From: Owenia fusiformis
Taxonomy: Eukaryota > Annelida > Polychaeta > Sabellida > Oweniidae
Assembly (NCBI GenBank): GCA_903813345.2
Contig: CAIIXF020000002.1
Location: forward strand, 17,992,813 to 18,056,812
Direction: 5' to 3'
DNA length: 64,000 nt
In this document: one piece after another, positions 1-64,000 of the stretch
Position numbering within the stretch: position 1 is the stretch's first letter
Layout: the number at the start of each line of letters is the position of its first letter
Position numbers and translations under genes: made by a program
Notes under the pieces: model-generated
Seen by the model: only the letters and a program-made list of their open reading frames with translations
What the model was told of the DNA's origin: nothing
The model's database searches: none

Positions 1-1255
1 ATATATTTAAACGTCTCACAAAATTGCAAAGGACTGGCGTGAACCAGTGTGACGTACGAGTGGTCGGAAAATTGACATTTCGTCAAGAGCGCAAATTGCA
101 TAACCGATTTAAGATAAATCGGATGTTATATATGCCCCTAACAGAGAATTCAATCGATACATCCCTCCTTTGGCAAACGTAAAAATATATACATAAACGT
201 CTCACAATATATCAAACTAGTCGCTGCTACCAGTGCAATGTACAGCTGGTCCGAAAATTGACATTCCGTAAATAGCCCAAAGTAAATCAGACTTGTATGA
301 CAAATTAGATACTCAATATCTCACGAATAGAATGACCAATCAACAAGTCCTCGGTAGGGCAAATGTAAAAATGTATCCTGAAACGTCTCACTAAATAACA
401 AATATCATGCTGCCACCAGCGTTACGTACGACTGGTCCGAAAATTGACATTTGCTCCAGAGCACAAACTGCATCATAGATTTAAGACGAATTAGATATAA
501 AATATATCACGAACGGGAACATCATTCATTAAATTCATTCAAGAGCATACTCCAAAATATATACTTAAACGTCTCACAAAATTGCAAAGGACTGGCATGT
601 ACCAGTGTGACGTACGACTGGTCGGAAAATTGACATTTCGTCAAGAGCGCAAATTGCATAAGCGATTTAAGACGAATTGGATGTTATATATCCCCCTAAC
701 AGAGAAGTCAATCGATACATTCCTCCTTTGGCAAACGTAAAAATATATACATGGACGTCTCACAATATATTAAACTAGTCGCTGCTACTAGTGCGATGTA
801 CAGCTGGTCCGAAAATTGACATTCCGTACATAGCTCAAAGTAAATCAGACTTGTATGACAAATTAGATACTCAATATCTCACGAATAGAATGACCAATCA
901 GCAAGTCCTCGGTAGGGCAAATGTAAAAATGAATCCTGAAACATCTCACTAAATAACAAATATCATGCTGCCACCAGCGTTAAGTACGACTGGTCCGAAA
1001 ATTGACATTACCTCCAGAGCACAAACTGCATCATAGATTTAAGACGAATTAGAAATAAAATATATCACGAACAGGAACATCATTCATTAAATCCATTCAA
1101 GAGAATACTCCAAAATATATATTTAAACGTCTCACAAAATTGCAAAGGACTGGCGTGAACCAGTGTGACGTACGACTGGTCGGAAAATTGACATTTTGTC
1201 AAGAGCGCAAATTGCATAACCAATTTAAGACAAATCGGATATTATATATGCCCCT
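1..1255 (+). repeat. Satellite array segment 1 (~558-bp trimer unit)
   Basis: Tandem units of about 558 bp, seen from the recurrence of the block AAAGGACTGGC at about 30, 588 and 1145. Each unit holds three related monomers of about 186 bp, marked by the box AAAATTGACATT at about 68, 254, 439 and 626. The three monomers share this box but differ elsewhere; monomers A (after GGTCGG) and C (TTTCCTCCAGAGC…) are the closest pair. The segment is the start of an array that continues off the left edge of the window. It is nearly identical to 20701–21955 at a constant offset of 20700. No coding function is apparent; the short ORFs recur in every unit and are by-products. Confidence 0.95.
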
Positions 1256-2587
1256 GTTTTATATGAACATAACATTCCATCTTTAACAATATCATTTATA
1301 TAAATTACATCATTTTCAATCCAATGTTTAAAAAATAATGGTCTATTATACATTGTAATACTTTTATTATTCCATATTATAGCTTCATTGCAACTATATT
1401 CCTTGGTTTGTAACCACTTTTTTAAAATATTCTGATAAAAAGGACTAAGTTGATCTGCTCCACAAAAGTTTTCAGCAGTTATATTACTGTTAAAAACGCT
1501 CAAATTTTTACCTAATTTGTTGTACATATAATGTGGAACATATCTCCAATGACCTTGTCCATTTTCTTTTAGCTTTTTAATCCATTTAATACAAAAAGCA
1601 GTTTGCATATCCTTAATGTCTATCATGTTAAGACCACCATTCTGATGATTCTGCACAATAACACTTCTTTTGATCTTCTCTGGCACTTTTCCAATATCAG
1701 TTTCTTTAAATCGGCCTTTTGCCCACAAATACTTAAACATTAATTTGTTGATTCTATTTAACAGTATGTCAGGCAAAATGAAAGCTTGCATTAAATATGA
1801 AAATTGTGCTAAAATTAATGACTTAACAATCGTAACTTTGCCTAATAATGTTAAAATTCTCATATTCCATGTTTTAAATACATTTTCACACTTAATAAAC
1901 TTACTTTCAATATTTACATTATTGTTTATCACATCTGTACTAGGTGAAAAGGTGATGCCTAGAATTGTTACACAGTTATCTGGGATTATTTTCCAATTTA
2001 TATCACCTATTTTATATATTCTTGTTTTCCAGCTGCCTAACCATAATGCTTCAGTTTTTGATTTATTTAATTGTAAGTTTGAAATTGTGGCAAATTGTTC
2101 AAAAATATTCATTACTTTTTTCATAGAGGCTTCGTCTTTTAAGAACACAGTCGTGTCATCAGCAAACTGCACAATTTTTACATCTTCATCAAATGTTGGA
2201 ATGTGTATTCCTTTTACATCTTTTGTTTGCCTAATTTTACATGATAATAGTTCACATGCAATGATGAACAACAATGGAGATACACAGTAACCTTGCCGTA
2301 TTCCTCTCTCTAGCATGACCTCACCAAAAATCCAACCATTATTAGAAATACGACTTACACCATTTTTACATATTATAGACACCCATTTAACAAGAGAATC
2401 ACCAAAACCAAACATTTTCAAGGCTTCTAACATAAATGGCTTAGAAATTGTATCGTACGCTTTCGTAAAATCTATTGCTATAAGTATTCCTCCTATAAGA
2501 TTAGTATTAGTGAAATTAATAATATCATCTATAGCTCTGAGTACCAGAGCGGCACTTCTTCCTTTTATATACCCGCATTGATCTTTA
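1256..2587 (-). mobile_element. LINE fragment: L1/Tx1-type reverse transcriptase, truncated at both ends
   Basis: On the minus strand an open frame runs uninterrupted from about 2587 to 1256. It encodes the core of a non-LTR retrotransposon reverse transcriptase: QCGYIKGRSA, then IDFTKAYDTIS (a catalytic-Asp motif), GIRQGYCVSPLLF, the YxDD-type catalytic motif FADDT, then LNKSKTE and a Tx1-like C-terminal region (LGITFS, LWAKGRF). In the family this enzyme copies LINE RNA at a nicked target. The endonuclease domain, the start of the RT, the 3' end of the ORF, the 3' UTR and any poly(A) tail are all absent, so this is an internal fragment. No stop or frameshift is seen across about 440 codons, which suggests recent arrival. 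Against the duplicate block it sits in place of 515 bp of satellite (equivalent to 21956–22470). The clade call is from motif style only. Confidence 0.9.
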
Positions 2588-3333
2588 TGAATAAGCGATT
2601 TAAGACGAATTGGATATTATATATCTCCCTAAAAGACAAATCAATCGATACATCCCTCCTTTGGCAAACGTAAAAATATATACATAAACGTCTCACAATA
2701 TATCAAACTAGTCGCTGCTACCAGTGCGATGTACAGCTGGTCTGAAAATTGACATTCCGTACATAGCCAAAAGTAAATCAGACTTGTATGACAAATTAGA
2801 TACTCAATATCTCACGAATAGAATGACCAATCAACAAGTCCTCGGTAGGGCAAATGTAAAAATGTATCCTGAAACATTTCACTAAATAACAAATATCATA
2901 CTGCCACCAGCGTTACGTACGACTGGTCCGAAAATTGACATTTCCTCAAGAGCACAAACTGCAGCATAGATTTAAGACGAATAAGATATAAAATATATCA
3001 CGAACGGGAACATCATTCATTAAATCTATTGAAGAGCATACTCCAAAATATATACTTAAACCTCTCACAAAATTGCAAAGGACTGGCATGTACCAGTGTG
3101 ACGTACGACTGGTCGGAAAATTGACATTTCGTCAAGAGTGCAAATTGCATAAGCGACTTAAGACGAATTGGATATTATATATCCCCCTAACAGAGAAGTC
3201 AATCGATACATCCCTCCTTTGGCAAAAACGTAAAATATATATACATATACGTCTCACAATATATCAAACTAGTCACTGCTACCAGTGCGATGTACAGCTG
3301 GTCCGAAAATTGACATTCCGTACATAGCCCAAA
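2588..3333 (+). repeat. Satellite array segment 2
   Basis: The trimer satellite resumes at TGAATAAGCG and matches 22471–23216 of the duplicate block. Shared rare variants include GCGACTTAAG near 3153 and GGCAAAAACG at 3221 (23104 in the other copy). It ends in the monomer-B sequence …GCCCAAA, where the 9.4-kb element is inserted. Confidence 0.93.
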
Positions 3334-4079
3334 AACAGGATCTTAAGAGGTTCTGGACAAATCATTTGATTCTGGACTTGACATATTTTTTTTCCAACGA
3401 AATCACATCCAAGGGTTGAATTTTTATTGGATATTTAGAGAGCGAGTCCTGTATTGATTTCAATAAAAAGGTTAAAATAGAACGCTATTTGAGAGTTAAT
3501 CTTATACTTTCATTACATTGATAAATTAAGGCAAATTCTGAAAAATTTTAAAGTGCATTTTTTATGAAATATTATCCAAGTATTTAGATGAAACGGTCTT
3601 ATTTAAATACAAATCATAACATGATGATATTTTTTCATAAAATATTTCTTCAAGAAATTCAATTGAAGGCTCAAGATAAAACGAGCTAATTTAGGTGAAA
3701 ACCCTTACATGATGATGTGTTTTCATGACTTCTTTCATAAAATTCCATCAAGGGGTGAAAATAAAATGATCGAATTTAAGTGATTTAAGGATCACGAGGA
3801 TAGGTTTTCTTGGATATTTTCTATGAAATCCCATCCAGTGGTCAAGGTAAAATTTTTATATGGTATATTTGGTCACGTGTTCGAACCCATAGAACCATAT
3901 AGGAACGTCATTTTGAATGTTACGTGATAAATCCATATAAGGCTTTTAGAACAATGTGGGGAAAGATGAGGGGAAACCCCTGACACCTGTTCACGATTTT
4001 ATCCGAACGTTCATCGGATCATTTCGGTTTTTATGCACTTCATTATTTTACCGAAGTTTGCCGATTCGATTCGTCGTAT

Positions 4080-4470
4080 TTCGGAATATTGGGGACAATT
4101 TTATACTCCATTGGGAGTATTTTTAATCTACTTCTTATTACGAAGATTCCCGAACCTTGTTCGGATTAATCCGGATTTTCTGACCTACTTCATCTACCGA
4201 GATTTAACGAGTTTACATTCGGCTCATTTCGGAATCCTGGTGACAATTTTATACTCCATTGGAGTATTTTTGATCTACTTCTCTGGATTTTTGATCTACT
4301 TCTTATGACGAAGATTCCCGAATCAGTTCGGATTAATCCGGATTTTCTGACCTACTTTATCTACCGAGATTTAACGAGTTAACATTCGTCTCATTTCGGA
4401 ATCCTGGTGACAATTTTATACTCCATTGGAGTATTTTTGATCTACTTTTTCTGGATTTTGCCCTACTTAT
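4080..4470 (+). repeat. Three-unit tandem repeat inside the left arm
   Basis: The phrase TTTCGGAAT…GGGGACAATTTTATACTCC recurs at about 4080, 4229 and 4396, with the palindrome ACTCCATTGGAGT in each unit. The same array, inverted, occupies roughly 11590–11980 in the right arm. Confidence 0.8.
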
Positions 4471-4504
4471 TATAAGTTGACAGCAAGCAAATCAAAAAGT
4501 TCGC

Positions 4505-4580
4505 CATGAACGGGTTTCGATCGACTAACCTAGAGAGTGGAAGCTAAACACGCTAGCCATGAGGCTAACGTTCACCTGTG
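4505..4580 (-). other. tRNA-like segment in the left arm
   Basis: Read on the minus strand, this has a box-A-like stretch (GTTAGCCTCATGGCTAGCG) followed about 40 bases later by a box-B-like stretch (GTCGATCGAAACCCG). The counterpart is at about 11485–11560 on the plus strand of the right arm. No complete cloverleaf is convincing, so this is called tRNA-like only; a pol III promoter role is inference. Confidence 0.4.
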
Positions 4581-4681
4581 TGAGATGATAAAAGTATCAT
4601 ATATTTATACCGAGCGTCAATTTAGAATGATCTTCGCTTTTGACTCCACTTAGATACAACTCGTCAGTTGTATCCAGAATA

Positions 4682-4746
4682 GGTGAACGCCTATGGTGTT
4701 AGTGAATAACCAAATCCCAGGCGAGTGGTTCGTATCCCACCGTGAT
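4682..4746 (+). other. Second tRNA-like segment in the left arm
   Basis: CCTATGGTGTTAGTG resembles a box A. GTGGTTCGTATCCCAC is a close match to a tRNA T-arm (box B) with a paired stem, about 30 bases downstream. An inverted counterpart lies at about 11325–11395 in the right arm, where the T-arm reads GTGGTTCGCACCCCAC on the minus strand, so the stem and loop pattern are kept in both arms. Confidence 0.45.
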
Positions 4747-4788
4747 ATGTTATTTTTGCTTTATTAATACGACAGAAAGGAGCAAGGT

Positions 4789-6756
4789 GTAGGTTTGAAA
4801 ACAAGACGTACGTTTATTTCAATACAGTTTTAGAAACATTAACCTCTGATAATTGAAGGATTTCCACTTCTGAAGCGCGACTAGATCTAAGAAGTTCATT
4901 AATCAAGACAGTGTAAACCTTTTAGATATATGTTAGACATGTACACGCCCCGTGTGGAATCAACTAAATGTTACATTTTGGATTTCATTGAGATCCTGTC
5001 ATAGTCCTAAAATTTATTTTTCTGGAACATCATTTTTTCAACACTGATACAAATTTCCCTGACATTTCCATGACATGTCTACAGTTTCAAAATTCCCGGA
5101 CTCTTTGGCCCTTTTTGACCTTATTTTAAAATTCTCTGACATTTCAGGCACTTGGAAAATTAAATCAAAACCCTGACATTTCCAGGTGTGTACGAACGCT
5201 GGAACTATTCTTAAAATATCCTTCAAACAAAAGGGGAAAATGCTATGCACAAATACTCTAATTTAGTTTGTATTGTAATGCGTTGTATTACATTGCATTG
5301 CATTGTATTGTGTATTTATTTGAGTGTCCGTTGACGGTAAAGAAGGCATTTAAAAGTTATTTGTGAAACTTAATAAACTTAATAAACAATACTTTAACAG
5401 TATTCTGTTATGGCAAAGTATATTTCATTTTTTCTCTTGTTCTCTACAATCTGCGTTGAGGACACTGAAGCATATGTCTGTATTTTGTTGGTGGGGAACA
5501 GCGTATCCTATCGTTCACGGAGCAAATTCAACTCTCGTTCACGAGTACCTTGTTTTTGGGCTCTTGTCCCAAAGATAACGATTGTATAAGGTTGCATAAT
5601 CAGGATTATGAGCTTTCATGTTCTCATAGTTACATCTGTTGTAAAACGAATCTTGTCGCAACCTCTGCGAATCACGACAGCATAACATTTGAATCACGTT
5701 GACATCATTGCAAAATTAGGCTAAATATGCTAAGTCAAGACGTTAATTAGCCCACGAAAGTTCATGGGTAACTTGAGAACTACAAAATACAACCAAATAC
5801 TTTTCGAACGTACAATAGCAATATTTCTCACCTAACGTCTTCATAGTTTTAGGAACGTATTTTAAACGCATGATAGCCAAATATATCAAGATACTATATC
5901 TGCCTAAATGAAGTTATCTAGTGTTTACAAAGTTTTGAAATATATTATATCCAGATCCATCAGAAATTAACTTATCCATTTACATTACTTTACTAGTTCT
6001 AGTATCTTGCATGACTCGTTCATAAGAATTCTTTAATTCTACCTCGTTCCCAATACGTCCTCAGACAGACAAGAAATTGAAGTCACACCCGTTTGTTTGC
6101 GTGGCATATTTATACGTATACGCACTTTCTCTGATTATTGTCAAACAAATACATTTCAGGAGAAGAACATAAAAAACAAATGCCTGAAACGAATGCCGAA
6201 ACATAAATCCCAAGTGATTAAGTATAGAATGTTTTATTCTTTTACGATTTGATAAGAGACCGAGACTAAGAAATTAAATGCGACGAAATATTTTGACAAC
6301 GTAATTTGTATACTGTTTTATTCTTAAAGTTCTATGCGATAAATTATTTTATCTGTTTCAAAATGTTTCATTTTATTTTGCCTATATAAAAGAGATTGAA
6401 GAAGATAAGATAAACTGTTCCGTAATATATATTGTGTTTTAATAACCTTTTTTTTAGAATCACAATGTAAAATAAATCTCCCGTTCCTGCCATTCTGGTA
6501 ACGCCATGCAATGGATGCAATTCAAAGTGAGAGAGAGATCTATGAATAACAGAATGCGTCCATGCCATTAATTTGGCCAAATACATGGCATGAAACTGAC
6601 GTAAGTTTAAGTAAGCTACGCCCCCCGCTTTCTCTGGTAAATTATGACTTTATTTTTCGGAGTAATGGGTTTCGGACAACTGGGTTTCGGAGAACTGGGG
6701 TGTACCCGATTACGCTTTGCACGCCGCTTTAAAATCCCGATGTCTCCAGAGGTAGT
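4789..6756. other. Left interior of the 9.4-kb element, no gene seen
   Basis: AT-rich single-copy-looking sequence. The longest ORFs (70–72 codons at 5038–5250, 5363–5578 and 6368–6586) have no recognisable domain or start context. I see no RNA gene. Confidence 0.6.
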
Positions 6757-7205
6757 TTAATCCGGTAGCCGACAGGCGTTTCTTGCATTATTGAATACAA
6801 GCTAACCTTATATTCGCGAATGCAACTAACGCCTTCCGGCTACCTGATTAACCCAGTATAATATGACCAAGTCATTTAAATATGAATGGAATAGTGGCAG
6901 GTACTATTCGTATTGACATGAGTTTCCAGTAAAATAATAGGTTAATCCGATAGCCGACAGGCGTTAGTTGCATTTGCGAATACAAGCTAAGACTATGATT
7001 TGGGAATGGAAGATTTCAGCTTCCGGATTAACCTACCATTCTATGGGCGACTCATTTAAATATGAAAAGAACCTGACAATATTCCATTAATATTCTAATG
7101 AATTGCCCATAAAATAGTAAAGTAGGTTTATCCGGTAGCCGACAGGCGTTAGCGGCATTCGCGAATACAAGCTCCTTTATTTCATAATTTGGGAAATATA
7201 TATTT
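6757..7205 (+). repeat. ~186-bp tandem repeat with hairpins
   Basis: Copies begin at about 6757, 6942 and 7128, each with a block close to ATCCGGTAGCCGACAGGCGTT followed by GAATACAAGCT. The unit also carries CATTTAAATATGAA. The first copy folds back: TTAATCCGGTAGCC at its left end pairs with GGCTACCTGATTAA ending at 6853. About 2.4 units are present. The spacing is close to the satellite monomer length, but the sequence is unrelated. Confidence 0.8.
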
Positions 7206-8005
7206 TCACAATATTGAAATAGATGGTGGTTCAAAGTGGAATACATATCATACAAGTGTCACAGATATTTTTAGTGCATATATGGTCTGTCTTTGCATGA
7301 CTTTGTAGATCATATCAAAACCCTGGGATCCACAGGGTAACAGTAAGTACATTTCGTTAGATCTTCCGAAGTTCATGCTTCAAAGTTGTCAAAGTTGTAA
7401 AAGGGTAAATAAATCCTTTTTTGAGTACGAAAGCGTACTTTTTGTTCAATAGCCTTTCCCAGCTGCTAATCTTTTGAGTGCATCGTGCATTCAACGAATT
7501 GTATTCACTTATTAACCAATCAGTGCCAGGAACAAAATGCACGCTTACTTTTTGGGCTAAGTTTAGTGTTTTATGAAGCATGCTACATACAAATGTTACG
7601 CTTTTGCTCATTTACTTTGAGAACTATCTATAGGTACACATTACCAATTAACTCCTAGATTTGAGTGAACAAGTACCTCGTATTTTTCATTTTTCGATAT
7701 TTTGAGATTTGTTGGCTGATGAGTAACTTGATATTTTATGTCTAAATATATTAAAGTGGTTAATAGTAATAGTTTTATTGTACACCATAAACTGTTAACG
7801 TTTTAGAATTGGGACACAATATATGATTTGATAATAGAACAATACATGTATATGTCTTACTCTAAACTCGGTGGTTTGTTTGTTAGTATGTTTTCTTAAC
7901 AGCTCAATAACTGTTGTATTAATAAGGCGTTATACTATGAAAAAAAGATTGAACGATGTAGGCATAGGCAGAGGGAGTATCACACTACCCTACCACGTGA
8001 ACACA
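7206..8005. other. Interior of the 9.4-kb element, no gene seen
   Basis: AT-rich sequence. An 84-codon minus-strand ORF at 7357–7611 has no recognisable domain. Nothing else is supported. Confidence 0.5.
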
Positions 8006-8207
8006 TTTAAAAAGAATACAGGGTACAGTTAAGTTGCAAATAGAGCGGGTATTCTTTGTCCTTTTCCATAGGACTTTTCTGGTGATAGTGCGTTGCAAAC
8101 TGCTCGATGAATCTATACAATGTAAAATCTAGTATTCCTCCAGAACTATGGAAATAAACAAAGGTCCTCCATTTGCAACTTCACTGTAGCCTGTATTCCT
8201 TTTAAAG
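8006..8207. mobile_element. ~200-bp MITE nested in the 9.4-kb element
   Basis: Terminal inverted repeats of about 35 bp: the left end TTTAAAAAGAATACAGG…TTGCAAAT and the right end ATTTGCAACTTCACTGTAG…TTTTAAA are imperfect reverse complements. There is no coding capacity. The target duplication is not clear. Confidence 0.7.
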
Positions 8208-11200
8208 AAATACGGGCTACAGTATTGGGGTATAGTAGTTTGATTTTTCAATATATCACTAATCTAGCTTCTTTCCTTGAAAAAACATGAGTTTTGATGT
8301 ACGTATATCAAACATGGGCCACTGCACTATATTGAACCAGGGTGCCGGTGTTACATAATGTGATTTTATGGGCCATCATACAACCACCTCTTGCCCACTT
8401 TATTCATGTTTTGGATTACAGTTTATACACAATGCATAAACAGCATGAAACAATCATTTCTACTTGTGGATTAGATTTGTATACATCTCTTTGTGAACTG
8501 AGTGTTATGTTCAATATGTGAAAATATCATGGACTTAAATTGTACTTATATTTATAACCTGACCACATTTGCATATGTTCAACAACTGACTGAGTGATCG
8601 AGTTCATCAAACAATGTTCGTAATAGAGGTCATGAACTTTGCTTTATTCATAATCCTATTTCTGCAACTGACTCATATTATGCATCTTATTATATAATAT
8701 TATATGATTTATTTTGATTAGCAGTGTCTCATAAGCCACTGGTGGCTCGAGGCTTTTTGGATGATTGTACAGATGTATATGTATGAAATTAAGCATGCGA
8801 CACTTAAATAAAAAACAATACAATATTAAGCTTATAAACTTGCTGATCATATGATTTTAATATTTAAATACTACATGATACTCATATCAAAATACCAATG
8901 TATTTGTGAACAACTCTTACGTTTGATATTGTACGAATTTTCTGATTTGCTGTAGTAGTCGTAAATGCAACATATAACAATGTTATGTTACTTTGTGTCA
9001 TATGAAAAATAAATTCGTACAAAGATGAGTTTTATTTCGTTTGTTATTCAATGTAGAATACACGTTGTACATTATTTCATGTATAGGATATTGACAATAA
9101 TCAGACTATCGTATTACAATACAGAAGAATAAAAGAGATAATGATAGATGCATTCTAATTTGAGATTGACATGCGTAAAGGTATCAATATTTTATCTAGT
9201 ATTTCATTTTATCCCTCCCATCCCATCCCACCCGCTCATCAGCAATCCCCAGAAAATTCGTTCGGTGCTTTTAAATGTTAATAGTTCGGTTGAGTTTTAA
9301 AAATAAATCTTAAGCACTTTAAATCTAGATAAAATATTCATGATTTGATTGTGATTATCATTTCTAATTATTACATGACGGTTCCATTACATTCAATGCG
9401 TATCTAATCCTCATAGTTTATACTCGATTTTCGACAGGTAAAGGTAATATATCAACCCTCGGTCCCTACTATTTCTCGTGTAGATATATTGCATAACTTT
9501 CTCAGATATATCCTGTATATTAAATACATTAAATAACATTATATATGTTAGTCTCAGCCTAGACAGTATATATATTAATTTTATTGGATAATGCCATGGG
9601 CTTTCCCACGATAATGCGTAAATTCGAATGAACTTGAAATGAAATTCAACATCCAAAATGTGTTAATTTGATCATCCACCGTGTAACTAAAAGCATATTC
9701 ATGGCCTATTTGCCTTAAAATACGATTGTGATTATGATTTCGAATTCTGTTCTCCATATGTAAAATCTAGAAACATAACAAAGTTAAGTTACACGAAATC
9801 CAGCCAACTTGAACATGAAGTCTTGTCAATTTACTTAATCGTTGATTGATTTCTAGGTTTATTAGAATTAAAAGAACGAACGTTTCATCAAACGAGTCCT
9901 ATATTCAATATCTATTCGTTGGGCCCATTCTTTAAATGTAACTATATTCTTTTAACTTTAAAAGTATCTGTTTAGTGCTACTTTAACATATATTCATTAT
10001 TTTTATCCGCACAACAGTATCAAACGTTAATGCACAACTAGCCATGCCAAGACATGGCCACTACCCTCGTCCAATTGAAAGTAAAATACAAGGTCCTCAT
10101 TCTTTAATGATTATGTTTCAATTGATTTAGTTTAGTGATTTAAATGTAGGAAAATGAGTCGCTGTGATGTCATATCTGGCGCAGCAATTTCAGAGTCACT
10201 GCAAAAAATTGAAACATCAGTCGGATCATAAGACTAAATAAAAAAGCTATTTAGGGATGAATAACATTCGGTGAAATCCGTGATATCGTTATATCATTCG
10301 TTAATTGTCAAAGCTGCGCCCATTTCTCGGTGCAGGCAGATATAAGGCGGCCAGACTGGGAATACACAAAATGTATTGTATGTGCTCCTTAGGTTGCACT
10401 CGGGTGCTATCAACATCGAACACACACACGTTTAAGATACACAGAGATAATTAAGGGATGAGTGACAAGGGGATGTTAAAAACAGGTGGCTATTGCAATT
10501 GATATTTTAATGTAACTTTAGTATGTAAGAATCTTTTCATCAATAAAAATAACATCTTAGATATTACAGCTACATGTACAATGTGAGTGTATTTAAAAAT
10601 GTAGTACATAGCTAGTTCCATCTATAAAGATGTCTGGTGACAAAAAGCTCAATTTTCCTTGATGTCGTGGTCAATGGGACTTTAACACGTGAACTAATGT
10701 TTTTTATTTTTTTGTTTTAAAGTCACTTATAGCAAACCTAATCTAACAATTATCTCACTATATGCTTATGACATATTCATGTATACGTTGTTTGTCTTTT
10801 TTTCAAATCAACTTACGGAAATATGCAATACACCAAGTTAAAAAAGTGGTACGAATAATAAAAGCGACGTTGGGTGTTTCAATAGTAATTTTTATATGAA
10901 AAATGTAGAAATATTACCCAAATTAAACTATGACTATTCAAAAGAAGACATTCAAATCTATATTATGTAAAAAAAATCAAATTTGTCCGAAGCAGGGATA
11001 ACGCTCAATTAGAGTGACGAACTTTGTTCTCCAAACCGAGAATGGTCTTTTATGAAAAAAGTTATGAAAACACATCACCAGATCATGTAAAGCTGTTTTA
11101 CCTAAAAGATCGTTTTATCTTCACCCTTCGATTGGATTTCATAAAAAAATATTTTTATGAAAAAATAGGATTTGTAGGATATCGACGCTCTAACATGTAG

Positions 11201-11273
11201 TTTTAATCACACGCAGGTATCTGGTTTTATTGCGAGTAGAATGTATCGATATCAGGACCGCTACATGCCAGTG
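8208..11273. other. Right interior of the 9.4-kb element, no gene seen
   Basis: AT-rich, with ORFs no longer than 81 codons and no recognised product. Near 11045–11165 there is a degraded extra copy of an arm segment (similar to about 12300–12420, containing TATGAAAACACATCA), so the arms may have been longer or partly duplicated. Confidence 0.5.
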
Positions 11274-12714
11274 ACCTTGCTCCTTTCTGTCGTATTAAAA
11301 AAGCAAAAATAACATATCACGGTGGGGTGCGAACCACTCGCCTGGGACTTGGTTATTCACTAGTACCATAGGCGTTCATCTATTCTGGATACAACTGACG
11401 AGTTGTATTTACGTGCAGTCAAAAGTGAAGATCATTTTGAATTGACGCTCGGTATAAATATATAATACTTTTATCCTTTCGTATCGGTTGCACGTTAGCC
11501 TCATGGCTAACAGTGCCTAGCTTCCATGCTCTAGGTTAGTCGATCGAGACCCGTTCATGGCGAATTTTTTGATTTGCTTGTTGTAAAGATATAATAAGTA
11601 GGGCAAAATCCAGAAAAAGTAGATCAAAAATACTCCAATGGAGTATAAAATTGTCACCAGGATTCCGAAATGAGACGAATGTAAACTCGTTAAATCTCGG
11701 TAGATGAAGTAGGTCAGAAAATCCGGATTAATCCGAACAAGGTTCGGAAATCTTCGTCATAAGAAGTAGATCAAAAATACTCCAATGGAGTATAAAATTG
11801 TCACCAGGATTCCGAAATGAGCCGAATGTAAACTCGTTAAATCTCGGTAGATGAAGTAGGTCAGAAAATCCGGATTAATCCGAACAAGGTTCGGGAATCT
11901 TCGTAATAAGAAGTAGATTAAAAATACTCCCAATGGAGTATAAAATTGTCCCCAATATTCCGAAATACGACGAATCGAATCGGCAAACTTCGGTAAAATA
12001 ATGAAGTGCATAAAAACCGAAATGATCCGATGAACGTTCGGATAAAATCGTGAACAGGTGTCAGGGGTTTCCCCTCATCTTTCCCCACATTGTTCTAAAA
12101 GCCTTATATGGATTTATCACGTAACATTCAAAATGACGTTCCTATATGGTTCTATGGGTTCGAACACGTGACCAAATATACCATATAAAAATTTTACCTT
12201 GACCACTGGATGGGATTTCATTATTAGAAAATATCCAAGAAAACCTATCCTCGTGATCCTTAAATCACTTAAATTCGATCATTTTATTTTCACCCCTTGA
12301 TGGAATTTTATGAAAGAAGTCATGAAAACACATCATCATGTAAGGGTTTTCACCTAAATTAGCTCGTTTTATCTTGAGCCTTCAATTGAATTTCTTGAAG
12401 AAATATTTTATGAAAAAATATCATCATGTTATGATTTGTATTTAAATAAGACCGTTTCATCTAAATACTTGGATAATATTTCATAAAAAATGCACTTTAA
12501 AATTTTTCAGAATTTGCCTTAATTTATCAATGTAATGAAAGTATAAGATTAACTCTCAAATAGCGTTCTATTTTAACCTTTTTATTGAAATCAATACAGG
12601 ACTCGCTCTCTAAATATCCAATAAAAATTCAACCCTTGGATGTGATTTCGTTGGAAAAAAAATATGTCAAGTCCAGAATCAAATGATTTGTCCAGAACCT
12701 CTTAAGATCCTGTT
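11274..12714 (-). repeat. Right terminal inverted repeat of the 9.4-kb element
   Basis: About 1441 bp, the reverse complement of 3334–4788. It includes the inverted tandem array (about 11590–11980) and both tRNA-like segments. Small differences exist, for example TTTCATTATTAGAAAA near 12220 against TTTTCTATGAAATCC in the left arm, so the arms have begun to diverge. Confidence 0.9.
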
Positions 12715-14666
12715 CAAAGTAAATCAGACTTGTATGATAAATTAGATACTCAATATCTCAGGAATAGAATGACCAATCAACAAGTTGTCAGTAGGGCAAA
12801 TGTAAAAATGTACAATGATTCATCTCACTAAATAACAAATATCATGCTGCCACCAGCGTTACGTACGACTGGTCCGGAAATTGACATTTCCTCCAGAGCA
12901 CAAACTGCGTCATAGATTTAAGACGAATTCGATATAGAATATATCACGAACGGGAACATCATTCATTAAATCCATTCAAGAGCATACTCAATAATATATA
13001 CTTAAACGTCTCACAAAATTGCAAAGGACTGGCATGTACAAGTGTGACGTACGACTGGTCGGAAAATTGACATTTCGTCAAGAGTGCAAATTGCATAAGC
13101 GATTTAAGACAAATTGGATATCATATATCCCCATAACAGAGAAGTCAATCGATACATCCCTCCTTTGGCAAACGAAAAAATATATACATAAACGTCTCAC
13201 AATATATCAAACTAGTCGCTGCTACAAGTTCGATGTACAGCTGGTCCGAAAATTGACATTCCGTACATAGCCCAAAGTAAATCAGACTTGTATGACAAAT
13301 TAGATACTCAATATCTCACGCATGGAATGACCAATCAACAAGTCCTTGGTAGGGCAAATGTAAAAATGTATGCTGAAACATCTCACTAAATAACAAATAT
13401 AATGCTGCCACCAGCACGTACGACTGGTCCAAAAATTGACATTTCCTCCAGAGCACAAACTGCATCATAGATTTCAGACGAATTAGATATAAAATATATC
13501 ACGAACGGGAACATCATTCATTAAATCCATTCAAGAGCATACTCCAAAATATATACTTAAACGTCTCACAAAATTGCAAAGGACTGCCATGTACCAGTGT
13601 GACGTACGACTGGTCGGAAAATTGACATTTCGTCAAGAGGTCAAATTGCATAAGCGATTTAAGACGAATTGGATATTATATATCCCCCTAATAGAGAAGT
13701 CAATCGATACATCCCTCCTTTGGCAAACGTAAAAATATATACATAAACGTCTCACAATATATCAAACTAGTCGCTGCTACCAGTGCGATGTACAGCTGGT
13801 CCGAAAATTGACATTCCGTACATAGTCCAAAGTAAATCAGACTTGTATGACAAATTAGATACTCAATATCTCACGAATAGAATGACCAATCAACAAGTCC
13901 TCGGTAGGGCAAATGTAAATATTGTCTCATGAAACATCTCACTAAATAACAAATATCATGCTGCCACCAGCGTTACGTACGACGGGTCCGAAAATTGACA
14001 TTTCCTCCAGAGCACAAACTGCATCATAGATTTAAGACGAATTAGATATAAAATATATCACGAACGGGAACATCATTCATTAAATCCATTCAAGAGCATA
14101 CTCCAAAATATATACTTAAACGTCTCACAAAATTGCAAAGGACTGGCATGTACCAGTGTGACGTACGACTCGTCGGAAAATTGACATTTCGTCAAGAGCT
14201 CAAATTGCATAAGCGATTTAAGACGAATTGGATATTAGATATCCCCCTAACAAAGAAGTCAATCGATACATCCCTCGTTTGGCAAACGTAAAAATATATA
14301 CTTAAACGTCTTACAATAAATTAAACTAGTCGCTGCTACCAGTGCGATGTACAGCTGGTCCAAAAATTGACATTCCGTACATAGCCCAAAGTAAATCAGA
14401 CTTGTATGACAAATTAGAAACTCAATATCTCACGAATAGAATGACCAATCAACAAGTCCTCGGTAGGGCAATTGTAAAAATGTATCCTGAAACATCTCAC
14501 TAAATAACAAATATCATGCTGCCACCAGCGTTACGTACGACTGGTCCGAAAATTGACATTTCCTCCAGAGCACAAACTGCATCATAGATTTAAGACGAAT
14601 TAGATATAAAATATATTACGAACGGGAACATCATTCATTAAATCCATTCAAGAGCATACTCCAAAA
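12715..14666 (+). repeat. Satellite array segment 3
   Basis: The trimer satellite resumes at CAAAGTAAATCAGAC. It matches the duplicate block from about 23213 on, sharing rare variants such as ACAAGTTGTC(A/G)GTAGG and AATGTACAATGA. It ends in monomer C at the SINE. Confidence 0.93.
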
Positions 14667-15034
14667 TATATATATATATATATCTTTTATTGACTCTTTA
14701 GATGTCATATCATGACATATTAGTCACTTAGGTAGAGCAGTTCTTCCCATTGTCGAGCTGAAGAACTGGTATCTTTATCCTGGCTAGAACCATAGACAAT
14801 TCTAGCCAGCGCCAGCCTTTTATCGAGTTAGCAGCACTCTAGTAATCGCCGGTATAGGTCAGCAGTCATAGGTCAAAGACAAATCACAAGAAGTGCTGTG
14901 ACCTGGGTTTGAACCCAAGACCTCTACTTTTCAGCTTGAAGCCAGACTTCCTGCTTTTCAGACCAATGCCTTACCCACTAGGCCAACCACTAGGCTTTTC
15001 AGACAAATGCCTTAACCACTAGGCCAACCCGGCG
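14667..15034 (-). mobile_element. tRNA-derived SINE, copy 1
   Basis: On the minus strand the element begins CCGGGTTGGCCTAGTGG, with a box A (TGGCCTAGTGGTTAAGGC) and a box B (GGGTTCAAACCC), ends with AATAAAAG and has an (AT)n tail at 14667–14687. The head is partly duplicated: GGCCTAGTGG(T/G)TAAGGCATT occurs twice about 50 bp apart. SINEs are short pol III-transcribed retroposons moved by LINE machinery. It interrupts satellite monomer C at AAAATATATA and is shared with the duplicate block. Confidence 0.9.
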
Positions 15035-18000
15035 ATATACTTAAACGTCTCACAAAATTGCAAAGGACCGGCATGTACAAATGTGACGTGGGACTGGTCG
15101 GAAAATTGACATTTCGTCAAGAGCGCAAATTGCATAAGCGATTTAAGACGAATTGGATATTATATATCCCCCTAACAGAGAAGTCAATCTATACATCCCT
15201 CCTTTGGCAAACGTAAAAATGTATACATAAACGTCTCACAATATATCAAACTAGTCGCTGCTACAAGTGTGATGTACAGCTGGTCCGAAAATTGACATTC
15301 CGTACATAGCCCAAAGTAAATTAGACTTGTATGACAAATTAGATACTCAATATCTCACGAATAGAATGACCAATCAACAAGTCCTCGGAAGGGCAAATGT
15401 AAAAATGTATCCTGAAACATCTCCCTAAATAACAAATATCATGCTGCCACCAGCGATACGTACGACTGGTCCGAAAATTGACATTTCCACCAGAGCACAA
15501 ACTGCATCATAGATTTAAGACGAATTAGATATAAAATATATCACGAACGGGAACATCATTCATTAAATCCATTCAAAGGCATACTCCAAAATATATACTT
15601 AAACGTCTCACAAAATTGCAAAGGACTGGCATGTACCAGTGTGACGTACGACTGGTCGGAAAATTGACATTTCGTCAAGAGCTCAAATTGCATAAGAGAT
15701 TTAAGACGAATTGGATATTATATATCCCCCTAACAGAGAAGTCAATCGATACATCCCTCCTTTGTCAAACGTAAAAATATATACATAAACGTCTCACAGT
15801 ATATCAAACTAGTCGCTGCTACCAGTGCGATGTACAGCTGGTCCGAAAATTGACATTCCGTACATAGTCCAAAGTAAATCAGACTTGTATGACAAATTAG
15901 ATACTCAATATCTCACGAATAGAATGACCAATCAACAAGTCCTCGGTAGGGCAAATGTAAAAATGTATCCTGAAACATCTCACTATATAACAAATATCAT
16001 ACTGCCACCAGCATTACGTACGACAGGTCCGAAAATTGACATTTCCACCAGAGCACAAACTGCATCATAGATTTAAGACGAATTAAATATAAAATATCTC
16101 ACGAACGGGAACATCATTCATTAAATCCATTCAAGAGCATACTCCAAAATATATACTTAAACGTCTCACAAAATTACAAAGGACTGGCATGTACCAGTGT
16201 GACGTACGACTGGTCGAAAAATTGAAATTTCGTCAAGAGTGCAAATTGCATAAGCGATTTAAGACGAATTGGATATTATATATCCCCCTAAAAGAGAAGT
16301 CAATCGATACATCCCTCCTTTGGCAAACGTAAAAATATATACATAAACGTCTCACAATATATCAAACTAGTCGCTGCTACAAGTGTGATGTACAGCTGGT
16401 CCGAAAATTGACATTCCGTACATAGCCCAAAGTAAATCAGACTTGTATGACAAATTAGATACTCAATATCTCACGAATAGAATGACCAATCAACAAGTTC
16501 TCGGTAGGGCAAATGTAAAAATGTATCCTGAAACATCTCCCTAAATAACAAATATCATGCTGCCACCAGCGTTACGTACGACTGGTCCGAAAATTGACAT
16601 TTCCACCAGAGCACAAACTGCATCATAGATTTAAGACGAATTAGATATAAAATATATCACGAACGGGAACATCATTCATTAAATCCATTCAAGAGCATAC
16701 TCCAAAATATATACTTAAACGTCTCACAAAATTGTGAAGGACTGGCATGTACCAGTGTGACATACGACTGGTCGGAAAATTGACATTTCGTCAAGAGTGC
16801 AAATTGCATAAGCGATTTAAGACGAATTGGATATTATATATCCCCCTAACAGAGAAGTCAATCGATACATCCCTCCTTTGGCAAACGTCAAAATATACAC
16901 ATAAACTTCTCACAATATATCAAACTAGTCGCTGCTACCAGTGCGATGTACAGCTGGTCTGAAAATTGACATTCCGTACATAGCCCAAAGTAAATCAGAC
17001 TTGTATGACAAATTAGATACTCAATATCTCACGAATAGAATGACCAATCAACAAGTCTTTGCGAGGGCAAATGTAAGAATGAATCCTGAAACATTTCACT
17101 AAATAACAAATATCATGCTGTCACCAGCGTTACGTACGACTGGTTCGAACATTGACATTTCCTCCAGAGCACTAACTGCATCATAGATTTAAGACGAATT
17201 AGATATAAAATATATCACGAACAGGAACATCATTCATTAAATCCATTCAAGAGCGTACTCCAAAATATATACTTAAACGTCTCACAAAATTGCAAAGGAC
17301 TAACATGTACCAGTGTGACGTACGACTGGTCGGAAAATTAACATTTCGTCAAGAGTGCAAATTGCATAAGCGATTTAAGACGAAGAGGATATTATATATC
17401 CCCCTAACAGAGAAGTCAATTGTTACATCCCTCCTTTTGGCAAACGTAAAAATATATACATAAACGTCTCACAATATATCAAATTAGTCGCTGCTACCAG
17501 TGCGATGTACAGCTGGTCCGAAAATTTACATTCCGTACATAGCCCAAAGTAAATCAGACTTGTATGACACTTAGATACTCAATATCTCACGAATAGAATG
17601 ACCAATCAACATGTACTCGGTAGGGCAAATGTAAAAATGTATCCTAAAACATCTCACTAAATAACAAATATCATGCTGCCACCAGCGTTACGTGCGACTG
17701 GTCCGAAAATTGACATTTCCTCCAGAGCACAAACTGCATCATAGATTTAAGACGAATTAAATATAAAATATCTCACGAACGGGAACATCATTCAAAAAAT
17801 CCATTCAAGAGCATACTCCAAAATATAAACTTAAACGTCTCACAATATTGCAAAGGACTGGCGTGTACCAGTGTGACGTACGACTGGTCGGAAAATTGAC
17901 ATTTCGTCAAGAGCGCAAATTGTATAAGCGATTTAAGACGAATTGGATAGTATATATCCCCTTAAAAGATAAGTCAATCGATACATCCCTCCTTTGGCAA

Positions 18001-18393
18001 ACGTAAAAATATATACTTAAACGTTTCACAATATATCAAACTAGTCGTTGCTACCAGTGCGATGTACAGCTGGTCCGAAAATTGACATTCCGTACATAGC
18101 CCAAAGTAAATCAGACTTGTATGACAAATTAGATACTCAATATCTCACGAATAGAATGACCAAACAACAAGTCCTCGGTAGGGCAAATGTAAATATTGTC
18201 TCATGAAACATCTCACTAAATAACAAATATCATGCTGCCACCAGCGTTACGTACGACTGGTCCGAAAATTGACATTTCCTCCAGAACACAAACTGCATCA
18301 TAGATTTAAGACGAATTAGATATAAAATATATCACGAACGGGAACATCATTCATTAAATCCATTCAAGAGCATACTCCAAAATATATACTTAA
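15035..18393 (+). repeat. Satellite array segment 4
   Basis: About six trimer units. Up to about 16980 they match the block after the second SINE (26741 on), with one 558-bp unit more here: the GTGAAGGACTGG variant is at 16735 and its partner at 27881. From about 17450 the sequence instead resembles 39600–40560 (shared AACATGT(A/C)CTCGG and CCTAAAACATCTC). It ends at the TTAA used by the piggyBac-type MITE. Confidence 0.93.
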
Positions 18394-18710
18394 CCCTTTC
18401 CCGACGTGAATATAAGAGGAAAATGTTGTCCCCAGTGACGGATAAGTAAGAGTGTTTTTTAGGGGAAAACTACAAAATACCTATGCCCTGGGACCTATAC
18501 CTTGGATTTCATCAATGATATACAATTTTTAGTAAGGATTATCACATAAGAACAACTTGTCAAAATTTGGTGTAAAAATACTGAATAGAACTGGAGATAT
18601 TGTCATTTCATTGATGTATATAAATAAAAATAATGGTGCCAAAAGGAGCCTATCGTCCTGAAAGGTATTACATAATAGGGCTCCATATGGAGCCTATCGT
18701 CGTGAAAGGG
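18394..18710. mobile_element. piggyBac-type MITE (TTAA target), copy 1
   Basis: 317 bp flanked by TTAA on both sides (18390–18393, 18711–18714). The uninterrupted satellite has a single TTAA at this place (ATATACTTAAACG), so the duplication is real. The ends are CCCTTTCCCGACG and CGTCGTGAAAGGG, imperfect inverted repeats starting CCC. TTAA targeting with a CCC start is typical of the piggyBac superfamily. The phrase GGAGCCTATCGTC is repeated near the right end. No ORF, so it depends on a transposase elsewhere. Confidence 0.9.
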
Positions 18711-19273
18711 TTAAACGTCTCACAAAATTGCAAAGGACTGGCGTGTACCAGTGTGACGTACGACTGGTCGGAAAATTGACATTTCGTCAAGAGCGCAAAT
18801 TGTATAAGCGATTTAAGACGAATTGGATAGTATATATCCCCCTAAAAGATAAGTCAATCGATACATCCCTCCTTTGGCAAACGTAAAAATATATACTTAA
18901 ACGTTTCACAATATATCAAACTAGTCGTTGCTACCAGTGCGATGTACAGCTGGTCCGAAAATTGACATTCCGTACATAGCCCAAAGTAAATCAGACTTGT
19001 ATGACAAATTAGATACTCAATATCTCACGAATAGAATGACCAAACAACAAGTCCTCGGTAGGGCAAATGTAAATATTGTCTCATGAAACATCTCACTAAA
19101 TAACAAATATCATGCTGCCACCAGCGTTACGTACGACTGGTCCGAAAATTGACATTTCCTCCAGAACACAAACTGCATCATAGATTTAAGACGAATTAGA
19201 TATAAAATATATCACGAACGGGAACATCATTCATTAAATCCATTCAAGAGCATACTCCAAAATATATACTTAA
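18711..19273 (+). repeat. Satellite trimer unit between the two MITE copies
   Basis: One 558-bp trimer almost identical to 17833–18393, including GTATAAGCG, AAACAACAAGTCC and ATATTGTCTCATG. Together with its MITE it makes a duplicated block of about 880 bp. Confidence 0.9.
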
Positions 19274-19590
19274 CCCTTTCCCGACGTGAATATAAGAGGA
19301 CAATGTTGTCCCCAGTGACGGATAAGTAAGAGTGTTTTTTAGGGGAAAACTACAAAATACCTATGCCCTGGGACCTATACCTTGGATTTCATCACTGATA
19401 TACAATTTTTAGTAAGGATTATCACATAAGAACAACTTGTCAAAATTTGGTGTAAAAATACTGAATAGAACTGGAGATATTGTCATTTCATTGATGTATA
19501 TAAATAAAAATAATGGTGCCAAAAGGAGCCTATCGTCCTAAAAGGTATTACATAATAGGGCTCCATATGGAGCCTATCGTCGTGAAAGGG
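19274..19590. mobile_element. piggyBac-type MITE, copy 2
   Basis: 317 bp, nearly identical to 18394–18710, again between TTAA repeats (19270–19273, 19591–19594). Only scattered substitutions are seen (for example GAGGACAATG against GAGGAAAATG). The flanking satellite is duplicated too, so this copy arose by unequal exchange or tandem duplication rather than by a second transposition. Confidence 0.9.
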
Positions 19591-22500
19591 TTAAACGTCT
19601 CACAAAATTGCAAATGATTGGCATGTACCAGTGTGACGTACGACTGGTCGGAAAATTGACATTTCGTCAAGAGCGCAAATTGCATAAGCGATTTAAGACG
19701 AATTGGATATTATATATCCCCTAACAGAGAAGTCAATCGATACATCCCTCCTTTGACAAACGTAAAAATATATACATAAACGTCTCACAATATATCAAAC
19801 TAGTCGCTGCTACCAGTGCAATGTACAGCTGGTCCGAAAATTGACATTCCGTACATAGCCCAAAGTAAATCAGACTTGTATGACAAATTAGGTACTCAAT
19901 ATCTCACGAATAGAATGACCAATCAACAAGTCCTCGGTAGGGCAAATGTAAAAATGTATCCTGAAACATCTCACTAAGTAACAAATATCATGCTGCCACC
20001 AGCGTTACGTACGACTGGTCCAAAAATTGACATTTCCTCCAGAGCACAAACTGCATCATAGATTTAAGACGAATTAGGTATAAAATATATCACGAACGGG
20101 AACATCATTCATTAAATACATTCAAGAGCACACTCCAAAATATATACTTAAACGTCTCACAAAATTGCAAAGGACTGGCATGTACCAGTGTGACGTACGA
20201 CTGGTCGGAAAATTGACATTTCGTCAGGAGCGCAAATTGCATAAGCGATTTAAGACGAATTGGATATTATATATCCCCCTAACAGAGAAGTCAATCGATA
20301 CATTCCTTCTTTTGGCAAACGTAAAAATATATACATGGACGTCTCACAATATATTAATCTAGTCGCTGCTACCAGTGTGATATACAGCTGGTACGAAAAT
20401 TGACATTCCGTACATAGCTCAAAGTAAATCAGACTTGTATGACAAATTAGATACTCAATATCTCACGAATAGAATGACCAATCAGCAAGTCCTCGGTAGG
20501 GCAAATGTAAAAATGTATCCTGAAACATCTCACTAAATAACAAATATCATGCTGCCACCAGCGTTACGTACGACCGGTCCGAAAATTGACATTTCCTCCA
20601 AAGCACAAACTGCATCATAGATTTAAGACGAATTAGATATAACATATATCACGAACGGGAACATCATTCATTCAATCCATTCAAGAGAATACTCCAAAAT
20701 ATATATTTAAACGTCTCACAAAATTGCAAAGGACTGGCGTGAACCAGTGTGACGTACGAGTGGTCGGAAAATTGACATTTCCTCAAGAGCGCAAATTGCA
20801 TAACCGATTTAAGATAAATCGGATGTTATATATGCCCCTAACAGAGAATTCAATCAATACATCCCTCCTTTGGCAAACGTAAAAATATATACATAAACGT
20901 CTCACAATATATCAAACTAGTCGCTGCTACCAGTGCGATGTACAGCTGGTCCGAAAATTGACATTCCGTAAATAGCCCAAAGTAAATCAGACTTGTATGA
21001 CAAATTAGATACTCAATATCTCACGAATAGAATGACCAATCAACAAGTCCTCGGTAGGGAAAATGTAAAAATGTATCCTGAAACGTCTCACTAAATAACA
21101 AATATCATGCTGCCACCAGCGTTACGTACGACTGGTCCGAAAATTGACATTTGCTCCAGAGCACAAACTGCATCATAGATTTAAGACGAATTAGATATAA
21201 AATATATCACGAACGGGAACATCATTCATTAAATTCATTCAAGAGCATACTCCAAAATATACACTTAAACGTCTCACAAAATTGCAAAGGACTGGCATGT
21301 ACCAGTGTGACGTACGACTGGTCGGAAAATTGACATTTCGTCAAGAGCGCAAATTGCATTAGCGATTTAAGACGAATTGGATATTATATATCCCCCTAAC
21401 AGAGAAGTCAATCGATACATTCCTCCTTTGGCAAACGTAAAAATATATACATGGACGTCTCACAATATATTAAACTAGTCGCTGCTACTAGTGCGATGTA
21501 CAGCTGGTCCGAAAATTGACATTCCGTACATAGCTCAAAGTAAATCAGACTTGTATGACAAATTAGATACTCAATATCTCACGAATAGAATGACCAATCA
21601 GCAAGTCCTCGGTAGGGCAAATGTAAAAATGAATCCTGAAACATCTCACTAAATAACAAATATCATGCTGCCACCAGCGTTACGTACGACTGGTCCGAAA
21701 ATTGACATTTCCTCAAGAGCACAAACTGCATCATAGATTTAAGACGAATTAGAAATAAAATATATCACGAACAGGAACATCATTCATTAAATCCATTCAA
21801 GAGAATACTCCAAAATATATATTTCAACGTCTCACAAAATTGCAAAGGACTGGCGTGAACCAGTGTGACGTACGACTGGTTGGAAAATTGACATTTTGTC
21901 AAGAGCGCAAATTGCATAACCAATTTAAGACAAATCGGATATTATATATGCCCCTAACAGAGAAGTCAATCGATACATCCCTCCTTTGGCAAACGTAAAA
22001 ATGTATACATAAACGTCTCACAATATATCAAACTAGTCGCTGCTACCAGTGCGATGTACAGCTGGTCCGAAAATTGACATTCCGTACATAGCCCAAAGTA
22101 AATCAGACTTGTATGACAAATAAGATACTCAATATCTCACGAATAGAATGACCAAACAACAAGTCCTCGGTAGGGCAAATGTAAAAATGTATCCTGGAAC
22201 ATCTCACTAAATAACAAATATCATGCTGCCACCAGCGTTACGTACGACTGGTCCGAAAATTGACATTTCCTCCAGAGCACAAACTGCATCATAGATTTAA
22301 GACGAACTAGATGTAAAATATATCACGAACGGGAACATCATTCATTAAATCCATTCAAGAGCATACTCCAAAATATATACTTAAACGTCTCACAAAATTG
22401 CAAAGGACTGGCATGTACCAGTGTGACGTACGACTGGTCGGAAAATTGACATTTCTTCTAGAGCGCAAATTGAATAAGCGATTTAAGACGAATTGGATAT

Positions 22501-24181
22501 CATATATCTCCCTAACAGACAAATCAATCGATACATCCCTCCTTTGGCAAACGTAGAAATATATACATAAACGTCTCACAATATATCAAACTAGTCGCTG
22601 CTACCAGTGCGATGTACAGCTGGTCTGAAAATTGACATTCCGTACATAGCCAAAAGTAAATCAGACTTGTATGACAAATTAGATACTCAATTTCTCACGA
22701 ATAGAATGACCAATCAACAAGTCCTCGGTAGGGCAAATGTAAAAATGTATCCTGAACTATTTCACTAAATAACAAATATCATACTGCCACCAGCGTTACG
22801 TACGACTGGTCCGAATATTGACATTTCCTCCAGAGCACAAACTGCATCATAGATTTAAGACGAATTAGATGTAAAATATATCACGAACGGGAACATCATT
22901 CATTAAATCCATTCAAGAGCATACTCCAAAATATATACTTAAACATCTCACAAAATTTCAGAGGACTGGCATGTACCAGTGTGACGTACGACTGGTCGGA
23001 AAATTGACATTTCGTCAAGAGTGCAAATTGCATAAGCGACTTAAGACGAATTGGATATTATATATCCCCCTAACAGAGAAGTCAATCGATACATCCCTCC
23101 TTTGGCAAAAACGTAAAATATATATACATATACGTCTCACAATATATCAAACTAGTCGCTGCTACCAGTGCGATGTACAGCTGGTCCGAAAATTGACATT
23201 CCGTACATAGCCCAAAGTAAATCAGACTTGTATGACAAATTAGATACTCAATATCTCAGGAATAGAATGACCAATCAACAAGTTGTCGGTAGGGCAAATG
23301 TAAAAATGTACAATGATACATCTCACTAAATAACAAATATCATGCTGCCACCAGCGTTACGTACGACTGGTCCGGAAATTGACATTTCCTCCAGAGCACA
23401 AACTGCGTCATAGATTTAAGACGAATTCGATATAAAATATATCACGAACGGGAACATCATTCATTAAATCCATTCAAGAGCATACTCAATAATATATACT
23501 TAAACGTCTCACAAAATTGCAAAGGACTGGCATGTACAAGTGTGACGTACGACTGGTCGGAAAATTGACATTTCGTCAAGAGTGCAAATTGCATAAGCGA
23601 TTTAAGACAAATTGGATATCATATATCCCCCTAACAGAGAAGTCAATCGATACATTCCTCCTTTGGCAAACGAAAAAATATATACATAAACGTCTCACAA
23701 TATATCAAACTAGTCACTGCTACAAGTTCGATGTACAGCTGGTCCGAAAATTGACATTCCTTACATAGCCCAAAGTAAATCAGACTTGTATGACAAATTA
23801 GATACTCAATATCTCACGAATGGAATGACCAATCAACAAGTCCTTGGTAGGGCAAATGTAAAAATGTATGCTGAAACATCTCACTAAATAACAAATATAA
23901 TGCTGCCACCAGCGTTACGTACGACTGGTCCAAAAATTGACATTTCCTCCAGAGCACAAACTGCATCATAGATTTCAGACGAATTAGATATAAAATATAT
24001 CACGAATGGGAACATCATTCATTAAATCCATTCAAGAGCATACTCCAAAATATATACTTAAACGTCTCACAAAATTGCAAAGGACTGGCATGTACCAGTG
24101 TGACGTACGACTGGTCGGAAAATTGACATTTCGTCAAGAGCTCAAATTGCATAAGCGATTTAAGACGAATTGGATATTATA
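19591..24181 (+). repeat. Satellite array segment 5 (second large block begins at 20701)
   Basis: About eight trimer units. From 20701 the sequence repeats the left edge of the window: the unusual GTGTGACGTACGAGTGG at 20745 matches position 45. Positions 21956–22470 are the 515 bp missing at the LINE in the other copy. About 23213 is the empty site of the 9.4-kb element. The segment ends at a TA used by the fold-back MITE. Confidence 0.93.
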
Positions 24182-24826
24182 CAGGGTGTCCCGAAAGTAT
24201 GGGCCCCCCCCCCTAGGCAGACATATACCAGTGTCGTCATAGTATGTGTTATATATCATTTGAAAGCTTATCCAAAGTTACATTGATTCGCCAAGTATCA
24301 TGGTTGAACTCTCAAATGTGAAAAAAATACAGGCATTTGAAAATTTAGTGTTTGGTCAAAATTAAGTTCAATTTTACACCAAATCACTAGTCAATGTGTC
24401 CTCCCAGGCCATCTTAACAGCAGCAATTCTTTTCAGGTCGGAGGGATATTGAGTTGGAAAAAGAGAATGGTGAGGGTAGAAACTCTAAGGAAACTCTTCT
24501 AAAGTCCCCTAACAGGTTTTAAGAGGGTTATAAAATCCCACACCCATATTTGAAGGGCTTTTAAGGTCATATCTGAAAATAATTGCTGCTGTTAACATGG
24601 CCAAGGGGGGACACATTGACTAGTAATGTGGTGTAAAATTTAACTTTATTTTGACAAAACACTAACTTTTAAAATGACTGTAACTCTTTCCCATTTGGGA
24701 GTTAAACCATGATACTTGGCAAATCAATGTAACTTTGGATAAGCTTTAAAATGATTTATGACACATACTATGAGGACACTGGAATATGTCTGCCTAGGGG
24801 GGGGCCCATACTTTCGGGACACCCTG
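24182..24826. mobile_element. 645-bp fold-back MITE, Tc1/mariner-type (TA target)
   Basis: Flanked by TA (24180–24181 and 24827–24828); the intact satellite reads TATTATATATCC here. The ends are CAGGGTGTCCCGAAAGTATG and its reverse complement. The inverted arms continue for roughly 250 bp each, including a C8–C10/G8 run and TAACAGCAGCAATT, around a centre of about 100–130 bp. TA targeting and CAGGGTG-type ends are usual for Tc1/mariner-derived MITEs. No ORF. It is absent from the other block. Confidence 0.9.
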
Positions 24827-26373
24827 TATATCCCCCTAACAGAGAAGTCAATCGATACATCCCTCCTTTGGCAAACGTAAAAATATATACATAAACGTCT
24901 CACAATATATCAAACTAGTCGCTGCTACCAGTGCGATGTACAGCTGGTCCGAAAATTGACATTCCGTACATAGTCCAAAGTAAATCAGACTTGTATGACA
25001 AATTAGATACTCAATATCTCACGAATAGAATGACCAATTAACAAGTCCTCGGTAGGGCAAATGTAAAAATGTATCCTGAAACATCTCAGTAAATAACAAA
25101 TATCATGCTGCCACCAGCGTAACGCACGACTGGTCCAAAAATTGACATTTCCTCCAGAGCACAAACTACATCATAGATTTAAGACGAATTAAATATAAAA
25201 TATCTCACGAACGGGAACATCATTCAATAAATCCATTCAATAGAATACTCCAAAATATAAACTTAAACGTCTCACAAAATTGCAAAGGACTGGCGTGTAC
25301 CAGTGTGACGTACGACTGGTCGGAAAATTGACATTTCGTCAAGAGCGCAAATTGCATAAGCGATTTAAGACGAATTGGATATTATATATCCCCCTAAAAG
25401 AGAAGTCAATCGATACATCCCTCCTTTGGCAAACGTAAAAATATATACTTAAACGTTTCACAATATATCAAACTAGTCGTTGCTACCAGTGCGATGTACA
25501 GCTGGTCCGAAAATTGACATTCCGTACATAGCCCAAAGTAAATCAGACTTGTATGACAAATTAGATACTCAATATCTCACGAATAGAATGACCAATCAAC
25601 AAGTCCTCGGTAGGGCAAATGTAAATTTTGTCTCATGAAATATCTCACTAAATAACAAATATCATGCTGCCACCAGCGTTACGTACGACGGGTCCGAAAA
25701 TTGACATTTCCTCCAGAGCACAAACTGCATCATAGATTTAAGACGAATTAGATATAAAATATATCACAAACGGGAACATCATTCATTAAATCCATTCAAG
25801 AGCATACTCCAAAATATATACTTAAACGTCTCACAAAATTGCAAAGGACTGGCATGTACCAGTGTGACGTACGACTCGTCGGAAAATTGACATTTCGTCA
25901 AGAGCTCAAATTGCATAAGCGATTTAAGACGAATTGGATATTATATATCCCCCTAACAGAGAAGTCAATCGATGCATCCCTCGTTTGGCAAACGTAAAAA
26001 TATATACTTAAACGTCTTACAATAAATCAAACTAGTCGCTGCTACCAGTGCGATGTACAGCTGGTCCAAAAATTGACATTCCGTACATAGCCCAAAGTAA
26101 ATCAGACTTGTATGACAAATTAGAAACTCAATATCTCACGAATAGAATGACCAATCAACAAGTCCTCGGTAGGGCAATTGTAAAAATGTATCCTGAAACA
26201 TCTCACTAAATAACAAATATCATGCTGCCACCAGCGTTACGTACGACTGGTCCGAAAATTGACATTTCCTCCAGAGCACAAACTGCATCATAGATTTAAG
26301 ACGAATTAGATATAAAATATATTACGAACGGGAACATCATTCATTAAATCCATTCAAGAGCATACTCCAAAAA
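24827..26373 (+). repeat. Satellite array segment 6
   Basis: About 2.8 trimer units. They include TCGTCGGAAAATTGAC and CTCGTTTGGC variants shared with 14160–14290 of the other block. The segment ends at the AT-rich tail of the second SINE. Confidence 0.92.
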
Positions 26374-26740
26374 ATATATATATATATATCTTTTATTGAC
26401 TCTTTAGATGTCATATCATGACATATTAGTCACTTAGGTAGAGCAGTTCTTCCCATTGTCGAGTTGAAGAACTGGTATCTTTATCCTGGCTAGAACCATA
26501 GACAATTCTAGCCAGCGCCAGCCTTTTATCGAGTTAGCAGCACTCTAGTAATCGCCGGTATAGGTCAGCAGTCATAGGTCAAAGACAAATCACAAGAAGT
26601 GCTGTGACTTGGGTTTGAACCCAAGACCTCTACTTTTCAGCTTGAAGCCAGACTTCCCGCTTTTCAGACCAATGCCTTAACCACTAGGCCAACCACTAGG
26701 CTCTTCAGACCAATGCCTTAACCACTAGGCCAACCCGGCG
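26374..26740 (-). mobile_element. tRNA-derived SINE, copy 2 (duplicate of 14667–15034)
   Basis: Same element, same insertion point and same partly doubled head as copy 1, with a few substitutions (for example GTCGAGTTGAAG against GTCGAGCTGAAG). Shared junctions show it was inserted before the block was duplicated. Confidence 0.9.
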
Positions 26741-29409
26741 ATATACTTAAACGTCTCACAAAATTGCAAAGGACCGGCATGTACAAATGTGACGTGGGAC
26801 TGGTCGGAAAATTGACATTTCGTCAAGAGCGCAAATTGCATAAGCGATTTAAGACGAATTGGATATTATATATCCCCCTAACAGAGAAGTCAATCGATAC
26901 ATCCCTCCTTTGGCAAACGTAAAAATATATACATAAACGTCTCACAATATATCAAACTAGTCGCTGCTACAAGTGTGATGTACAGCTGGTCCGAAAATTG
27001 ACATTCCGTACATAGCCCAAAGTAAATCAGACTTGTATGACAAATTAGATAGTCAATATCTCACGAATAGAATGACCAATCAACAAGTCCTCGGTAGGGC
27101 AATTGTAAAAATGTATCCTGAAACATCTCACTAAATAACAAATATCATACTGCCACCAGCATTACGTACGACAGGTCCGAAAATTGACATTTCCACCAGA
27201 GCACAAACTGCATCATAGATTTAAGACGAATTAAATATAAAATATCTCACGAACGGGAACATCATTCATTAAATCCATTCAAGAGCATACTCCAAAATAT
27301 ATACTTAAACGTCTCACAAAATTACAAAGGACTGGCATGTACCAGTGTGACGTACGACTGGTCGGAAAATTGAAATTTCGTCAAGAGTGCAAATTGCATA
27401 AGCGATTTAAGACGAATTGGATATTATATATCCCCCTAAAAGAGAAGTCAATCGATACATCCCTCCTTTGCAAACGTAAAAATATATACATAAACGTCTC
27501 ACAATATATCAAACTAGTCGCTGCTTCAAGTGTGATGTACAGCTGGTCCGAAAATTGACATTCCGTACATAGCCCAAAGTAAATCAGACTTGTATGACAA
27601 ATTAGATACTCAATATCTCACGAATAGAATGACCAATCAACAAGTCCTCGGTAGGGCAAATGTAAAAATGTATCCTGAAACATCTCCCTAAATAACAAAT
27701 ATCACGTTGCCACCAGCGTTAAGTACGACTGGTCCGAAAATTGACATTTCCACCAGAGCACAAACTGCATCATAGATTTAAGAAGAATTAGATATAAAAT
27801 ATATCACGAACGGGAACATCATTCATTAAATCCATTCAAGAGCATACTCCAAAATATATACTTAAACGTCTCACAAAATTGTGAAGGACTGGCATGTACC
27901 AGTGTGACATACGACTGGTCGGAAAATTGACATTTCGTCAAGAGTGCAAATTGCATAAGCGATTTAAGACGAATTGGATATTATATATCCCCCTAACAGA
28001 GAAGTCAATCGATACATCCCTCCTTTGGCAAACGTCAAAATATACACATAAACTTCTCACAATATATCAAACTAGTCGCTGCTACCAGTGCGATGTACAG
28101 CTGGTCCGAAAATTGACATTCCGTACATAGCCCAAAGTGAATCAGACTTGTATGGCAAATTAGATACTCAATATCTCACAAATAGAATGACCAATTAACA
28201 AGTCCTCGGTAGGACAAATGTAAAAATGTATCCTGAAACATCTCAGTAAATAACAAATATCATTCTTCCATCAGCGTTACGTACGACTGGTCCGAAAATT
28301 GACATTTCCTCCAGAGCACAAACTGCATCATAGATTTAAGACGAATTAGATATAAAATATATCACGAACGGGAACATCATTCATTAAAATCATTGAAGAG
28401 CATACTCCAAAATATATACTTCAAATTCTCATAAAATTGGAAAGGACTGGCATGTACCAGTGTGACGTACGACTGGTCGGAAAATTGACATTTCGTCAAG
28501 AGCGCAAATTGCATAAGCAATTTAAAACAAATTGGATATTATATATCCTCCTAACAGAGAAGTCAATCGATACATCCCTCCTTTGACAAACGTTAAAATA
28601 TATACATAAACGTCTCACAATATATCAAACTAGTCGCTGCTACCAGTGCGATGTACAGCTGGTCCGAAAAATGACATTCCGTACAAAGCCCAAAGTAAAT
28701 CAGACTTGTATGACAAATTAGATACTCAATATCTCACGAATAGAATGACCAATCAACAAGTCCTCGGTAGGGCAAATGTAAAAATGTATCCTGAAACATC
28801 TCCCTAAATAACAAATATCACGTTGCCACCAGCGTTACGTACGACTGGTCCGAAAATTGACATTTCCACCAGAGCACAAACTGCATCATAGATTTAAGAC
28901 GAATTAGATATAAAATATATCACGAACGGGATCATCATTCATTAAATCCATTCAAGAGCATACTCCAAAATATATACTTAAACGTCTCACAAAATTGCAA
29001 AGGACTGACATGTACCAGTGTGACGTACGACTGGTCGGAAAATTGATATTTCCTCAAGAGCGCAAATTGCATAAGCGATTTCAGACGAATTGGATATTAT
29101 ATATCCCCCTAGAAGAGAAGTCAATCGATACATCCCTCCTTTTGCAAACGTAAAAATATATACATAAACGTCTCACATATATATCAAACTAGTCTCTGCT
29201 ACCAGTGCGATGTACAGCTGGTCCGAAAATTGACATTCCGTACATAGCTCAAGGTAAATCAGACTTGTATGACAAATAAAATACTCAATATCTCACGAAT
29301 AGTATGACCAATCAAAGAGTCCTCGGTAGGGCAAATGTAAAAATGTATCCTGAAACATCTCACTAAATAACAAATATCATGCTGCCACCAGCGTTACGTA
29401 CGACTGGTC
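26741..29409 (+). repeat. Satellite array segment 7
   Basis: About 4.8 trimer units. Homology to the first large block holds to about 28135 and then shifts. The last unit stops in monomer C at TACGACTGGTC, inside the conserved box, where the minisatellite begins. Confidence 0.92.
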
Positions 29410-31533
29410 TTTTAATTATCTTAAACCACGCCTTTTTTTCGATTTTCTCGTTTTTTATATTAAGACACGCCCCTTTATCGTTTTTTTCGCTTTTAATTAC
29501 CTTAAACCATGCCTCTTTTTCGATTTTTTCGTTTTTTACGCTAAGCCTCGCCCCCTTTATCGGGTTTTCGCTTTTAATTACCCTAAATGACGCCTCTTTT
29601 TCGATTTTATCGTTAATTTCGTTTTATATGCTAAGCCACGCCCCCTTTATCAGTTTTTCGCTTTAAATTACTTTAAACCACGCCTCTTTCGACTTTTTTT
29701 AACGCTAAGCCACGCCCCCTTTATCAGTTTTTCGCTTTACATTACCTTAAACCACGCCTCTTTCTCGATTTATTCGTTTTTTTTACTGTAAGCCACGCCC
29801 CTTTATCGTTTTTCCGCTTTTAATTACCTTAAACCACGCCTCTTTTTTGATTTATTCGTTTTTTACTGTAAGCCACGCCCCTTTATCGTTTTTTTCGCTT
29901 TTAATTACTTTAAACCAGGCCTCTTTTTCGATTTTTTCGATTTTTTTACTGTAAGCCACACCCCTTTATCGGTTTTTTTTGCTTTCAATTACCTTAAACC
30001 ACGCCTCTTTTTCGATTTATTCGTTTTTTTTACTGTAAGCCACGCCCCTTTATTGTTTTTTCGCTTTTAATTACCTTAAACCACGCCTCTTTTTCGAATT
30101 TTTTAACACTAAGCCCACCCCCTTTATCAGTTTTTCGCTTTACATTACCTTAAACCACGCCTCTTTTTCGAATTTTTTAACACTAAGCCCACCCCCTTTA
30201 TCAGTTTTTCGCTTTACATTACCTTAAACCACGCCTCTTTTTCGATTTTTTCGTTTTTGACGCTAAGCCACGCCCCTTTATCGTTTTTTCGCTTTTAATT
30301 ACCTGAAAACACTAAGCCCACCCCCTTTATCAGTTTTTCGCTTTACATTACCTTAAACCACGCCTCTTTTTCGATTTTTTCGTTTTTGACGCTAAGCCAC
30401 GCCCCTTTATCGTTTTTTTCGCTTTTAATTACCTGAAACCACGCCTCTTTTTCGATTTATTCGTTTTTTTACGGTAAGCCACGCCCCTTTATCGCTTTCC
30501 GCTTTTAATTACCTTAAACCACGCATCTTTTTCGATTTTCTCGTTAATTAAGTTAAGCCACGCCCCCTTTATCAGTTTTTCGCTTTAAATTACCTTAAAC
30601 AACGCCTCTTTTTTGATTTTTTCGTTTTTTTACTGTACGCCCCACCCCTTTATCGTTTTTTTTCGCTTTTTATTACCTTAAACCACGCCTCTTTTTCGAT
30701 TTATTCGTTTTTTTTTACTGTAAGCCACGCCCCTTTATCGTTTTTTTCGCTTTTAATTACTTTAAACCACGCCTCTTTTTCGATTTTTTTCGATTTTTTT
30801 ACTGTAAGCCACACCCCTTTATCGGTTTTTTTCGCTTTTAATTACTTTAAACCACGCCTCTTTTTCGATTTTTTCGTTTTTCACGCTAAGCCACGCCCCC
30901 TTTATCATTTTTTCGCTTTAAATTACCTTAAACCACGCCTCTTTTTCGATTTTTTCGTTTTTAAACTGTTAGCCACGCCCCTTTATCGTTTTTCGCTTTA
31001 AATTACCTTAAACCACGCCTCTTTTTCGATAAATTCGTTTTTTTACTGTAAGCCTTGCCCCTTTATCGTTTTTTTCGCTTTTAATTACTTTAAACCACGC
31101 CTCTTTTTAGATTTATTCGTTTTTTTACTGTAAGCCACGCCCCTCTATTGTTTTTTCGCTTTTAATTACTTTAAACCACGCTCTTTTCGATTTTTTCGTT
31201 TTTCATGCTAAGCTACGCCCCCTTTGTCATTTTTTCGCTTTAAATTACCTTAAACCACGCCTCTTTTTCGATTTTTTCGTTTTTTAACTGTAAGCCACGC
31301 CCCTTTATCGTTTTTTCGCTTTTAATTACCTTTAACCACGCCTCTTTTTCAATTTATTCGTTTTTTCACTGTAAGCCTTGCCCCTTTATCGTTTTTTCGC
31401 TTTTAATTACCTTAAACCACGCCTCTTTTTCGATTTTTTCGTTTTTTACGCTAATCCACGCCCCTTTTATCAGTTTTTCGCTTTAAATTACCTTAAACCA
31501 CGCCTCTTTTTCGATTTTTTCGAATATATTTTT
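29410..31533 (+). repeat. Minisatellite, ~81-bp unit rich in CCACGCCC
   Basis: About 26 copies of a unit reading roughly AATTACCTTAAACCACGCC, TCTTTTTCGATTTTTTCG, TTTTTACTGTAAGCCACGCC and CCTTTATCGTTTTTTCGCTTT. Repeat starts at 29751, 29833, 29914 and 29998 give spacings of 81–84 bp. The plus strand is strongly pyrimidine-rich. Larger duplicated blocks are visible inside (about 30090–30260 repeats itself, as does 30310–30420). It interrupts the satellite: the flank AAATATCATGCTGCCACC occurs on both sides, so about 40 bp of satellite is present twice. Confidence 0.93.
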
Positions 31534-34500
31534 CAAATATCATGCTGCCACCAGCGTTACGAACGAATGGTCCGAAAATTGACATTTCCTTCAGTGCACA
31601 AACTGCATCATAGATTTAAGACGAATTAGATATAAAATATATCACGAACGGGAACATCATTCATTAAATTCATTCAAGAGCATACTCCAAAATATATACT
31701 CAAACGTCTCACAAAATTGCAAAGGACTGGCATGTACCAGTGTGACGTACGACTGGTCGGAAAATTTACATTTCGTCAATAGCGCAAATTGCATAAGCGA
31801 TTTAAGACGAATTGGATGTTATATATCTCCTAACAGAGAAGTCAATCGATACATCCCTCCTTTGGCAAACGTAAAAATATATACATAAACGTCTCACAAT
31901 ATATCAAACGAGTCGCTGCTACCAGGGCGATGCACAGCTGGTCCGAAAACTGACATTCCGTACATAGCCCAAAGTAAATCAGACATGTATGACAAATTAG
32001 ATACTCAATATCTCACGAATAGAATGACCAATCAACAAGTCCTCGGTAGGGCAAATGTAAAAAGTATCCTGAAGCATCTCACTTGATAAAAGATATCATG
32101 CTGCCACCAGCATTACGTACTACTGGCCCGAAAATTGACTTTCCTCCAGATCACAAACTGCATCATAGATTTAAGACGAATTAGATATAAAATATATCAC
32201 GAACGGAAACATCATTCATTAAATCTATTCAAGAGCATACTCCAAAATATATACTTAAACGTCTTACAAAATTGCAAAGGACTGGCATGTTCCAGTGTGA
32301 CGTACGACTGGTCGGAAAATTTACATTTCGTCAAGAGCGCAAATTGCATAAGCGATTTAAGACGAATTGGATATTATATATCCCCCTAACAGAGAAGTCA
32401 ATCGATACATCCATCCTTTTGCAAACGTAAAAATATATACATAAACGTCTCAAAATATATCAAACTAGTCGCTGCTACCAGTGCCATGTACAGCTGGTCC
32501 GAAAATTGACATTCCGTACATAGCCCAAAGTAAATGAGAATTGTATGACAAATTAGATACTCAATATATCACGAATAGAATGACCAATCAACAAGTCCTT
32601 GGTAGGGCAAATGTAAAAACGTATCCTGGAACATCTCACTAAACAACAAATATCATGCTGCCACCAGCGTTACGTACGACTGGTCCAAAATTGACATTTC
32701 CTCAAGAGCACAAACTGCAGCATAGATTTAAGACGAATAAGATATAAAATATATCACGAACGGGAACATCATTCATTAAATCCATTCTAGAGCATACTTC
32801 AAAATATATACTCAAACGTCTCAAAAAATTGCAAAGGACTGGCATGTACCAGTGTGACGTACGACAGGTCGAAAAATTGACATTTTGTCAAGAGCGCAAA
32901 TTGAATAAGCGATTTAAGACGATTTGGATATTATGTATCCACCTAACAGAGAAGTCAATCGATACATCCCTCCTTTGGCAAACGTAAAAACATATACATA
33001 AACGTATCACAATATATCAAACGAGTCGCTGCTACCAGTGCGATGTACAGCTGGTCCGAAAACTGTCTTCCGTACATAGCCCAAAGTAAATCAGACTTGT
33101 ATGACAAATTAGATACTCAATATCTCACGAATAGAATGACCAATCAACAAGTCCTCGGTAGGGCAAATGAAAAAATGTATCCTGAAACATCTCACTAAAT
33201 AACAAATATCATGCTGCCACCAGCGTTACGTACGACTGGTTCGAAAATTGACATTTCCTCACGAGCACAAACTGCATCATAGATTTAAGACGAATTAGAT
33301 ATAAAATATATCACGAACGGGAACACCATTCATTAAATCCATTCAAGAGCATACTCTAAAATTTATACTTAAACGTCTCACAAAATTGCAAAGGACTGGC
33401 ATGTACCAGTGTGACGTACGACTGGTCGGAAAATTGACATTTCGTCAAGAGCGCAAATTGCATAAGCGATTTAACATGAATTGGATATTATATATCCCCC
33501 TAACAGAGAAGTCAATCGATACATCCCTCCTTTGGCAAACGTAAAAACATATACATAAACGTATCACAATATATCAAACTAGTCGCTGCTACCAGTGCGA
33601 TGTACAGCTGGTCCGAAAACTATCTTCCTTACATAGCCCAAAGTAAATCAGACTTGTATGACAAACTAGATACTCAATATCTCACGAATAGAATGACCAA
33701 TCAACAAGTCCTCGAAAGGGCAAACGTGAAAATGTATTCTGTAACATCTCATTAAATAACAAATATCGTGCTGCCACCAGCGTTACGTACGACTGGTCCG
33801 AAAATTGACATTTCCTCCAGAGCACAAACTGCATCATAGATTTAAGACGAATTAGATATAAAATATATCACGAATGGGAACATCATTCGTTATATCCATT
33901 CAAGAGCATACTCCAAAATATATCCTTAAATGTCTCACAAAATTGCAAAGGACTGGCATGTACCAGTGTGACGTACGACTGGTCGGAAAATTGACATTTC
34001 GTCAAGAGCGCAAATTGCATAAGCGATTTAAGACGAATTGGATATTATATATCCCCCTAACAGAGAAGTCAATCGATACATCCCTCCTTTGGCAAACGTA
34101 AAAATATATACATAAACGTCTCACAATATATCAAACAAGTCGCTGCTACCAGTGCGATGTACAGCTGGTCCGAAAATTGACATTCCGTCCATAGCCCAAA
34201 GTAAATCAGACTTGTATGACAAATTAGATACTCAATATCTCACGAATAGAATGACCAATCAACAAGTCCTCGGTAAGGCAAATGTAATAATGTATCCCGA
34301 AACATCTCACAAAATAACAAATATCATGCTGCCACCAGCGTTACGTACGACTGGTCCGAATATTGACATTTCCTCTAGAGCACAAACTGCATCATAGATT
34401 TTAAGACGAATTAGATATAAAATATATCACGGAGGGAAACATCATTCATTAAATCCATTCAAGAGCATACTCCAAAATATATACTGAAACGTCTCCCAAA

Positions 34501-36478
34501 ATTGCAAAGGACTGGCATGTACCAGTGTGACCTACGACTGGTCGGAAAATTGACATTTCTTCAAGAGCGCAAATTGCATAAGCGATTTAAGACGAATTGG
34601 ATATTATATATCCCCCTAACAGAGAAGTCAATCGATACATCCATCCTTTGGCAAACTTAAAAAATATATACATAAACGTCTCACAATATATCAAACTAGT
34701 CGCTGCTACCAGTGCGATGTACAGCTGGTCCGAAAATTGACATTCCGTACATAGCCCAAAGTAAATCAGACTTGTATGACAAATTAGATACTCAATATCT
34801 CACGAATAGAATGACCAATCAACAAGTCCTTGGTAGGGCAAATGTAAAAATGTATCCTGAAACATCTCACAAAATAACAAATATCATGCTGCCACCAGCG
34901 TTACGTACGACTGGTCCGAATATTGACATTTCCTCCAGTGCACAAACTGCATCATAGATTTAAGACGAATTAGATATAAAATATATCACGAAGGGGGACA
35001 TCATTCATTAAATCCATTCAAGAGCATACTCCAAAATTGTTACTTAAACGTCTCACAAAATTGCAAAGGACTGGCATGTACCAGTGTGACGTACGACTGG
35101 TCGGAAAATTGATATTTCCTCAAGAGCGCAAATTGCATAAGCGATTTAAGACGAATTGGATATTATATATCCCCCTAACAGAGAAGTCAATCGATACATC
35201 CCTCCTTTGGCAAACGTAAAAATATATACATTAACGTCTCACAATATATCAAACTAGTCGATGCTACCAGTGCGATGAACAGCTTGTTCGAAAATTGACA
35301 TTCCGTACATAGCCTAAAGTAAATCAGAATTGTATGACAAATTAGATACTCAATATCTCACGAATAGAATGACCAATCAACAAGTCCTCGGTAGGGCAAA
35401 TGTAAAAATGTATCCTGAAACAACATCTCCCTTAATAACAAATAGAAAATTGACATTCCGTACATAGCCCAAAGTAAATCAGACTTTTGTGACAAATTAG
35501 ATACTCAATATCTCATGAATAGAATGACCAATCCACAAGTCCTCGATAGGGCAAACATAAATATGTATCCTGAAACATCTCACCAAATAACAAATATCAT
35601 GCTGCCACCAGCGTTACGTATGACTGGTCCGAATATTGACATTTCCTCCAGAGCACAAACTGCATCATAGATTTAAGACGAATAGATATAAAATATATCA
35701 CGAACGGGAACATCATTCATTAAATCCATTCAAGAGCATACTCCAAAATATATACTTAAACGTCTCACAAAATTACAAGGACTGGCATATACCACTATGA
35801 CGCACGACTGGCCGGAAAATTGACATTTCGTCAAGAGCGCAAATTGCATAAGCGATTTAAGACGAATTGGATATTATATATCCCCCTAATAGAGAAGTCA
35901 ATCGATACATCCCTGCTTTGGCAAACGTAAAAATATATACATAAACGTCTCACAATATATCAAACTAATCGCTGCTACCAGTGCGATGTACAGCTGGTCC
36001 GAAAATTGACATAGCCCAAAGTAAATCAGACTTGTATGACAAATTAGATACTCAATATCTCACTAATAGAATGACCAATCAACAAGTCCTCGGTAGGGCA
36101 AATGTAAAAATGTATCCTGAAACATCTCACTAAATAACAAATATCATGCTGCCACCAGCGTTACGTACGACTGGTCCGAAAATTGACATTTCCTCCAGAG
36201 CACAAACTGCATCATAGATTTAAGACGAATTAGATATGAAATATATCACGAACGGGAACATCATTCATTAAATCCATTCAAGAGCATACTCCAAAATATA
36301 TACTTAAACGTCTTACAAAATTACAAGGACTGGCATGTACCAGTGTGACGTACGACTGGTCGGAAATTGACATTCCGTCAAGAGCGCAAATTGCATAAGC
36401 GATTTAAGACGAATTGGATATTATATATCCCCCTAACAGAGAAGCCAATCGATACATCCCTCCTTTGGCAAACGTAAA
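31534..36478 (+). repeat. Satellite array segment 8
   Basis: Nearly nine trimer units, more varied than segments 1–7. At about 35447 monomer B is cut short and followed directly by another B (AACAAATAGAAAATTGACATT), giving an A-B-B-C unit. At about 36010 ten bases are missing just after the box (ATTGACATAGCCC). The segment ends at TAAA, the target of the next element. Confidence 0.92.
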
Positions 36479-37022
36479 TAGAGATTATCCTATATGAGGT
36501 TCAGGATATTGGGATTATCCCGAGGCCAATATAATATATCTGCCCGAGGGCCGTAGGTCCCGAGGGAAGATATATTATATTGGCCAAGGGATAATCCTAA
36601 TATCCTGAACCGACTATAGGATGATCTGTTTATCCCATACCAATCACATTGTTCAATTGGCCAAAGTTCAGAAACTTTGCAACCAGCCGTTGAATTATTT
36701 AAAATATTCATGTCCAGTTTTGTATTCTTATCAGTAGCCGGATTTTCCTGTTCAAATCTTTGATTATTAACGGGGCATACTGCTCCTTCCCTTCTTTAAA
36801 GCATCAAACAGATCGCGATTGTCTGCGTTTTTCTCCATTGTCCTTTACAGTATGCGAACGTTACAAAAAAGAACCAATACGGGAACAGCGATTATGACGT
36901 AGCGGGCAGATATACTATATCTGCCCGCTCGGAGCGGGACGTAAAGCTATATCTGCCCGCTGATGAAAATATAAGTTTTTACAAACCGACTTTATGTACC
37001 CGTAACACGTCCAAGTATGGGA
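36479..37022. mobile_element. 544-bp hairpin-rich element (TAAA target)
   Basis: Flanked by TAAA (36475–36478 and 37023–37026), which is single in the intact unit (AACGTAAAAATATA). The first 140 bp fold back: CCTATATGAGGTTCAGGATATTG pairs with TAATATCCTGAACCGACTATAGG, with an inner ATATATCTGCCCGAGGG/CCCGAGGGAAGATATAT stem. A second palindrome with AGCGGGCAGATATA lies near 36900. TTTATCCCATAC at 36629 and GTATGGGATAAA at 37015 are also inverted repeats, so one element may be nested in another. No coding capacity. A partial relative is at 54043–54100. Confidence 0.75.
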
Positions 37023-40000
37023 TAAAAATATATACATAAACGTCTCACAATATATCAAACTAGTCGCTGCTACCAGTGCGATGTACAGTACAGCTGGTCC
37101 GAAAATTGACATTCCGTACAAAGCCCAAAGTAAATCAGACTTGTATGACAAATAAGATACTCAATATCTCACGAATAGAATGACCAATCAACAAGTCCTC
37201 GGTAGGATAAATGTAAAAATGTATCCTGAAACATCTCACTAAATAACAAATATTATGCTGCCCCCAGCGTTACGTACGACTGGTCCGAATATTGACATTT
37301 CCTCCAGAGCACAAACTGCATCATAGATTTAAGACGAATTAGATATAAAATATATCACGAACAGGAACACCATTCATTAAATCCATTCAAGAGCATACTC
37401 CAAAATATATACTTAAACGTCTCATAAAATTGCAAAGGACTGGCATGTACCAGTTTGACGTACGACTGGTCGGAAAATTGACATTTCGTCAAGAGCGCAA
37501 ATTGCATAAGCGATTTAAGATGAATTGGATATTATATATCCCCCTAACTGAGAAGTCAATCGATACATCCCTAGTTTGGCAAACGTGAAAATATATACAT
37601 AAACGTCTCACAATATATCAAACTAGTCGATGCTACCAGTTCGATGAACAGCTGGTCCGAAAATTGACATAGCCCAAAGTAAATCAGACTTGTATGACAA
37701 ACTAGATACTAGTACTCAATATCTCACGAATAGAATGACCAATCAACAAGTCCTCGATAGGGCAAACGTGAAAATGTATTCTGAAACATCTCACTAAATA
37801 ACAAATATCGTGCTGCCACCAGCGTTACGTACGACTGGTCCGAAAATTGACATTTCCTCCAGAGCACAAACTGCATCATAGATTTAAGACAAATTAGATA
37901 TAAAATATATCACGAATGGGAACATCATTCATTAAATCCATTCAAGAGCATACTCCAAAATATATCCTTAAACGTCTCACAAAATTGCAAAGGACTGGCA
38001 TGTACCAGTGTGACGTACGACTGGTCGGAAAATTGACATTTCGTCAAGAGCGCAAATTGCATAAGCGATTTAAGACGAATTGTATATTATATATCCCCCT
38101 AACAGAGAAGTCAATCGATACATCCCTCCTTTGGCAAACGTAAAAATATATACATAAACGTCTCACAATATATCAAACAAGTCGCTGCTACCAGTGCGAT
38201 GTACAGTTGGTCCGAAAATTGACATTCTGTACATAGCCAAAAGTAAATCAGACTTGTATGACAAATTAGATACTCAATATCTCACGAATAGAATGACCAA
38301 TCAACAAGTCCTCAGTAGGGCAATTGTAAAAATGTATCCTGAAACATCTCATTAAATAACAAATATCATGCTGCCACCAGCGTTACGTACGACTGGTCCG
38401 AAAATTGACATTTCCTCCAGAGCACAAACTGCATCATAGATTTAAGACGAATTAGATATAAAATATATCACGAACGGGAACATCATTCATTAAATCCATT
38501 CAAGAGCATACTCCAAAAGATATACTTAAACGTCTCACAAAATTGCAAAGGACTGGCATGTACCAGTGTGACGTACGACTGGTCGGAAAATTGACATTTC
38601 GTCTAGAGCACAAATTGCATAAGCGATTTAAGACGAATTGGATATTATATATCCCCCTAACAGAGAAATCAATCGATACATCCCTCCTTTGGCAAACGTA
38701 AAAATATATACATAAACGTCTCACAATATATCAAACTAGTCGCTGCTACCAGTGCGATGTACAGCTGGTCCGAAAATTGACATTCCGTACATAGCCCAAA
38801 GTAAATCAGACTTGCATGACAAATTAGATACTCAATATCTCACGAATAGAATGACCAATCAACAAGTCCTCAGTAGGGCAAATGTAAAAATGTATCCTGA
38901 AACATCTCACTAAATAACAAATATTATGCTGCCACCAGCAATACGTACGACTGGTCCAAAAATTGACATTTCCTCCAGAGCACAAACTGCATCATAGATT
39001 TAAGACGAATAACATATAAAATATATCACGAACGGGAACATCATTCATTAAATCAATTAAAGAGCATGCTCCAAAATATATACTTAAACGTCTCACAGAA
39101 TTGCAAAGGACTGGCATGTACCAGTGTGACGTACGACTGGTCGGAAAATTGACATAGCCCAAAGTAAATCAGACTTGTATGACAAATAAGATACTCAATA
39201 TCTCACGAATAGAATGTCCAATCAACAAGTCCTCGGTAGAATAAATGTAAAAATGTATCCTGAAACATCTCACTAAATAACAAATATCATGCTGCCCCCA
39301 CCGTTACGTACGGCTGGTCCGAATATTGACATTTCCTCCAGAGCACAAACTGCATCATAGATTTAAGACGAATAGATATAAAATATATCACGAACGGGAA
39401 CATCATTCATTAAATCCATTCAAGAGCATACTCCAAAATATATACTTAAACGTCTCACAAAATTGCAAAGGACTGGCATGTACCAGTTTGACGTACGACT
39501 GGTCGGAAAATTGACATTTCGTCAAGAGCGCAAATTGCATCAGCGAATTAAGACGAAGTGGATATTATATATCCCCCAAACAGAGAAGTCAATCGATACA
39601 TCCCTCCTTTGGCAAACGTAAAAAATATATACATAAACGTCTCACAATATATCAAACTAGTCGCTGCTACCAGTGCGATGTACAGCTGGTCCGAAAATTG
39701 ACATTCCGTACATAGCCCAAAGTAAATCAGACTTGTATGACAATTAGATACTCAATATCTCACGAATAGAATGACCAATCAACATGTCCTCGGTAGGGCA
39801 AATGTAAAAATGTATCCTAAAACATCTCACTAAATAACAAATATCATGCTGCCACCAGCGTTACGTACGACTGGTCCGAAAATTGACATTTCCTCCAGAG
39901 CACAAACTGCATCATAGATTTAAGACGAATTAAATATAAAATATCTCACGAACGGGAACATCATTCAATAAATCCATTCAAGAGCATACTCCAAAATATA

Positions 40001-42645
40001 AACTTAAACGTCTCACAAAATTGCAAAGGACTTGCGTGTACCAGTGTGACGTACGACTGGTCGGAAAATTGACATTTCGTCAAGAGCGCAAATTGTATAA
40101 GCGATTTAAGACGAATTGGATATTATATATCCCCCTAAAAGATAAGTCAATCGATACATCCCTCCTTTGGCAAACGTAAAAATATATACTTAAACGTTTC
40201 ACAATATATCAAACTAGTCGTTGCTACCAGTGCGATGTACAGCTGGTCCGAAAATTGACATTCCGTACATAGCCCAAAGTAAATCAGACTTGTATGACAA
40301 ATTAGATACTCAATATCTCACGAATAGAATGACCAATCAACAAGTCCTTGGTAGGGCAAATGTAAATATTGTCTCATGAAACATCTCACTAAATAACAAA
40401 TATCATGCTGCCACCAGCGTTACGTACGACTGGTCCGAAAATTGACATTTCCTCCAGAACACAAACTGCATCATAGATTTAAGACGAATTAGATATAAAA
40501 TATATCACGAACGGGAACATCGTTCATTAAATACATTCAAGAGCATACTCCAAAATATATACTTAAACGTCTCACAAAATTGCAAAGGACTGACATGTAC
40601 CAGTGTGACGTACGACTGGTCGGAAAATTGACATTTCGTCAAGAGCGCAAATTGCATAAGCGATTTAAGACGAATTGGATATTATATATGCTCCTAACAG
40701 AGAAGTCAATCGATACATCCCTCCTTTGGCAAACGTAAAAATATATACATAAACGTCTCACAATATACCAAACTAGTCGCTCCTACCAGTGCGATGTACA
40801 GCTAGTCCGAAAATTGACATTCCATACATAGCCCAAAGTAAATCAGACTTGTATGACAAATTAGATACTAAATATCTCACGAATAGAAAGACCAATCAAC
40901 AAGTCCTCGGTAGGGCAAATGTAGAAATGTATCCTTAAACATTTCACTAAATAACAAATATCATGCTGCCACCAGCGGTACGTACGACTGGTCCGACAAT
41001 TGACATTTCCTCCAGAGCACAAACTGCATCATAGATTTAAGACGAATAAGTTATAAAATATATCGAGAACGGGAACATCATTCATTAAATCCATTCAAGA
41101 GCATACTCCAAAATATATACATAAACGTCTCACAAAATTGCAACGGACTGGCATGTACCAGTGTGACGTACGACTGGTCGGAAAATTGACATTTCGTCAA
41201 GAGCGCAGATTGCATAAGCGATTTAAGACGAATTGGATATTATATATCCCCCTAACAGAGAAGTCAATCGATGTATCCCTCCTTTGGCAAACGTAAAAAT
41301 ATATACACAAACGTCTCACTATGTATCAAACTAGTCGCTGCTACAAGTGCGATGTACAGCTGGTCCGAAAATTGACATTCCGTACATAGCCCAAAGTAAA
41401 TCAGACTTGTATGACAAATAAGATACTCAATATCTCACGAATAGAAGTACCAATCAACAAGTCCTCGGTAGGGCAAATGTAAAAATGTATCCTGGAACAT
41501 TTGTCTAAATAACAAATATCATGCTGCCACCAGCGTTACGTACGACTGGTCTGAAAATTGACATTTCCTCCAGAGCACAAACTGCATCATAGATTTAAGA
41601 CGAATTAGATATAAAATATATCACGAACAGGAACAACATACCAGTGTGACGTGCGACTGGTCGGAAAATTGACATTTTGTCAAGAGCGCAAATTGCATAA
41701 GCGATTTAAGACGAATTGGATATTTTATATCCCCCTAACAGAGAAGTCAATCGATACATCCCTCCTTTGGCAAACGTAAAAATATATACATAAACGTCTC
41801 ACAATATATCAAACTAGTCGCTGCTACAAGTGCGATGTACAGCTGGTCCGAAAATTGACATTCCGTACATAGCCCAAAGTAAATCAGACTTGTATGACAA
41901 ATTAGATACTCAATATCTCACGGATAGAATGACCAATCAACAAGTCCTCGGTAGGGCAAATGTAAAAATGTATCTTGAAACATCTCACTAAATAACAAAC
42001 ATCATGCTGCCACCAGCGTTACGTACGACTGGTCCGAAAATTGACATTTCCTCCAGAGCACAAACTGCATCATAGATTTAAGACGAATTAGATAAAAAAA
42101 ATATATCACGAAAGGGAACATCATTCATTAAATCCATTTAAGAGCATACTCCAAAATATATACTTAAACGTCTCACAAAATTGCAGATAAAAATATATAC
42201 ATAAACGTCTCACAATATATCAAACTAGTCGCTGCTACAAGTGCGATGTACAGCTGGTCCGAAAATTGACATTCCGTACATCGCCCAAAGTAAATCAGAC
42301 TTGTATGACAAATTAGATACTCAATATCTCACGGATAGAATGACCAATCAACAAGTCCTCGGTAGGGCAAATGTAAAAATGTATCCTGAAACATCTCACT
42401 AAATAACAAATATCATGCTGCCACCAGCGTAACGTACGACTGGTCCGAAAATTGACATTTCCTCCTGAGCACAAACTGCATCATAGATTTAAGACGAATT
42501 AGATATAAAATATATCACGAACGGGAACATCATTCATTGAATTTATTCAAGAGCATACTCCAAAATATGTACTTAAACGTCTCACAAAATTGCAAAGGAC
42601 TGGCATGTACCAGTGTGACGTACGACTGCTCGGAAAATTGACATT
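37023..42645 (+). repeat. Satellite array segment 9 and right edge of the array
   Basis: About ten trimer units with frequent rearrangements. The 10-base deletion after the box recurs at about 37668. At about 39150 monomer A is lost (GGTCGGAAAATTGACATAGCCC joins the A box to monomer B). At about 41635 roughly 100 bp of monomer C is lost, and at about 42186 roughly 150 bp. 37916–38143 resembles 33874–34101. The array stops at 42645 immediately after GGAAAATTGACATT. Confidence 0.93.
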
Positions 42646-43129
42646 GAGGTTCGGAAAGATGTTTCATTTCACTCTGGAAACATGATGCCAAGAAAAATCA
42701 AGTGTTTGATGTGTTTTCTAAAACAATAAAGATGAAAGTATATATATATTTTTCAAATTGTATTGTTACCATCCAAAAGATGACCATTAATTTGACGATG
42801 TATAAAATTTTCAGAATGTTTTGATGTCTGGTTTAAGAGAAACGCGTGTTCAAAAAGTTCACCATATCGAATCCACTCCTTTCATACAAATTAGGTGGGA
42901 GTGAGCATGCCTATAAAATTTTGTCCATTACTTTTGAATCACCCGTATGCTGAATCAAAAGACCACGTTAGCACTTGCCATTCATTTTAAAACCATTATC
43001 TAAATCAGTTGTAATCGTGGCATCTTGAGGAAAATAAAGTATAGTTTTGAGACAATTGTTTGGCTGAAGACAATAACAAAGCCATAGAATATATTTAGAC
43101 ATATACACACATTGTGTAGATGTACCATA
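42646..43129. other. Array-flanking low-copy sequence
   Basis: AT-rich DNA with no convincing ORF. ATTACTTTTGAATCACCCGTA near 42930 resembles a decayed terminus of the transposon family whose opposite end is at 43130. I see nothing else here. Confidence 0.4.
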
Positions 43130-43155
43130 CAGGGTGCTCCAAAAGTAACAGTCCT
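43130..43155 (+). mobile_element. Isolated mariner-like transposon terminus
   Basis: CAGGGTGCTCCAAAAGTAAC resembles Tc1/mariner-type ends. A similar end (CAGGGTGTTCCAAAAGTAAC) is at 58873. No matching opposite end could be paired in this orientation, so this is a relic. Confidence 0.4.
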
Positions 43156-43970
43156 AATCTGAATAAATTAGCAATACTATTTTCATGAAATGCGTTTTAT
43201 ATATAAATGTACAGTATACACATTTTATATAAAATTTGTTTTCTATTTTTCTGATTATAAACAATCCATCAGTCTTAAGGATTACTTTTAAACATTTAAA
43301 CAGTAGACCTACAATGAAATACTCAGAGGGGGTACAAAATAAAAAGTGTTTATTAGTGTACAATGCTGCGGAATATTCAATCCGATGTACATGTATTTCC
43401 TATTCTCCACCCTTGATCAAACTGAATAAAAAAATGAACAGGTGTAGTTTTCTGTGATTGTATTAATCAAAAGATGTCACCTTTGATACTCCTTGATGCC
43501 CTTCCCTGTGGGTATTACAATGTTATGTCCATCAAGCCCACGCTTCCTTTCTACCAAGCATCTGTAGCATGGGAGGGGGGTCCGTGTTTTCACCAGTCTG
43601 AACCCTTTTCAAGTGATTTTGGCCATTTTTGTGAACCCCCTAGAATTTTGTATATCTTAGATGTGCATTTTCTGAAGCTTACCTGGATCAAGGGCACAAC
43701 TTACACTAACCAATTTCGTGTGTGTGTGTGGGGGGGTCTCCTGCGAGCCCCTAGATATCTCCTAAAAAAATGTGGACCAATCTTTTTTGCTTTCTTGAAG
43801 AATTTGTTTCCATTTCAAGGTAGAAGGTAACATTTGGTGACATAATTTCTTATTATGAACATTCAAAATTGACAAGACTAGAAGCTATTAACAGGCAACT
43901 AGGTAACCGAATGATCCGTTTGTTGTATTAAATTGGAGAGTTCAATTTTATGTATGGTTTGTGTTTAATT
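43156..43970. other. Intergenic sequence
   Basis: A 118-codon plus-strand ORF (43474–43830) has no domain I recognise and low-complexity C-terminal content; I do not call it a gene. There is a (GT)n/G7 tract at about 43720–43735. Confidence 0.4.
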
Positions 43971-43972
43971 AG

Positions 43973-44168
43973 CGTGTCAAATAAGCCTAAAAATTCGATT
44001 TTTTAAAATACGTAAGTCATATATTTTGATCCCAGAATCGCTCAGAATGCACCGGAATTGCCCAGAACGCGCCAAATAAGCCTAAAAATTCAACTTTTTT
44101 AAAAACGTAAATCATATATTTCTTTATCCTAGAATTGCTCAAAACGCAAGCGCGGAAATGTTTGGGTC
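43973..44168 (+). repeat. Two-copy ~98-bp tandem repeat
   Basis: The phrase CAAATAAGCCTAAAAATTC occurs at about 43978 and 44075, followed in both by TTTTTT, ACGTAA(G/A)TCATATAT and (A)GAAT(C/T)GCTCA. Two diverged copies are present. Confidence 0.7.
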
Positions 44169-44187
44169 CAATTCCTTGTTTCTAATT

Positions 44188-44265
44188 AGGGGGAGATGGG
44201 AGGAGTAGATAGGAGGTGATAGGAGGGGGAGATAGGAGTGGAGATAGGAGGCAGTTGGGTGGACA
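44188..44265 (+). repeat. G-rich minisatellite (GGGAGATAGGAG-like)
   Basis: A purine-only stretch of roughly 75 bp built from GGAGATAGGAG, GGAGTAGATAGG and GGAGGGGGAGATAGG variants. G-runs of 3–5 could form a G-quadruplex on the plus strand (inference). Confidence 0.6.
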
Positions 44266-45300
44266 ATTTGTAACAACCATTAGGGGGTCTTCCATCTTAT
44301 TTGTTGTATGTCATTATGTTACAAATTGAAACAAAAAGCAATTACTAGTTAACAATACAAAAGGAATAGGGATGTCCGGACACGCTGTAAGACGAGCCAG
44401 TAATCAGTGAGAGACATTCGGGATCTGTATCAAATGGTTGCACTTTCGTAATAATCTACAAACTGGTGAATTTGTCATAATAACTCCTTCTTTATTTCAT
44501 ATCTAAGTTACTTGCCATTTCATAATGTAATTATTTAAACTAAGTAACAATCGTAAAATCGGTCAAGTATTGTATACACGCCTAACTATGGACAACGTAC
44601 AGTGACAAAATATACCGTTGTACATTTTCGATTTTCTTGTGTGCGCGTGACAGAAATACCAGTGCTCAAGCAGGTAATAACAGTCCTTATTAATCCCTTA
44701 GCTTGATGATGGCGTATCCGTTCATTGCCCCTATTTGAAACCCCCCAAAAATTAAATGTTAAGATAAAAAACAATTTATGAATCAATTAAATGAAACATT
44801 GACGTCAGATAAGTTTATATAAAACGCAACATGAAATATTTCAAACATTCAATCGGGTATAATGACATTCATTCATTTTTGAAGAACATTGACCTGAAAA
44901 AGGTCAGGCAAGTCAATGACTCTTGCAAATCAACTTCAAGATTTAATTAAATTGCGTGCTAAGTGTCAAAATTCTCAATGAGAAATAAGAAATGTTTTAA
45001 AAGTTATGTATTAACCATGAATTATATCAAAGAATATAGGTTTAGAATTTTTCTGACGTACGTCAATTTTTAATAATAATTGAAATTATTGAGTCAGATA
45101 TGGCACTGGTGCTCCAAAGTTTCAATAGAGGGAGGAGGGTTAAGACTTTCCCATGCTCGTACAATGGTCAAAATGTGAAAACGCGCCTAATATTTCATAC
45201 TGGGCTCAGAATACTCTAAAATACATTATAATTTCCAAAACTGTGCACCATTTTATAGGATGTTAAGTAAAATTGTCAAATAAACAAATGTCGACATACT
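44266..45300. other. Intergenic sequence
   Basis: AT-rich; a 66-codon minus-strand ORF at 44586–44786 shows no recognisable domain. No gene or RNA seen. Confidence 0.4.
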
Positions 45301-45307
45301 GTAAGAC

Positions 45308-45475
45308 TATAGGAATATCCTATATGGTTTTGATAAAAACATCATTTATATCCATGAATAGATATTGATATCTTCATGTGTGAGCGCAGTGAATGAGTGA
45401 AGACATTGATATCCATGAGTGGATATAATTCATATTTTTGAAAAACCATAGGATTGCCCGTTTATCCCATGGAAA
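45308..45475. repeat. Fold-back repeat relic
   Basis: AATATCCTATATGGTTTT at about 45313 pairs with AAAACCATAGGAT near 45440, and the inner TATATCCATGAATAGATATTGATATCTTC pairs with GACATTGATATCCATGAGTGGATATA. A trailing GTTTATCCCATG resembles the inner terminus of the element at 36479–37022, so the two may be related. Confidence 0.6.
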
Positions 45476-45520
45476 AGCATCATCAGCAAAAAAAATTTTG
45501 AAAAAAAATATTAAAAAAAA

Positions 45521-45688
45521 CTCCGAGTTATAATTTCTACGGCGACCCTGCGGCCTGTAAAAAACTGGATACGCCGTACGGAGGCCGCAAGGCGAGCGTA
45601 GTTTTTCTACGCTCGCCGCAGAAATACACTGATTTAATTGATCTGCGGTCGACGCACGGCCTCCGTGCGACAAATGTGACTGGAGTGT
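45521..45688. mobile_element. Half copy of a MITE also found complete at 61941–62435
   Basis: About 168 bp from CTCCGAGTTATAATTT to AAATGTGACTGGAGTGT, very similar to 62267–62434. It includes the hairpin GGCGAGCGTAGTTTTTCTACGCTCGCC. Only the right part of the complete element is present. Confidence 0.75.
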
Positions 45689-45922
45689 AAAGGCCCCCTT
45701 ACATATGAACGAATCCACTAAACGCAGTCTTGCGAATAGGAATTGAGAAATATATAGGAATTCGTAAAATACGTTGTACATCGTTGGGGTGTTCGTATGT
45801 GTAAGTACCTCTTCGGAGGCTTTGCAAAAATGCGCTTCAGTTCCCATGTTTACGTTCCCAAACGCCAGAATTGGCTTCGCAAGACTCCGTTTGGTGGATT
45901 CGTTCATATGTGAAGGGCTTTA
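45689..45922. mobile_element. ~234-bp MITE with ~45-bp terminal inverted repeats
   Basis: The left end AAAGGCCCCCTTACATATGAACGAATCC… and the right end GGATTCGTTCATATGTGAAGGGCTTT are imperfect reverse complements. The match extends inward through CACTAAACGCAGTCTTGCGAA. A 177-codon minus-strand ORF (45374–45907) crosses this and the neighbouring repeat and is most likely fortuitous. Confidence 0.75.
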
Positions 45923-46948
45923 ATCTATAATATAATTGATATAAACATACTCGTACTTAATTATCAAGTGTGATAAAAAGTTCGTTCAGAAAAAAAATTA
46001 AACGTATGTCATAAAAATGTCCCTTATCAGTTATTTGACGTTATTTATGAAATTGGTCTGACCAAATGTCAAACATAAATGTTAATGTCAGATTGTTACT
46101 ATTTTAAGACATCAAAGTATTTTAACATTTTGTGTTATCAATTTAAGTATACATTGCCCCGAAACCCTTTATTATCTATATCGCGTTTACCATGACAACT
46201 TCTTTTTATCTGGCTACATTTGATAGGATGCATGCCAACGTTTAACGCAGGATATTTGGAATGAATCCCTGAAGATCGCGGTTAGCCTTAATGTCATCTG
46301 TATAGACATGTATTTTTCCTTACCAATGCGGGTTCCATTGAGCAGGCCCATCTCTGCACGGGAAGCAAATTTATTTCCTTATATGGAAAAAAATCCCACA
46401 ATGCATTTTGCATGGATTCACATTTTTAACTCTGTCTTCAGCCAATTAAACGTGTGAATTTTTAGACTTGAAATTAATAATACGTTGACACGTAATGGCG
46501 TCAAAATAAATAAGTGAATGCATGTGTACTCTATACAATGGTGACTTAAGATGTGATTATATTTAACTATTATGTGTCACGATTACAATGCAATATTCAT
46601 TTTTTGCTATTGATTTTTGCTACCTGATTTTGAACCTAGAATCAAATAACACAAAATAGTGAGTTTACCAAAATAAATGAAATGTCATCCTCAGAAATGA
46701 TGAAATCTAAACGTGTGTTCCAATTTGTCGTGATTGGAAAGATTTCAGATAGCGCCAACATGCCGCATTGAGCCAAAAGAACACCAGTACCCATGTCACC
46801 ATATGGGGTTTCATTTTACAGTCCCTCAGGGTCATATCAAACAACGGCATTGCTTTCTGCCCAAAGAAAACCAATAGAGGGTCTCAATACTGTCAAAGTG
46901 CTCAAAAGGACCTTGCCCCATTTATCACATGTGGCCTCATGTAAACGC
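45923..46948. other. Intergenic sequence
   Basis: AT-rich with no ORF worth calling, no tRNA and no clear repeat. Confidence 0.4.
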
Positions 46949-47116
46949 CCGGTGTAAAAGAAATTATGGTCCCCCAGGGATTATGGTCCCCTTTCTTAAC
47001 GGCCTTTACTGGCCCTGATTGCGTATAAGATAATGAGGGAAATAGTTGTATTGAGGTCATAAATCAATGGAGAGTAGGACCATAATTTGAGAGGACCTCC
47101 TACCCTTTTACACCGG
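46949..47116. mobile_element. ~168-bp inverted-repeat element
   Basis: Starts CCGGTGTAAAAGAAATTATGG and ends CCATAATTTGAGAGG…CTTTTACACCGG. The 12 terminal bases are perfect inverted repeats and the ATTATGGTCC blocks also pair. No ORF. Confidence 0.7.
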
Positions 47117-48580
47117 AGTCCAATATACTTGGATCAAAACCCCTCCATAAGTTTGCCCTCCCTTATCATATTTGTCATTTTCCAAAACATTGTGATAATT
47201 TAGGAGTAAAATTAGATTCAAACATAATTATGTTTGTGCATAATGCTATTCAATGGAGACATCCGGATTGTGATGTTGGTTCTCGATGGGAGGGGGGGGG
47301 GGTGTTAGACATTGTTTCTTTTCACGTTAGATCATGGTTTTGGGATATGTAGGGTCTACTTTTATATGGCAAGTTTACACTTACAGTTTGCTTTTCTTGT
47401 TGGGTTTCTTTGGTCGAGTTTTTAGTCACCCTTCCCTTTGGCATTTGCGCTTATATATATTTATGAAAGGGAGTGTATATAAGTGGACCTTGCTACACGG
47501 ACTCCCGCAAGGTCATATTGAACGGCAATATTGCACGCAGAACATCATCCACTATATCCCTCGTATAAACTTTTTATTCACTCGAGTTATCACAATGTTC
47601 TAAATTGACTTATATCACGACTGCATGTATTTTACATACAGTAGAACTTACAGGAGACGAAACCTTTACTTGTGAATGGTCTATTAATCACTCGGGAAAC
47701 ATAAAAACGAAGCTGTCATTGTACAGTGTTTACATATAAGTTTACTAAGACTTTTATCACTATCTCTGTTAGTTATGTTGTGGCACTCTACGTGGTAAGT
47801 AAGGTTATGTGTATTTGATGCGAAGGTGACGGCCGTTACATTCGCTTGATACTGACCAGTGATATAGCTTAATATAGATTGCCACCGCCATCTGAAACGC
47901 AGGGCCGATCTGACATCATCCGGATTATCCAAGAAGGGAAGGAATCACGTGGATGATGTCGAGAGTCTTGTGTTCTTAGGATGATCGTTTATTTATTCAA
48001 CTCATTAATGAGTTCCAATTTGTAAATATTTCGGTGATTATTTATGAATTTATTTGTTTCTGCAGATAACCGGTGACAAAGGGCTGTGTGTCAAGTGTAG
48101 GATTTATGCTGTTTGACTTTAACAGTTGAACCATATGCTGTGGTGATAAATTCACACTAAGAGCTTACATTAAAATAACACTGTGACCTTAACATACTTG
48201 CCGTTTGGATATACAACGACTTACACAATTACAGTTTCAACAGCATCGCAGTAGTTTGTCATTCTCTAGAGCTCGGTACTTGGTCTGTTTTGGTATTGAA
48301 ATAGTAGTACCACAATATAAGTGACATTGGCGAAAAAGAGGCGAAACAAGCGATACAGTAGACATGGATGATAACTTCAAACATCTGACCAACAGAATCC
48401 AGGTGTAAAAGTTTCATAACTGTGCGTGATAGGGAGACTGGGAAATCACGTCATCGTTGAAAAAGCGATCGAGTGCATTTGTATTTTCTTTTGAAATCAA
48501 TAGTTTTTTAAGTGAACTCCTTCGGTATTCAAAACTAAGTTATGACGATCGAACATCTTGATATGAATGAAATCGATTAA
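47117..48580. other. Region upstream of the fucosyltransferase gene
   Basis: There is a poly-G tract at about 47290. ORFs of 82–89 codons have no recognisable domains. No exon could be supported; distal regulatory sequence is possible. Confidence 0.4.
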
Positions 48581-48581
48581 A

Positions 48582-48642
48582 ATGCAAATAAGCAAGGGTG
48601 TTTGTCAATGGCTAATGATCGGGTTGTACTACGGTATATAAA
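48582..48642 (+). promoter_or_regulatory. Likely core promoter: octamer site and TATA box
   Basis: TATATAAA at 48635–48642 is a good TATA box, 93 bp upstream of the ATG at 48736. An octamer motif, ATGCAAAT, lies at 48582–48589, about 45 bp further up. If transcription starts about 30 bp below the TATA box, the 5' UTR would be about 65–70 bp without an intron. The start site itself is not proven. Confidence 0.55.
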
Positions 48643-48735
48643 CTTGAAACATATAGCAATCGTTAGTTCTCTGTTGAGACATTGAAGTAACAGAACTTCG
48701 ATTTTATAGAATTTAAGCAGAGAGAAACAAGCAAT

Positions 48736-50049
48736 ATGAGAGTTACGTTACAGGACACTCAGCGGTCGTTATTAATGGTGATGGGAGTGCTGGTCATTTT
48801 CATCTTTGCATTTGACCAATACTTGGAGAGAGATACGAAACTAAAGATAGCTTCATATGAGACAAGATGGAGAAGCAGGGGACTACAATCGTTGACCAAC
48901 AGCACCAAAGATCCGCTAGGTGACTCTAAATTGTGGATGGCGATCAGTCGGAAATCAAACGCCAGATCGTTTGGGTACGATACAATGGTTTATAAAAGTC
49001 GTTTCGACGAACCAGACGCTCGACCAAGTGTCATCTCTTCCCTGGAGACTTATCATATGCAAGGTGAGCGTAAAAAATCAGAACCGATTGTTGAGGCGAA
49101 TGACGAAGCCGACACCGTGGACTTTAAAGAAATGATGACAGAGAGTGTAAAAACAATCGCAAACACTCCGAGTCAATATATACCGAGGATCAAGAGCTGG
49201 GAAGACATTTCGAACAATCCAAGAAAAATATTACTTTTTCCTGGGAACGGTCGCCTTGGTGACGAAATGTTTCAGTACTCCTCTGCGTGGGCGATTGCTA
49301 AGAAAACGAACAGGACGCTGTACATACCTTCAAACTCCCGTCTTCTCGAGATCTTCAGTAACATTAAAGCAGAAATATTCGATCTTAGATCTCTGCCCAA
49401 AGACATTAACCTCCCCGTACGATCAGGCCGAGGACCTTTCAAAAAAGACTTATTCAACGTAAAGGCGGCTAGCTTCGTGCTATACAACGGTTTGGGGAGC
49501 TTCAGTTACATTACAAACATTAAAGATGAAATTAAAAACCAGTATACATTCAACAGTGACATAAAATCAAAGGTTGATAACTTTTTTAAAACACTACCAA
49601 GTGCAATAAAGAACGAAAAAACTATTAACGTCGGGGTACACGTCAGACGTGGAGACCTATTATCGCTAGAAAATAACAGGAAAGGTTATCGTGTCCCAAC
49701 AGTTGACTATTTCCTCAAAACTATGCAACATTATGATCGAATTCTTAGTCCAACAAACATTCGCTATATCATATGTTCAGACGATCCAAAATGGGCCCGA
49801 GAGCATCTAAACTTTCCTAGTACACATTTCTGCCCCGGTGAATCGGACAGCATGGACTTGGCCATATTGGCTCGTTGTGATCACTCAATTATGTCCGTTG
49901 GGAGCTTTGGTGCATGGGGGTCGTACCTAAGTGGCGGAATGGTGACATTTTACCCATACCCCTACAGTGAGAATTCTGCCATGTGGAAACTGTGGCACAA
50001 ACACAAACACGAGAAAGTTCCAGCACACGGTCTTCCGTATTACAGTTGA
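48736..50049 (+). CDS. Alpha-1,2-fucosyltransferase-like protein (GT11 family)
   Basis: A 437-residue single-exon ORF. GT11 enzymes move L-fucose from GDP-fucose to the 2-position of galactose on Golgi glycans (vertebrate FUT1/FUT2 make the H antigen). The layout fits a type II Golgi enzyme: a short N-tail, a membrane anchor at about residues 12–28 (LLMVMGVLVIFIFAF), a stem to about 155, then the catalytic domain. Seen motifs are FPGNGRLGDEMFQY (168–181), GVHVRRGD (300–307, the GDP-fucose-binding motif), YIICSDDPKWA (344–354), and MDLAILARCDHSIMSVGSFG with WGSYLSGG (373–401). Possible N-glycosylation sites are N55 and N192. It is somewhat longer than mammalian FUT2 because of the stem. The first Met gives the complete anchor and follows a TATA box at a plausible distance. 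GDEMFQY replaces the usual GNQMxQY, a change worth noting in the substrate-binding loop. The exact acceptor cannot be told from sequence. Confidence 0.93.
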   Translation: MRVTLQDTQRSLLMVMGVLVIFIFAFDQYLERDTKLKIASYETRWRSRGLQSLTNSTKDPLGDSKLWMAISRKSNARSFGYDTMVYKSRFDEPDARPSVISSLETYHMQGERKKSEPIVEANDEADTVDFKEMMTESVKTIANTPSQYIPRIKSWEDISNNPRKILLFPGNGRLGDEMFQYSSAWAIAKKTNRTLYIPSNSRLLEIFSNIKAEIFDLRSLPKDINLPVRSGRGPFKKDLFNVKAASFVLYNGLGSFSYITNIKDEIKNQYTFNSDIKSKVDNFFKTLPSAIKNEKTINVGVHVRRGDLLSLENNRKGYRVPTVDYFLKTMQHYDRILSPTNIRYIICSDDPKWAREHLNFPSTHFCPGESDSMDLAILARCDHSIMSVGSFGAWGSYLSGGMVTFYPYPYSENSAMWKLWHKHKHEKVPAHGLPYYS

Positions 50050-50537
50050 GAATGACTAGAAATCTTCCGCTCAAACCTGGGATTTGAACTGATCCAATTC
50101 CTCTAGTCGTATTACATAGCATTACGAACGTTTTATGCTTGAACGTTCGATTGTATAAAAAACTGCCATTCAACAAGTAAAGTAAATGGACATACAGGCA
50201 TTTATAACTGAAAAACGTGTTATTGTAACAAAGTTACATTTAGCCAAAATATTATTTAATTGAATGGTTACATGCATCCTGCATGCATGTATTCAGCTAA
50301 TTAACAATTTTAGTGATCGGGTGTTTCAGTGCAATTATTTTTCACAGTGGTCAATTTCAAATATTGTAAATCTTAAGTTTCGGGGTGATAATGAATATGA
50401 TGCCAGTGCTGATTATTGGGATTGCGATAATAGGGTAATCCACAATTCACATGGTTTAGATGATTACGTAAACGGGTGGGAAATTCTGCTCTATCAAACC
50501 GTATAATTGTATCATTTTGGTCACTGGCATATTATGT
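50050..50537. other. 3' flank of the fucosyltransferase gene
   Basis: Presumed 3' UTR and downstream DNA. No canonical AATAAA occurs close to the stop; the nearest I see are at about 50758 and 51185, so the 3' UTR may be long or may use a variant signal. Confidence 0.4.
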
Positions 50538-50681
50538 AATGCCTTGGCCACATTTGCTCCGATTCATCGGCCGACGCCGGCCGATTGAATATTCTGTTCA
50601 GAACTGAATACAATTGTGAACAGGATACTCAATCGGCAGGGCGACGGCCGATGAATCCGAGCAAATGTGACCCAGACATTA
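50538..50681. mobile_element. 144-bp palindromic MITE
   Basis: Nearly the whole segment is an imperfect palindrome: TAATGCCTTGGCCACATTTGC at the left mirrors GCAAATGTGACCCAGACATTA at the right. The inner ATTCATCGGCCG/CGGCCGATGAAT and TGTTCAGAACTG/…GTGAACAGG also pair. No coding capacity. Confidence 0.8.
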
Positions 50682-51862
50682 GATAGGTAGGTTACCTTAG
50701 TGTATTCAAATCCCCATGCCAGTTGGGTTTTAACAGTTCACAGGTCATTCAACTATTTAATAAAGAAATTTAAAGTACAAGCGGAAATGTGTTTAATTGA
50801 AAAATTTGTAAAAAAAACTGACGTCAGGCCGATTGAAAATACACAAAACGATATACGTCAGATGTCCAGGCTTACTTTATAATAAAAGAGCGTTGACATG
50901 CAACGAACTAAAAAAATCAGTGAGGGCTTTGACTCCAGCTGATATGCTAGAAAGAATTATTTTCATTTTGCATGTTAAGCTTTCATAATAGGGGAAATTA
51001 AAAAAAGTTTGAAATCATTTTATAGTACACCTGAATTTTTTAGAAGAATTTGTATGAATTGACATGACGTCAATATTTGATTTTATAATCGCCACACCTA
51101 GGTGCAGTGTGACAAACGTTCAAACCATGTCCAATTTTTCTTTGTAAGAATATTTATTTAATGTTTAAGTGTTGTTTTGAGTTTAATAAAATCAGATTAT
51201 AAACAAATACACTGTCTTGTGTGATATCTGTCTATGAGCACATCTAAATGGGGTAGACCTAATCAATGACGATAATTGTTGTTGTTGTGACACCCCTTTT
51301 TGACGGTAAAACTACATTCAGGGAGTAGCCAAAACCTCATCTTGCAGCTATCTAAACATCCATATCCATTTGTTTGTAAAATAATATGTCATCATAAAGT
51401 ATTCACAAAAATGCTAAGATTTTTTGAGTATTTGTTTTATGGTCCTCTGTCTGTATGCAGAAGGTATGGCCGAGTCAATATTAAAATTTATGATCCCATT
51501 GATCTGTCAATGTGCATTTGAATTAAATTAAATGAAGTATTCAACCTATATGCAAGCTAGATAGATACACTATATATATTTGAAAATAATCCAGATTTTG
51601 TTTCACATCATGTGTAACCTTGACAATAATTTATTTTAAACATTTCAAAAATTGAATTTATGTAATCGGAAATGACACATTACGATTCACTAGTCCCAAA
51701 ATAACATTGCAATTTGTACTTGTGGTATTGTATAAAAATAATTTAGAATCCGGAAGTCCACACATGGAGTAGAAGCCACAAAAACAATTTTGCAATAAAA
51801 AACACAGCATGCTTTGATATCACTTGTCGCATCTCCAAAAATGCGAGGCATGATGTAATCAT
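50682..51862. other. Intergenic sequence
   Basis: AT-rich. AATAAA motifs near 50758 and 51185 could serve the fucosyltransferase transcript. No exon recognised. Confidence 0.4.
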
Positions 51863-52351
51863 ACCGGAATAGCCTGACAACGGTAAAGTCAGATACCGTT
51901 GTCACAAATGGCGTTCCACATAACCGTCGCTTCATTTAGATTTTCATGAACTGCATGTTTAATAGAGCACCTAGACGAAATTCCTTTGGAACAACAATCA
52001 ATAAAAGTGTCTTTATACTAATTGTACAGTTAATAATGTTCTACCATCGAAATGAAGTCTTTAATTTAACCGATCAAAATTAGATACGGGACAACGGAGA
52101 CTGTATTACAACATGCCGTTGTCTTTGTAAATCATTTCAAATTTAGATTCCGTTGTCATTGACGATATCGAAATTCGATCGAAATTGGGATTTCATATGA
52201 TACATCATCACAAGAGCTTAATACATGCACAGAATTAGCGACGATAAAATCCCATGAAATGAGGACCAAGTGATTAAAGAGCGGAAGCGACGGTTATGTC
52301 CGCCATTTGTAACAACGATATCTGACTTTACCATTGTAAGGCTATTCCGGT
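51863..52351. repeat. Inverted repeat with ~70-bp arms
   Basis: 51863–51933 (ACCGGAATAGCCTGACAACGG…CCGTCGCTTC) is the imperfect reverse complement of 52284–52351. Arm differences include a 3-bp indel. The 350-bp centre is AT-rich. The two arms encode similar short peptides (…VTT(V/I)SDFT(V/I)VRLFR) on opposite strands, which follows from the repeat and is not evidence of a gene. Probably a fold-back transposon. Confidence 0.65.
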
Positions 52352-53155
52352 GTGGAAATGTAATATTTAGTTTGAATCAAAATGCAAATAGCATTGTACA
52401 TCTATTGTACTTTTGGAGTCGTGATACAAGTATATTAATCAGTTTGAGCGCAGATGGGCTACTTTAAAGTTACAAAGACGTGCTCTCTTAAGACACAAAG
52501 TCAGACAATATGTTTTTTGGAGGGGGGGGGGGTTCTGTTCGATATAATAATATGTATGACGGCAAACACAGCATATAATATGAGAATCTGGTTTATGAAT
52601 GAACTTAGCTAAACGAACTTGTACACGGATGTGTAAAATTATGGTTTAACTGTGATAAATTCTCCCCTCCGGTAGTATTCACTTGCAATTGTTGGGTATA
52701 AAGGTATTAGGAAAATAGTTTTAACAAGGTCCATTGTAAAATCAAATGAGAGGGTGGGACAGTAATCCATAGGGGTCATAATGTTACACGTCTTCGCAAT
52801 ATCTCTTAAAACGTGTTCGTATTACCCCAGACCCCCACCGATTCTCACACTATGTAATGTCAGAATGATGCGTAGCTTGTCGTTCATATTATTCAAATAT
52901 TGACTGTCCATCGAATTGAATTATATATGAATATGTAAATACAGAATGATAATACTAGCAATTAAGACTAAGCATATTAATATTTCAAACTCTTTTATAA
53001 TGGCCACTCAATTTTTTAAATAAAATGTGAACATACAACTCAGAACAATTATCTAGTTTCAAGTCACACGTTTATTCCCACCATATAGTATAAACATTTA
53101 TGCAAGATGGTCCTTGTGCCTTGTGTTCATAAATAGCAGATGTACGTACTGGCTT
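52352..53155. other. Intergenic sequence
   Basis: AT-rich; a G10 run at about 52521–52530. No supported gene or repeat. Confidence 0.4.
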
Positions 53156-53967
53156 CAGTGGCGTAGCTACGTGTACGCCAAGTACGCCCAGGCGTACTCT
53201 CAAATTTTAAGGAAAAATAAAATTTACCTGATTAATTGTGATGAAAAATAAATATTTTACCAAGAGATAGAAATCGATAGGAGATCTATGAAGACTCGTG
53301 TTAATAAATAAAAAAGTTCTCAAATATTTCATTTTCTTTGTTTTGAATCAGTTAGCTACTGATAATTAGAGAATTTTATTTCGTTTCAGTTGAGTTGACA
53401 TTTCTTCCTTGGCCATGATACATATCCATAGGGAACAGGATATAAACATTGATACTGTTATTGACATGTTCGCAAATGCAAAAAACAGAAAGATAGAATT
53501 TATTCTATAGAATCACGTACAGATTGTTAAGATCCGAAATGGAGTTGAGACGGTCGTGTAACTGTTCTTTTATTGTTAACCATCTTGTGAGCTAGATAAA
53601 AACAAACACAGAAAAAATAATAATATTTCATGGAGAATGACCACAAAAGCTTAAAACAATGAGCCTCATACATACAGTTTTAGGTAGCCTAAAAAATAAA
53701 ATCGCCTTGATAGACGGCTTCGATCGCCGGTGGCATGATTATATAGAATCTGTCTATTTTGTTTCCCGAATATTATCTGTTAATACAGTTAATTCAATCC
53801 CTTTAACAATACATATTTCCTTCATTGAATTAAGAGTGTTTAGTGTGTCCCCTATCTTCTGAAAACCCGGGATCTTCCTATTTTATGGAACCATCGTTTT
53901 GTTAATTTTGATAAAACCGGGAAATCATACGGGCGTACACTCGCAAAATGGGCTAGCTACGCCTCTG
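53156..53967. mobile_element. hAT-type non-autonomous element (5-bp target duplication)
   Basis: The ends CAGTGGCGTAGCTACG and CTAGCTACGCCTCTG are imperfect inverted repeats of the CAGTGGCG type seen in hAT transposons. The element is flanked by GGCTT on both sides (53151–53155, 53968–53972). The subterminal TGTACGCC…GGCGTAC adds a short palindrome. A 67-codon ORF at 53659–53862 does not resemble a hAT transposase. Some hAT groups make 5-bp duplications instead of the usual 8, so the superfamily call is likely but not certain. Confidence 0.75.
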
Positions 53968-54042
53968 GGCTTAGTGTACAAATTACAATTTCGGATGATT
54001 ATATATGATTATATATCCTCTTCTGGGTATACCTATAAAAAA

Positions 54043-54100
54043 AGATTATCTTATATGAGGTTCGGGATATTGGGATTATCCCGAGGCGAATATAATATGT
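54043..54100 (+). repeat. Partial copy of the 36479–37022 element family
   Basis: AGATTATCTTATATGAGG, then GGGATATTGGGATTATCCCG and AGGCGAATATAATAT closely match 36482–36539. Only this end is present. Confidence 0.75.
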
Positions 54101-56076
54101 TTTTGTTAAATTTGTTGAAAAAAGACATTTACAAATTACAGTTTGTAATGCTTAGAATCATGGGCTTTAATACAACCACACTTAGAACTCCTGCTGCAGA
54201 TTTTAATGGATTCTGTTTTTACATGATATCATGTAATGACTCTACTGACTCTATATACATGTCATATGGATGTTATTACAAGGATTTTTCCTGACAAATA
54301 ACCATTAATTTGATCCAGGTTAGGCACTGAGTTAGTTCAATAATTGGCCACCAGGCGGTAGGTTGAGAGAAATAGGGCGTCTTTAGGTTCGTAACTTTAA
54401 ATTACACCCACTCTGCCACGCTACCCATCCAGATAATTTCATTATCTTTCCCTTAATTCCAGCGTCTGCTGAGATTAGTATAAATTTATTTGCCCCATAT
54501 GTATGTATTTATTATTTCAGAAAAGGGATTCATTACTACGCGATTGTCCCATGAAATCTAACTTGAAAGAACCCTAGGCCTTGCTCTAGAACTCACATTT
54601 GTTAAGTGGAAATGAACTCACCGATTTCGCTGATAAATTCTTGCCAAAATGTTACCATCGACTTACAGTAAGCATGTTGTGTAACAAAAGTAAATGAATT
54701 TTAATGTTATTGGGCCAAGTTGTTATAAAAGCTAACCGGCCTTTCCCAAAACTGAATTTTCGGCTAGTGCGCCAAAGTTTCTGGATGCATTGTGATAACG
54801 CTCGGAAGCGACTAAAGTTAAACACAGGCTCTATTAAAGTAGGTTTGGTTGACTGGATATAATAACATTTTAAGGTATTCGCTAGGTTGAAAAGCTTAAG
54901 TTTGTGGTTTATGGTTTGATTTAACAGAAGATATTCATTTTAACACCTAGAAAAAATATTTTTCAAAAATAAAATTTTCAAAGTGACTTTAGTATGTTTA
55001 TTTTTATGAAGACTTATCGCAGAGGTCTGGTTTATTGAAATTAAGTAATCATGTAGAAATGAATGTCTTCGTGTTCGTACTTAATATATATACAAATCAG
55101 GATTAAATGCAACACTCTCGTAATGTGTGGTATTTATATCGCAGTGTTTCAGAGGTAGAACATTTAAGGTCGCATATAAGTATTAACGATGTGAACTATA
55201 CAAACTCAGCAATTTACGTGACAAAATGTCCCAATTTCGTTACAAAATGTCACAACATGCTAATCGTGTTGTAAAGTGTAACAATTTGTTGAAGACGCTA
55301 ATCGCTGACGTCGAACTCCGCCATACAATATAATATAAACGCTTTAACAACATGTCACTAGTATCTCTTCGTTATGACATAAAAATGGAATAAAAGCGAT
55401 ATACAATGGTTACCTTATCATTATGTACAAATTGTATAATCACATTTCAGAAAATGTACAGAGTACAGAAACGACATCTTTATCACAAAAAACATGTTAA
55501 AACCATATCATAAATATTTACAACAACGTCGCTACTGCACCCATGGCTATACATGACTCGGTAGCTGTATGTAAAACATAGTCCTAATGAAATAAGGTAG
55601 AAAAATATCTTAAGTTCCACAGCCTTTAGTTATGCATCATAGAATTCCTTCATCCTAGCATTGCTCAATATAGCGTAACACCGAAAAACAAGATAATAAC
55701 AACTAATACGCCAACCGCTGTTACAGACGCCCAATGCCATCCACAAAAAGTTGGAGACCATAACAATATGCCAACGCTTGTGTTGGTGACATAAAAATTC
55801 AAATGAATTGTTCCATCCGTCTGGATGAATTGAGATGCTTAGTTACTTCGTTCAGTTTTAGATGGGCATATTTCATCGATACAGTGTATTATGCTGGGAA
55901 AAGTTGCTAAATTGTCTTAACTGCACTCGATCATTTTTAGAGGCTTGGCTCCCCGGGGCGTAAAGATGGTATAACATTTAGGTTTATCAATTGCACAACC
56001 CCGGGGAGACTCTTGAGCTCTATCACATCCGGGTGTTTGATATCATAACCCAGAGCGCCCCCTGGGCTAGTATAAG
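54101..56076. other. Sequence between fucosyltransferase region and receptor gene; receptor 3' flank
   Basis: Largely AT-rich without a called gene. The part just below 56077 is presumably the receptor's 3' UTR (minus strand). I found no clear canonical poly(A) signal close to the stop. Confidence 0.4.
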
Positions 56077-56280
56077 TTACTCCTCTCCCTTGATCTTGTT
56101 GAATGCATCTACGATCATAGTCTGGAATTCTGCAGTATACACGGCCCAGTAGGCGCAGTTGAAGATGACAAAGAAGACAGGGAATATGATACGTGAGCAG
56201 TTGTCGACATATTGCGCTGTACAACCCCTTCCCTTGTTATAAGCCAATACTGAGCTACGGTCTCTTTTCTTGTTACCCTT
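56077..56280 (-). CDS. Receptor terminal exon: end of M3–M4 loop, M4, stop
   Basis: 204 bp. The acceptor TTGATTTTCAG precedes AAG GGT AAC. It encodes 67 residues ending KIKGEE and the stop. M4 is [20 protein letters not shown], followed by a 15-residue tail. Confidence 0.88.
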   Translation of the reverse strand, partial: KGNKKRDRSSVLAYNKGRGCTAQYVDNCSRIIFPVFFVIFNCAYWAVYTAEFQTMIVDAFNKIKGEE

Positions 56281-59200
56281 CTGAAAATCAAAGAAAAAGC
56301 ATTTATACCTCTGAAACACGAAACTAACTGAATGGAATCTCAGGTACATATGTATACGGGGTGTTATCTTACTAAATATAGGTACGTGTACATAGAAATG
56401 TATAATAACATTAAAAAATAAATTGTGATATCCATTGGCAAAATGAATAACCGGAGGATCGCCTCGATAAACTCCAGAAAACCAATATGCAGATGATATT
56501 GTGACGATATACTCCGGAAAACCCAATATGCGGAGGATATTTTGAGGAAATACTTCGCTTGTTGATTTCCCGCCAAATTGACTCTATTTGGCATGAAATT
56601 CATTTTACAATGATATTATACACTCCTTGTAAGTGTAGGACAATAAGAACATCCTATGATTTTTTCAGAATATCATTTTAATCTACTCGGTGATATTAAT
56701 ATATGTACTCGTTTGCTCTGCTCTCTCCTGCAGATATCAATATCACTTCGTAGTTAAAAACGATATTCCTCAAAATCATAGGATATCCTATAATTGCGTC
56801 ACTTATAATTGTGAAATTCTTCTTTCTCACCAACGGAGTCGTTGTTACATTTTTTTAATACGTTTGGAATAGCATGCTCAATATGGACATTCAGAATTAC
56901 CTTTCCAGTTTCTATATCTCTATGCCTTGCCTGCTTATCTTTTTCAACCGTGGACATAACATTGACAACGGCGTATTCTAACAGGGCAAGGAACACAAAT
57001 AACATGCATGCTGCCATCCACACGTCCATAGCTTTAGGGTAAGACACCCTTGGTACCTGCAACAGACATAGGGTAGGTTTTGCCAAGTACATGGGGCAAA
57101 AAGCATATTGGGTACCCGGGGTGGGTACCTATACCTCCTTCACGGAAATAAATATATATCAAAATATATTACATGTTTTGTTTTCAAATCTTCAGAGTTG
57201 ATAGATAATTAAATGATGTATCACTGGTAAGAAAATCGAAGGTATTGGTCTATAAAAAGCATCCGTGTAAAAAAGCGTCCATTACTTATTGATCACCCCT
57301 CGTATATATATCATATAGTTTGGTTTAAATCACATTGAACTTGATTGTTATCGATTTTGTAACTTCCCTGCCTGTTTTGTAACTTCCCTGCCGAAATTGT
57401 TTTTCAAACGCTTCCAAATGAGCTTACCGTTCGTGTGTTATTACCAGGATTTGCATTTTTTTCAATGAAAATTATGACTACAACCATACGTAAACAGAAT
57501 TTTGGTATAATTTCACAAAGAGAAAAAACGGCTATTTTCTAAAATACATAGGACTGTTACTTTATTTCAGGATACATTCGATCTATTTATCAGCCAATGA
57601 AATGAAAATATGAATTGAAACATTTTCTACATACCACTACAATGTATTCAAAAACTTTGTATTTGAAATTGGTATGCTTAGTGAAGATTGCTTGCAGCAA
57701 ACTAGAGATATTCCATTTCCTTTAAAAGATAAGTGAAGGCATATCCCTCGTCTACAACGACAATTCGTTGCCAAAGTGAGTTATTTTTAAAATATGATCA
57801 AATTCTATACTAAGAGGGCTGATCTGAAAAAGTCACTCCACCTGGTGGGAATCGAACCCACAACCCCCTAATTACATATCGAGTGCTCTGTAGTGAAACC
57901 AACTATTACATATCAAGATAAGTGTTGACATACCCCTTGTCTAGAGCCTGTTAGTTGTGTGGTCATAGTGAGGACTGTAGTGATACCGAGTGCTATTCTT
58001 GCAGGTACAGCCTCCTTATTAATCCAGAACGCCACCCAAGAGAGAATAACGATCAGCATCGACGGTATATAAGTCTGCAACAGGTAGTATCCTATCTGTC
58101 TCTTTAAATGAAACACTGCTCTCAACGAGGAAAAACTTCCTACAAATCAACATATTTGATGTGATAAAGGGTTTTAAATACATACTTGCCTTGTCATTGC
58201 GAATTACAAGTAGGCTAGTACCTGTAAATACATTTTATTCTTATATGGCGATTGTAGGAAAACGATGACCATTGAATATGAAAATAGCTATAGGCTATAC
58301 TTATTAACTATTTATTAAAGTACCAACAAACAGATTCTACATCTAATAACTACTTTTACATTTGGGGTAATGTGCATTAGATGTTCGTGGGTTACCCATT
58401 TTAATTTGGTAATCGTTTATCATAATGCTATTTATTATTTTATATCTCAGTGTTTGGTAGGGGCATGGCATTATCTCTAGAAATAAAAAATGAGAGCATT
58501 TGCTAAGAAACTTTCTGGTCTGGCCTCGTATATTAGGTACAGTTTTCAGGAATTGACGCATTTTTGTTATACTACACGATATGCCAATGCATAACGCAAT
58601 GACCAATATCATATTGTATATCATCAGCATATTACGCATGCTGATAAAAAATTAAGAATAACTTTATTGAAGCATGCTTTGATAAATTAAACTCATTAAC
58701 AAAGAAGGATCAAATAGATAAATGGTTAATCTGACATTGCTACGTCCACATGCAGTGCAGCAGCCTGGAAAATTGAACAGAACTCATAGTAAAATGAGTA
58801 CATTCGTAGGAAATACACTTCTCACCATAGGTTTGGTAAGCGCAAGGCTGGATCACTGTTCAAAACCAGTGAGCAGGGTGTTCCAAAAGTAACAGGACAT
58901 GTGCTGGCATTTTGTTAAAATCAATCTGCACCAAATGCCTTCAAAACTTTGCATAATGTACTTTCAGGTATTGCAACTCAATCTGTAAAGTTTCTTAAAA
59001 AATATATAATTTTTAGCGATTAAAGAAAATAATAAAAGTCATTTGCCGAACTATCGTAATCGAGGAACAAATTGAGACACTGATATGCTATCAAATGAAA
59101 ACTTCCCAGTTGTCAAACTTATAGAGGGGAGTGTACATGAGCAGTAAAAGACCTTTGCATGCATCGCATAACTATCAGAAAATAAGAATATAAAGCCATG

Positions 59201-62200
59201 CAAAACATTAATAGCAGAGGAGTGCATATTTGTTTACTTGTTTTGAATGCCACTATTGAGGAAATCGACAAAGTGGCACAAGATCTGTGTGGATGCGTCG
59301 TCGTAACTACTTGTCCACAGTGAATCACGAGTAGTATATTACAAATTTTAATTGATCGCAATAATTTTGCATACAGCTCACTAAGATTTCATTTTTACAT
59401 AACAGTATATCTTGGACCACTGAACAAAATCATGAATAGTATACTATATGTATTATTTTACAATCATCCTAATTGTTATTCGGCAATGTCACAAGGACAC
59501 AATGATGCCTCGCATAATGCTTCAAGTTTCATAAATCATTTATCTTGAACGATATATCTGAGAGAACGATATTTTCGTGAAGAAAAATGACACACAACAG
59601 GAATCACTTGGATCATCAGCAAACACTTATTAACCAATTTGCAATATTACATTTGCAATTTTTAAATCATACGATTGCTACAAACGGAGATGCATCCATC
59701 ATATATAGTACCAATATTAAAATATGTTTGTATTGGTGCAGCATTAACTACACAAAACTACGGTGGCAATGACAACATACTCATTCAGGTTTCCATGGCG
59801 ACAAGCTACCTGTTACGAAAACAGCCTTATCGGTATATGTGTCTGGTAGATGATAGAATATAAAGCTTGGCATTTGTAGGGTGGGGCTAAATTCTATAGG
59901 ATCAACGTCCGACCACACTAATCTGATATCATCCTCATCATAGACATCTACAAAAAGGGATTTAAGGATCATCACTTCTTGTGATCACGATTTATGGTGT
60001 GGCGATGGGTGCCAAATAAAAATGTACTAAATCAGTCAACATTTTTGATTTATACATTGTGAAAATGGCATGGGCTGTAGGTAGAAACGTTTCCAAACTT
60101 TCAAAAAATCCATTTTCGTTATAAGCATTGCTATCTACATCCTCTGACATCACGAGCCTGGTAAATACACCCTGTCCTGTTGGAAAAGATGGCAAACTTG
60201 TAATAATCATACCATTGAATGTAGTATAATGTAGTAGTGATAGCCTTACCATTGAATCATTTACGAGTTTTATATGATAGTCATACCCAATGCCATATGA
60301 TAGAATAATATCACATGATTGTTATACCATTGGATACGGTGGTCATCAATGAGTTTATATCGTATGTAATCAGATGAATAACTGCCATCGAAAGTCATAC
60401 CATTCAATATAGTACCAATCGGATGTATAAGTTACAGTCGTCCTAATATGAACTAGTCACTAGCATAAACAAACATATTAATAGAAAAAGACATGTTATC
60501 ATATATTAGAGGATCACAACAACGCATAGTGAACAGGTAAGAATAATGTTACAGAACAGTATAGGATGACAAGAGGTATCCAATATTTTTCATGATGCTT
60601 ATAGCATTGTGTTTTGACCATATCAAACCCCTTTCGAATTCCCATAGGAGCAAAATTGGGTTCCCTTTAGCTCGATATTTTTGCATAAAGAGATGTTAAA
60701 CAGGTTCATCCATCTACTCGCAATTTATAAGATACAGACTTCTACGTTTACGATATCAATTTTATGATTCAACTTGTAAGTAGTCCAAGATATTATATTT
60801 TGTGGTACATTTCCTAAATTTAAATTGTTGTTTTCAAAAATGTATCCAACCCTTCAGGATTTCAAATGAGCCAAACCTTTATCAGATTTATAGTCATATT
60901 GGAGAACCTCTCATATTCACTAAAGTCATGCTTCAGGGTGGCATGAAATTATAACTGTTTCTTGTAGGTTGAAACATCCAAAGCTGAAAGTTAAAATTAT
61001 TAATAAAATGGAAGTTAATTACATAGATGGTAGACACTACACAATAGTATTCGATTCCAGAGTTCATACGAGAGGTAAATCATATACAATCACTCTAACG
61101 CCCGAAATGACGTGACGTAATTTGAAGCCAGTTTTACTAATAGTGTGATAGATTGTATATACATCTCGTAGAAACCTTCTCAGATTAAACAAAGCTTTTC
61201 TCTCCAGTACCTGTCCTCGAGTAGCTTCGATTTCTACTCGATGCTTTTACATCATCTATTTTGAATTGTGCCAAGCCTACAGTACTTGGGATTTCGACTC
61301 CCTGATTCTTAAGGCTATGGTCTGGTTGCCATTGCAATTCAATGTCGTCGGACTCATAGACAACTAGAAGTCAGTAAATTATTTGTTACAAATTTAGGAT
61401 TTCATTTAGTTTATAATTTATTTTATTTATTTATTTACAGTGGTCAGTCTTACATTTCAATAAGATATAAAAAATAACAATTTTACCCAGCCAACCTTGG
61501 GCTTACATGTATTAACAACTGTTAACAATAGAACATTCAAAATTAATACAGAGGTCTACGAAATGGTGTAACGAATACACTGAACTAATTGATCAGAAAC
61601 CATAATAGTTGAAGGCTTAGGGGGATAAAAATGTTTATGAAAATATGGCAGTGCAGTTAACCTTCAATTTCTTTAGAGAAATTGTTAACATGCTATACTA
61701 ATGTCGTCTTTCGTCCTAAAATACATATTCATTTTAAAAAATTGAATAAACATTTCATTTAGAAATTACTTAGTTTCATACTGAAGTTTATGCTGCCATC
61801 TTTTGACAGAAATTATTTCTATATGATACTTGATATATAGTATGATTTGTGTAGGGTATAGCAGTATAGTTCAGTTGCGTGTAATTGACATATCATTACT
61901 TTGCCACATGTCTATGTGCTGAGCCCTTATTCAACCCAGTAACACCTCAGTCACATTTCCCACGGCCGCCGTGCGGTCTATCATTTCTTCGGCCAGTAGC
62001 TTTTCTACGCTCACCGTAGAATTTCTGCGCTCTCATACTTTTGCAGTCACATTTCCCACGGCAGCCGCACGGTGAATTTTAAATTGCTATTGATAAATAA
62101 TATTTTTTTTCATTTTATTTACATCAGGACAATTTATAAATGTTATTCGATAGTGCTAGGATGTAATATCAAATGAAAAGTGATCGTGAAACATTGACAG

Positions 62201-63725
62201 ATAATGATTCAATCTTGTTGAACCAGTTGATTTCTACGGGGACCTCAGAAATGAACAAATATTATAACTCCGAGTCATAATTTTACGGCGACCCTCTGGC
62301 CTGTAAAAAACTGGATACGCCGTACGGAGACCACAAGGCGAGCGTAGTTTTTCTACGCTCGCCGCAAAAATTCATTGATTTAATTGATCTGCGGTCGACG
62401 CACGGCCTCCGTACCGCAAATGTGACTGGGGTGTTAGTAAATAGAATTATGGAAAACAGATCTAAATGCTCTGATTTTGCTATGACGTGTTGTATCTTTT
62501 GATTATTTTGTATGCTGAAATATGTTATTGTATAAAATGGCTTAAAATGGATAAACGATGGAAACAAAGATAATGTAACTTACAGCTTTCAATGTTCAAG
62601 GCACATTCCTGGGTATCCAGTGGAAAGTCTGTGAGGAGCATAGGGCAGGACAGGACTAAAGTCAACCTGAAATATGTGAATGTATGTACAGTTGATATAT
62701 ACGTATGTCAAGCGTTTTTCAAATAATATAATTCATTTCATCATGATCACTAACAAGTTTTAATACTTTTATGATATACTGGAAATGATTACTCAAAATC
62801 CAGACTAGATATAATTCATTCCAGACGCACAGCAACACGAGTCTTGGAGCCTGTTATTATGTAACATTTTGTATAACATTATGACATAAATTGAACTGAA
62901 GGCCGGAGACCTGTACACTAATTAAATTGATTTTAACTTCCAAATATGTATGAGACACCAACTTTTGAAGTTCAACTTTGACAAATAGAGTAATTCATTA
63001 TACCCGGTGATTCTAGCTTTAGTGAAATCTGTATATTCGCTTTGGAGCACAGTGGAATTGTTTGGAAAACAAGATGACTACGGGCCCGGGTGAGATTTTT
63101 TCGTCAGAATTCTATACATTTTTAATCAATAGGATATAGATCAAATATCCACAATATTATGTACATGCGTAAGGATGTCCTGCATCTGATCTTCTAAGCA
63201 TTGGATAAGGCAGTTGCAGGTCATGCTTTGGAGAGTTTACAGCAATAAGGAGTGTAAGCTTGCATACAAAATCGAAACGCCAACCTATAAGTATGACCAT
63301 TCGCTCATACAAATGCATCGCTTAAATATCTTACGTTCGCGTTTAGGTTGTGAAAAACAGTGGTAGCTTAAGCTCTCTATTAGCAAAGAAAAACCACCTA
63401 TACATGTACCTTGGTTTAGTAAGTCATACGAAATACGTTATCAGTGATACCGATCGTCCAAAATAATCCAGTTGGGTGTATTATTCGTAGGCTATATCTA
63501 CCTGATGCTATAGGTGACAGTCCCATTGGGGGTTACCCTAATCAGCTTATTGGGAATGATCATTGTATGAAGCTCGCCCTTCTTCTCGTTTGGGAAATAA
63601 AGTGGCGGGGTCCAGATATTCTTGATGCTTTCAGATGTTAATGTTATATAGCGCTGTTTTCCACCCTCATATTGTAGGCGTGGGTCATTCCATTCTTGCC
63701 TCAAGAAAAAATCCAGCGAGTAATC
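56077..63725 (-). CDS. Cys-loop ligand-gated anion channel subunit, glycine-receptor-like (5' exons outside window)
   Basis: A split minus-strand gene; the model joins 63502–63725, 62584–62666, then 61211–61363 or 59810–59947, then 57934–58139, 56901–57056 and 56077–56280. All junctions use AG/GT and phases agree. Such subunits form pentameric neurotransmitter-gated channels in the plasma membrane. Seen in order: RQEWNDPR and NGTVTYSIR in the extracellular domain, the 13-residue Cys loop [16 protein letters not shown]1 ([17 protein letters not shown]), the PAR motif typical of anion channels, M2 ([11 protein letters not shown]), M3 ([17 protein letters not shown]) and M4 ([17 protein letters not shown]). 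Closest in wording to glycine receptors, but the two loop C cysteines of those proteins are replaced. The M3–M4 loop is only about 45–50 residues in this model; a missed exon there is possible. Signal peptide and N-terminal helix exons are not in the window. The ligand cannot be named. Confidence 0.9.
56281..56900. other. Receptor intron between M3 and M4 exons
   Basis: 620 bp. It contains a fold-back pair (CATCCTATGATTTTTTCAGAATATC at about 56652 and GATATTCCTCAAAATCATAGGAT at about 56762) and a local repeat GATATTGTGACGATATACTCC(G/A)GAAAAC near 56450–56530. An extra loop exon here is possible but none is evident. Confidence 0.55.
56901..57056 (-). CDS. Receptor M3 exon
   Basis: 156 bp, phase 0 at both ends. 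Acceptor …TGTTGCAG, donor AAG|GTAATT. It encodes [17 protein letters not shown] and M3, then a basic start of the loop ([15 protein letters not shown]). A further open stretch and another GT (GTGAGA) lie downstream, but that donor would put the last exon out of frame. Confidence 0.85.
57830..57905 (-). repeat. tRNA-derived relic in a receptor intron
   Basis: On the minus strand GGTTTCACTACAGAGCACTC resembles a D-arm/box A region. GTGGGTTCGATTCCCACC is a perfect T-arm with box B, followed by AGGTGGAGTGAC. The acceptor stem is not convincing, so it is probably a SINE head or tRNA pseudogene. Confidence 0.55.
57934..58139 (-). CDS. Receptor M1–M2 exon
   Basis: 206 bp. Acceptor TTGATTTGTAG, donor GGG|GTATGT. 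It encodes [19 protein letters not shown]1, the short loop with EAVPAR, M2 and TGSRQG. The PAR triplet before M2 is the anion-selectivity signature. M2 begins [14 protein letters not shown], as in inhibitory receptors. Confidence 0.92.
58140..59809. other. Receptor intron
   Basis: About 1670 bp of AT-rich intron. A lone mariner-like terminus (CAGGGTGTTCCAAAAGTAAC) is at 58873. ORFs of 80–98 codons show no domain. Confidence 0.55.
59810..59947 (-). CDS. Receptor beta8–beta9/loop C exon, version b (138 bp)
   Basis: Acceptor CTTTTTGTAG, donor ACAG|GTAGC. Its first two bases (AT) and last base (G) fit the Cys-loop exon (…AGC T) and the M1–M2 exon. Spliced, it reads [15 protein letters not shown], then a central part with [12 protein letters not shown], then VFVT-G. 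It lacks the cysteine of the glycine-receptor loop C. 138 bp matches the usual size of this exon in the family. Confidence 0.85.
59948..61210. other. Intron between the two alternative exons
   Basis: 1263 bp, AT-rich. An 86-codon minus-strand ORF (59992–60252) contains no receptor motif. No third exon version was found. Confidence 0.55.
61211..61363 (-). CDS. Receptor beta8–beta9/loop C exon, version a (153 bp)
   Basis: Acceptor TGACTTCTAG, donor ACAG|GTACTG. It starts TT and ends G, the same phases as version b. Spliced, it reads [15 protein letters not shown], then [16 protein letters not shown], then SYSRT-G. The W and the acidic start are shared with version b; most of the rest differs. 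Open throughout, without stops. Confidence 0.85.
61364..61940. other. Receptor intron, left part
   Basis: AT-rich, with a short TTTA-rich run at about 61421–61438. No gene or repeat beyond that. Confidence 0.5.
61941..62435. mobile_element. 495-bp MITE in a receptor intron
   Basis: The ends AACACCTCAGTCACATTT and AAATGTGACTGGGGTGTT are near-perfect inverted repeats, with possible AGT duplications on both sides. It carries subterminal GCCGCCGTGCGG/CACGGCCTCCGT and an internal GCGAGCGTAG/CTACGCTCGC hairpin. The left end (CAGTCACATTTCCCACGGC) is repeated about 100 bp in. The right third is also found at 45521–45688. Confidence 0.8.
62584..62666 (-). CDS. Receptor Cys-loop exon
   Basis: 83 bp, the usual size of this exon in the family. 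Acceptor CATATTTCAG, donor AGCT|GTAAGT. It encodes LTLVLSC, the Cys loop and ALNIES. The first base completes the Arg of YSIR from the previous exon; the last base (T) completes F or Y, depending on the next exon. Confidence 0.92.
62667..63501. other. Receptor intron
   Basis: 835 bp, AT-rich; no repeat or RNA recognised. Confidence 0.5.
63502..63725 (-). CDS. Receptor beta-sandwich exon (loops D, A, E region)
   Basis: 224 bp, the usual size of this exon. Acceptor ATTATCAG, donor ATCAG|GTAGAT. It encodes [52 protein letters not shown] gives a possible N-glycosylation site. RQEWNDPRL and FPNEK are close to glycine-receptor wording. Confidence 0.92.
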
Positions 63726-64000
63726 CTGATAATATAAAACGTAAACAAAGTGAGAGGATTATACGAGTATTATATTTGGTTTTTGACGCAGTGTTTTTTA
63801 ACTAAAAGTATCTGCCATCGGATATATATTTCTAATTATTCTGATATTTAATGCCATGACGACTATGATGGATGTGATGGATTTGACGGATATGGTGTGG
63901 TGTTTAATAAGAGAGACAGATCATGAATGCATAGTGTAGCCCCAAAAATGCACAGCGGAATAACATCTTCAATGATATTGGGAACGATTTCTCCAAAGGA
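63726..64000. other. Receptor intron, window edge
   Basis: Presumed intron. The next exon upstream should be the short one ending before beta2. A minus-strand open stretch at the very edge reads SFGEIVPNIIEDVI but has no good GT donor, so I leave it unassigned. Confidence 0.4.

Follow-up and report, generated by a model that had tools for sequence, protein, structure and literature searches.

Tandem, phase-matched copies of the loop F/C exon in a glycine-receptor-like gene of Owenia fusiformis

The window analysed here, a stretch of 64 kb (64,000 nucleotides) of Owenia fusiformis DNA, carries at its right end and on the minus strand a receptor gene in which one exon is present in two tandem copies. 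We confirmed that these copies, A and B, are adjacent homologous exons, phase-matched and intact. Judged by its translation, the gene encodes a subunit of a glycine-receptor-like pentameric channel that probably conducts chloride. We consider it likely that each transcript takes up either A or B and that each exon provides the subunit with a different ligand pocket and, probably, a different pharmacology. Both copies are found on both alleles, and similar arrangements recur at paralogous loci.

Exons A and B and their surroundings

The coordinates of A and B in the original prediction were confirmed on the minus strand (Table 1). As had been claimed, both exons show GT-AG splice sites, with AG before and GT after, contain no stop codon and share the same phase, with 2 bases in and 1 base out. 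Each of them is in frame with the same Cys-loop exon, ending at 62584, and the same M1-M2 exon, starting at 58139. The strong difference between the two peptides noted at that time was also found, with 11 of 45 aligned residues being identical (24%), and the duplicated exon encodes the last part of loop B, loop F and the larger part of loop C. It starts inside the codon after the IES of the Cys-loop exon; its end falls within the codon for Gly in GSF, the counterpart of GKF in the GlyR alignment.

Table 1. Predicted exons of the receptor gene in the window, and loci of the receptor family at which the loop F/C exon is duplicated or triplicated.
Feature	Position	Strand	Length	Remarks
Upstream constitutive exon	63502..63725	-	224 bp	beta2-beta6 region, ending TVTYSI; Pfam LBD match
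Constitutive Cys-loop exon	62584..62666	-	83 bp	
Putative alternative exon A	61211..61363	-	153 bp	beta8-beta9, loops F and C; exceeds B by 5 residues
Putative alternative exon B	59810..59947	-	138 bp	beta8-beta9, loops F and C
Constitutive M1-M2 exon	57934..58139	-	206 bp	PAR motif before M2
Constitutive M3 exon	56901..57056	-	156 bp	
Last exon	56077..56280	-	204 bp incl. stop	M4 and stop codon; acceptor picked by eye
Window locus				2 loop F/C exon copies
Paralogous locus	C2:23333600-23340300			2 loop F/C exon copies
Paralogous locus	C1:10962200-10968950			2 loop F/C exon copies and two tandem Cys-loop exons, single M1-M2 exon
Paralogous locus	C1:590k-606k			3 loop F/C exon copies
Paralogous locus	C1:616k-640k			2 loop F/C exon copies and a weak partial match (12 bits)
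Paralogous locus	C1:4690k-4700k (C1:4690400-4700500)			2 loop F/C exon copies, each followed by its own M1-M2 exon

For this receptor family, a single upstream exon, a single Cys-loop exon and a single M1-M2 exon were found in the window together with 10 kb upstream of it. Pattern scans upstream of 63725, including the 10 kb outside the window, revealed no exon that would convincingly encode the signal peptide or the beta1-beta2 region. The lengths of A and B are both multiples of 3. In a test covering five exons, splicing of A alone resulted in an open frame of 274 residues and splicing of B alone in one of 269 residues, and with both exons spliced in, 320 residues without a stop were obtained. 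If both exons are skipped, a TGA arises where the Cys-loop exon meets the M1-M2 exon. A and B are separated by an intron of 1,263 nt in the window and 1,572 nt on the other allele.

When a simple splice-and-motif grammar was run over the 8.8 kb of the gene, A and B were the only hits. With an exon profile built from 18 exon peptides of the paralogous loci, A and B being left out, scores of 22.2 bits for A and 24.4 bits for B were obtained. Among 1,469 splice-compatible segments from 16 stretches and both strands, all those listed above 6 bits overlap copies of the loop F/C exon, and no antisense segment is listed above this value. The best score in the shuffle control (200 dinucleotide shuffles of three introns) was 5.8 bits among 1,451 segments. 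Direct single-sequence searches did not link A and B to each other. Up to an E-value of 10, the A peptide retrieved from the genome only A itself and its allele; the B peptide retrieved itself, its allele and one paralog match of 17.9 bits. Taken alone, the A and B peptides (45-50 residues) match no Pfam family.

Contig C124 represents an allelic copy of the locus, with main blocks being 95-99.8% identical and smaller blocks lower, and carries A and B in the same order as the window. B is identical over its 138 bp, A exhibits one nonsynonymous change from Ala to Val, and the four changes in the M1-M2 exon leave the peptide unaltered. On C124 the intron separating the two exons has 309 additional nt, mostly due to one insertion near window positions 60276-60500. 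Only 1 allelic difference falls in the 291 bp of A and B, compared to 39 in the intron that follows A and 52 in the one that follows B. As a proof of constraint on the two exons this comparison was dropped, since the divergence is patchy and the stretches adjoining A and B are also low in differences; it therefore serves only to prove that both exons are present on both alleles.

Identity of the encoded receptor

The glycine-receptor-like character proposed for the gene was substantiated by match scores against solved structures, on which our assignment is based. The best solved relative is GlyR alpha-3, with E-values of 1.4e-84 for the A isoform and 1.2e-86 for the B isoform. GlyR alpha chains occupy the first 17 of the best 60 rows for both isoforms (312 and 309 PDB matches), and the best GABA-A or GluCl chain among these best 60 lies 48-51 bits under the top match. 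GlyR beta chains score below GABA-A beta chains among the matches listed. Pfam ligand-binding and transmembrane domains are matched in the spliced protein. On the ligand-binding domain (LBD) the A isoform reaches 118.2 bits and thus a higher score than the B isoform with 109.3 bits, the reverse of the order in the PDB search.

With 13 residues between the cysteines of the Cys-loop and AVPARIAL, the PAR motif before M2, the translation resembles the alpha chains of vertebrate glycine receptors in Cys-loop spacing and PAR motif as well as in the PDB E-values of 1e-84 to 1e-86. The lengths of the 224-, 83- and 138-bp exons presumably also correspond to the exon layout of GLRA genes. In contrast to GlyR alpha, which exhibits a second disulfide in loop C, no Cys occurs in A or B, and a Ser is located at the partner place in the M1-M2 exon. 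Copies of the exon with a cysteine in loop C occur at 9 of the 14 family loci.

Over the length of the exon, the alignment to GlyR alpha-3 is gapless for B, and A has five extra residues. At the place of GlyR Tyr202, the alignment gives Phe for B and Ser with an adjacent Tyr for A. The Thr before Gly is kept in both exons.

Paralogous loci and duplication history

A genome search with the M1-M2 peptide gave 19 matches, comprising the window, its allele, 14 matches in 13 other loci and 3 weak ones on C7. We count 14 family loci including the window, with the C7 matches and one locus, of which the piece analysed contains only an upstream exon, being left out. At 6 of these 14 loci, again including the window, the loop F/C exon occurs in 2-3 copies. 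Five loci besides the window thus have a comparable arrangement, which could not be recognised from the window by itself. At the remaining 8 of the 14 loci the exon is single, and in one case it is continuous with the Cys-loop exon. A genome-wide search with five exon peptides, which reaches close relatives only, revealed nothing beyond the family loci except one match bearing a stop.

The multi-copy loci are not built uniformly. At C1:10962200-10968950, two Cys-loop exons and two loop F/C exons give four possible combinations. At C1:4690400-4700500, one Cys-loop exon is followed by two modules of a loop F/C exon and an M1-M2 exon, of which the second apparently contains an intron inside M2 and the first does not. 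Since each copy has its own M1-M2 exon, the duplicated unit is larger there; the locus could comprise alternative 3' halves of one gene or, alternatively, a truncated tandem gene. At C1:616k about 20 kb lie between the Cys-loop exon and the copies, and one gene was assumed. The weak partial match of 12 bits at this locus may be a decayed copy, and one copy at C1:590k, in which Phe replaces a nearly invariant Trp, may be decaying.

Neur_chan_LBD has at least 156 matches genome-wide. Three of them, nearly full-length and lying in open frames of 474-498 codons, are located together with a fourth bearing one TAG on the small contig C155. This tally represents a large expansion of Cys-loop receptors in the genome. 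In the same genome COX1 was not found, Eryth_link_C, a domain of annelid haemoglobin linkers, has 3 matches above the cut-off, and 38 forkhead matches are distributed over nine contigs (C1, C3, C4, C5, C6, C8, C9, C10, C11), with closely spaced groups of four on C8, three on C10 and two on C3. For O. fusiformis, Fox genes on nine chromosomes and foxQ2 tandems on two of them have been described (PMC9977687, PMC9539403), although the contig numbers differ from the published chromosome numbers.

A tree calculated from 20 exon copies unites the copies of the four C1 genes (SH-aLRT 99, bootstrap 95), and the gene bodies of these genes are likewise grouped in one clade (100/100). The C1 duplications are, according to this support, well separated from that in the window. 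The two C2:23.33 Mb copies pair with values of 74/81, and A and B appear as nearest relatives with weak support (73/33; 73.3 for SH-aLRT). Probably three lineages, namely the window gene, C2:23.33 Mb and the four-gene C1 clade, duplicated the exon separately, with the origin in the window being the least certain.

When copies from one and the same locus are compared at the four C1 loci, the synonymous sites are almost saturated with differences and the nonsynonymous sites differ less; for C1:10962200, 22.8 of 24.2 synonymous sites differ versus 22.2 of 107.8 nonsynonymous sites. According to this pattern both copies have been retained as protein, as a long-unused copy would look different. For A and B, 53.2 of 108 nonsynonymous and 20.8 of 27.0 synonymous sites differ, which is weak evidence for constraint because the nonsynonymous share is high and the alignment favours matches.

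Proposed splicing of A and B and relation to known receptors

According to the reading we favour, A and B would derive from one ancestral exon by tandem copying, and each transcript would contain one of them, joined to the Cys-loop exon on one side and to the M1-M2 exon on the other. With either exon, a full subunit with common pore and scaffold would result, while the last part of loop B, loop F (beta8-beta9) and loop C would differ. The altered loops would probably confer a different agonist potency or respond to a different agonist. Transcription of both exons, their exclusivity and the altered pharmacology are what we infer from the structure of the gene. In a study on the glycine receptor, changes at one residue of the beta8-beta9 loop are reported to lower the potency of glycine (PMC5640878).

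Exclusive use is not enforced by the reading frame, since A and B together are in frame, and the intron between them is on both alleles too long for simple steric exclusion. As a mechanism based on RNA pairing, a 25-nt, 80% complementary pair bracketing B (59397-59421 / 60779-60803) was considered and dropped: neither arm is exact on the other allele, and inverted 10-, 11- and 12-mers between the introns flanking B occur at shuffle level, in numbers of 6, 2 and 0 compared to shuffle means of 6.0, 1.6 and 0.5. With frame and intron length being non-enforcing and no RNA-pairing signal between these introns, a protein regulator presumably has to be invoked. A weak donor was rejected as a mark of alternative exons. 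G at donor position +5 is absent in A and B and, counting these, in 9 of 13 exons of duplicated loci; it is also absent in 4 of 7 single-copy exons, so that its absence does not separate the two groups. All 14 Cys-loop donors looked at carry the +5 G.

One of the two exons could be a relic, with only the other one being spliced and the open frame kept by luck or due to recent disuse. The five extra residues of A and its Ser at the GlyR Tyr202 place would fit such a fate, as would the fact that the sole allelic change in A and B is nonsynonymous and located in A, and the possibly decayed copy at C1:616k. However, although A and B share only 24% identity, their splice sites, phase, reading frame and family signature are preserved, and this on two alleles; B aligns gapless with GlyR alpha-3 whereas the A isoform is the higher one on the Pfam LBD. 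As B performs better in the PDB search and A on the Pfam LBD, neither exon looks clearly dead, and we regard a relic as unlikely.

Joint inclusion of A and B would yield a subunit in which the beta8-beta9 segment occurs twice. It would be open to translation as both are in frame without a stop, but a compact beta sandwich would have to accommodate 46-51 additional residues, and 8 of the 14 family loci have a single copy of the exon; we judge it very improbable. Even less credit is given to A and B belonging to two overlapping or nested genes. The second M1-M2 exon behind the second copy at the paralogous C1:4690k provides a parallel for this, yet in the window and the 10 kb upstream the upstream exon, the Cys-loop exon and the M1-M2 exon were each found just once, which makes two overlapping genes unlikely and agrees with the single gene originally proposed. 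An assembly artefact might be suspected as the assembly holds an unpurged allelic contig of the locus; with A and B being only 24% identical and both alleles carrying both exons in the same order, such an origin is hardly conceivable. Splicing of A and B one at a time is the reading we retain.

The supposed lack of precedent for such exons has to be qualified, as exon 6 of RDL varies loops C and F (PMC4019635) and GLRA2 has exons 3A and 3B (PMC3484359). In Drosophila RDL, exon 6 is used as c or d variant, leading to diversity in loops C and F (PMC4019635), and RDL of Tribolium, a GABA-gated chloride channel, also has two exon 6 variants, 6a and 6b (PMC2064938). The likeness consists in the use of one of two variants and in the same part of the protein as in A and B. 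In contrast, RDL is a GABA receptor, and the window gene is closest to GlyR alpha chains among solved structures. An assignment of the window gene to RDL is not obtained, as GlyR alpha chains outscore every GABA receptor chain among the matches listed. Furthermore, A and B are unequal in length (153 and 138 bp) and share only 24% identity.

Exons 3A and 3B of vertebrate GLRA2 are, similar to the proposed use of A and B, alternative exons in a glycine receptor gene (PMC3484359), but they are located at another position, in the N-terminal extracellular part, and the resulting proteins differ by two residues. Alternative exons are also described for the insect nAChR subunits alpha4 (exon 4) and alpha6 (exons 3 and 8) and for GluCl (exon 3) (PMC2064938, PMC9219234), and tick RDL possesses a triplicated exon covering a stretch of 154 residues (PMC9219234). 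These cases share with the window gene the occurrence of alternative exons, with duplication most likely or shown, in Cys-loop receptor genes. The insect nAChR and GluCl exons belong, however, to other subfamilies and encode other protein parts than A and B, and tick RDL is a member of another subfamily. Among open-licence papers, looked through by title and start of the abstract, none on duplicated loop F/C exons in glycine-receptor-like genes was found, which is weak evidence of absence. The kind of arrangement is thus already known; what is new is the subfamily, the extent to which the copies have diverged (24% identity) and the repeated occurrence at paralogous loci.

Provided that A and B are both in use, one gene would give rise to two channels with a common pore and a differing ligand pocket, in which effects of the pocket are isolated. 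The recurrence would suggest that evolution revisited the loop F/C exon, in GlyR-like genes as in insect RDL, and the 13 natural cassettes at six loci would allow a comparison of ligand recognition. More tentatively, and with somewhat less than even confidence, we suggest that the exon for loops B, F and C is a swappable cassette across the GlyR-like subfamily, which was copied apparently independently in three lineages, in one gene together with two Cys-loop exons and in another with a second M1-M2 exon. The receptors would then be diversified by splicing in addition to gene number, possibly for several ligands including others than glycine.

Apart from the receptor gene, the window contains several blocks of long arrays in which a 186-bp unit is tandemly repeated, at 12852-41628 and also at 43-1211 and 2587-3321 (63-68% matches), and a 42/81/162-bp array at 29409-31522. 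An open frame of 463 codons on the minus strand (1228-2616) resembles, by eye, a reverse transcriptase at its start. On the plus strand, an open frame of 452 codons at 48691-50046 matches a glycosyl transferase family 11 domain with an E-value of 4.8e-27.
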